Below, piece by piece: positions 1-34,539 of a DNA stretch of 34,539 nucleotides. The DNA is from Ignavibacteriaceae bacterium (GTDB lineage: Bacteria > Bacteroidota > Ignavibacteria > Ignavibacteriales > Ignavibacteriaceae). The notes below the pieces were generated by a model. That model saw only the letters and a program-made list of their open reading frames with translations, searched no databases and was not told where the DNA came from. The stretch lies in NCBI GenBank assembly GCA_013359345.1, contig JABWCA010000011.1, forward strand, positions 1-34,539. Direction: 5' to 3'. Within the stretch, counting starts at the first letter, position 1. Every line of letters begins with the position of its first letter. Both the position numbers and the translations under genes were made by a program.

Positions 1-65
1 CCGTGTAAGCACTGACTTCAAATAAAAGCACAACTGCCGATCCTCTCTTGCCGTTGGTTTTAACC
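1..65. repeat. Bipartite interspersed repeat, left copy
   Basis: Positions 5-13 (GTAAGCACT), eight variable bases, then 22-65 match 34454-34462, eight variable bases and 34471-34514. The 44-base right part is identical in both copies and ends in GGTTTTAACC. A second shared block, CAGCTCAAATGTAC, lies at 81-94 here and at 34410-34423 at the other end, so the A and B blocks occur in opposite order at the two ends. This looks like one copy of a multicopy intergenic element. The match reaches the window edge, so the copy may be truncated. Confidence 0.8.
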
Positions 66-412
66 GACGGAAAAAGGAAGCAGCTCAAATGTACCGACAT
101 TCCCGAAAAAATCGGGACGGCGTTACAATTTAATCTCCGGAGTCGTGATTCTCAGAAGATAATTCCTTCCTCCCGTTTTGCTTGTGGTTAATGACTGCCT
201 TTTGGGTAAAAACGACTGTCTCAAAAGAAATGTTTAATGAAAGCTGATTTTGAAAATATTTATCAGTCTTCGTCAGGCTGGAAATGACAAATTACAACTT
301 TTGATATAACTCCGTGCTTTAAACAAAAAAGTCTCTTCATATCAGATTACTTTGGCAGCCTGCCGGTGAAAATCTGCATTTAATAGTGTTAAACCTGAGA
401 TGATTTTCCTCT
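1..412. other. Intergenic region with repeat copy, no gene seen
   Basis: No plausible coding frame was found here. The left edge carries a copy of a repeat that recurs at the right end of the window (separate entry). Positions 101-117 form a short perfect inverted repeat, TCCCGA-AAAAA-TCGGGA, which could be a small hairpin. The remainder is AT-rich and shows no tRNA, terminator or recognisable promoter. It lies downstream of the photolyase gene, whose stop is at 413. Confidence 0.6.
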
Positions 413-1891
413 TCAGACATGATTAAAATCTGAGAGGTAATCTTCGGCAGTTTCAAGGTGTTTTCTCAGGGTGCTTCCGTTCATGTTATCAACCAGACTG
501 ACTATCATTGACATTCTCTGATTTTCCCTGAAAGCCTCCCGGTTCTTATAGATATATCTCCAGTAAAGGGCATCCCATTTATCGCACCAGTCGGCCTTTT
601 TATAATTACTCATTTTAAGGATATAGTTTGATCCCGAGACGTAAGGTTTGGTGGTGATAAGACCGCCGTCTGAGTAAAGGCTCATGCCGTATACATTAGG
701 CACCATAACCCAGTCATATGCATCAATGAACAATTCCATAAACCATTGGTAAACCCGGTCGGGGTGAAGTTCGCAGAGGTGCATGAAATTGCCGAGAATC
801 ATTAACCTTTCAATATGGTGGGTATAACCTGTATCAATAACTCTTTTAACCGCTTCATCAAAAGGTCTTATTCCTGTTGTGCCGTCATAAAAAGAAGCCG
901 GCATCTCATTCCTGTGGTCAAAAGAATTAGCCGTTCTCTGTGTTGTGCCCTCAAGGAGATAAACTCCGCGCATGAATTCTCTCCAGCCAAGAATCTGCCT
1001 TACAAACCCCTCAAGGCTGTTAACGGGTATGTTATTTTCCAGTCCGTATGCTACTGCTTCCTGAACCAGTCTCAGCGGATTAAGGAGTCCGTTGTTAAGC
1101 ATGGGAGAAAGAATGGAATGAAACAAAAAGTTTTTACTGCTTTCAATGGCATCCTGATACGCTCCGTAATCAGCAAACCTTTCTGTGAAAAAACGGTTCA
1201 TTGCATGAACAGAGTCATTAAAAGTAACGGGATAAAAAAAGGGCTTCACGTCACCGGGGTTATCATAAAAATTTTCATCAACCCAGGTCTGCGCTTCCTT
1301 TATGAATTTATTCTGCGGGGATGTATAATGCTTCGGGATTTCAACTCCGGCAGGTATTTTCTTCCTGTTTTCTGTGTCAAAGCTCCACTTGCCGCCGAAA
1401 GGCTGATTTCCTTCAATCAGAATATTAAAATTCTTACGCCTGTTTATATAAAAGCTGGCCATGAAGTAACGGTTTGCACTTTTCAGCGTTTCTCTTACTT
1501 CATCAGCTTCGGAGATGAAGAGAGGGGAAGTCTCCTGTATAAGTTTAATACTGAATTCTGCTGAATATCTGCTGAGCCTTTTTTCAAGCAGGTAGTCTGA
1601 AACTTCGCAGAATCTGACTGCTTTAACACCTTTCCCTGAAAGCTCAGTGAAAAGAGATTTAAGTGAAGGCCATGAAATGGTGTCATAATAGAGGACGGAG
1701 TATTTCCTGGACGTAAGATAACTTTCATAAAACTTCATTGAGGCACGGTGAAACACCAGCTTTTTTTTATGGAACTTAAATTGCCTGAAAAAAAGCGGAT
1801 CCTCAAACAATATTATGTCATTATCCTTACGGATTGCGGGATTATTTTCAAAAAGCTGATGGGGAAATACCAGCGTGACAGTCTCAGTCAA
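413..1891 (-). CDS. Cryptochrome/photolyase family protein (FeS-BCP-like, apparently without the Fe-S site)
   Basis: 492-aa flavoprotein of the prokaryotic (6-4) photolyase/cryptochrome-like family, expected to bind FAD and repair UV photoproducts or sense light. Visible marks are the N-terminal VTLVFPHQLF, the middle GYTHHIERLMILGNF (about 355-369) and the FAD-domain stretch DWVMVPNVYGMSLYSDGG (393-410). Family members with a 4Fe-4S cluster have one Cys before the HH motif and three in a C-terminal loop. Here the first position reads TGIRPFDEAV (Pro) and the loop is shortened to NYKKADWCDKW with a single Cys at 436, so a cluster is unlikely. The start is TTG (complement of 1889-1891), supported by GGAGG six bases upstream and by the family N-terminus; the next Met is residue 52. 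An 11-bp inverted repeat lies just upstream. The gene is probably the last of a minus-strand run with the esterase and transporter. Confidence 0.9.
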   Translation of the reverse strand: MTETVTLVFPHQLFENNPAIRKDNDIILFEDPLFFRQFKFHKKKLVFHRASMKFYESYLTSRKYSVLYYDTISWPSLKSLFTELSGKGVKAVRFCEVSDYLLEKRLSRYSAEFSIKLIQETSPLFISEADEVRETLKSANRYFMASFYINRRKNFNILIEGNQPFGGKWSFDTENRKKIPAGVEIPKHYTSPQNKFIKEAQTWVDENFYDNPGDVKPFFYPVTFNDSVHAMNRFFTERFADYGAYQDAIESSKNFLFHSILSPMLNNGLLNPLRLVQEAVAYGLENNIPVNSLEGFVRQILGWREFMRGVYLLEGTTQRTANSFDHRNEMPASFYDGTTGIRPFDEAVKRVIDTGYTHHIERLMILGNFMHLCELHPDRVYQWFMELFIDAYDWVMVPNVYGMSLYSDGGLITTKPYVSGSNYILKMSNYKKADWCDKWDALYWRYIYKNREAFRENQRMSMIVSLVDNMNGSTLRKHLETAEDYLSDFNHV

Positions 1892-1897
1892 ATCAAA

Positions 1898-1902
1898 CCT
1901 CC
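1898..1902 (-). promoter_or_regulatory. Ribosome binding site deciding the TTG start of the photolyase
   Basis: On the minus strand GGAGG precedes the TTG codon at 1891-1889 by six bases. No ATG in frame occurs before residue 52, inside the conserved N-terminal domain, so this site fixes the start. Confidence 0.75.
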
Positions 1903-1905
1903 AAA

Positions 1906-1945
1906 AACTTTATAAATATTTAACCTTAATCCGGTTTATAAAGTT
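1906..1945. promoter_or_regulatory. 11-bp perfect inverted repeat upstream of the photolyase
   Basis: AACTTTATAAA (1906-1916) and TTTATAAAGTT (1935-1945) are exact reverse complements separated by 18 bases. The element lies in the 70-bp gap between the esterase stop and the photolyase start, directly before the ribosome site. It could be an operator for a dimeric regulator or a weak hairpin in the leader. Its AT-richness and lack of a T-run on the coding strand argue against an efficient terminator. Confidence 0.5.
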
Positions 1946-1961
1946 CGGGTGATGAGGCAGA

Positions 1962-2801
1962 TCAGTCCTTTTTTTCAGGGGTTCTGCCGTTCAACCAGTC
2001 GCTGAAGAAATCAAGATTCCTTACGATGCCTTCTTTCCAGAACTTCCAGTCATGGTTTCCGTCATCTTCGTAAGTGTAAATCCTGAGTCCGAGAGCTTTA
2101 GCTTTGTTAATGAAAGCCACATTAACTTTCCAGGCGAAATCTTTTTTGCCGCACTCAATGTAAAGAGGTTTCTCTTTGTAGAATTTAAGCTTATCAAGCC
2201 TGTTGAGGGCAGACCTGTTTAGCCATGCCGCCGGGTTTTTAGGATTAAAGGTTCCGAGCAGATCTTTGATCCCCCAGTTTTCGGGGAATGCGGTGAGATC
2301 AAGAATTCCGCTCATTGAACCCGCACCTGCAAAAGCATCGGGGTTATCAATAAAATAATTAATGGCGCCATGACCGCCCATACTCAGTCCGGAAATAAAA
2401 AGTTTTTCAGGTACGGTGCGGTATTGTGAAATAATGAAGGGGTAAAAGATATCCCAGAAGAATTTCTCCATCCGGTTATTTTCCTTTATGGGGCTGTCAA
2501 GATACCACGATGAATAATACCCCTCGGGGGTTATTATGAGGAACTCATATTTATCGGCATAAAACTGCAGATCAACATTATTTGCCCAGTCTTTATATCC
2601 TCCGCTCCAGCCGTGAAGCAGAATCAGCGCAGGGTATGTTCTTTTTACTGAGGCATCGTATGATTTTGGCTTATAAACGAGGGTGAGGTGCTCACCGGGA
2701 AGGATCGATTTGTTAAAGCGAAGTGTATCGGGTCCTGCCTGCGGAAAAGCAGTTATGAAAAGAAAAAGGGTCAGTAATATTGATAAACGGAGTCTCATCA
2801 T
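1962..2801 (-). CDS. Secreted alpha/beta-hydrolase esterase (esterase D / PF00756-like)
   Basis: 279-aa protein with an N-terminal signal peptide (MRLRLSILLTLFLFITAFPQ), so probably periplasmic or secreted. The fold is read from LILLHGWSGG (about 60-69, oxyanion region), the nucleophile elbow GLSMGG with Ser140, the acid region ECGKKDF (Asp221) and EDDGNHDW (His250). The family includes S-formylglutathione hydrolases, feruloyl esterases and mycolyltransferases; the substrate cannot be told from the sequence. Two Met codons begin the frame, so the start could be one codon later. It lies 32 bp downstream of the AbgT-type transporter on the same strand and is probably cotranscribed with it. Confidence 0.88.
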   Translation of the reverse strand: MMRLRLSILLTLFLFITAFPQAGPDTLRFNKSILPGEHLTLVYKPKSYDASVKRTYPALILLHGWSGGYKDWANNVDLQFYADKYEFLIITPEGYYSSWYLDSPIKENNRMEKFFWDIFYPFIISQYRTVPEKLFISGLSMGGHGAINYFIDNPDAFAGAGSMSGILDLTAFPENWGIKDLLGTFNPKNPAAWLNRSALNRLDKLKFYKEKPLYIECGKKDFAWKVNVAFINKAKALGLRIYTYEDDGNHDWKFWKEGIVRNLDFFSDWLNGRTPEKKD

Positions 2802-2833
2802 ACCAAAAATTTATTTTACTGACCCTAATATAG

Positions 2834-4366
2834 TTATTTCAGATATAATACCGCCCCGGGGCCCACAGGCAGATCAAGAAGCATCCAGATAACCAGCATT
2901 ATGCTCCATGAGATGAGGAAGAACATGGTATATGGAAGCATAGTGGCTATCAGAGTCCCGATTCCCGCATTTTTGTCATATTTCTGCATGAAAGCAATAA
3001 TCAGTGCAAAATAAGACATCATGGGTGAAATTACATTAGAAACGCTGTCGCCTATTCTGTAGGCAGTCTGAGTGAATTCGGGAGTGTAACCAAGGAGCAT
3101 AAACATGGGGATGAAAACCGGGGCAAGAATTGCCCATTTTGCCGAGGCCGAACCCATCACAAGATTTATCAAAGCCGTGATGATGATAAAACTTACCATT
3201 AGGGGTATTTCGCTCAGGCCCATCGTTTTAAGCACTTCGGAGCCTTTAACAGCAAATATCAGCCCGAGGTTTGTCCAGTTAAAAAATGCAACAAACTGAG
3301 CGGCAAAGAAACAGAGAACAAGATAAGAGCCGAGGGTTTCCATTGATTTCCCCATTCCCTTCATTACATCGGTTTCATTTTTAATGGTTCCGGCACCGAT
3401 ACCATAAGCAATTCCCATCAGGGCGCCGCCAAAGAAAATGAATGCCACTATACCTGACATGAAAGGTGATTTAAGAATATCAAAAGTCTTTGGATCGCGA
3501 AGATATCCCTGCTCCGGAATAAGCCCTGCGAGCACAAACACGGTAAGGAGAAGTGCCGCAATACCTGCGTACTTAAGACCTTTTTTCTCAGGTTGACTCA
3601 GCGGTTTAATTTCTTCTGCCGTTTCTTCACCCTTATACTCACCAAGACGCGGAGCAACAATTTTTTCGGTTACCCATGTGCCCACAATGCTGATAAGGAA
3701 TGTTGATACGAGCATAAAATAGTAATTTGCAGCCGGGCTTACTGTATACGAAGGATCGACAATTTTTGCCGCCTCTTCTGAAATGCCTGCAAGAAGGGGA
3801 TCAATTGTGCCGAGAAGCAGATTTGCACTGTAACCGCCCGAAACACCTGCAAATGCGGCTGCCATGCCGAGGAGCGGATGTCTGCCCACACTCAGATAGA
3901 TTATTGCTGCCAGGGGGATTAATAAAACATACCCAACTTCGCTTGCCATATTTGACATCACGCCGGCAAATACCATGACGAAAGTAAGTAATCTTTTCGG
4001 AGCCGAGAGAACAAGGAGCTTTAATGCGGAGTTTATAAGTCCGCTCCCTTCAGCCACACCAATACCAAGCAGTGCAACAAGCACGGTGCCAAGGGGGGCA
4101 AAACTGGTGAAGTTGTGCACCAGCCCCGTGAGAATTCTGTGAAGTCCTTCAACTGAAAGAAGATTCACCGGTTCAACCGTTTTTCCTGTTCCGGGGTGAA
4201 CAACTGAAATTCCGGTGAGTGAAACGACCCATGAGATCACCACAATGAGTAAAGCAAAACCTGCAAAAAGCGCTGCGGGGTGAGGAAGGAGATTCCCTGT
4301 CTTTTCTACAATGTTCAGAAATTTATTAATAAAACCTGATTTGTTGCTGACTGTACCTTCGGCCAT
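2834..4366 (-). CDS. AbgT family transporter (p-aminobenzoyl-glutamate type)
   Basis: 510-aa inner-membrane protein, the normal length for AbgT carriers, with about eleven or more hydrophobic segments. Family marks include [16 protein letters not shown] near the N-terminus, an [21 protein letters not shown] segment near 93-115 that must be read in two parts, [18 protein letters not shown] in the middle and [18 protein letters not shown] near the C-terminus. AbgT proteins import p-aminobenzoyl-glutamate, a folate breakdown product; some homologues (MtrF, YdaH) export sulfonamides. No amidohydrolase partner (AbgA/AbgB) is adjacent, so salvage is not supported by context. On the minus strand GGGAG precedes the ATG. 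It is divergent from the kinase gene at 4507. Confidence 0.93.
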
Positions 4367-4412
4367 TTTTCTCCCGGTTAATTAATTGTTTTTATTGATG
4401 TTACATAGTTAT

Positions 4413-4441
4413 AATTGAACTTTTGCAGATGTAGTTCAATT
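4413..4441. promoter_or_regulatory. Inverted repeat between divergent genes, possible operator
   Basis: AATTGAAC (4413-4420) and GTTCAATT (4434-4441) are exact reverse complements with a 13-base spacer, so the half-site centres are 21 bp apart, about two helical turns. The element lies in the 140-bp gap between the divergent transporter and kinase starts, where both promoters must lie. No regulator gene is adjacent. Confidence 0.45.
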
Positions 4442-4506
4442 TTGAGGAAATAGTTACAGGAAGTGGTTTAATTAGTATCTTTAAATTTAAGAAATTCTGA
4501 ATTCTG

Positions 4507-6294
4507 ATGGAACTGGAAAAAGGCTCGGTCATACAAAATTACATCATTGAGGATCTGCTTGGAGAAGGCGGAATGGGTAAGATATATCTTGCCCGTGAAG
4601 AGCTGACCGAACGCAGAGTGGCGATGAAAATGCTGAATACCGCGCTGGTAAGGGATGACGAGTTTGTGAGAAGATTTGTTGCCGAAGCCAGAATCCTTTC
4701 GGGCCTTCTTAATCCCAATATAGTGACCCTTTACAACTTTTTCAGGTTCAGCGGCACATTCTTTATGGTGCTTGAATTTGCCGAGGGGGAGACTCTCAAA
4801 AATCTTATTAAGAAGACAGGGCTTCTGCCTGAAGAACGTGCACTTCTGATTCTTTCACGGATTGCTTCAGGTCTGAAATATGCTCATTCCAAAAATATTA
4901 TTCACAGAGACATTAAACCGTCAAACATTATTGTTGGTGCCGGTGATGAGGTGAAGATAACCGATTTCGGGATTGCCAAAATAATGGGTGACCTCAGCTT
5001 CACACTCGCCGGAACCAAGCTCGGGACGGTGCTGTATATGAGCCCCGAACAGGTGCTTGCAGATAAATCTATTGATCACAGGAGCGATATTTACAGCCTC
5101 GGCGTTACTTTTTACGAGATGCTGACCGGCCGTCTTCCTTTCGGATCAGATTCAGAGGGGCTGTATGCCATCATGGACAGCATACTCAAAAAAGAAATCC
5201 CGGATCCAAGGGAGATATATCCGTATATCACCCCTGATACTGTTGCGCTGCTGAAAAAGATGACTGAGAAGGAGAGGGAAAACAGGTATGCAGATTTCGA
5301 TTCCCTCTTAAAGGATATCAGACAGATTATTAAAAGATTACCCGAACTGACAGGGTCATTTCCGGCACAGCAGGAACTCAGGGAGACAACTGCAGCAGCA
5401 TCAGCGCAATCCGCTGAAACGGCTGCCGCAGGGGCAGAAGTGCAGGGAACTGATAAAAACGAAAATGCGCGGTCTTCCGGTGATTCCGAAAAGGCACCGG
5501 AACTGAAGAATGAGACTCCGACTGCAGTAAAACCCGAGCCCGCAAAGAATTCACCTTACCGTAAGGCACGCGAAGGAGTTATCACTGAATTTGCTGAGGT
5601 TGAAGGCGGCACTTTCCTGATGGGAAATGACGGCAGGTTTGACCAGCTTGTTAAAAAGATGTTTAAGACTGTGAAGGTTACTGAAGGAATGCCAAATGAG
5701 AAGCCTGCGCATGAGGTTACGGTGAGATCATTTCTTGTTTCGGTTACTCCGGTGACAGTAAGGCAGTTTCTGGAATTCTGCAGGGTGACTGATCATCCTG
5801 TTCCTGTTGAACCTCCGTGGGGATTCCACGGCGATGATCCTGTTGTCAATGTTTCCTTTAAGGATGCAGAAGCATTCTGCCGCTGGTCATCAACAAGGCT
5901 GCTCACCGAAGCCGAATGGGAGTTCGCCGCGGCGGGGGGTATGAAGTCCCAAGGATTTAAGTTCTCAGGCAGCAATAACCTTGATGAGTGCGGATGGTAC
6001 CTTAAGAATTCCAAAGGCACAGTTAAGGGAGTGGGTCTCCTTAAACCAAATGAGCTGGGCCTGTTTGATATGTCGGGCAATGTGTGGGAGTGGTGTGCAG
6101 ATTTTTATTCAGATAACTGGTATGCAGAATCACCCCGGGAGAATCCCTCAGGGCCGAAAGAAGGGGTATACAGGGTTCTCAGAGGCGGATCTGCTTTCAG
6201 CAGGGAAGATTTCTGCCGCATTTTCACAAGGGATTCAGCATTGCCGGGTCACTTCTATCAGACTATCGGGTTCAGGGTTGCGCGTGATCTCTGA
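4507..6294 (+). CDS. Ser/Thr protein kinase fused to a C-terminal FGE-sulfatase domain
   Basis: 595 aa. Residues about 1-275 are a complete Hanks-type kinase: glycine loop GEGGMGKIY, Lys41 in VAMKML, HRDIKPSN (Asp135, Asn140), DFGIAK (153-158) and the APE-equivalent SPEQ. Residues about 280-350 are an Ala/Glu/Lys-rich linker with no transmembrane segment, so the protein appears cytosolic. Residues about 355-595 are a formylglycine-generating-enzyme-like (SUMF1) domain: VEGGTFLMG, TEAEWEFAAAGG, GNVWEWC and RGGSAFSREDFCR. In catalytic FGEs two Cys follow the RGGS motif with five-residue spacing; here the first is Ser565 and the second Cys570. The domain therefore probably binds ligand or protein rather than oxidising sulfatase cysteines. 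No sulfatase gene is nearby. Confidence 0.93.
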   Translation: MELEKGSVIQNYIIEDLLGEGGMGKIYLAREELTERRVAMKMLNTALVRDDEFVRRFVAEARILSGLLNPNIVTLYNFFRFSGTFFMVLEFAEGETLKNLIKKTGLLPEERALLILSRIASGLKYAHSKNIIHRDIKPSNIIVGAGDEVKITDFGIAKIMGDLSFTLAGTKLGTVLYMSPEQVLADKSIDHRSDIYSLGVTFYEMLTGRLPFGSDSEGLYAIMDSILKKEIPDPREIYPYITPDTVALLKKMTEKERENRYADFDSLLKDIRQIIKRLPELTGSFPAQQELRETTAAASAQSAETAAAGAEVQGTDKNENARSSGDSEKAPELKNETPTAVKPEPAKNSPYRKAREGVITEFAEVEGGTFLMGNDGRFDQLVKKMFKTVKVTEGMPNEKPAHEVTVRSFLVSVTPVTVRQFLEFCRVTDHPVPVEPPWGFHGDDPVVNVSFKDAEAFCRWSSTRLLTEAEWEFAAAGGMKSQGFKFSGSNNLDECGWYLKNSKGTVKGVGLLKPNELGLFDMSGNVWEWCADFYSDNWYAESPRENPSGPKEGVYRVLRGGSAFSREDFCRIFTRDSALPGHFYQTIGFRVARDL

Positions 6295-6442
6295 TAAAAA
6301 TTTTGCCTGAATGAGCGGGTTAGAAAGATCAGCCCGGTTACTGACCCTATAATTGCGCCTCAGTATACCCGGATCACAGCCTGCCCCGGAGCAGTCATTA
6401 AACAAATTACAAATATCTGATTTTTGAATTTGCTTTCTGATC

Positions 6443-7948
6443 TCAGGAAAAGGGGATTGTGAACGTTATTTCAGTGCCCACATCGCTCTGACTTTTAATC
6501 TGAAGAGTGCCGTTATGCATCTTGATAAAATCACGTGAAACTGCTATACCCACACCGCTGCCCTGTTCCTTATTAGTTCCTTCGGTTGAAATCACCTCCC
6601 GGTTTTTAAGCAGCTTTGTAACCGCCTCTTTATCCATTCCGATTCCGGTATCAGACACTGTAAATTCAGTTACTCTGTCATTCTGAACTGCACGCAGCAT
6701 CACCATCCCGTTTTTGGGCGTGAACTTAATTGAATTAGATATCAGGTTGCGCAGCACAATGCTGAGAACAGTTTTATCCGCAAAAACGGCAACCGATGGA
6801 TCTATGTCACCCTTCAGGGTGATGTTTTTCTCAAGAGCGTTATTTTCATATAACTTAAACACATCTCTGGCTATCTCATCGGCATTGAGCATTTCTTTTC
6901 TGAGAATGAATCTTCCGCCCTGAACGCGTGACCATACAAGCAGATTTTCTATCAAAGAGAAAATCACCCGTGCCGATTCATGTATGCCGCTTACGTATTC
7001 CCGCAGCTCTTCTTTTGAAAAATCTTCAATATAGCTTGAGATAAGCTCTGTCATGCCAAGCAGTCCGCTGAACGGCGACTTTATATCATGGGCAAGAATA
7101 GTAAAAATCTGGTCTTTGGTGATATTTACGTTCCGGAGTTCGCGCGCTGCATCGCGAAGTTTCATTTCAATAATTTTCAGCGATGTGATATCCTGATTGC
7201 TTACTCTCCGGCCGTAAACTTTCCCGTCGGTATCAATCACCGGCTGGCTCTTATGAAACAGCCAGATCGTCTCGCCTGATTTATTGATAATCCTGAACTC
7301 CATTACCAGCGATTCATGTTTTTTATCAGCATCAGAAACGTTTTGCCTGAATGCTTCAATATCTTCGGGGTGTATTATATTTTCAAGGAGGCCCGGTGTT
7401 GCTTCAAATTCTTCGGCACTGTAACCTGTCAGCCTTGAGGCAGAAGGGGAAACATATATCAGTTTGTTATCTTCTGAAATCCAGTACTCAAAATCATAGG
7501 AAAAATCAGCAAGCATCTTGAATTTAGCTTTATTCTGACGAAGTTCCTCGGTTTGTTTTGAAAGGGTGAGATGAGTGTTTATACGGGCAATAAGCTCTTC
7601 GTAATTAATCGGTTTGGTTACGTAATCAACCCCCCCGGCGTTAAAGCCCGTAAGTTTATCTATGGTATCGGTTAATGCGGTCAGAAAAATGACAGGTATG
7701 TTTTTTACATTGTCCTGTTTCTTTAATTCGGCACAAAGCTGAAATCCATCCATGCCCGGCATTTTAATATCGAGAAGAAAAAGTTCGGGGGTGAATGATT
7801 TGATCTCACTGAGGGCTTCTGCTCCTGAATACACAGCTCTTACATCAAAACCTGACTGTGAAAGGCGTAGTTTCAGGTATCTGCAGTTTGAAGCATCATC
7901 ATCTACGAGCAGGAGTTTAGCATCCGGATGTCTGGGAAGATATACCAT
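6443..7948 (-). CDS. Response regulator-sensor histidine kinase hybrid (REC-PAS-HisKA-HATPase)
   Basis: 501-aa soluble signalling protein. Receiver domain about 11-130: acidic DDD at 16-18, phosphoacceptor Asp60 in LLDIKMPGMDG, Thr90 and Lys112 in TKPINY. PAS domain about 140-262 with YVSPSASRLTGYSAEEF and a C-terminal WLFHKSQPVIDTDG. HisKA about 275-345 with His287 in ILAHDIKSPFSG. HATPase about 385-501: N box NLISNSIKF, G1 DTGIGMD, G2 GSGVGIAVSRDF. No membrane segment is visible, so it should sense a cytosolic signal or be controlled by phosphorylation of its own receiver. No partner regulator is adjacent. It converges with the kinase-FGE gene and diverges from the GT2 gene over about 70 bp. 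Confidence 0.95.
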   Translation of the reverse strand: MVYLPRHPDAKLLLVDDDASNCRYLKLRLSQSGFDVRAVYSGAEALSEIKSFTPELFLLDIKMPGMDGFQLCAELKKQDNVKNIPVIFLTALTDTIDKLTGFNAGGVDYVTKPINYEELIARINTHLTLSKQTEELRQNKAKFKMLADFSYDFEYWISEDNKLIYVSPSASRLTGYSAEEFEATPGLLENIIHPEDIEAFRQNVSDADKKHESLVMEFRIINKSGETIWLFHKSQPVIDTDGKVYGRRVSNQDITSLKIIEMKLRDAARELRNVNITKDQIFTILAHDIKSPFSGLLGMTELISSYIEDFSKEELREYVSGIHESARVIFSLIENLLVWSRVQGGRFILRKEMLNADEIARDVFKLYENNALEKNITLKGDIDPSVAVFADKTVLSIVLRNLISNSIKFTPKNGMVMLRAVQNDRVTEFTVSDTGIGMDKEAVTKLLKNREVISTEGTNKEQGSGVGIAVSRDFIKMHNGTLQIKSQSDVGTEITFTIPFS

Positions 7949-8020
7949 AATAATATGAAACTTCTTTTTATTAAATTTACGAAAGAAGATAATTAAAAAA
8001 CATATTTCGTGACATATAAA

Positions 8021-9028
8021 ATGAAAATTGCTGTTGTAATTCCTGTCTATAATGAAATCAATTACATAGAAAATCTTATTAAACGGATACTTGATGAAGA
8101 AACCGAAGGATTGAGCATTGATATCTTTGCCGTGGATGGCTGTTCAACCGACGGCACCACAGAATTATTACAGCGGATGGCATCCGAATCTGACAAAATA
8201 TTCTACGCCCGTAACCCCAGAAGGATAACCCCGGCAGCCCTGAACATCGGTCTGGAACTGGCACTTGAGAGCGGTGCCGAGATAATCCAGATTTTCGGGG
8301 GACACAGCCTTGTTTCAGACAGATATTTCACATCACTTGCGGCTCTTGTCAGAAATAATCCTGATATAAAAGTATTTTCACCTCAGTATGGTTTTGTGCC
8401 GCCTAAGACGATTTTTGAAAAAGCAGTACAGCTTTTCAGCCTGTCACCGCTCGGAAGGAACTGGCGGAAAATGTCTGAGTTAACAAAACCCCTGAAGGGT
8501 TATGCCATCGGGGCATTTGCCGCAAGGAGGGAAGTTTTTGAGAAAACCGGATTTTTCTCAGAAGAATTTCTCAGGAACCAGGATAATGATTATCTCACCC
8601 GGATTCAGAAAGCGGGAATAGATTTATACACTTTCCCTGAAATTACATTTTATTACGCCCCAAGAAATCAGTTTAATAAGCTGCTGAAGCAGAATTTTCA
8701 GTACGGGATGTATCTTGTAATAAATTCGGCTCATCACGGGTATAAGCAGAAGGCACCTTTTCTTTTTTATCTCACACTTTTGATGCTTTTGCTGTTCATG
8801 AATCTCGGACTGTTTCTGAATAATTATTACCTGACAAAATACAGCTTCTTCACTTTTACATTTATCACGACATTTTATCTGTACGCCATTGTAGTTGAGA
8901 CTATCCGAAACGTTGTGAAATCAGGGGTTGCAGGTCTGCTCCTTCCTTTTCTTCTTATTCCGGTGCATTTTATTTATGCAATGGGTACTTTTACCGGAAT
9001 AATCTTCGGTGTTGACAAGGATATCTGA
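8021..9028 (+). CDS. Glycosyltransferase family 2, ExoA-like, membrane-anchored
   Basis: 335 aa from ATG at 8021. An in-frame GTG at 8009 would add four residues, but MKIAVVIPVYNE is the usual family start; neither has a clear ribosome site. The GT-A domain shows IAVVIPVYNE, DGCSTDGT (UDP-sugar binding) and, where most members have DxD or DAH, FGGHS. Later motifs are KGYAIGAFAARREVF, NQDNDYLTRI and FYYAPRNQFNKLLKQNFQYG, which resemble succinoglycan ExoA-type transferases. Three hydrophobic stretches in the last 90 residues anchor it in the inner membrane. It probably adds a sugar to a lipid-linked glycan with the neighbouring O-antigen ligase-like and GT4 proteins. Confidence 0.92.
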   Translation: MKIAVVIPVYNEINYIENLIKRILDEETEGLSIDIFAVDGCSTDGTTELLQRMASESDKIFYARNPRRITPAALNIGLELALESGAEIIQIFGGHSLVSDRYFTSLAALVRNNPDIKVFSPQYGFVPPKTIFEKAVQLFSLSPLGRNWRKMSELTKPLKGYAIGAFAARREVFEKTGFFSEEFLRNQDNDYLTRIQKAGIDLYTFPEITFYYAPRNQFNKLLKQNFQYGMYLVINSAHHGYKQKAPFLFYLTLLMLLLFMNLGLFLNNYYLTKYSFFTFTFITTFYLYAIVVETIRNVVKSGVAGLLLPFLLIPVHFIYAMGTFTGIIFGVDKDI

Positions 9029-9105
9029 TAAATCAGGTAAGGGGAGCTTTTTATAAGCTTACTGCCCGCACGCTGCCAAAACTGAAAAAAGATCAGATTT
9101 TTACT

Positions 9106-10566
9106 CTACTGATTTGCCGGAGAGGGTGACTGTGACTCATTTTCTGAAGGAGCCCCTTTAACTGTATCAGCAGGCGAATAATCAGGCTGCGAGTAGTTTA
9201 CAAGAATCACAAAAAAGAACCAGAACGGAAGATCCAGCATTATCCAGCCATAGGTCATGATCCCGATTGATTCAAATGCCGACCTCAGAAATATACCTAT
9301 TCCCATCAGGAACAGCACAAGAATAAACTTTGCCTTCTGAGGATCTCTCTCCTTAGTAACATCATAAGCGGTAAGTCCGTATCTGAAATAAAGGAAGGGG
9401 AGCCACAGGGCTGAAATCAAACCCGGTATACCGAGCTCGGTGAATCTGTAAAGAAGGAAATTATGCGATAAACCGGAAGTGCCGGCAACCTCATACAGAT
9501 ACCTGACTTTTGACTCGGGATATGAGCCCATCATAACGGGGAGATATTTATAGAAATATTCCTTGAATACATCAGGACCAATTCCCCACACGGGATTATC
9601 GGCAATGGCATCAAATGACATCCTCCAGAGAATATCCCTTATGTTCATTATACGGTCAAGTCTGAGATAAACCTCAATAATCTCATCAAGCTGAGGGGAT
9701 ATTGCCAGTATAAATGCGAGGAGCAGTAAACCTGCAGCTCCGTACTTAACCAGATGCCTTTTGAAGATGATAACAAACATGATAACGGTGAAACCCACGA
9801 GCAGAAACGAAGCTCTTGAGTTTGTTATAAGCAATGCGGCTGTGAACAAAAGAAGAATAAAGTAAGAAAGATATTTGTACTTTTTTTCAGCTTTGCTGCC
9901 AAATGTGAAAAGATAGCCGAGCAGTACAACCGTGCCCAGAGCAACTATGCTTCCGGCAGCATTGATATTCTCATAAACACCGGAGGTTCTTAATCCCGCA
10001 TCGGCGCTTAATATTGCCGCCCAACCCAGCGAAAGAAACATTACCAGAGTACCGGCAGTGACTGCAAGAGCAGTGATAAAAGTAATGGCGCTCAGCATTT
10101 TCATTGAATCATAGTCATAGCTTATCTGATAAATCAGAAAGACCAGGTAATAAAAAAATGCCTGCTTGATTACGGCGTTAAATCCCATTGCCGGATTAAT
10201 TGAGAGGATTGATGAGATGGCTGAAGTAACCAGAACAAATACGGCAAAAGCGGTTATATCTTTCGGAACGGGTTTAAGCTTACGTTTCTCATAAAAACTT
10301 TTAAAGAAGGCCAGATAAGAGAGAACTGCGGTTCCCCCGAATATTGCTATCTTACGAAAAAGGTCATTCCATTCACTCGTAATAAGCAGAAATCCGAGTA
10401 TGGCAATGTAAACAAGCGCCTGTTTCCCGGTTTTACTTATTATGAAATACATTACGACGCCAAGAGGAAGGATTACCATAACTTCTGAGAAGGGTAAAAT
10501 CAGAAGCGACAGGAAGAGTCCGGCTAACGAAATATTTATTAATTTTGTGATTGGTGAACCATTCAT
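9106..10566 (-). CDS. O-antigen ligase / polymerase family membrane protein (Wzy_C)
   Basis: 486 aa with about eleven or twelve membrane spans and a polar, Pro/Ser-rich cytosolic tail of about 30 residues. The large periplasmic loop (about 300-390) carries the family signature around DILWRMSFDAIADNPVWGIG, followed by SHNFLLYRFTELGIPGLI. This family includes WaaL ligases, Wzy polymerases and exopolysaccharide polymerases, which cannot be separated from sequence alone. It is transcribed opposite to the two glycosyltransferase genes but lies between them, so a shared polysaccharide pathway is likely. The start is divergent from the GT4 start with only 34 bp between them, so their promoters must overlap each other or the opposite coding sequence. 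Confidence 0.88.
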   Translation of the reverse strand: MNGSPITKLINISLAGLFLSLLILPFSEVMVILPLGVVMYFIISKTGKQALVYIAILGFLLITSEWNDLFRKIAIFGGTAVLSYLAFFKSFYEKRKLKPVPKDITAFAVFVLVTSAISSILSINPAMGFNAVIKQAFFYYLVFLIYQISYDYDSMKMLSAITFITALAVTAGTLVMFLSLGWAAILSADAGLRTSGVYENINAAGSIVALGTVVLLGYLFTFGSKAEKKYKYLSYFILLLFTAALLITNSRASFLLVGFTVIMFVIIFKRHLVKYGAAGLLLLAFILAISPQLDEIIEVYLRLDRIMNIRDILWRMSFDAIADNPVWGIGPDVFKEYFYKYLPVMMGSYPESKVRYLYEVAGTSGLSHNFLLYRFTELGIPGLISALWLPFLYFRYGLTAYDVTKERDPQKAKFILVLFLMGIGIFLRSAFESIGIMTYGWIMLDLPFWFFFVILVNYSQPDYSPADTVKGAPSENESQSPSPANQ

Positions 10567-10600
10567 TTAATTGAGAATCGTATTTACAAAAATAGGAATT

Positions 10601-11692
10601 ATGCGGATATTATTAGCAGGAGATATTGCATCATCCCATCTGCGTAAGTGGGCAAACGAACTTGTTAAGGCAGGTGCGGAGATTGGCATATTCAGTCTGA
10701 GTGATTCAGACCGCTCTGAGTATGCAGCGGGTATAAGATTTTACTCGGCGGGCCTGCCCTCAGGACTTGCGCAGAAAGAAGAGGCCAGCCTTGAAAAACT
10801 TAAATATCTCCTCCACCGTAAAAAGCTCAGAAAAGCAGTGAAGGAGTTCAGACCCGATATTCTCCACTCACACTATCTGACAAGCTACGGATTGCTGGGA
10901 GTGCTCTCAGGATTCAGGCCATTTGTTGTATCGGTCTGGGGAACGGATATTTTTGAGTTCCCGAAAAGGAGTGCCCTGCATAAATCTCTGATTAAGTACA
11001 TTCTCAAAAAAGCGGATAAAGTGCTTTCAACCTCACGGTATATGGCTGATGAGGTGAGGAAATATTACGCAGGAAGTATCGGCATTACTCCTTTTGGAAC
11101 CGATCTCACGCGTTTCAGGCCTGCTGAACGGCAGAGAGGAGATGAAGTAAGGATAGGGCTTGTAAAAAAGCTTGAGCCGGTTTACGGAATAGAGCTCTTT
11201 ATCGAAGCTCTGAGTGAACTGACACTGAAAGGTGTTTCAGGATTTAAAGCAGAGATCACGGGTGATGGTTACCTCAGGGAGAAGCTGCAGGCTCTCGTAA
11301 AAGAAAGGGGGCTGACAGGAATAGTCTCTTTCAACGGATTTGTTGATAACAGCGTGATAGAAAAGGTGCATCAGAATTACAGTTTTGAAGTATATCCGTC
11401 TGTTAAGGAGTCTTTTGGTGTATCTGCGGTTGAAGCAATGGCGTGCGGGGTTCCTGTTATTGTCTCATCAGATACAGGTTTGACCGAAGTGGCTGAAGAT
11501 AATATATCGGGACTTGTTTTCCAAAACGGATCAGTAAGCGAACTGAGCGCAGCCATTGAAAAACTTATCACCGATGAAGAACTTAGGAGCAGACTGGCCG
11601 CAGGAGCCCGGAAAAGGGCTGAGGAGTATTTTGATTCAGGCATTTGCACAGAAAAAATGATTTCTTATTACAGGGAGGTCTTAAAGAGTTAA
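10601..11692 (+). CDS. Glycosyltransferase family 4 (GT-B fold)
   Basis: 363 aa from ATG at 10601 (MRILLAGDIASSHLRKW). The open frame extends to a TTG at 10571, but its ten extra residues lie before the usual family start. The N-terminal acceptor domain contains HSHYLTSYG and VSVWGTDIFEFP. The C-terminal donor domain shows TPFGTDLTRF, GDGYLREKL and the E-x7-E motif in ESFGVSAVEAMACGVPVI, which contacts the nucleotide sugar in retaining GT4 enzymes. It probably transfers a sugar during surface polysaccharide assembly. The 3' end is convergent with the RlpA-like gene: the two stop codons share the bases TTAA at 11689-11692. Confidence 0.93.
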   Translation: MRILLAGDIASSHLRKWANELVKAGAEIGIFSLSDSDRSEYAAGIRFYSAGLPSGLAQKEEASLEKLKYLLHRKKLRKAVKEFRPDILHSHYLTSYGLLGVLSGFRPFVVSVWGTDIFEFPKRSALHKSLIKYILKKADKVLSTSRYMADEVRKYYAGSIGITPFGTDLTRFRPAERQRGDEVRIGLVKKLEPVYGIELFIEALSELTLKGVSGFKAEITGDGYLREKLQALVKERGLTGIVSFNGFVDNSVIEKVHQNYSFEVYPSVKESFGVSAVEAMACGVPVIVSSDTGLTEVAEDNISGLVFQNGSVSELSAAIEKLITDEELRSRLAAGARKRAEEYFDSGICTEKMISYYREVLKS

Positions 11693-12117
11693 TTATCCTT
11701 AAAATCTATTCTTACAGGCACAACCCCGTCTCTTATCATATCAATCTCACGGGCGGCTGCAAAGGAAAGGTCAATTGCTTTTTCACTCTTGCAGATGCAG
11801 CGGTCGTTGACCCTCACAACAACTGATTTCCCGTTTTTCAGGTTTGTGACTTTAACATATGTTTTAAGGGGGATGAACGGAGAGGCTGCGGTCAGTTTTT
11901 CACGGTCATAAATCTCACCGCTTGATGTGGCTCTGCCATGGTAGTAATCGGCATAATATGTTGCAACCGTTTCATAGCTTTCCCCGGCGGTGAAGGTGAT
12001 ATCTTCATTATTCCCTCCGGCAGAATCAGAGCCGTTCTGATATCTTAATGCCCCGGAGCAACCGGCAACTGAGACCGCAGCGGCAAAAAATATGAGAAGA
12101 TTAAAATATTTATTCAT
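11689..12117 (-). CDS. RlpA-like double-psi beta-barrel lipoprotein
   Basis: 142 aa with a lipoprotein signal (LIFFAAAVSVAGC, lipid Cys20), so anchored in an envelope membrane. Residues about 50-142 are an RlpA-like DPBB domain: ATYYADYYHGRATSSGEIYD, KLTAASPFIPLKTYVKVTNL, VVVRVNDR and AIDLSFAAAREIDM. RlpA proteins bind or cleave peptidoglycan stripped of stem peptides. No SPOR domain is fused here, unlike E. coli RlpA. Where most members read NDRGPF or similar, this one has NDRCICKSEKAIDLS, giving Cys107 and Cys109. Whether it is catalytic is not clear. Confidence 0.88.
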   Translation of the reverse strand: MNKYFNLLIFFAAAVSVAGCSGALRYQNGSDSAGGNNEDITFTAGESYETVATYYADYYHGRATSSGEIYDREKLTAASPFIPLKTYVKVTNLKNGKSVVVRVNDRCICKSEKAIDLSFAAAREIDMIRDGVVPVRIDFKDN

Positions 12118-12147
12118 AATATGAATTTATTCAACAGGTTTAAAATA

Positions 12148-12178
12148 AAAAAACCGTCCCGCAGGGGACGGTTTTTTT
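12148..12178 (-). terminator. Rho-independent terminator of the Spy-like gene
   Basis: ACCGTCCC and GGGACGGT form a strong GC stem around a GCAG-like loop, flanked by A-runs and T-runs on both sides. On the minus strand the T-run follows the stem just after the Spy-like gene stop at 12194. It could also work in the plus direction, but no plus-strand gene ends here. Confidence 0.9.
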
Positions 12179-12193
12179 ATCACTTCCGATACC

Positions 12194-12736
12194 TTATCTC
12201 GGGCAGAAAGGTCCTCTCGGGCCGTCAAAATCCCCGCCTCTGAATTTCATGCCTCTTCCGCCGCCATGAAATCCGTAACCGCCTTTACCGGGTCCGTCAC
12301 CGCCGCAAGGTCCTAATCCTTTACCAAAGCCATTTCCTCTGCCGGGTCTGTTTAACTTAAATTTCAGCCATTCAGTCTTTTGCGCGTCATCCAGAACATT
12401 GAGCACGGCTGCCTCATGAGAATCACGTTCCTCTTTCATTTTCTCTCTGACTTCCTGCATCTGATCTTTCATTTTGTTATATTCACTTACAGTAATATTG
12501 TCTTTTCTGCCGAGAGCTCTCATGTCGATAGCGAGTTTCTGAATCTCATCACGATATGACATCATCTTATCCCAGTGAGCAGTACGGATATCATCCAGCT
12601 TCTTTTCCTGGTCATCGGTAAGATTTAATTTGTCATGCAGCCATCTGAAGTGAGGAGCCGGCTGAGCAAAAGTGCCTGATATTGCAAGCATCAGAAATGA
12701 GATCATTAGGATCGCGAATAACCTGACCTTTTTCAT
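12194..12736 (-). CDS. Spy/CpxP-like periplasmic protein (LTxxQ family) with Gly-rich tail
   Basis: 180 aa. A signal peptide (about 1-24, ending GTFAQ) sends it to the periplasm. Residues about 30-130 are mainly helical and charged, with LNLTDDQEKKL (37-47) and VLNVLDDAQKTEW as the two LTxxQ-like repeats of the Spy/CpxP/ZraP superfamily. The last 50 residues are a Gly/Arg/Phe/His-rich tail (GKGGYGFHGGGRGMKF) with two Cys, unlike E. coli Spy; a metal-binding or disordered role is possible. AAGGAAAG precedes the ATG. The gene is divergent from the ECF sigma gene across 151 bp with repeated half-sites and may be a target of that sigma factor. Confidence 0.85.
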   Translation of the reverse strand: MKKVRLFAILMISFLMLAISGTFAQPAPHFRWLHDKLNLTDDQEKKLDDIRTAHWDKMMSYRDEIQKLAIDMRALGRKDNITVSEYNKMKDQMQEVREKMKEERDSHEAAVLNVLDDAQKTEWLKFKLNRPGRGNGFGKGLGPCGGDGPGKGGYGFHGGGRGMKFRGGDFDGPRGPFCPR

Positions 12737-12793
12737 TATGTCTTTCCTTCATTTTATGATTAATTTGTGCGTTTCTGAAGGTTTGACAGGCAG

Positions 12794-12841
12794 ATTAACC
12801 GTTATGGTTTAATTCTGTAAAAATTTAAGACCAATTAAACC
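12794..12841. promoter_or_regulatory. Three related half-sites between divergent Spy-like and sigma genes
   Basis: GGTTTAATT (12806-12814) and AATTAAACC (12833-12841) are exact reverse complements 18 bases apart. A third, shorter half-site, ATTAACC (12794-12800), faces the first. They lie between the divergent starts at 12736 and 12888, and the right half-site begins about 47 bp before the sigma gene. They could be an operator or overlapping promoter elements recognised by the encoded sigma factor. Confidence 0.45.
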
Positions 12842-12887
12842 TTTTATGAATTTTAGTTGTCATACTATCAAATAATATCCGGTGTTG

Positions 12888-13445
12888 ATGAATATTAAAA
12901 CAGATGATGCGGTTCTTGTTGAAGAGTTTCTTAAGGGAGATGAATCCGCGTTTAATCTGATTGTTATAAAGTACCGTCAGAGAATTTACTGGCACGCAAG
13001 AAGGATGACAGGAAACCATTTTGATGCTGATGAAGTATTACAGGAAGTTCTGATTGTTCTTTATGAAAAGCTCGGTAACTTCAGAAGCAAATCTTCACTC
13101 TACACCTGGATATATAAAATTACAAGCACCCGGGCAATAAACTTACTGAGGCGCAATAAAGTGAGGTCGTTTTTTTCAATTGATGATGATGACCGGCCTG
13201 ATATACCCGGGGAAGATGATATTCTGGGGAATCTTGAAAACAAGGAAAAACTGAGCCTGCTTGATTCGGTATTGCAGAAACTGCCTGAAAAGCAGAGAGA
13301 GGTTTTTATACTGAGACATTTTGATGAGCTCTCTTACGAGGAAATAGCAGAGATTACCGGTAAGAGTGTCGGAGGTTTGAAAGCAAATTATTTCCACGCA
13401 GCCAGGAGAGTGGCTGAACTGATGGAGGAATATAATGAAAAATGA
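12888..13445 (+). CDS. ECF-type RNA polymerase sigma factor (sigma-70 family)
   Basis: 185 aa from ATG at 12888; GTG at 12882 and TTG at 12885 in the same frame are less likely starts. Region 2 spans about 20-90 with ADEVLQEVLIVLYEKL and RSSLYTWIYKI-type sequence (here KSSLYTWIYKITSTRAINLLRR). Region 4 spans about 125-180 with KLPEKQREVFILRHFDELSY and the helix-turn-helix EEIAEITGKSVGGLKANYFHA. No region 1 or 3 is present, as expected for group 4. The stop overlaps the start of the next gene by 11 bp. A membrane-anchored anti-sigma candidate and a Spy-like protein follow, the order expected for an envelope-signal sigma system. Confidence 0.94.
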   Translation: MNIKTDDAVLVEEFLKGDESAFNLIVIKYRQRIYWHARRMTGNHFDADEVLQEVLIVLYEKLGNFRSKSSLYTWIYKITSTRAINLLRRNKVRSFFSIDDDDRPDIPGEDDILGNLENKEKLSLLDSVLQKLPEKQREVFILRHFDELSYEEIAEITGKSVGGLKANYFHAARRVAELMEEYNEK

Positions 13446-14049
13446 TATGTTCGGAAGATATTTTGACGGCGGTATGACAGAAAAGGAAAAGGCTGAGTTC
13501 GAAAAGCTGATTGCCTTTGATGAATCCGTAAAAAGAGAATATGAAAAATTTGCTGCATCAATGCAACTGATCAGATCTGCATCACAGCTTACTGCTGATG
13601 AGGCATATCTCAGCGAAGCTCTGGTAAGAGCCAGAACAAAGATTCAGGCAAAAAAGGAAAAGAAACTGAACTTTATATTCAGGCCGGCTTATTCACTTAC
13701 AATGGTTTCGGTGATGCTGACCCTGCTGCTGGTGTATACCTCATCAAACAACAGGATTATAAGAAATGAATTAAGCAATTCAGTATCTGAGAGCCTGCAG
13801 GTTGAGAATATGCAGAAGGAACTGCTGCTCAGTGAAGAATCAGTAAGCAACGAAAATCTGGCTGAGTCATTAAATGATAACGATGTGAAAAAGCTGGATA
13901 CTGAAATTAAAGATAAGTTAGGAATTGAAAAGAACGAGGTGGTGATAGCCAAAGCTTATGATATTGATGTGAAGGAACTTGCCGAAGAGGTGAGCGCCGA
14001 TGAGCTTGATAATATCCTTGAAAAACTGGATAAAGAATTTGAATTATAG
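13435..14049 (+). CDS. Candidate membrane anti-sigma factor
   Basis: 204 aa, not recognised at family level. Residues about 1-80 are charged and helical (FDGGMTEKEKAEFEKLI, then DESVKREYEKFAAS), resembling the cytosolic part of short anti-sigma proteins. One membrane span lies at about 84-102 (YSLTMVSVMLTLLLVYTSS). The last 100 residues are acidic, presumably periplasmic and coiled-coil-prone. There is no HxxxCxxC zinc motif. The start overlaps the sigma gene by 11 bp and has GAGG upstream, so the two are translationally coupled. The anti-sigma role rests on topology and position. Confidence 0.75.
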   Translation: MKNDMFGRYFDGGMTEKEKAEFEKLIAFDESVKREYEKFAASMQLIRSASQLTADEAYLSEALVRARTKIQAKKEKKLNFIFRPAYSLTMVSVMLTLLLVYTSSNNRIIRNELSNSVSESLQVENMQKELLLSEESVSNENLAESLNDNDVKKLDTEIKDKLGIEKNEVVIAKAYDIDVKELAEEVSADELDNILEKLDKEFEL

Positions 14050-14064
14050 GAGTCTTATAATAAT

Positions 14065-14562
14065 ATGAAATACTTTTTAATCTTAACCCTGTTATTAATC
14101 GGTCTTGATAACATTTATGCACAACCGGGACCCGGACCCGGAGGTGGAAAACACCGCTGGAAAGACGGGCTTGGTGATAACCCCAAGGCATACGAGAAAA
14201 TTGAACAGCTTGAAAAGCTAAAGCTGATTGAAATACTCGATATGGATGAGGAGACCACACTTAAATTTTTCAGCAGAAGGAAAGATTTTAAGGAAAAGTT
14301 CGGAGATATAAATAAGCAGATTGATGACCTTATACAGGGCACTCTGCCTGAGATCAGAAAAGACGGAAAAAAGGATGATGCCTACTATAAAAACTTTGTT
14401 TCCGAAATGCTGAGACTGCAGAAAGAGGCCGGAAAAACAAGAGAGGATTTTATTAATTCTTTGTATGGACTGTTATCTCCGCTGCAGATTGCAAAATATA
14501 TAGTTTTTGAACGCCGATTCAGGGAAGAACTGAAAGAACTGCTTCTTGAAGGCAGAAACTAA
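14065..14562 (+). CDS. Spy/CpxP-like periplasmic protein, third gene of the sigma operon
   Basis: 165 aa. Signal peptide about 1-19 (MKYFLILTLLLIGLDNIYA), then a Pro/Gly segment (QPGPGPGGGKHRW) and an all-helical charged domain. LEKLKLIEILDMDEETTLKF and LYGLLSPLQIAKYIVFERRF correspond to the paired LTxxQ-like segments of Spy/CpxP/CnrX proteins. TAGGAG precedes the ATG, and the gene begins 15 bp after the anti-sigma candidate. In the CnrYXH nickel/cobalt system a protein of this superfamily (CnrX) senses metal in the periplasm and acts on the anti-sigma CnrY; a similar job is inferred here from gene order. Confidence 0.8.
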   Translation: MKYFLILTLLLIGLDNIYAQPGPGPGGGKHRWKDGLGDNPKAYEKIEQLEKLKLIEILDMDEETTLKFFSRRKDFKEKFGDINKQIDDLIQGTLPEIRKDGKKDDAYYKNFVSEMLRLQKEAGKTREDFINSLYGLLSPLQIAKYIVFERRFREELKELLLEGRN

Positions 14563-15107
14563 ACCGGGAAAATAAAATATTTACGCCAAAGCTGATCCTT
14601 AAACCATGGGTCAGCTTTGTTATTTTAAAGAAGAATACTCTTGCACTTCAGTTAACCCGGCAGCCGCACATAAAACCTCTACATATCCTGCCTGAACTGA
14701 CATTCAGTTCCGCATACGATGATTTCATCAGTCTGTTTTGATTGTAAAATCAGTCAGATGATAACCGGATATATCCTCTTATCTGAATGCTCTCATCCGG
14801 TCACAACTTTATGTTCAGATATCACTTAATTTAAGAGCCGATAATGCATTTTACAGGGCGGTCACCTGCCCGCCTGCCAATTAGCTCTGTACAGACAATA
14901 TGAGTTGAGGAGCATGATTTAAGGCAATAAACAATGCCTGAAAGGAAAAAACAGCTGATATCCGGCAATATTCCAAAAAAAATGAAAGAATATGGAACAA
15001 TATTCCCGTAAAAATTGTAGAATAAAATAATTGTAAAAAAAATGTTGGCGGTGTTTGATTATTTCGGTTGAAAGTATTAAATTTAAAACTCTAATTTTCA
15101 AACATAT
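14563..15107. other. Intergenic region before tRNA-Leu
   Basis: About 545 bp without a convincing gene. Apart from the terminator at 14588-14618 it holds AT-rich sequence with short inverted A/T stretches. A 72-codon minus-strand frame overlaps the tRNA and has no family features. The tRNA promoter should lie in the last 60 bp; TTGATT (15055-15060) and AT-rich sequence near 15075-15085 are only weak candidates. Confidence 0.5.
14588..14618 (+). terminator. Terminator of the sigma operon
   Basis: AAAGCTGATCC (14588-14598) pairs with GGGTCAGCTTT (14608-14618) over 11 positions with one G-T wobble and a 9-base loop. It is followed by GTTATTTTA, a modest T-run, 26 bp after the Spy-like stop. Confidence 0.75.
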
Positions 15108-15192
15108 GCGGAAGTGGCGGAACTGGTAGACGCGCACGTTTGAGGGGCGTGTGAGGCAACTCGTACGGGTTCAAGTCCCGTCTTCCGCACCA
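15108..15192 (+). tRNA. tRNA-Leu (anticodon GAG)
   Basis: Complete 85-nt class II tRNA. The acceptor stem GCGGAAG (15108-15114) pairs with CTTCCGC (15182-15188), followed by A73 and an encoded CCA. The anticodon loop reads TTGAGGG with GAG at 15142-15144, closed by CACGT and GCGTG-type pairing. The long variable arm (TGAGGCAACTCGT region) and the T-loop GGTTCAAGTCC are present. It decodes CUC and CUU. Confidence 0.97.
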
Positions 15193-15241
15193 AATCTAAT
15201 GCCACATCATTTCCATCGAACTTAAAATCCCGGAGGTTTTA

Positions 15242-16000
15242 ATGTTAAAAGTACTTCTCTCACTTGGTCTCATTATTATGTTCATAGCTCCGCTTTCAGC
15301 ACAGGACAATGTTGAAAATGAAGCTAAAAAGCTTTATAATGAAGGAAACGCAAAAAGAGAAGCCGGAGACTATCAGGCTGCAATCGCATTATATCAGCAA
15401 TCAATTGATAAATTACCCGATTACAAGTCCTGGTATAACATGGGTCTTTGCTACAAAAATCTGAATCAGACTGATAAAGCAGTTGACTGCTTTGAAGAAG
15501 CCTTAAAGCTTAAAACAGATTTTGATCTTGCGTATGTACAGATAGGCGCAGCTTATTATGCTGCTGAAAAATATGACAGCGCGATAATTCATTTCGAAAA
15601 GGTGCTTGAAATAACCACTAACAATAAAGTGAAAAACCAGGCCACCGGAGCGCTTGCCAACAGCTACGTTAAACTCTCATTCAATGCTTACAAAGGAAAT
15701 AAATTCCAGGAAGCAATTGATAACGGTCTTAAAGCCGTGGCAATTGAGAAAAACGACTATGCCTACTGGTATGTTGCAGAATCTTACCTCAAATTAGGCG
15801 ATAACGCAAATGCAATCACCAACGCCAAACTTGCTCTTGAGAATATCAATAAACTCAGCAAGGGAGCTGTTCACTTCACTTTAGGCACGGCTTATAAAAA
15901 TCTCGGTGATAAATTAAATGCCGTTGATAATTTCACAAAAGCCTCAGCTGACGCAAATTACAAAGCTGCCGCCGAAGCTGAAATAAAAGCCATGAAATAA
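15242..16000 (+). CDS. Secreted tetratricopeptide-repeat protein
   Basis: 252 aa with a signal peptide (about 1-20, ending PLSAQ). Five or six TPR units follow: AKKLYNEGNAKREAGDYQAAIALYQQSI, SWYNMGLCYKNLNQTDKAVDCFEEALKL and the next units must be read as separate repeats of about 34 residues. They form a helical scaffold for protein contacts, probably in the periplasm; the partner is unknown. CGGAGG stands six bases before the ATG. The gene begins 50 bp after the tRNA and ends at a strong terminator, so it is probably monocistronic. Confidence 0.88.
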   Translation: MLKVLLSLGLIIMFIAPLSAQDNVENEAKKLYNEGNAKREAGDYQAAIALYQQSIDKLPDYKSWYNMGLCYKNLNQTDKAVDCFEEALKLKTDFDLAYVQIGAAYYAAEKYDSAIIHFEKVLEITTNNKVKNQATGALANSYVKLSFNAYKGNKFQEAIDNGLKAVAIEKNDYAYWYVAESYLKLGDNANAITNAKLALENINKLSKGAVHFTLGTAYKNLGDKLNAVDNFTKASADANYKAAAEAEIKAMK

Positions 16001-16022
16001 TTTTTTCAGAAGATAATTCTGA

Positions 16023-16048
16023 CCCCCGCAGATGCGGGGGTTTTTTTT
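16023..16048 (+). terminator. Strong Rho-independent terminator after the TPR gene
   Basis: CCCCCGCA (16023-16030) and TGCGGGGG (16033-16040) form a perfect 8-bp GC-rich stem with a 2-base apparent loop (4 bases in practice), followed by eight T. The T-run ends only seven bases before the next gene's ATG at 16056. Confidence 0.93.
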
Positions 16049-16055
16049 GTCTGAA

Positions 16056-16718
16056 ATGGCAGATAACCTCTCCAAACACCCATCTTCAAAATTTGCTCAC
16101 GGTAAATATTACCGCAATTCAGAGGAATGTTTGTTCCTTTGTTCAGTTTACTCCTCGGGAAGAAAATTCGTCAGGCTCAAAAACTTATTCCTTTCGGTTT
16201 CGTCAGAATCAGATGAAATAAGGGAAAAAATAAAAGAAGCACTTCTGCAGGTCTACCTTTTTGCAGGATTCCCGACCGCATTACATTCCCTGAAATTATT
16301 CCACAGCATAAACGGGGCTGTATCAGAGGAATTTGAAAAATATGATGATGAAAAATTCACTTCAAGGGGTCTTGAAAACTGCGGTCTGGTTTACGGAAAA
16401 AATGTCGGTAAACTGCTTGCCAATATCAGTTCATATTCAGAACAGCTTGCATACTGGGTTCTGCGGGAAGGATACGGCAAGGTGTATGGCAGGGAAAAAC
16501 TTTCTTTCAGGGAGAGAGAGATAGTGGCAGTGGGGGCGCTTGCAGCCTTAGGTCTTGAAGAGCAGTTAATCTCGCATCTTAAAGGTCTGAAACGGAGCGG
16601 TATGACCCACAGCGGGATAAAAAACCTCATTGAACTGTTTTGTATTGTATCAGATAAAAAGCACGGTAAGAGGATTATGAAGATTTTTGAAAGATTTACG
16701 GAACTGACAGGAAGCTGA
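16056..16718 (+). CDS. Carboxymuconolactone decarboxylase (CMD/AhpD)-like protein
   Basis: 220 aa from ATG at 16056. An upstream ATG at 16032 lies inside the terminator stem and is rejected. Two CMD-like helical segments can be read: KEALLQVYLFAGFPTALHSL (about 70-90) and SFREREIVAVGALAALGLEE with HLKGLKRSGMTHSGIKNL (about 157-200), so it is probably a divergent two-domain member. The AhpD-type CxxC is absent, so peroxidase-linked disulfide chemistry is unlikely, and the reaction is unknown. The stop is separated by one base from the TTG start of the next gene, indicating coupling. The 5' end is odd because a strong terminator immediately precedes it. Confidence 0.72.
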   Translation: MADNLSKHPSSKFAHGKYYRNSEECLFLCSVYSSGRKFVRLKNLFLSVSSESDEIREKIKEALLQVYLFAGFPTALHSLKLFHSINGAVSEEFEKYDDEKFTSRGLENCGLVYGKNVGKLLANISSYSEQLAYWVLREGYGKVYGREKLSFREREIVAVGALAALGLEEQLISHLKGLKRSGMTHSGIKNLIELFCIVSDKKHGKRIMKIFERFTELTGS

Positions 16719-16719
16719 T

Positions 16720-18198
16720 TTGAGAGCACTTTACCTGATCGTAATCATACTGTTTTCGGTCATTGCGCTTGAATTCCTGGCAAGGCAGAAGTTTCTAAAT
16801 AAGGAGCTTTCAAGAAAACTTCTGCACATTATTGCCGGCAGCGCTGTTGCAAACGTCTTTCTGGCGGGTTATGACTATTATCTTCTTGCCGGAATTGCAA
16901 TTGCGGCCTCACTGATTCTTTTCCTTTCTGTGAAATACAGGTGGCTAAAGCAGCTTGATGAGCATGAAAGAAAGAGCTGGGGTATTTTTTACTTCGCTCT
17001 CTCATTTCTGGTTCTCATTCTTCTTTGGTATCCTGATTATCCCGAGGTTGCATCTGCGGCATTTCTGGTGCTTGCATTTGCAGATTCTCTTGCTGCAATT
17101 GCCGGCACTTTTCTTGCATCCCATTACTATCACATTACCAGAGATAAAAAATCTCTCCTGGGATCAATCGTATTTTTTGGTGCTTCTTTTGCAGTGATAT
17201 TTTTATTCCACGGAATTCTGCCTGATTTCAGAATAAAACTTTCGCAGACAGGAACAGACCCTCTTCTGTATCTTTTGGTAACCGCACTTATAATATCAGC
17301 TATCCTTACCCTTGTTGAGGCAATAAGCTCGGGGGGTATTGATAATCTCATGATATCTGTTACAGGATCATTTTTCATTTTTTACATTTATATGGATCCC
17401 GGCAGTTCAAAGCTTTTGGCACTTTCTGCAGGATTCGGACTGGCTGTGGCGGTGGGGACAGCATCATATAAACTCCGCTTCCTTTCTCTTTCAGGCACAA
17501 CAGGCGCAGTGATTTTAGGCACCGTTGTATTTACCCTTGGCGGGTGGAAATACACCCTCCCCATAATGACCTTTTTTGTTCTCTCAAGCATACTCTCAAA
17601 AATCAGTAAAAAAATGAGAGGTGAACAGAGCAACGGTAAGGAAAGCGGTGATATCCGGAACCATAAACAATTGCTTGCAAACGGAGGCATTGCAGGGGTT
17701 TTAACCTTATTAAGTGTTATCTTTAAGGATGATTTAATTTATTTTCTGTATGTTGCCTCACTCTGCGCTGCTGCTGCTGATACATGGTCAACAGAGACCG
17801 GAACGATGAAGAAAAGAAAAACATACTCGTTCCCGGGATTCAGAGAAGTTGAACAGGGAGTATCGGGCGGGGTTTCACTTGCAGGCAGTATCGGCGGAAT
17901 GCTGGGAGCTTTTTCAGTCGCCCTTTCGGCAATGTTTTTTGTCACTGATTATAAGATAATCATTTTGCTTGTGGCAGCCGGGATTGCCGGCGCCTTTTCT
18001 GATAGTCTGCTCGGGGATAAGCTTCAGAGGAGGAACAGATGCAGAGTATGCGGAAAAATCACCGAGAAGGAGAACCACTGCAGTGAGCCATCGGAATATC
18101 ACAGCGGTATCAGGTTTCTTGATAATGATGTCGTGAATTTTGCAGCGGGTCTGGCTGCTGTTACAGTATTTCTTATTATTTACAGTATCGGATTATGA
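16720..18198 (+). CDS. Fused phytol/dolichol kinase-like and DUF92 (phytyl-phosphate kinase-like) membrane protein
   Basis: 492 aa, about 12 membrane spans, two halves. Residues about 1-225 resemble the CTP-dependent phytol/dolichol kinase family (VTE5/SEC59): ELSRKLLHIIAG (29-40), AFADSLAAIAGT (119-130), DKKSLLGSIVFF and EAISSGGIDNLMI (200-212). Residues about 235-492 are DUF92, the family of VTE6 phytyl-phosphate kinase: SLSGTTGAVILG, ADTWSTETG (353-361), VSGGVSLAGSIGG, FSDSLLGDKLQ and a Cys cluster RCRVCGKITEKENHC (Cys441, 444, 454). One protein could therefore convert a prenol to its monophosphate and then diphosphate; this is inferred. The start is TTG at 16720, with AGGAAG in the end of the preceding gene as ribosome site. 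The next gene starts within its stop (ATGA). Confidence 0.87.
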   Translation: MRALYLIVIILFSVIALEFLARQKFLNKELSRKLLHIIAGSAVANVFLAGYDYYLLAGIAIAASLILFLSVKYRWLKQLDEHERKSWGIFYFALSFLVLILLWYPDYPEVASAAFLVLAFADSLAAIAGTFLASHYYHITRDKKSLLGSIVFFGASFAVIFLFHGILPDFRIKLSQTGTDPLLYLLVTALIISAILTLVEAISSGGIDNLMISVTGSFFIFYIYMDPGSSKLLALSAGFGLAVAVGTASYKLRFLSLSGTTGAVILGTVVFTLGGWKYTLPIMTFFVLSSILSKISKKMRGEQSNGKESGDIRNHKQLLANGGIAGVLTLLSVIFKDDLIYFLYVASLCAAAADTWSTETGTMKKRKTYSFPGFREVEQGVSGGVSLAGSIGGMLGAFSVALSAMFFVTDYKIIILLVAAGIAGAFSDSLLGDKLQRRNRCRVCGKITEKENHCSEPSEYHSGIRFLDNDVVNFAAGLAAVTVFLIIYSIGL

Positions 18199-21100
18199 GA
18201 TTTTCAGGAAAAATATTTTTAATATCAGCGTTTCTTTTGAGTGCGGTGCTCATGGCTCAGAACCAGAGAGTCCGTTATTATGAGGCAATGGACGCCTTTG
18301 AGAAGGGGGACTATTACCGTGCTCATGAATTGTTTGAAAGCTATATAAAAGGTGAAATTCCGGAAGACGACCTGTATTCTTCTGCAAAATATTATTCGGC
18401 CGAATCATTATTCAAACTCGGTGAGCTTTCAGGTGCCATTTCGGGTTATGAATATTTAGTAAACAGGCTTGAATACACTGCATACCGTGAACTTGCCCTG
18501 CTAAAGCTCGGTCAGATTTATTACACTGAGGAGAGATATGCTCTTGCCAGAGACCGGCTGATCAGGCTTAACAAGGAATATCCGTGGAACGACAGTTACG
18601 GCTCTGCCGCTTTCTGGATAGGTGAAGCCTTTATCTATGATAAGTTTTACAGAGATGCAGTTGAATATCTTAAAGATGCCCTGAACAGCCGGAGAACAAA
18701 TCAATTCTTTACAAACACCATCTATTCTCTGGCATTTGCATATGAAAGCCTCGGTGAAATTGATGAAGCCATTAAATTTTACGACGAGATACTTTCATTC
18801 CATAAGGAGAGTGATTTTTACGCCTCGGCGCAGATAAGAATAGGGGTCTGTTATTTTAAACAGGGAGACTATGATCTCACGATACTTGAACTTTCAAATC
18901 CCAGGCTTAATGAACTTCCGCTTGAAAAGCAGGTTGAAGCCAAGTATCTTATTGCCGATTCATACTACAGAATAAGGGAATTTGACAAGGCTGCAGAAAT
19001 GTTCAAGCAGATTGTGATTGAATACCCCGCAACAAAGTTTCTGCGCGAGATAAAATATGCTCTTGCATGGTGCTATTTCCAGACCAGACAGTACGCTGAT
19101 GCTTACAACTCATTCAACAGCCTTGTGAGCGGAACCGATTCTGTATCGGTTAACTCTTATTACTGGTCGGGTGAATCAAAAAGATATTCAAAAGACCTTG
19201 CGGGTGCAAAAATCATTTTTGATGATTTTATCAGAAGATACCCTGAAAGTCCCGTAAGATATGACGCCGAGTTTAACCTTGCCCTCATCAGTTTTGAGGA
19301 GAAAAAATTTGATGAAGCTGAAAGAGTGATCAATGATCTGCTTACATCGGGTGATACAAGAATTAAAGCAAGATGTTACACTCTGCTCGGCGAACTCAGC
19401 AATGCCCGCGGGGACTACAAAAACGGTGTTAAACATTTCACCGATGCAATAAGCATATCATCAGAATACCCGGAAACGGATGCCGCTGCAAAACTCGGAC
19501 TCGCCATATCTCTTCATTTTGCGGGTGAGTACGAAAAAAGTATTAAGCAGCTTGATGACCTGGTGTTCACACACTCAGGCTATGAGATTTCAAAGGTGAA
19601 TTACTACTATGGCGAGAACTATTTTGCGCTTAAAAATTACAGAAACGCAATTGATTATCTGATTACGGCGGGTAACAGTAATTCAGCTTTCCAGGCAGAT
19701 ATTCAGTATACAAAAGCTTATGCCTTTTTTAATATGCGGGATTATGCAAACTCTAAATTTGCATTCCTTGATTTTGTAAACAATTTCCCCGCCGATCTGC
19801 GAATAAGTGATGCATATATGCGACTTGCGGAATCATACTTTGCAGAGAAAAATTTCAGCGCGGCAAATGAAATCTATGCAAAGCTCAAGAATGATACCGC
19901 AATTCCGAACAAAGACTATGTTCTTTATCAATCGGCCTTATCACTCTTTAACGCAGGCAAGCCGTATGACGCAATTGTTGAACTCAGAACATTCCTGAAG
20001 GATTATCCAAATTCAGGGTTTATGCTGCAGGCAAGGTACATGATAGGTTATATCAATTTTGAGCTTGGCAGATACCTTGAAGCGGTAAGAAATTATATGG
20101 CGGTTCTGCCAGATTCATCAAAGAATCCCGAGATAGTGCCCCTTGTGCTTTATTCTGTGGGCGACTCATACTACAATCTTTCGGAATATGATTCTGCAGT
20201 GGTGAGTTACAGAACGGTGATTCAGCAGTATCCCGGAACGCAGCACGCATTTGATGCCCTCAACGGCCTGATGCTTTCATACTATGCATTGGGAGAAAAT
20301 GAAAAAGCGCTCGCCTCTGTTGATGAATATCTTGAATTAAACACCGTTGCATCAAAGGCAGATGACATCTTCATTAAAAAAGGTGAATTCTTCTACGGAG
20401 TGGGTGAGTTCGAGACAGCCAAGATCAACTATTCTGAATTCATATCAACTTTCCCGAACTCTCCGCTGCTTCCGCAGGCTTATTTCTGGCTGGGTAAAAG
20501 CACACAGATGCTCGGCGAGCCCGATAATGCGGTGCTGAGTTTTACAGAACTGTTTGAAAAATTTCCTCAGAGCGACTTTGCGGTTTCTGCCGCTATTGAG
20601 GCCTCGCTCATACTGCGGGGTGATGAGAAATATGATGAGGCAGTGGCTCTGCTTGATAAAGCCTCAGAGCTTTATAAAAAATCAGCAAGATATCCTGAAA
20701 TCATATTCAATAAAGCAGAAATCTTTGTGCTTAAGGGTGACCAAGGTACGGCATACGATCTGTATGATGAAATTATTTCATTTTATGATGCAAACGTCTT
20801 CTCTGATAAAGCCAGACTCAGCAAAGGTAAAATTGAACTGAGTGCACAGCGTTATGAGAAAGCGTTCAATCTGTTTATGGAAGTTATAACCCGAAGAAAC
20901 GATGACCTGGCAGCAGAGGCTCAGTATTATGCGGGACTTACACTTTTTGATCAGGAAAAATACACCGATGCAATAACCGCGCTGGTCAGGATCCAGTCAC
21001 TTTACGCTGAATACGATAAATGGACCGCAATGTCGTTTATTCTGCTGGGTGACACATATCAAAAGCTTGATGATAAGAAAAAAGCAGAAGAGATGTATAA

Positions 21101-21254
21101 AACCGTTATTGAAAATTATGAAGACGCAAAACTGGTTGAAGAAGCGCAGGATAAGCTTGATCAAATGAAAAAAATCAAAAAACCTGTTAAGAAGAAGACC
21201 GATGATAAAGCCGGGAAAACGAAACAGCCGGCTAAGAAGGGAGGTAAAAAATGA
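18195..21254 (+). CDS. Large exported TPR protein (tol-pal/YbgF-like repeat architecture)
   Basis: 1019 aa. A signal peptide (about 1-20, ending LMAQ) is followed by about 25 tandem TPR-like units through residue 985, many of the YfiO/YbgF type, for example YYRAHELFESYI, YALARDRLIRLNKEYP and AEEMYKTVIENYED. The C-terminal 35 residues are Lys-rich (KKIKKPVKKKTDDKAGK), suggesting contact with acidic polymer, lipid phosphate or peptidoglycan. The protein should form a long periplasmic superhelix. Its start overlaps the previous stop (ATGA at 18195-18198), and its own stop overlaps the next start. Its position ahead of ExbB/ExbD/TonB recalls the TPR protein CpoB of Tol-Pal, but it is about four times longer. 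Confidence 0.9.
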   Translation: MRFSGKIFLISAFLLSAVLMAQNQRVRYYEAMDAFEKGDYYRAHELFESYIKGEIPEDDLYSSAKYYSAESLFKLGELSGAISGYEYLVNRLEYTAYRELALLKLGQIYYTEERYALARDRLIRLNKEYPWNDSYGSAAFWIGEAFIYDKFYRDAVEYLKDALNSRRTNQFFTNTIYSLAFAYESLGEIDEAIKFYDEILSFHKESDFYASAQIRIGVCYFKQGDYDLTILELSNPRLNELPLEKQVEAKYLIADSYYRIREFDKAAEMFKQIVIEYPATKFLREIKYALAWCYFQTRQYADAYNSFNSLVSGTDSVSVNSYYWSGESKRYSKDLAGAKIIFDDFIRRYPESPVRYDAEFNLALISFEEKKFDEAERVINDLLTSGDTRIKARCYTLLGELSNARGDYKNGVKHFTDAISISSEYPETDAAAKLGLAISLHFAGEYEKSIKQLDDLVFTHSGYEISKVNYYYGENYFALKNYRNAIDYLITAGNSNSAFQADIQYTKAYAFFNMRDYANSKFAFLDFVNNFPADLRISDAYMRLAESYFAEKNFSAANEIYAKLKNDTAIPNKDYVLYQSALSLFNAGKPYDAIVELRTFLKDYPNSGFMLQARYMIGYINFELGRYLEAVRNYMAVLPDSSKNPEIVPLVLYSVGDSYYNLSEYDSAVVSYRTVIQQYPGTQHAFDALNGLMLSYYALGENEKALASVDEYLELNTVASKADDIFIKKGEFFYGVGEFETAKINYSEFISTFPNSPLLPQAYFWLGKSTQMLGEPDNAVLSFTELFEKFPQSDFAVSAAIEASLILRGDEKYDEAVALLDKASELYKKSARYPEIIFNKAEIFVLKGDQGTAYDLYDEIISFYDANVFSDKARLSKGKIELSAQRYEKAFNLFMEVITRRNDDLAAEAQYYAGLTLFDQEKYTDAITALVRIQSLYAEYDKWTAMSFILLGDTYQKLDDKKKAEEMYKTVIENYEDAKLVEEAQDKLDQMKKIKKPVKKKTDDKAGKTKQPAKKGGKK

Positions 21255-22861
21255 GAAAGTCACTTTTTCTTTTTGCTGCATTAATTGCCGCAGCTTTTAC
21301 CGCTCCTGAGATCAGGGCACAGAATAATTCAACAGTTGAACCTGAGGTTGAACTTCCCTCATTCGTGATTGTGGGTTACCGAACTTTCGTATTTCCCGAG
21401 ATGAAAAAACTTGGAGCAAAGCCGCTCCCTGCACTTACGGATGATGTTCTGCGGCCTGATCTCACAAATGATTACCCCAGGGCATTAAGATTTGAAGACA
21501 CATATAAAGCAGGCCCTGACCTTAAGGACAGCAGCCTCATTTTAAACGGATTTGTTGAGGGAACGGCAGGAAACATTTACATTCCCAGCGGTGAGCTGAG
21601 AGTAAGCATTCCGCTTGGCAATGCTTTCATGAGCGGTGAGTTTGCCGGTTTCAGCATGCGCGGATATCTTCCGAATGCAGACGAAGTGTACGGCAAAGGT
21701 AATCTTGGCATAAAGATTTTCTCAGATGATAAGGGAGGGGTTCTTCCGGGAGCAGAGTATTTTGTAAATCTGGGATACAACATCAACTCATTCAAGTTTT
21801 TTGCCTCACCAAAAGCAGATTCGGGCAGAGTGTTAAGCAATGCAAATACTGAGATAGGTTTCAGAAACCTCAAAGCTAAGGAGATTCAGTACGGAGCCTC
21901 GGTTAAAGGTTCAATGGCTGATATAGGATCCACTAAATTTAATGAATCACTTATTGAATTTTCAGGATTTCTCAACACCAAACTTGATTTTATAGAGCTG
22001 TTCACTGATTTTTATCTGGTTAATCAGAATCTTGAGAACGGGATATCGGCAGCACAGAATATCGTTTACAGTAAATTCTCTGCAATGGGAGGATTTAATA
22101 TAAACAATACCATGAGGCTTTTCGGCGGGGTTGAGTATGCATCAGTCGATTCTGTTTTTTCACTCAAGCCGAAAGTAAGCTTCTCAATGAAATTTGTAAA
22201 CGGTTTATATCTGATAGCCTCTTATAATCCGGTTTATAAATACTATTCTCAGAGCGCGCTGCTCAATGGCAACCGTTATTATTCACCGGGGCAGGCTGCT
22301 TATTTTATTGAAAAGCAGGAGCATGTGCTTAACGCGGCAATAAGATATGAGTATATGAAATACTTCTCGGTGGTAGCAGGCGCAGAATATTCAAAATCAG
22401 ACAATCTGCCATTCTATGAAGAAACTCCCGGCGGCGGATTTTTCACTCTGGCTTCAGCCTCAGCCGAAGCGCTCTCCGGTTATGTTAATGTTGCGGTTAA
22501 TCCGGGACCCCTTGGTAAATTTGCAGGTGAAGTAAAGTATAACAGGGTTACACTTGATGATGGTAAGATATTCCCATATAAGCCGGAGTTTCAGATAACA
22601 GCAGAGTACGGGAAAACACTTCTTGATCATATTACCTTTGATGTATCGGTATCATACATGACAGGAAGATACACCGATAAAACAAATAATACGCTTATAA
22701 AGGATTTCCTGAATATAAGCGGCGGGGTTGATCTGGCAATTGATCAGCAGTTCAGCGTGATCGGGAGGATTCATAATCTTCTTAATGCTGATAATTATAT
22801 GTGGAACGGTTACCAGCTGCCGGGTTATATGATATCAGGCGGTGTTAATCTGAGGTTTTAA
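21251..22861 (+). CDS. Outer-membrane beta-barrel protein, TonB-receptor-like without plug
   Basis: 536 aa. Signal peptide about 1-23 (ending IRAQ). Residues 35-44 read LPSFVIVGYR, similar to the strand that opens the plug of TonB-dependent receptors (LPEVVVTGxR), but no plug domain follows. From about 95 onward alternating hydrophobic strands with turns form a barrel of perhaps 16-20 strands. The C-terminal region FSVIGRIHNLLNADNYMW and final GGVNLRF are typical of receptor barrels, ending in Phe for BAM recognition. AGGGAGG stands before the ATG, which overlaps the TPR stop. Location in the ExbB/ExbD/TonB operon suggests it is a partner of that system. Confidence 0.82.
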   Translation: MRKSLFLFAALIAAAFTAPEIRAQNNSTVEPEVELPSFVIVGYRTFVFPEMKKLGAKPLPALTDDVLRPDLTNDYPRALRFEDTYKAGPDLKDSSLILNGFVEGTAGNIYIPSGELRVSIPLGNAFMSGEFAGFSMRGYLPNADEVYGKGNLGIKIFSDDKGGVLPGAEYFVNLGYNINSFKFFASPKADSGRVLSNANTEIGFRNLKAKEIQYGASVKGSMADIGSTKFNESLIEFSGFLNTKLDFIELFTDFYLVNQNLENGISAAQNIVYSKFSAMGGFNINNTMRLFGGVEYASVDSVFSLKPKVSFSMKFVNGLYLIASYNPVYKYYSQSALLNGNRYYSPGQAAYFIEKQEHVLNAAIRYEYMKYFSVVAGAEYSKSDNLPFYEETPGGGFFTLASASAEALSGYVNVAVNPGPLGKFAGEVKYNRVTLDDGKIFPYKPEFQITAEYGKTLLDHITFDVSVSYMTGRYTDKTNNTLIKDFLNISGGVDLAIDQQFSVIGRIHNLLNADNYMWNGYQLPGYMISGGVNLRF

Positions 22862-24178
22862 ATGAATAATATCTGGAACGAACTTTACAGGCTTTTCGGC
22901 GATGAGACCGTCAGCTTTCTGAACTTCAGGGAGCTGCTTGTTGAAGCCATGGCAAAGACCCTTGATACAGGTGATAAGATCGGGATAAAAAGACTATGCT
23001 TTTTTGCCCTTGATCCCGCATCGCTTAATCCCGCCATTCTGGCTGAAAGTAAAAAACTGGTCATAATTCTTTATGATTCGGAATCTGTTCCCGTTGAGAG
23101 ATTTTACATAGATTATGATCCCGGGAGCGGACTAACCGCAAGAACCAGGATTGACGCTGTTAAGATATCTGAAAGCGACAGAATAAAGAAGATAAGGGAT
23201 GAGTACAGCGTTAACTTATTTCTGAGAAGGATGCGTCAGGGTGAAATATTATGGACTGCACCCGTTCAGAGGCCTGAGTTTGTTGAAGATGAGAATCCGC
23301 TGACTCCAACTGAGGAAATAGAGATTGAGATCCCGGCAAAACAGGCAGAAGAAGTTGAGCTCAGAATCAGGCTTGATGAACCTGAACCTGTGATGCTCAC
23401 ATCGGATGATATATTCGGGAAAACCCCTGAGACAATAACTCCTGAAGAAACGGTAAAGCACTCCGGCAGGAAAACTGAAAAAAAAGAATACATTTCTGAA
23501 CCCCCGGCGGGAACAAAGACGGTTGATGAGCGTTTAAATTTACGGGATCTGCAGAAACGGCAAAAACCACCATTTTACAAAAGAATATTTATGGGCAGAA
23601 ACAAATACTACATGATCGGAATGGGAGTTGTAATAGTGCTCCTGGTGATTTTCGGAAAATCAATTTCCTCCTTCATCCTCGGTACTTCGGCACTGAAGGA
23701 AGAGCATAATAAACCTGCTGTAACTGAAACACAGGAAGACACACCTGTAAAACCCGTTACACCTGCAGCAGATAAAGCCAAAGAGAAAAAACAGGACTCT
23801 GTTAAAGTGGCTGACAGCACTGCAGTTAAAAAGGCGGAGGAACCAAAGAAAAAACCTGAGGAGAAGGAAAAAACTCCGGCTGAGTCAAAGCCTAAAACAG
23901 AAACCCCTAAACCTTCTACAGGCACAAATTATAATGTTGCCGGTGATAAGAGATTTAAAGGGGATAACATTTTCACTGACGGCAATCTTTATACCGTACA
24001 GTATGCGGCTTATCTTGAAGAGGGGCAGGCTAACGATGCAAAGAAAAAGCTTGCTGCACGCGGGTACAATGCTTTTGTGCTTGAGAAGGTTATAAACGGT
24101 AAAAATTATTACAGAGTAAGGGTTGGTCCTTACGATTCGGCAGATGAAGCATCATCGGTCGCAGCAAAATTAAAATAA
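22862..24178 (+). CDS. Inner-membrane SPOR-domain protein
   Basis: 438 aa, type II topology. Residues about 1-135 form an unrecognised cytosolic domain (WNELYRLFGDETVSFLNFRE at the start). An acidic linker follows, then one membrane span at about 250-272. Next is a periplasmic Lys/Pro/Glu-rich spacer (about 280-355). Residues 375-438 are a SPOR domain: YTVQYAAYLEEGQANDAKKK, then YYRVRVGPYDSADEAS. SPOR domains bind peptidoglycan glycans lacking stem peptides at the division septum, as in FtsN and DamX. The N-terminal domain may link it to cytosolic division proteins. It begins directly after the barrel stop and is followed 35 bp later by ExbB/TolQ. Confidence 0.9.
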   Translation: MNNIWNELYRLFGDETVSFLNFRELLVEAMAKTLDTGDKIGIKRLCFFALDPASLNPAILAESKKLVIILYDSESVPVERFYIDYDPGSGLTARTRIDAVKISESDRIKKIRDEYSVNLFLRRMRQGEILWTAPVQRPEFVEDENPLTPTEEIEIEIPAKQAEEVELRIRLDEPEPVMLTSDDIFGKTPETITPEETVKHSGRKTEKKEYISEPPAGTKTVDERLNLRDLQKRQKPPFYKRIFMGRNKYYMIGMGVVIVLLVIFGKSISSFILGTSALKEEHNKPAVTETQEDTPVKPVTPAADKAKEKKQDSVKVADSTAVKKAEEPKKKPEEKEKTPAESKPKTETPKPSTGTNYNVAGDKRFKGDNIFTDGNLYTVQYAAYLEEGQANDAKKKLAARGYNAFVLEKVINGKNYYRVRVGPYDSADEASSVAAKLK

Positions 24179-24213
24179 TATCTAATAACTGAAATAACGG
24201 CGGAAATACTATA

Positions 24214-24846
24214 ATGGATCTGATATCAATGTTTCTTAAAGGCGGCTTCCTGATGTGGCCGATCCTGTTATTATCTGTTCTCGGGCTTACGATAGTTATC
24301 GAAAGAGTGATCGTTTTACGCAAAGCAAAAATGAATGCGCCTAAATTCATGATGAATATCAGAAATTCACTGCGCAAGAAAGATATTGAAGGTGCAATTA
24401 ATCTCTGCATGACAGAGAATACACCTGCCTCAAACATAATCAGAAAAGGCCTTAACAAGTACAAGTTCGGGCATGAGAGAGTTAAAGAGGCTATTGAAGA
24501 CGCCGGGCGTCAGGAAATTGTGAAGCTTGAAAGAGGGCTCCCCATACTCGCAACCATAGCCGGAGCTGCCCCGCTCCTGGGATTTCTCGGTACCGTAACG
24601 GGTATGATTTCCGCATTTTACAGGCTGCAGGAACTGAAGGGAAGCGCGTCGCCGTCAGATCTCGCAGGCGGTATCTGGGAAGCTCTTATAACAACAGCAT
24701 TTGGTCTTGCAGTGGGAATTCCCGCACTCGTATTTTACAACTATTTTGTCTCATCAGTTAACAAGCTGGTAAGTGAGATGGAATCGATCTCAACTGATGT
24801 GGTTGATACGATTGAAGATGTAACCTATGAGGAAGAGAAAAGATAA
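24214..24846 (+). CDS. MotA/TolQ/ExbB proton channel protein
   Basis: 210 aa with three membrane spans (about 14-32, 108-132 and 152-178), the normal ExbB/TolQ layout. LERGLPILATIAGAAPLLGFLGTVTGMI must be read in two parts and is the conserved second span; IWEALITTAFGLAVGIPALV is the third. With ExbD/TolR it conducts protons and drives the TonB/TolA-like transducer. The sequence alone does not separate ExbB from TolQ. The order channel-ExbD-TonB with 2- and 4-base gaps is a standard Ton cassette. Confidence 0.95.
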   Translation: MDLISMFLKGGFLMWPILLLSVLGLTIVIERVIVLRKAKMNAPKFMMNIRNSLRKKDIEGAINLCMTENTPASNIIRKGLNKYKFGHERVKEAIEDAGRQEIVKLERGLPILATIAGAAPLLGFLGTVTGMISAFYRLQELKGSASPSDLAGGIWEALITTAFGLAVGIPALVFYNYFVSSVNKLVSEMESISTDVVDTIEDVTYEEEKR

Positions 24847-24848
24847 TC

Positions 24849-25256
24849 ATGAAGTTTCAGAGAGCTACAAAACCGTTAGCCGAATTCAGTTTCTCTTCTC
24901 TGACTGACATTGTGATGCTGCTTCTCATTTTTTTCATTCTCACATCACAATTCGTGGTTCAGACCGGAGTTAAAGTACAGCTTCCGGATTCAAAGAAGAA
25001 CGAGCAGACACCCCCTTCAAAATTTGTGGTGACCATTGATAAAGACGGCGCCACCTTTATAGGGCCTGATCCTGTGCCACTGGCAGAACTTGCCGGTGCA
25101 TTCACGCTCCTTAAGCAGGATGAAGCAGATCCGAATCTGATCATCCGGGCAGATAAGGAAGTGCCTGTTGAACTGGTGATTAAAGTGATTGACAGCGCCA
25201 GGGAAGCGGGAATAGATAAATTTACCATACAGACGGAGAAGCCCGCCGGAGGGTAA
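24849..25256 (+). CDS. ExbD/TolR biopolymer transport protein
   Basis: 135 aa. One N-terminal span (about 14-36) carries the conserved Asp in SSLTDIVMLLLIFFILTS, the proton-relay residue. The periplasmic domain (about 40-135) has VKVQLPDSKKNEQ and LIIRADKEVPVELVIKVIDS, the usual ExbD/TolR fold. It forms the stator with the upstream channel protein. The ATG is two bases after the preceding stop. Confidence 0.95.
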   Translation: MKFQRATKPLAEFSFSSLTDIVMLLLIFFILTSQFVVQTGVKVQLPDSKKNEQTPPSKFVVTIDKDGATFIGPDPVPLAELAGAFTLLKQDEADPNLIIRADKEVPVELVIKVIDSAREAGIDKFTIQTEKPAGG

Positions 25257-25260
25257 GTAT

Positions 25261-25878
25261 ATGCTGAAGAAAAAAATCAGAAGTTATTCTTTTCTCCTTT
25301 CCGTTATTCTGCATGCCCTTCTTTTCATGGGATTTTTTCTTATTAAACTTGACCCGGGTGCCAGGCAAAAGGAATTTGTTGAAATCACCTTTGAAGGCGG
25401 CGGCAATGATGGTGAGGAACAGGGCGAAGTATTGCCCAAAGAGAGAAGAAAACCGAAGGATGTTAATGTACCCGAGGCAAAGCAGAAACAGGATAATAAT
25501 GTGAACACTGCTGATGAGGCAGATGATAACGAAACTAAGACCACCAAAAAACCTGCCGGTAAACCGGGTAAAAATAACAAAGGCTCAACCGGATCCGGAT
25601 TTTCTATTCTTGACTGGGGAGGCCAGGGCGGAAGACGCATACTGAGTTACACCATACCTCCTTATCCGGATGGGGTTAACAAAGAAGCGGATATTAAAAT
25701 ACGTTTCTCGATTCTGCCGGATGGCACGGTATCAAAGGCGATACCGCTAGTTAAAATTGAGCCCACACTTGAGGCGGTGGCTGTAAATGCACTCAAAAAA
25801 TGGCGTTTCGAACCGCTTGATGACGGGCAGACTTTTGTGCAGGAAGTGCAGATAGTTTTCCCCTTCAGACTTAAATAG
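25261..25878 (+). CDS. tonB: Energy transducer TonB
   Basis: 205 aa. The N-terminal span (about 9-27) contains SFLLSVILHALLFMGFFLI with His18 in the usual TonB place. A charged Lys/Pro/Glu-rich spacer (about 45-110) crosses the periplasm. The C-terminal domain (about 120-205) has LSYTIPPYPDGVNKEADIKI, LPDGTVSKAIPL, AVNALKKWRFEPL and a final FPFRLK, which is the TonB C-terminal fold that captures receptor TonB boxes. GGAGGG at the end of exbD serves as ribosome site. It closes the long operon that starts at 16056. Confidence 0.93.
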   Translation: MLKKKIRSYSFLLSVILHALLFMGFFLIKLDPGARQKEFVEITFEGGGNDGEEQGEVLPKERRKPKDVNVPEAKQKQDNNVNTADEADDNETKTTKKPAGKPGKNNKGSTGSGFSILDWGGQGGRRILSYTIPPYPDGVNKEADIKIRFSILPDGTVSKAIPLVKIEPTLEAVAVNALKKWRFEPLDDGQTFVQEVQIVFPFRLK

Positions 25879-25905
25879 CTGATCCCTTCCGATTAAAACA
25901 TACTT

Positions 25906-25931
25906 ACCGGAATACTATAAGCCGGTCTTTT
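25906..25931 (+). terminator. Weak possible terminator of the tonB operon
   Basis: ACCGG (25906-25910) and CCGGT (25922-25926) form a five-pair stem with an 11-base loop followed by CTTTT. It lies 28 bp after the tonB stop. The stem is short, so this is tentative. Confidence 0.3.
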
Positions 25932-26016
25932 AAGGCATATTAAGTCATAAACGTGCCGCTCATCTGAACCCTATTTTACCATCAGCCGGTGAGGCAAATA
26001 ATAATATTCAGAGCAT

Positions 26017-26050
26017 AAAAAAAAGGAGATCATCCCTGACGGATAATCTC
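26017..26050 (-). terminator. Rho-independent terminator of the S9 peptidase
   Basis: On the minus strand GGAGATTATCC (26050-26040) pairs with GGATGATCTCC (26034-26024) with one G-U wobble and a 5-base loop, followed by eight T. It lies 37 bp beyond the peptidase stop. Confidence 0.9.
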
Positions 26051-26086
26051 CTCTTACTATATAAATCAATTTTCCTAATGAATGAA

Positions 26087-28168
26087 TTATTTGCTGAAAG
26101 CCCTGTTTCTCACCATCTGTTCCGAATTATACGGCGCTTCAGCACCGCCAAGATATTTATTAAACCATTCAAGATGAGCATTATAGTATAACGGCATTGA
26201 TTTTATGTGAGATGGCCAGTGCCCGTCATGATCAAAGATAATGATTTTTGAAGGGACGCCCATCTTCTGCAGATCAGTGAAGTAATGAAGGCTCTGGTTA
26301 TATGAAACCCGGTAATCACGCTCACCGGTGATTATGAGAGTGGGTGTTGAGAAGTTTTTCACATTTTTTGCGGGATTATCCTTTTCATAAAGATCAGAGG
26401 TCCAGGGAGTGCCTTTCATATCATATTCCGGGAACCAGAGCTCTTCGGTGGTGCCGTAGAAGGTGGTCATGTCATATAATCCCATCATAGAGACAAAGCA
26501 TTTATATCTTTTTGTTGTACCCTGAAGCCAGTTCATCATATAACCGCCGTATGACCAGCCCATTGCCCCTATTCTGTCTTTATCAACGTAGGGGAGTGAT
26601 TCCAGATAATCTGATATCTTCATTATATCTTCAACAATTTTGCCGGTGTAATCACCTGAGATTGCATGCGTGAATTCCTGTCCGTAACCGGTTGATCCGT
26701 GGGGATTGGGGATTACATATATGTACCCGTAACCTGCATAAAGCTGGTTATCACCGCGGTATGCATCCATCCACTGACTCTGAGGGCCGCCGTGAATATT
26801 AAGCACAACCGGATATTTTTTTGAAGGATCAAATCCGTGCGGCTTCACAATCATTGTGTGAATTTTTTTGCCATTTGCACCCTCAACCCAGTGATGTTCA
26901 ACGGGCCGGAAATCAACCTCTTCAAGAAGCTGTTTGTTAACCGATGTAAGCTGAGTTTCTTTTCCCGATGCGATATCAAGCGAGTAAATTTCTGCCGGAA
27001 GATGATTCAATCTGTAAGTGTAATAGATTTTTTTACCGTCAGGTGAAAGTGTGAAAGAGCCGACTCCCTTATCCGCAATAATCTTTTCATACTTACGGGC
27101 CATTACATCAATTCTGTAAAGCGGGGTGTAACCTTTTTCTTCTGCAGTGAAATAAATATATCTGGAATCGGGTGACCACTGGATATCATTAACCCAGTTA
27201 TCAAAATCCCCGGTGATGATTTCGCTTTTCAGATCCATCAGTGCATCCATCACCGCAATTCTGAACCGGTCAGATTCGTACCCGGGAACCATTTGTTTTC
27301 TGTACGCAAGGTATCTTCCGTCGGGAGAAAAAACCGGTGTGCCGTCCCATGCTTTATTTTCGGGGGTAAGGTTTCTGGGCTCTGGAGCAGTCACGGGTGT
27401 AAGCCAGATATCCGCATTGGTTGATGACTCCGGGTTTGGGTCATGATTTGAGACATAAGCTATCTGTTTGTCATCCTGAGTGAAGTTATAGCCAACACCT
27501 CCGCCGAGCATAAAGATGGGGGAGTCAAATTCACCCGGGGTAAGGTCTTTTATCGATTTATCTTTCAGATTGAGGATAAAAAGATGTGAGTAAAGGCCAT
27601 CCCTGTACTCAGTCCAGTGCCTGAAGAGGAGCTTATCAGAAATGTGTGCATGAATGGGGCCGTTTGTGAATGACTCATAATTAACCTTGTTGCACTCATT
27701 ATCAGCTCCGCACTCAGGATAAACTTTTGCAGTGAAGGCCACCATTGAACCGTTTCCGCTTAAAACGGGATCTGAAATGCCCATGTGGAAATCAGTAAGC
27801 TGAGTTGAGGTGCCATCGGCAAATGAGTATTCAAAAAGCTGATCGGCAGCGCCGGTATATTTGAGATAGTATAATTTTTTACCGTCTTTTGACCACAGAG
27901 GGTTATAAACACTTTTTGAATCGGGGATCAGGTTCTTTGCATCCGATCCGTCGCTGTTCATCAGCCAGATCTGCGTGAGTGATTTGCCGGCGCCAAGATC
28001 ATATGAAGTGAGGGTGTATGCAATTTTATCACCGGCGGGTGAGAGAACGGGTCCGCCGATATTCTTAACCTGATAGATGTCATCAAGCGTGAATGCCCTC
28101 TTCTGCGGGAAAATAACCGAAGCCGCAGAGAAAAGGAAGAATAAAATCAGCAAATTGAGCTTTTTCAT
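26087..28168 (-). CDS. S9 family prolyl-oligopeptidase (acyl-peptide hydrolase/DPP IV-like), exported
   Basis: 693 aa. A signal peptide (about 1-21, ending VIFPQ) predicts export. Residues about 25-420 form a WD40/TolB-like propeller with repeats such as LSPAGDKIAYTLTSYD, WSKDGKKLYYLKY, FSPDGRYLAYRKQ and LSPDGKKIYYTYR. The C-terminal third is the alpha/beta-hydrolase: VVLNIHGGPQSQW (oxyanion), GAMGWSYGGYMMNWL (catalytic Ser), GERDYRVSY (Asp) and FDHDGHWPS (His). It should cleave short peptides in the periplasm for nutrition. It stands alone with its own terminator and converges with the tonB operon. Confidence 0.95.
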   Translation of the reverse strand: MKKLNLLILFFLFSAASVIFPQKRAFTLDDIYQVKNIGGPVLSPAGDKIAYTLTSYDLGAGKSLTQIWLMNSDGSDAKNLIPDSKSVYNPLWSKDGKKLYYLKYTGAADQLFEYSFADGTSTQLTDFHMGISDPVLSGNGSMVAFTAKVYPECGADNECNKVNYESFTNGPIHAHISDKLLFRHWTEYRDGLYSHLFILNLKDKSIKDLTPGEFDSPIFMLGGGVGYNFTQDDKQIAYVSNHDPNPESSTNADIWLTPVTAPEPRNLTPENKAWDGTPVFSPDGRYLAYRKQMVPGYESDRFRIAVMDALMDLKSEIITGDFDNWVNDIQWSPDSRYIYFTAEEKGYTPLYRIDVMARKYEKIIADKGVGSFTLSPDGKKIYYTYRLNHLPAEIYSLDIASGKETQLTSVNKQLLEEVDFRPVEHHWVEGANGKKIHTMIVKPHGFDPSKKYPVVLNIHGGPQSQWMDAYRGDNQLYAGYGYIYVIPNPHGSTGYGQEFTHAISGDYTGKIVEDIMKISDYLESLPYVDKDRIGAMGWSYGGYMMNWLQGTTKRYKCFVSMMGLYDMTTFYGTTEELWFPEYDMKGTPWTSDLYEKDNPAKNVKNFSTPTLIITGERDYRVSYNQSLHYFTDLQKMGVPSKIIIFDHDGHWPSHIKSMPLYYNAHLEWFNKYLGGAEAPYNSEQMVRNRAFSK

Positions 28169-28304
28169 TAGTGTTCCGTTTTAAGTTTTTGTTAATAGTG
28201 AAAAATAGTAAAACAGGGGGAGTTAAGAAAACCCGCAGCATAAGGAATTGAAGATTGAGTAAAAATTGATAGATTTAAACATTCAAAAAACAGAAATAAT
28301 CACG

Positions 28305-30014
28305 ATGAAAAAAGAACTCCCGGTAAGTTCATCAAACTACGAATCCCTCATTTTATCAAACGGCTATTACGCGGATAAGACCCCTTATTTACCCGTGCTT
28401 GAAAAAAATGAGAACCAGAATGTTTTCCTGCTGCGTCCAAGGAGATTCGGGAAATCACTTTTCCTCTCAACTCTCGAAGCTTATTACGGAGTTCAGTATT
28501 CTGATAAATTTGCTGTACTGTTCGGTGAAACCGCGGCAGGAAAAAACCCCACTGCCTCCCGGAACAGTTATCAGATACTCAAATTTGATTTCTCGGGAAT
28601 AGTAACTCATTCAGCCGATGACATACTTGATTCTTTTAATTCAAGAATTCATAACGGACTCAGAGAGTTTACATCAAACTACGGATTTATGGAAAAAGAG
28701 GAGCTTGAAACAGTTCTCTCTTCTAAATATGCCGGTACAATTCTCAGTGAATTTATTTCCAGAATCCAGCTCAATGGCTTCAGGGGGAAGATTTTTTTGC
28801 TCATAGATGAGTATGATCATTTTGCCAATGAGTTATTTTCATTTGACAGAGCTCATTTCAGGGACATCGTCTCAGGGAACGGCTGGGTACGGAAATTCTA
28901 TGAAACAGTCAAATATTTCATCGGAGCAGGAATCATAACCAGATTTTTTGCAACAGGAGTAACGCCTGTTACGCTTGACAGTATGACAAGCGGGTTCAAT
29001 ATTGCAAGAAATATCAGCCTTGAACCCCAGTTCAGTAACATTTGCGGGTTCAGTGAAGCGGAAATCAGGAATATGATAAGCCTTACCGTACCGGATGAGC
29101 TTTCAGTAACTGCAGATAATCTGATCCCTGATCTCCGCGCATGGTACAACGGAAGCAGTTTTACATTTAACAGAGATGAAAAAATTTATAACCCAAGGCT
29201 TATTATCCATTTTCTGACGGCATTTTACTCAGAGGGTACCTATCCCAGGGAAATGACTGATATAAATGTTACGTCAGACTATTCTAAAATCGGTAATATT
29301 TTCAGGACCCTTCCGCCCGAATCTGCAAGGTTCATTCTTGAAGAAATCATCACAAAAGAAGAAATTGATGCGGGACTGACATTACAATTCAATCCCGATC
29401 TGACTTACGGTATCACTGAAGCTGTTTCACTACTCTATTATAACGGACTCCTGACAATTAAAAACGAAAAGCTCGATCTGGTCAGATATGTAATTCCCAA
29501 TAATGTTATCAGACAGATTTACAGAGGTTATCTGAGGGATACACTTGAAAAAACAGGAAACCTCCTTATTGATATGACAGAAACAGGTCATATATTCTCT
29601 GAGATGGCATACAACGGTAACACAGCCCCACTAATAAGTCTTATCGAAAAAATCACCGGTTCCTTATCTGACAGAGATTTCATGAATTACCGTGAGAGTA
29701 ACCTTAAAATGATTATTCTCAGCATCTTTGCAAAGTCTAATGCCTGGTTTGTGTTTTCAGAGTTCGCGTGTGGTAACGGTTATGCAGACCTCTGGTTTGA
29801 GCGCACGGAATTTAATGACGGGATGTTTGAATACCTGATTGAACTTAAGTACATCAGGAAAGAGGATGAAGCAAAATATGAATTTGTGAAAGAAGAAGGA
29901 ATTGCGCAATTGAAACGTTATTTATCTTCTGATTATTTTAAGCACAGAAAAAATGTAATTCCCATTCTTTTACTTCAGCATAATAAAGGCACCGTTGATT
30001 CTGTAAGACTCTGA
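28305..30014 (+). CDS. AAA-ATPase-like / PD-(D/E)XK nuclease-like protein (DUF1703 type)
   Basis: 569 aa from ATG at 28305. A TTG at 28266 extends the frame but adds 13 residues before the usual family start (SSSNYESLILSNGYYADKTP). Residues about 1-350 are the AAA-ATPase_like domain: NVFLLRPRRFGKSLFLSTLE is Walker A, KIFLLIDEYDHF is Walker B. Residues about 480-560 are the PD-(D/E)XK-like domain: GNGYADLWFERTE (Asp) and YLIELKYIRKED (ExK). The family is often present in many copies in Bacteroidota and anaerobes. Its biological role is not established; mobile or defence roles have been suggested from distribution. It stands alone between the peptidase and copper genes. Confidence 0.92.
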   Translation: MKKELPVSSSNYESLILSNGYYADKTPYLPVLEKNENQNVFLLRPRRFGKSLFLSTLEAYYGVQYSDKFAVLFGETAAGKNPTASRNSYQILKFDFSGIVTHSADDILDSFNSRIHNGLREFTSNYGFMEKEELETVLSSKYAGTILSEFISRIQLNGFRGKIFLLIDEYDHFANELFSFDRAHFRDIVSGNGWVRKFYETVKYFIGAGIITRFFATGVTPVTLDSMTSGFNIARNISLEPQFSNICGFSEAEIRNMISLTVPDELSVTADNLIPDLRAWYNGSSFTFNRDEKIYNPRLIIHFLTAFYSEGTYPREMTDINVTSDYSKIGNIFRTLPPESARFILEEIITKEEIDAGLTLQFNPDLTYGITEAVSLLYYNGLLTIKNEKLDLVRYVIPNNVIRQIYRGYLRDTLEKTGNLLIDMTETGHIFSEMAYNGNTAPLISLIEKITGSLSDRDFMNYRESNLKMIILSIFAKSNAWFVFSEFACGNGYADLWFERTEFNDGMFEYLIELKYIRKEDEAKYEFVKEEGIAQLKRYLSSDYFKHRKNVIPILLLQHNKGTVDSVRL

Positions 30015-30118
30015 GATAAGACGAACTGCTGTATTGAATCTTTCTGCAGGTAAATGCATCTAACAAATACAAAGAATAACCGGAACACTTTTACAGAAAA
30101 TCTTTTTAAGGTTAAAAA

Positions 30119-30328
30119 ATGAAAGAAGCAGTTATAAATATCAGCGGCATGAGCTGCATGCATTGTGTTAAAGCAGTAAAAATCGGGCTCGAAGAAGCAG
30201 GCTTAAAAGAATATAACGTTGAGATAGGGAAAGCCGAGTTAAAAGTTGATAATGATGAAGAACTCGGAAAAGCAAAAGCTGCAATTGAAGAAGCCGGTTA
30301 CAAGGTGACATCAGTTTCAGAAAAATAA
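30119..30328 (+). CDS. copZ: Copper chaperone, heavy-metal-associated domain
   Basis: 69-aa single HMA domain. ISGMSCMHCVKAVKIGL has the MxCxxC Cu(I) site (Cys13 and Cys16). The ferredoxin-like fold ends in AKAAIEEAGYKVTSVS. It should hand Cu(I) to the ATPase encoded four bases downstream. TAAGG stands before the ATG. No CueR, CsoR or CopY regulator is adjacent. Confidence 0.92.
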   Translation: MKEAVINISGMSCMHCVKAVKIGLEEAGLKEYNVEIGKAELKVDNDEELGKAKAAIEEAGYKVTSVSEK

Positions 30329-30332
30329 AGTT

Positions 30333-32546
30333 ATGGAATTTCAGAGGATTACCGTACCCGTTGAGGGTATGACCTGCGCAGCATGTGTGAGCAGGGTTGA
30401 AAAAGTTCTGGCAAAGGTTGAAGGGGTCAAAAATGTATCGGTGAATCTCGGTACAGAAACAGCCTCATTTGACATAGATGCAGATGTATTCAGCAAGGAA
30501 ACCGCCTCTGAAAAGCTGTCAAAATTCGGATATGAAATTAAATTCATCCGTGATGAAAAAAGCAGCGCCGGGGATCAGACTATCATAAATCAAAGCGACT
30601 ATGATGTATCGCTGAAAAAAGATTTCATTACAGCTCTGATTTTCACGATACCCGTCTTTCTGCTCAATATGGGGATGATGTTTGATTTCTTCTATAAAAT
30701 AATACCCCTCACCCCTGATCAGGTCAATAAAGTTCTCCTTATTCTTACCACCCCCGTTGTGTTTATCCCGGGAAAAAGATTTTTTTCGGTCTTCTGGAAA
30801 AATATAAGACACTTCTCAGCAGATATGAACACCCTGGTGGCTATCGGGACGGGATCAGCATTCACATACAGTACACTGTTAACACTTTTCCCAGAGATTT
30901 TTCCGCACGGAGGACACGGCGCGCACGTGTATTACGATACATCAGCCGTTATTATCACTCTCATTCTGATGGGTAAATTCCTTGAATACAGAGCGAGAAA
31001 GAAAACATCTGATGAGATAAAGAAGCTGATTGAACTAACCCCGGCTACCGCAGAGGTGCGCAGAAACGGATCGGTAATCACTGTGAAAGCAGAGGATCTG
31101 AAATCGGGTGATACTGTGATTGTAAAGCCCGGCGGTAAAATTCCGGCTGACGGTACGGTTACCGAAGGTTTCACCACTGTTGATGAATCCATGCTCACAG
31201 GCGAAAGCATCCCTGCCGAAAAAATTCCGGGGAAAGATGTGACCGGAGGAACCCTGAATCTTAACGGCACGATTGAGTTCACCGTAAAAGCCACCGGTGA
31301 TAATTCAACCCTTGGAAGAATCATTAAATATGTGAGGGAAGCCCAGTCATCCAAGGCACCCATACAGGATCTGGCAGATAAAGTTGCTGCCGTTTTTGTG
31401 CCTGTGGTGATAGGTATAGCCGTTTTCTCATTTGCAGGATGGATGATAGCAGGGGGAGAGAATTCATTTTCTCACGCACTGAATAATTTTATTGCCGTGC
31501 TGATCATTGCATGCCCCTGCTCTCTGGGACTTGCAACTCCCGCGGCGCTCATAACCGGAATAGGGCTTGGCGCTTCTACGGGGATCCTGATCAAAAACGG
31601 TAAAGTTCTTGAAGAGGCTAAAAAACTTGATTATCTGGTACTTGATAAAACAGGCACAGTAACACTCGGAAAGCCTGAAGTCAGGAAAATTGAAATTTTA
31701 AATGGTGAAGAGCAGACGGTGCTGAACTCATTGTTTGCGCTTGAAAATCTTTCAAATCATCCGTTATCCAAAGCTGTGACAGGATACCTGGATGGCAAAA
31801 CCACCGAAATACCGAAGTGCACTGATTTTACTTACATTCCGGCCGGCGGAATAAAAGGTGTTATAAACGGCACGGAAGTTAAAGCGGGAACAGGTAAATT
31901 TCTTGAGGATCACGGGGTTGATACTCAGTCACTCATCACAGATGAAGACGGATATGGCGCCAGAGTATATTTTGCCGAAGGCAATACACTTAAAGCCATT
32001 GTATACATTGAGGATTCTGTTGTTGAAGGCGCCCTTGATGCCATAAAAGAGATTAAAAAAATGGGGATTAAACCCGTGATGCTTTCGGGTGATTCTCATG
32101 AGAATGTCAGACGAGTTGCAGCAGAGATCGGGATTGAAGAATATCAGTCGGGACTCCTGCCGCAGGATAAAGCCGACTATATTTCCGCACTCAGGCTTAA
32201 GGGGCACAAAGTAGGTATGATCGGCGATGGCGTTAATGATGCCCCCGCACTTGCAACAAGCGATGTTTCGGTTGCAGTGGGGCACGGCAGTGAAGCCGCA
32301 ATTGAAACTGCCGAGATTACAGTGCTTTCAGGTCATATATCTGATGTCCCGAAGGCGATCAGACTTTCGGGGATAACACTCACCGCAATAAAGCAGAATC
32401 TTTTCTGGGCATTCTTTTACAATATCATCGGGATACCTCTGGCAGCCGCCGGATTGCTTGATCCAATGATTGCAGCACTTGCAATGTCACTTAGTTCTGT
32501 ATCAGTCGTCTCAAACTCTTTAAGAATCAGGCTTAAAAAACTTTAA
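30333..32546 (+). CDS. copA: Cu(+)-exporting P1B-type ATPase
   Basis: 737 aa with one N-terminal HMA domain (GMTCAACVSRV, Cys15 and Cys18) and eight membrane spans. Ordered marks are TGES (289-292), membrane CPC (394-396, in ACPCSLGLATP), DKTGT with phosphorylated Asp438, NHP near 475-477 in the nucleotide domain and GDGVNDAP (631-638). Spans 7 and 8 have YN (696-697) and MSLSS (718-722), the extra ligands of the Cu(I)/Ag(I) P1B-1 group. A His-rich loop (FPHGGHGAH) precedes span 4. It should pump Cu(I) from cytosol to periplasm, supplied by the upstream chaperone. Confidence 0.96.
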   Translation: MEFQRITVPVEGMTCAACVSRVEKVLAKVEGVKNVSVNLGTETASFDIDADVFSKETASEKLSKFGYEIKFIRDEKSSAGDQTIINQSDYDVSLKKDFITALIFTIPVFLLNMGMMFDFFYKIIPLTPDQVNKVLLILTTPVVFIPGKRFFSVFWKNIRHFSADMNTLVAIGTGSAFTYSTLLTLFPEIFPHGGHGAHVYYDTSAVIITLILMGKFLEYRARKKTSDEIKKLIELTPATAEVRRNGSVITVKAEDLKSGDTVIVKPGGKIPADGTVTEGFTTVDESMLTGESIPAEKIPGKDVTGGTLNLNGTIEFTVKATGDNSTLGRIIKYVREAQSSKAPIQDLADKVAAVFVPVVIGIAVFSFAGWMIAGGENSFSHALNNFIAVLIIACPCSLGLATPAALITGIGLGASTGILIKNGKVLEEAKKLDYLVLDKTGTVTLGKPEVRKIEILNGEEQTVLNSLFALENLSNHPLSKAVTGYLDGKTTEIPKCTDFTYIPAGGIKGVINGTEVKAGTGKFLEDHGVDTQSLITDEDGYGARVYFAEGNTLKAIVYIEDSVVEGALDAIKEIKKMGIKPVMLSGDSHENVRRVAAEIGIEEYQSGLLPQDKADYISALRLKGHKVGMIGDGVNDAPALATSDVSVAVGHGSEAAIETAEITVLSGHISDVPKAIRLSGITLTAIKQNLFWAFFYNIIGIPLAAAGLLDPMIAALAMSLSSVSVVSNSLRIRLKKL

Positions 32547-32605
32547 ACCGGCTTCTACTGTTTTCTTATTATTGTGATACATCAGTTAATTTACTTTAGA
32601 GTGAA

Positions 32606-34066
32606 ATGAGACAGAAAAATCTATTCCTTATAATTTTCCTTTTAATTACAATATCTGCAATGCCCCAGAATCGCGATTCTGTTGTGACCGGCCTGATGAA
32701 TGCACTCATCTCCGATTCGGAAGATGCATTCAGATTCATAGATTCTCAGGCAGTTGCGTACTCAAAAAGACTCGGCAGGGACTATAATCAGGGAGATTAC
32801 AAATTCTTTTCAGATTACGGCCTGACAAAAGAACTCCTGCGTAAAATGCGGGATGAAAAACTCAGCTATGATTACAAAATCGAGAACCTCCCCGAAAAAT
32901 TTTACCGGGTTCATCTTGAGAGCAAACCCGCCGGGTTAAAAACCACTCTCTATTTTGAAAATGACAGGCTCATTAACTCATCAAGGTATTTCGTAAAATA
33001 CTGGAAAAAGCGAGAAACAGATCATATCACCTTCTACATCAGGGATGTTGACGGTTATAATTTTTACTCTGCTCAGCTGCTTGACGGATATATCCGTTAT
33101 TTCATAAAGGAAACGGGGCTTGATAAAAATTTCGGCGATAACATTATAAAAAACCGCCTGGTATATATCCTGTGTCAGAGTGAGGAAGAGCTTGAAAAGA
33201 TGACAGGGGTAAGGAACGGAAATTTCTTCATGTCGTCATTTGATGAGATTTACACTATTCACAATGTCGATTATGCAATGCTCGCCAGGCAGCTTTTGTG
33301 GTTATATACAGATAAAAACCTGAACCATGCAAGCGCTCCCTATTTTGAGGGTCTCACCGCCTACATGGGCGGATTTAAGAACCTTACCAGAACCCCTCTT
33401 AAAGATATGGGCTATTATTTTGCAAGCGAGGGCATCTATGAACGTGAAAAAATATTCCTTGAGAAAGAGTTTTCGGAATCTGACAAATCTTTCAGTATCC
33501 CGATGCTAGTTCTGTATTTCGATTCCATTGCCCGAAAGCTCGGCCTGAAGAATCTCGTTGATCTGATCAAGGATGAGAGCAATCCGGATGGCGTGATTAA
33601 GGGATTTCCCGTATCGCTGAAAAAATATTCGGAAGAAACCGAAAAGTATCTTGCTGAATATGTGCAGTCAGACAGCATTCTGCCCGTTGACACTCAGGAC
33701 AGCCTGAAGATGCTCTTTGACGGCGACAGGGTCAGGATCTTTGATGACGGGGACTACTACTATATAATGTCGCGCGGATCATTTAATATTTCTGAAGATC
33801 CGGGAATGAGGATGTACAAAAACTACAGATACCGTGATATTGTGCCCAACCGGGTTTATGAGGGTGAAAAGTATCATGTGCTGGTTAACAGACGCGATAT
33901 TGTTGTGTATAATCTGTATACAAATCAGGTGATAGCTGCTTATTATGCAGCGCTTACCCCTGATAAGAAGAGTATTCCGGGTGTTTCAGATCTCTTCAGG
34001 TTTAAGATTAAAAAGCATGTTTTTGAGGAGCCGCTTGAGAGAATGAAGATTGTGCAGTTTTACTGA
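32606..34066 (+). CDS. Secreted protein resembling a gluzincin peptidase without HExxH
   Basis: 486 aa, not assigned to a named family. Signal peptide about 1-20 (ending SAMPQ). Residues about 135-330 recall the peptidase MA-like fold: HITFYIRDVDGYNFYSAQLL, RLVYILCQSEEELEKMTGV, then DYAMLARQLLWLY at the place of the zinc helix, APYFEGLTAYMGGF like the downstream EGLA-Y motif, and SIPMLVLYFDSIARKLGLKN. The HExxH equivalent (about 228-232) reads RQLLW, so zinc catalysis is unlikely. The C-terminal 120 residues are beta-rich and Tyr-rich with no recognised domain. It begins 59 bp after copA with no terminator visible, but a link to copper is not shown. Confidence 0.7.
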   Translation: MRQKNLFLIIFLLITISAMPQNRDSVVTGLMNALISDSEDAFRFIDSQAVAYSKRLGRDYNQGDYKFFSDYGLTKELLRKMRDEKLSYDYKIENLPEKFYRVHLESKPAGLKTTLYFENDRLINSSRYFVKYWKKRETDHITFYIRDVDGYNFYSAQLLDGYIRYFIKETGLDKNFGDNIIKNRLVYILCQSEEELEKMTGVRNGNFFMSSFDEIYTIHNVDYAMLARQLLWLYTDKNLNHASAPYFEGLTAYMGGFKNLTRTPLKDMGYYFASEGIYEREKIFLEKEFSESDKSFSIPMLVLYFDSIARKLGLKNLVDLIKDESNPDGVIKGFPVSLKKYSEETEKYLAEYVQSDSILPVDTQDSLKMLFDGDRVRIFDDGDYYYIMSRGSFNISEDPGMRMYKNYRYRDIVPNRVYEGEKYHVLVNRRDIVVYNLYTNQVIAAYYAALTPDKKSIPGVSDLFRFKIKKHVFEEPLERMKIVQFY

Positions 34067-34073
34067 GAATACG

Positions 34074-34151
34074 TTGCCCGTTGCCAGCCTGTCCGCCCAT
34101 GGCGGATTGCCCGTTGCCAGCCTGTCCGCCCGTGGCGGATTGCTCGTTGCA
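34074..34151. repeat. 33-bp tandem repeat with internal inverted motif
   Basis: Two full units start at 34074 and 34107, with a partial third from 34140. The unit begins TTGCCCGTTGCCAGCCTG and ends GTCCGCCCRTGGCGGA; the two differ by one base (A or G at R). Within each, TCCGCC and GGCGGA can form a hairpin with a 3-base loop. The core GGCGGATTG recurs singly elsewhere in this region, so the unit may be a dispersed REP-like element. Confidence 0.85.
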
Positions 34152-34449
34152 GCATAAACGGGTTGGAACGCGGATGGGGCGGATGAAGCGGATTTACGCG
34201 GATAGATACAGAATGAATTTTCTTTGAGTCAGCCCGTGGCGGATTGTTGTTAAAAAAAGGTTCAAAGTTCAGTCATAAATCATAACTTCCCTTCATGTCT
34301 GCTGAGGCGGATTGTGGTTCAAAGAAAATGCAGCAAAAACGAACCACCTGGAAAGGTGGCGGTACTACCCTGATGACGTTGCTCGTTGCACGTGTTTCAT
34401 TGTTCGTTTCAGCTCAAATGTACAAATCATTCCCCAATACAACTGATTC

Positions 34450-34514
34450 CCGAGTAAGCACTCCCCTCGGATAAAAGCACAACTGCCGATCCTCTCTTGC
34501 CGTTGGTTTTAACC
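34450..34514. repeat. Bipartite interspersed repeat, right copy
   Basis: GTAAGCACT (34454-34462), eight variable bases and 34471-34514 match 5-13 and 22-65 with identical spacing. The 44-base right part is identical. The block CAGCTCAAATGTAC (34410-34423) precedes it here, whereas at the left end the equivalent block follows. Both copies are in the same orientation. Confidence 0.85.
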
Positions 34515-34539
34515 CTGTTGACGTTGCTCGTAACCCGTT

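Follow-up and report, generated by a model that had tools for sequence, protein, structure and literature searches.

How bacteria of the phylum Bacteroidota detect damage to their envelope is, to our knowledge, poorly known. In a 34,539-nucleotide contig of an Ignavibacteriaceae bacterium (hereafter the window), four neighbouring genes look like a cell-envelope stress alarm: a sigma factor, its predicted holder and two related periplasmic helpers. The first-pass annotation had compared them with the metal-sensing CnrYXH system. We propose that it is probably an autoregulated cell-envelope stress module, in which the third protein of the operon acts as a sensor of the RseB/CpxP kind. The module is a concrete candidate for testing: it has a single sigma factor, anti-sigma factor and putative sensor, its promoter is defined and its targets can be listed. 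It also points to control of an anti-sigma factor by a Spy-type protein that need not bind metal.

All four genes were found where they had been annotated (Table 1), and their reading as three roles encoded in a single operon, with a divergent neighbour, is supported. The sigma ORF starts at GTG 12882, a later ATG at 12888 being equally good. The anti-sigma ORF overlaps it by 11 bases and is separated from the third gene by a gap of 15 bases.

Table 1. Genes and predicted promoters of the module, in window coordinates
Feature	Position	Strand	Basis
ECF sigma factor	12882-13445	+	Pfam Sigma70_r2 and r4_2 over cut-off
Predicted anti-sigma factor, single-span	13435-14049	+	Foldseek, hydropathy scan, position
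Soluble periplasmic Spy-superfamily protein (third gene); proposed sensor/co-inhibitor	14065-14562	+	Model, profile homology
Divergent Spy/LTXXQ (Metal_resist) periplasmic protein; likely output chaperone	12194-12736	-	Pfam, own sigma-type promoter
Divergent Spy promoter: TTAAACC 12812-12806, N17, TGTCAAA 12788-12782	12782-12812	-	
Sigma operon promoter: TTAAACC 12835-12841, N16, TGTCATA 12858-12864	12835-12864	+	

The sigma factor has regions 2 and 4 only (PF04542, E 1.4e-14; PF08281, E 5.2e-16), as in the ECF class, and its profile matches AlgU, RpoE and SigW in the PDB. For the second protein, a crude hydropathy scan gave one span at residues 81-99, and a single span is present in 70 of 76 homologues. 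We infer a cytoplasmic part of about residues 1-80 and a periplasmic part of about 105 residues. Class I anti-sigma domains (ASDI), among them those of RseA, RsiW and ChrR, consist of three bundled helices and a fourth one, and the model of the N-terminal domain has this helical architecture (helices 2-11, 16-28, 30-50 and from 56). Submitted to Foldseek, this model matched RsiW (probability 0.99, E 0.08) and next MucA and RseA (E 5 or worse); RsiW, MucA and RseA account for five of the six matches listed, none of which reaches E 1e-3. The modelled domain resembles the class I domains of the RsiW/RseA kind in fold only, with no sequence family matched over cut-off. About 56% of ASDI carry the zinc motif HxxxCxxC, which is not required; it was found in 0 of 76 homologues.

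The third protein carries a signal peptide and matched no Pfam family above cut-off. Its model is all-helical, with four helices (mean pLDDT 88.5). Foldseek returned CnrX chains at probability 0.82-0.99 but with E 0.16 or worse, and no match reached E 1e-3. In a slower structure alignment (VIA) ZraP scored Z 9.8, tied with designed helical hairpins and bundles, and the list held mostly unrelated helical hairpins. Homology to the Spy/CpxP/LTXXQ superfamily was found by profile: hhalign of the third-gene family against the divergent Spy family gave probability 98.8 and E 4e-17 over 134 columns at 12% identity. Among PDB sequences the third-gene profile found weak matches, mostly repetitive or coiled chains, with 5ihf (E 0.006) the sole plausible relative. 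A small residue followed by Gln occurs at positions 11-35 in 75 of 76 third-gene proteins and a later membrane span is absent from all 76; judged by these features, the third protein is soluble and periplasmic, not membrane-anchored. In the same alignment no His, Cys or Met column is kept above 40%, the start Met excepted.

The divergent protein belongs to Metal_resist (PF13801, E 1e-7) and LTXXQ (PF07813, E 5e-7), both over the Pfam cut-off, and matched E. coli Spy (3oeo) among PDB sequences only at E 0.51. Its tail is Gly-rich, with two Cys and one His; within the last 45 residues, 73 of 75 homologues have Cys, two or more His, or four or more Met. MrpX has a Met-rich tail. Judged by eye, a Spy/LTXXQ-like divergent gene is present in 75 of the 79 loci with upstream sequence. 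The two Spy relatives differ in how far they have diverged: at E <= 1e-3, 70 of 76 divergent proteins (including that of the window) match Metal_resist and 68 of 76 match LTXXQ, versus 7 of 77 (best 1.4e-5) and 1 of 77 third-gene proteins at E <= 0.01.

We then asked how far the unit is conserved. Among 80 loci selected by sigma alone (the 80 top-scoring of 150 relatives of sigma), the anti-sigma profile matched directly downstream of sigma in all 80, and the Spy-like profile matched after the anti-sigma gene in 76, the other four contigs ending first. The third gene was found in 57 of 59 genomes, that of the window included, and in 51 of 51 of those with a completeness of 90% or more and a contamination of 5% or less. 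Locus counts are not independent events, and the profiles (A1-A3) were built from relatives, some perhaps from the same genomes as the loci counted. Across the phylum, sigma was matched at 1e-25 in 234 of 296 sampled genomes, with best places for 149 among the matches listed. In 134 of these 149 the third gene follows sigma on its strand, at a distance of 200-1500 bases (28/28 in the order, 36/41 in the rest of the class, 70/80 outside the class); the other 15 include genomes whose third-gene place is not among the matches listed. This sigma-selected count removes the bias of 40 distant regions that were selected for holding the third gene. The third-gene profile itself matches 175 of the 296 genomes, and the weak matches may come from Spy proteins of other kinds. 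In one distant region (L233) there is an LTXXQ gene but no sigma.

The three-gene order is thus kept in relatives, against the refuting case named in the first-pass annotation (a Spy-like gene lost from beside the other two), and by these profile searches the core recurs across much of the phylum Bacteroidota and is deeply conserved. Chance alignment of unrelated genes is ruled out by this conservation across genomes and loci. The third gene accompanies sigma across the phylum, whereas in the 39 distant cassettes read the divergent-Spy profile matched nothing divergent from sigma; one of the distant cassettes (L226) has fewer than 500 bases upstream of sigma. The divergent gene has the same type of promoter as the operon, and of its two earlier readings, output or second sensor, that as an output is supported: on this sequence evidence it is likely an output chaperone.

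We suggest the following mechanism. In unstressed cells the membrane anti-sigma factor would hold the ECF sigma factor via its class-I-like cytoplasmic domain, and the soluble Spy-like protein would stabilise the periplasmic tail of the anti-sigma factor, as RseB does for RseA and CpxP for CpxA. Unfolded or mistargeted envelope proteins would occupy the Spy-like protein, upon which the anti-sigma factor would be released or cut and the sigma factor freed. The free sigma factor would transcribe its own operon and, from the mirror-image promoter, the gene of the divergent Spy chaperone. Its targets at other loci would be Spy/LTXXQ proteins, efflux parts of the HlyD/MacB/TolC kinds and outer-membrane barrels. 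More tentatively, Bacteroidota and close relatives may have inherited the module as an ancestral system against envelope stress. A Spy-superfamily protein would have become its sensor, of the chaperone type, holding a class-I-like anti-sigma factor shut until misfolded envelope proteins titrate the sensor away, and a paralogue of the sensor and export machinery would be controlled via back-to-back promoters. In these promoters the -35 boxes are spaced by roughly one turn of DNA, an arrangement in which two polymerases might compete or cooperate.

The third protein could instead be a co-transcribed stress chaperone, an output only, with the anti-sigma factor sensing damage itself, for example by regulated proteolysis of its periplasmic tail. 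This is how a similarly ordered operon of Phocaeicola vulgatus was read, in the available excerpt of that report (PMC13114119), and other Spy/LTXXQ proteins appear in the regulon too. To weigh both readings we used a mirror-tree analysis of the 71 of 80 loci that had all five parts. The third gene co-varies more with the periplasmic than with the cytoplasmic part of the anti-sigma factor (99% of bootstraps), which goes against an output role. The divergent Spy co-varies almost as strongly, so that these data do not mark the third gene as the partner: for the periplasmic part, the difference between third protein and divergent Spy is positive in only 75% of bootstraps. As this part co-varies with both Spy proteins alike, co-variation is compatible with either role. 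The company that the third gene keeps with the best-listed sigma in 134 of 149 genomes, the divergent Spy not being found in the 39 distant cassettes, and its divergence from the Metal_resist and LTXXQ profiles speak against an output role, which we regard as rather unlikely.

We keep the sensor reading as the more probable and turn to the promoter. Two predicted back-to-back promoters of the type TTAAACC-N16-TGTCAAA front the operon and the divergent gene. The spacing is fixed on either strand: on the operon strand TAAACC-N16-TGTC occurs in 63 of 77 upstream regions, with five other spacings found once each, and on the divergent strand TAAACC-N16/17-TGTC occurs in 64 of 77 (four loci were dropped from this count by text pattern). 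The motif was learned from regions upstream of sigma. Near the start of sigma orthologues, TTAAAC was found in two sets of distant regions: in 17 of 19 in the first, where shuffling gave a mean of 2.35 and a maximum of 9, and in 14 of 20 in the second, the shuffle control covering the first set only.

Away from the sigma locus, 29 strict-motif sites were found in 41 genomes versus 13 for the reversed pattern, only about a twofold excess; 9 of the 41 have no strict motif. Chance matches are argued against clearly by position and, by number, only to the extent of 29 versus 13: 22 of the 29 sites lie between genes, no more than 130 bp ahead of a start codon behind which a signal- or anchor-like N-terminus is encoded, compared with 0 or 1 of 13 for the reversed pattern. 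Behind five of the 29 the rule of our script recognises no exported protein. First genes behind 24 of the 29 sites and behind 6 of 12 looser sites of the own genome were scanned with Pfam. These 30 genes comprise OMP_b-brl_3 (7), efflux (5), Spy/LTXXQ (5), type IX sorting tail (6) and other (7). Left out of the scan were L155, where the gene looks aminotransferase-like by eye; L163 and L175, which lack a nearby start; L178, which precedes a small protein; and L182, which belongs to the second sigma. As far as these annotations go, the genes behind the motif are mostly exported (Spy/LTXXQ, efflux parts, outer-membrane barrels, type IX cargo). Within the window the loose motif has no site beyond the promoter pair. 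By eye, an apparent copper-type P-ATPase is encoded at 30333-32546; it is without a motif site, as the promoter pair are the only loose-motif sites of the window.

In the own genome a second sigma operon, on contig C81, likewise has the motif in front of it, and cross-recognition is therefore possible. The motif might even be read by another sigma factor or sigma family, the wider regulon then not being that of this module. With the motif upstream of this sigma in most loci, and TTAAAC near the orthologue start in both sets of distant regions, we consider this improbable and infer that the motif is read by this sigma factor.

The proposed arrangement can be compared with known systems. In E. 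coli the order RpoE-RseA-RseB is likewise sigma, membrane anti-sigma, periplasmic co-regulator, and RseA is among the fold matches of the anti-sigma domain. The fold of RseB is unrelated to the Spy superfamily, whereas the third protein here is all-helical and of that superfamily. Efflux genes are under Bae control. Bae/Cpx resembles the module in that envelope stress governs a Spy-family protein and genes for envelope export, but it uses two-component kinases instead of an ECF sigma factor; spy is under CpxAR and BaeSR control according to the available excerpt of PMC13114119. By description, the closest published relative is CirY/CirZ/Spy of P. vulgatus (PMC13114119, 2026, as excerpted), which shares the phylum, the gene order, a co-transcribed Spy-like gene and autoregulation. 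Deletion of its anti-sigma gene induced sigma, spy and two downstream genes most strongly, and a second sigma/anti-sigma/spy locus is reported. In contrast to our locus, the excerpt describes no divergent Spy or promoter motif. A flavobacterial ECF-type motif described in PMC9723704 has a CGT box, and the words TTAAAC and Spy are absent from its main text. A literature search for 'Ignavibacteri' with 'ECF sigma' found nothing, and the phrase 'sensor of ECF-type sigma factor' had 0 occurrences among the literature matches listed; flavobacterial third genes are, we presume, annotated with this phrase.

The comparison with CnrYXH of Cupriavidus metallidurans holds in part. A periplasmic protein of the Spy superfamily, a membrane anti-sigma factor, an ECF sigma factor and efflux genes in the regulon are shared. 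The annotated layout and the three roles stand, a CnrX-like fold is weakly suggested (at the E values given above), and the metal sensor is not supported. If the Spy-like protein bound a transition metal and signalled through the anti-sigma factor, the presence of CnrX among its better fold matches, the Metal_resist family and residue-rich tails of the divergent Spy, and the efflux adaptor genes behind the motif would fit. CnrX, however, is a transmembrane sensor needing Met123, whereas the third protein is soluble and without conserved ligands. CnrY is a class II anti-sigma factor, set apart by class description from the RsiW/RseA-like model here. The CnrYXH genes run anti-sigma, sensor, sigma, unlike the order sigma, anti-sigma, Spy-like, and the copper-type P-ATPase of the window lacks the motif. 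Ligand conservation and topology rule out metal sensing as the main reading, and sensing of the CnrYXH kind is very improbable. By description in the available part of PMC12826043, the RpoE8 operon of Azospirillum, in another phylum, has a similar make-up, encoding a sigma factor, a hypothetical protein and a 'periplasmic heavy metal sensor'.

Operons coding for a sigma factor, an anti-sigma factor and a Spy-like protein have already been published, for P. vulgatus at the least, which makes their kind a known one. As far as our literature searches show, the novelty lies in how deep the conservation reaches, in the paired promoters and the regulon, and in the argument for a sensor without metal. 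The genes and promoter motifs, located on contig C13 of a draft genome of 4.26 Mb, are listed in the table. The second protein gave a weak NCBIfam 'antisigma' match (E 0.079) and the third no Pfam family above cut-off; their roles therefore needed other proof. A likely terminator (hairpin and T-run, by eye) lies at about 12150-12178, between the divergent Spy gene and an RlpA-like gene. At 15108-15192 is a tRNA-Leu (gag), followed up to 18198 by TPR, carboxymuconolactone decarboxylase-like and, by eye, DUF92/phytol-kinase-like genes; several relatives show by eye similar neighbours downstream of the operon.

Genes and promoter motifs of the sigma locus
Feature	Position	Strand	Remark
ECF sigma gene	from 12882	+	first of three rightward genes
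One-membrane-span protein gene (anti-sigma)	overlaps sigma gene	+	second rightward gene
Third gene (165-residue exported protein)	15 bases after second gene	+	third rightward gene
Divergent Spy/LTXXQ gene	leftward from 12736	-	opposite to sigma operon
Sigma operon promoter motif	12835-12861	+	motif scan of window
Divergent Spy promoter motif	12812-12785	-	motif scan of window

Within the class Ignavibacteria, the third protein is present in 57 of 59 genomes, its own included, and in all 51 with completeness of at least 90% and contamination of at most 5%. A sigma gene lies upstream in 29 of the 30 loci whose neighbours were read; in the remaining one the contig ends. BLAST saw the anti-sigma in just 19 of these 30, because it diverges fast. 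To avoid selecting loci by the Spy-like gene, we searched public genomes with the sigma alignment alone and took the best 80 of 150 relatives; their titles refer to Ignavibacteria and relatives, or just to broader groups such as Bacteroidetes. The anti-sigma profile follows sigma directly in 80/80 loci and the Spy-like profile comes next in 76/80, the remaining four being contig ends. Of the 79 loci having upstream sequence, 76 carry a divergent ORF, which by eye is Spy/LTXXQ-like in 75; the position holds an unrelated gene in one locus (L104) and no divergent ORF in three (L041, L096, L098). With the window's protein added to the 75 homologues, Metal_resist matches 70/76 and LTXXQ 68/76 at E <= 1e-3. 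The tails of these divergent proteins are Met-, His-, Cys-, Gly- or Lys/Arg-rich depending on lineage (e.g. locus L048), and in 73 of the 75 homologues the last 45 residues hold a Cys, two or more His, or four or more Met.

Conservation extends across the phylum Bacteroidota. The third-protein profile matches 96 of 296 genomes, and a broader one, with distant members added, 175 of 296, or 68/73 within the class if this class has no unmatched genomes beyond the five listed. Sigma, middle and third gene stand in this order in 19 of 20 distant regions read and in 20/20 further ones, where one unusually long middle gene fell outside the script's spacing rule. These 40 regions were selected by the third gene. 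A fairer test took sigma as its starting point and compared the listed places of sigma and third gene in those 149 of the 296 genomes with a best sigma place listed. In 134 of the 149 the third gene follows sigma on the same strand at a distance of 200-1500 bases (order 28/28, rest of the class 36/41, elsewhere in the phylum 70/80), and in the other 15 its place is absent among the matches listed. With the divergent Spy profile, neither the 19 nor the 20 distant cassettes read showed a divergent gene. The three-gene unit therefore looks ancient and the divergent Spy gene a later addition.

A single span was predicted in 70 of 76 anti-sigma homologues and two in six. Medians for the one-span homologues put the start of the span near residue 83 and the length behind it at about 101 residues. 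None of the 76 carries a zinc motif. The structural model (mean pLDDT 76.9, pTM 0.34) matched RsiW with a Foldseek probability of 0.99 (E 0.08), and MucA and RseA at E 5 or worse; five of the six listed matches are anti-sigma domains, none statistically strong.

The third protein was modelled as four helices (mean pLDDT 88.5). Its top Foldseek match, at E 0.07, is a protein of Salmonella labelled 'VirG-like'. CnrX chains are numerous in the list, with probabilities of 0.82-0.99 and a best target TM of 0.73, none of them with an E better than 0.16; ZraP reached Z 9.8 in a slower alignment, level with designed hairpins. Sequence profiles are clearer on its kinship. Hhalign joined the third-gene and divergent families with a probability of 98.8 in an alignment of 134 columns with 12% identity, partly in the signal peptide, and searches of whole genomes with the third-gene profile pick up divergent Spy genes at an E of around 1e-7. 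Taken singly, only 7/77 third-gene proteins match Metal_resist at E <= 0.01 and 1/77 LTXXQ. Among sixteen phylum members the sole invariant residues are two Phe and the Gln that follows the signal peptide; within the class no column of His, Cys or Met is conserved.

The anatomy of the module fits an autoregulated envelope-stress sigma. The third protein would then be a sensor rather than an output, a reading we favour because it is fixed beside sigma phylum-wide, has diverged from LTXXQ proteins, and occupies this place in the gene order. Sigma, anti-sigma and periplasmic partner follow each other likewise in rpoE-rseA-rseB. The sigma-first test supports the envelope-stress reading. With a partial correlation of 0.449, against at most 0.096 in permutations, co-variation of the anti-sigma periplasmic part and the third protein supports a periplasmic partnership of the two; the divergent Spy comes close, at 0.35, and the two values do not differ significantly. 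In the account of P. vulgatus, anti-sigma deletion shows the circuit logic and Spy is read as a chaperone (PMC13114119).

The first-pass annotation had proposed a possible Cnr-like envelope-sensing module. As a layout the likeness stands, but the module is not a member of Cnr: anchoring, ligands and gene order differ, as does, by fold resemblance, the anti-sigma type. CnrX is described as a transmembrane Co/Ni sensor dependent on Met123 (PMC7689651) and CnrY as a class II anti-sigma (PMC7406223). A second module in the same genome (contig C81; L182 / L117), comprising a sigma factor, a small ORF with a single span (96 codons from stop to stop) and a Metal_resist protein anchored in the membrane, looks closer to CnrYX in topology than the window's. 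It is preceded by TTAAACC-N16-TGTCAAA, the same motif as the window's operon.

Of 77 sequences upstream of sigma, 63 have exactly 16 bases between TTAAACC and TGTC, and each of five other spacings appears once; the opposite strand carries the same layout, with 16 or 17 bases, in 64/77. With a slightly looser pattern, both promoters were found in 59 of 81 regions, the gap between the divergent -35 boxes being 10 or 11 bases in 32 and 8-13 in 41 of these 59. At such paired promoters, in the window (12782-12864) as in the regions upstream of L033-L112, two polymerases might exclude each other or cooperate. The gap in the window is 22. Among distant cassettes, TTAAAC lies near the sigma start in 17/19, against a shuffle mean of 2.35 and maximum of 9, and TTAAAC-N17/18-GTC occurs in 11/19, against a mean of 0.035 and maximum of 1; TTAAAC also occurs in 14 of 20 further cassettes, a count that carries no shuffle control.

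In 41 genomes the strict motif gave 71 sites and its reversed control 13. From the list read by eye, 42 are at the sigma locus and 29 elsewhere, one of them in the window's own genome. Since the motif was learned at the sigma locus, the fair comparison of numbers is 29 versus 13, which lowers support for the envelope-stress reading a little. Position separates sites from controls better than number. Two of the 29 scored inside an ORF of at least 150 residues, and 27 lie no more than 130 bases from a start codon. Between genes, close to a start and before a signal- or anchor-like N-terminus stand 22 of them; 10 of the 13 controls fall within ORFs and at most one is of this last kind. In the own genome, a looser motif gave 12 sites and the reversed control 2. 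None of the loose sites is near the copper-type P-ATPase seen by eye at 30333-32546; at 28266-30014 an AAA-ATPase-like protein, also by eye, resembles the PF09820 kind.

Pfam was run on 30 first genes behind the motif, 24 from relatives and 6 from the own genome (looser pattern): 7 were OMP_b-brl_3, 5 HlyD/MacB/outer-membrane efflux, 5 LTXXQ or Metal_resist, 6 carried a type IX sorting tail and 7 were others. These families are small per genome, averaging 8 genes for OMP_b-brl_3, about 11 for HlyD_D23 and 1.4 for LTXXQ over 21 genomes, where by our own reading the divergent gene itself makes up 20 of 30 LTXXQ matches. By eye, a membrane-fusion protein gene comes after a Spy-like gene in two relatives, and in one of them it was confirmed as HlyD_D23 (G007 contig C19).
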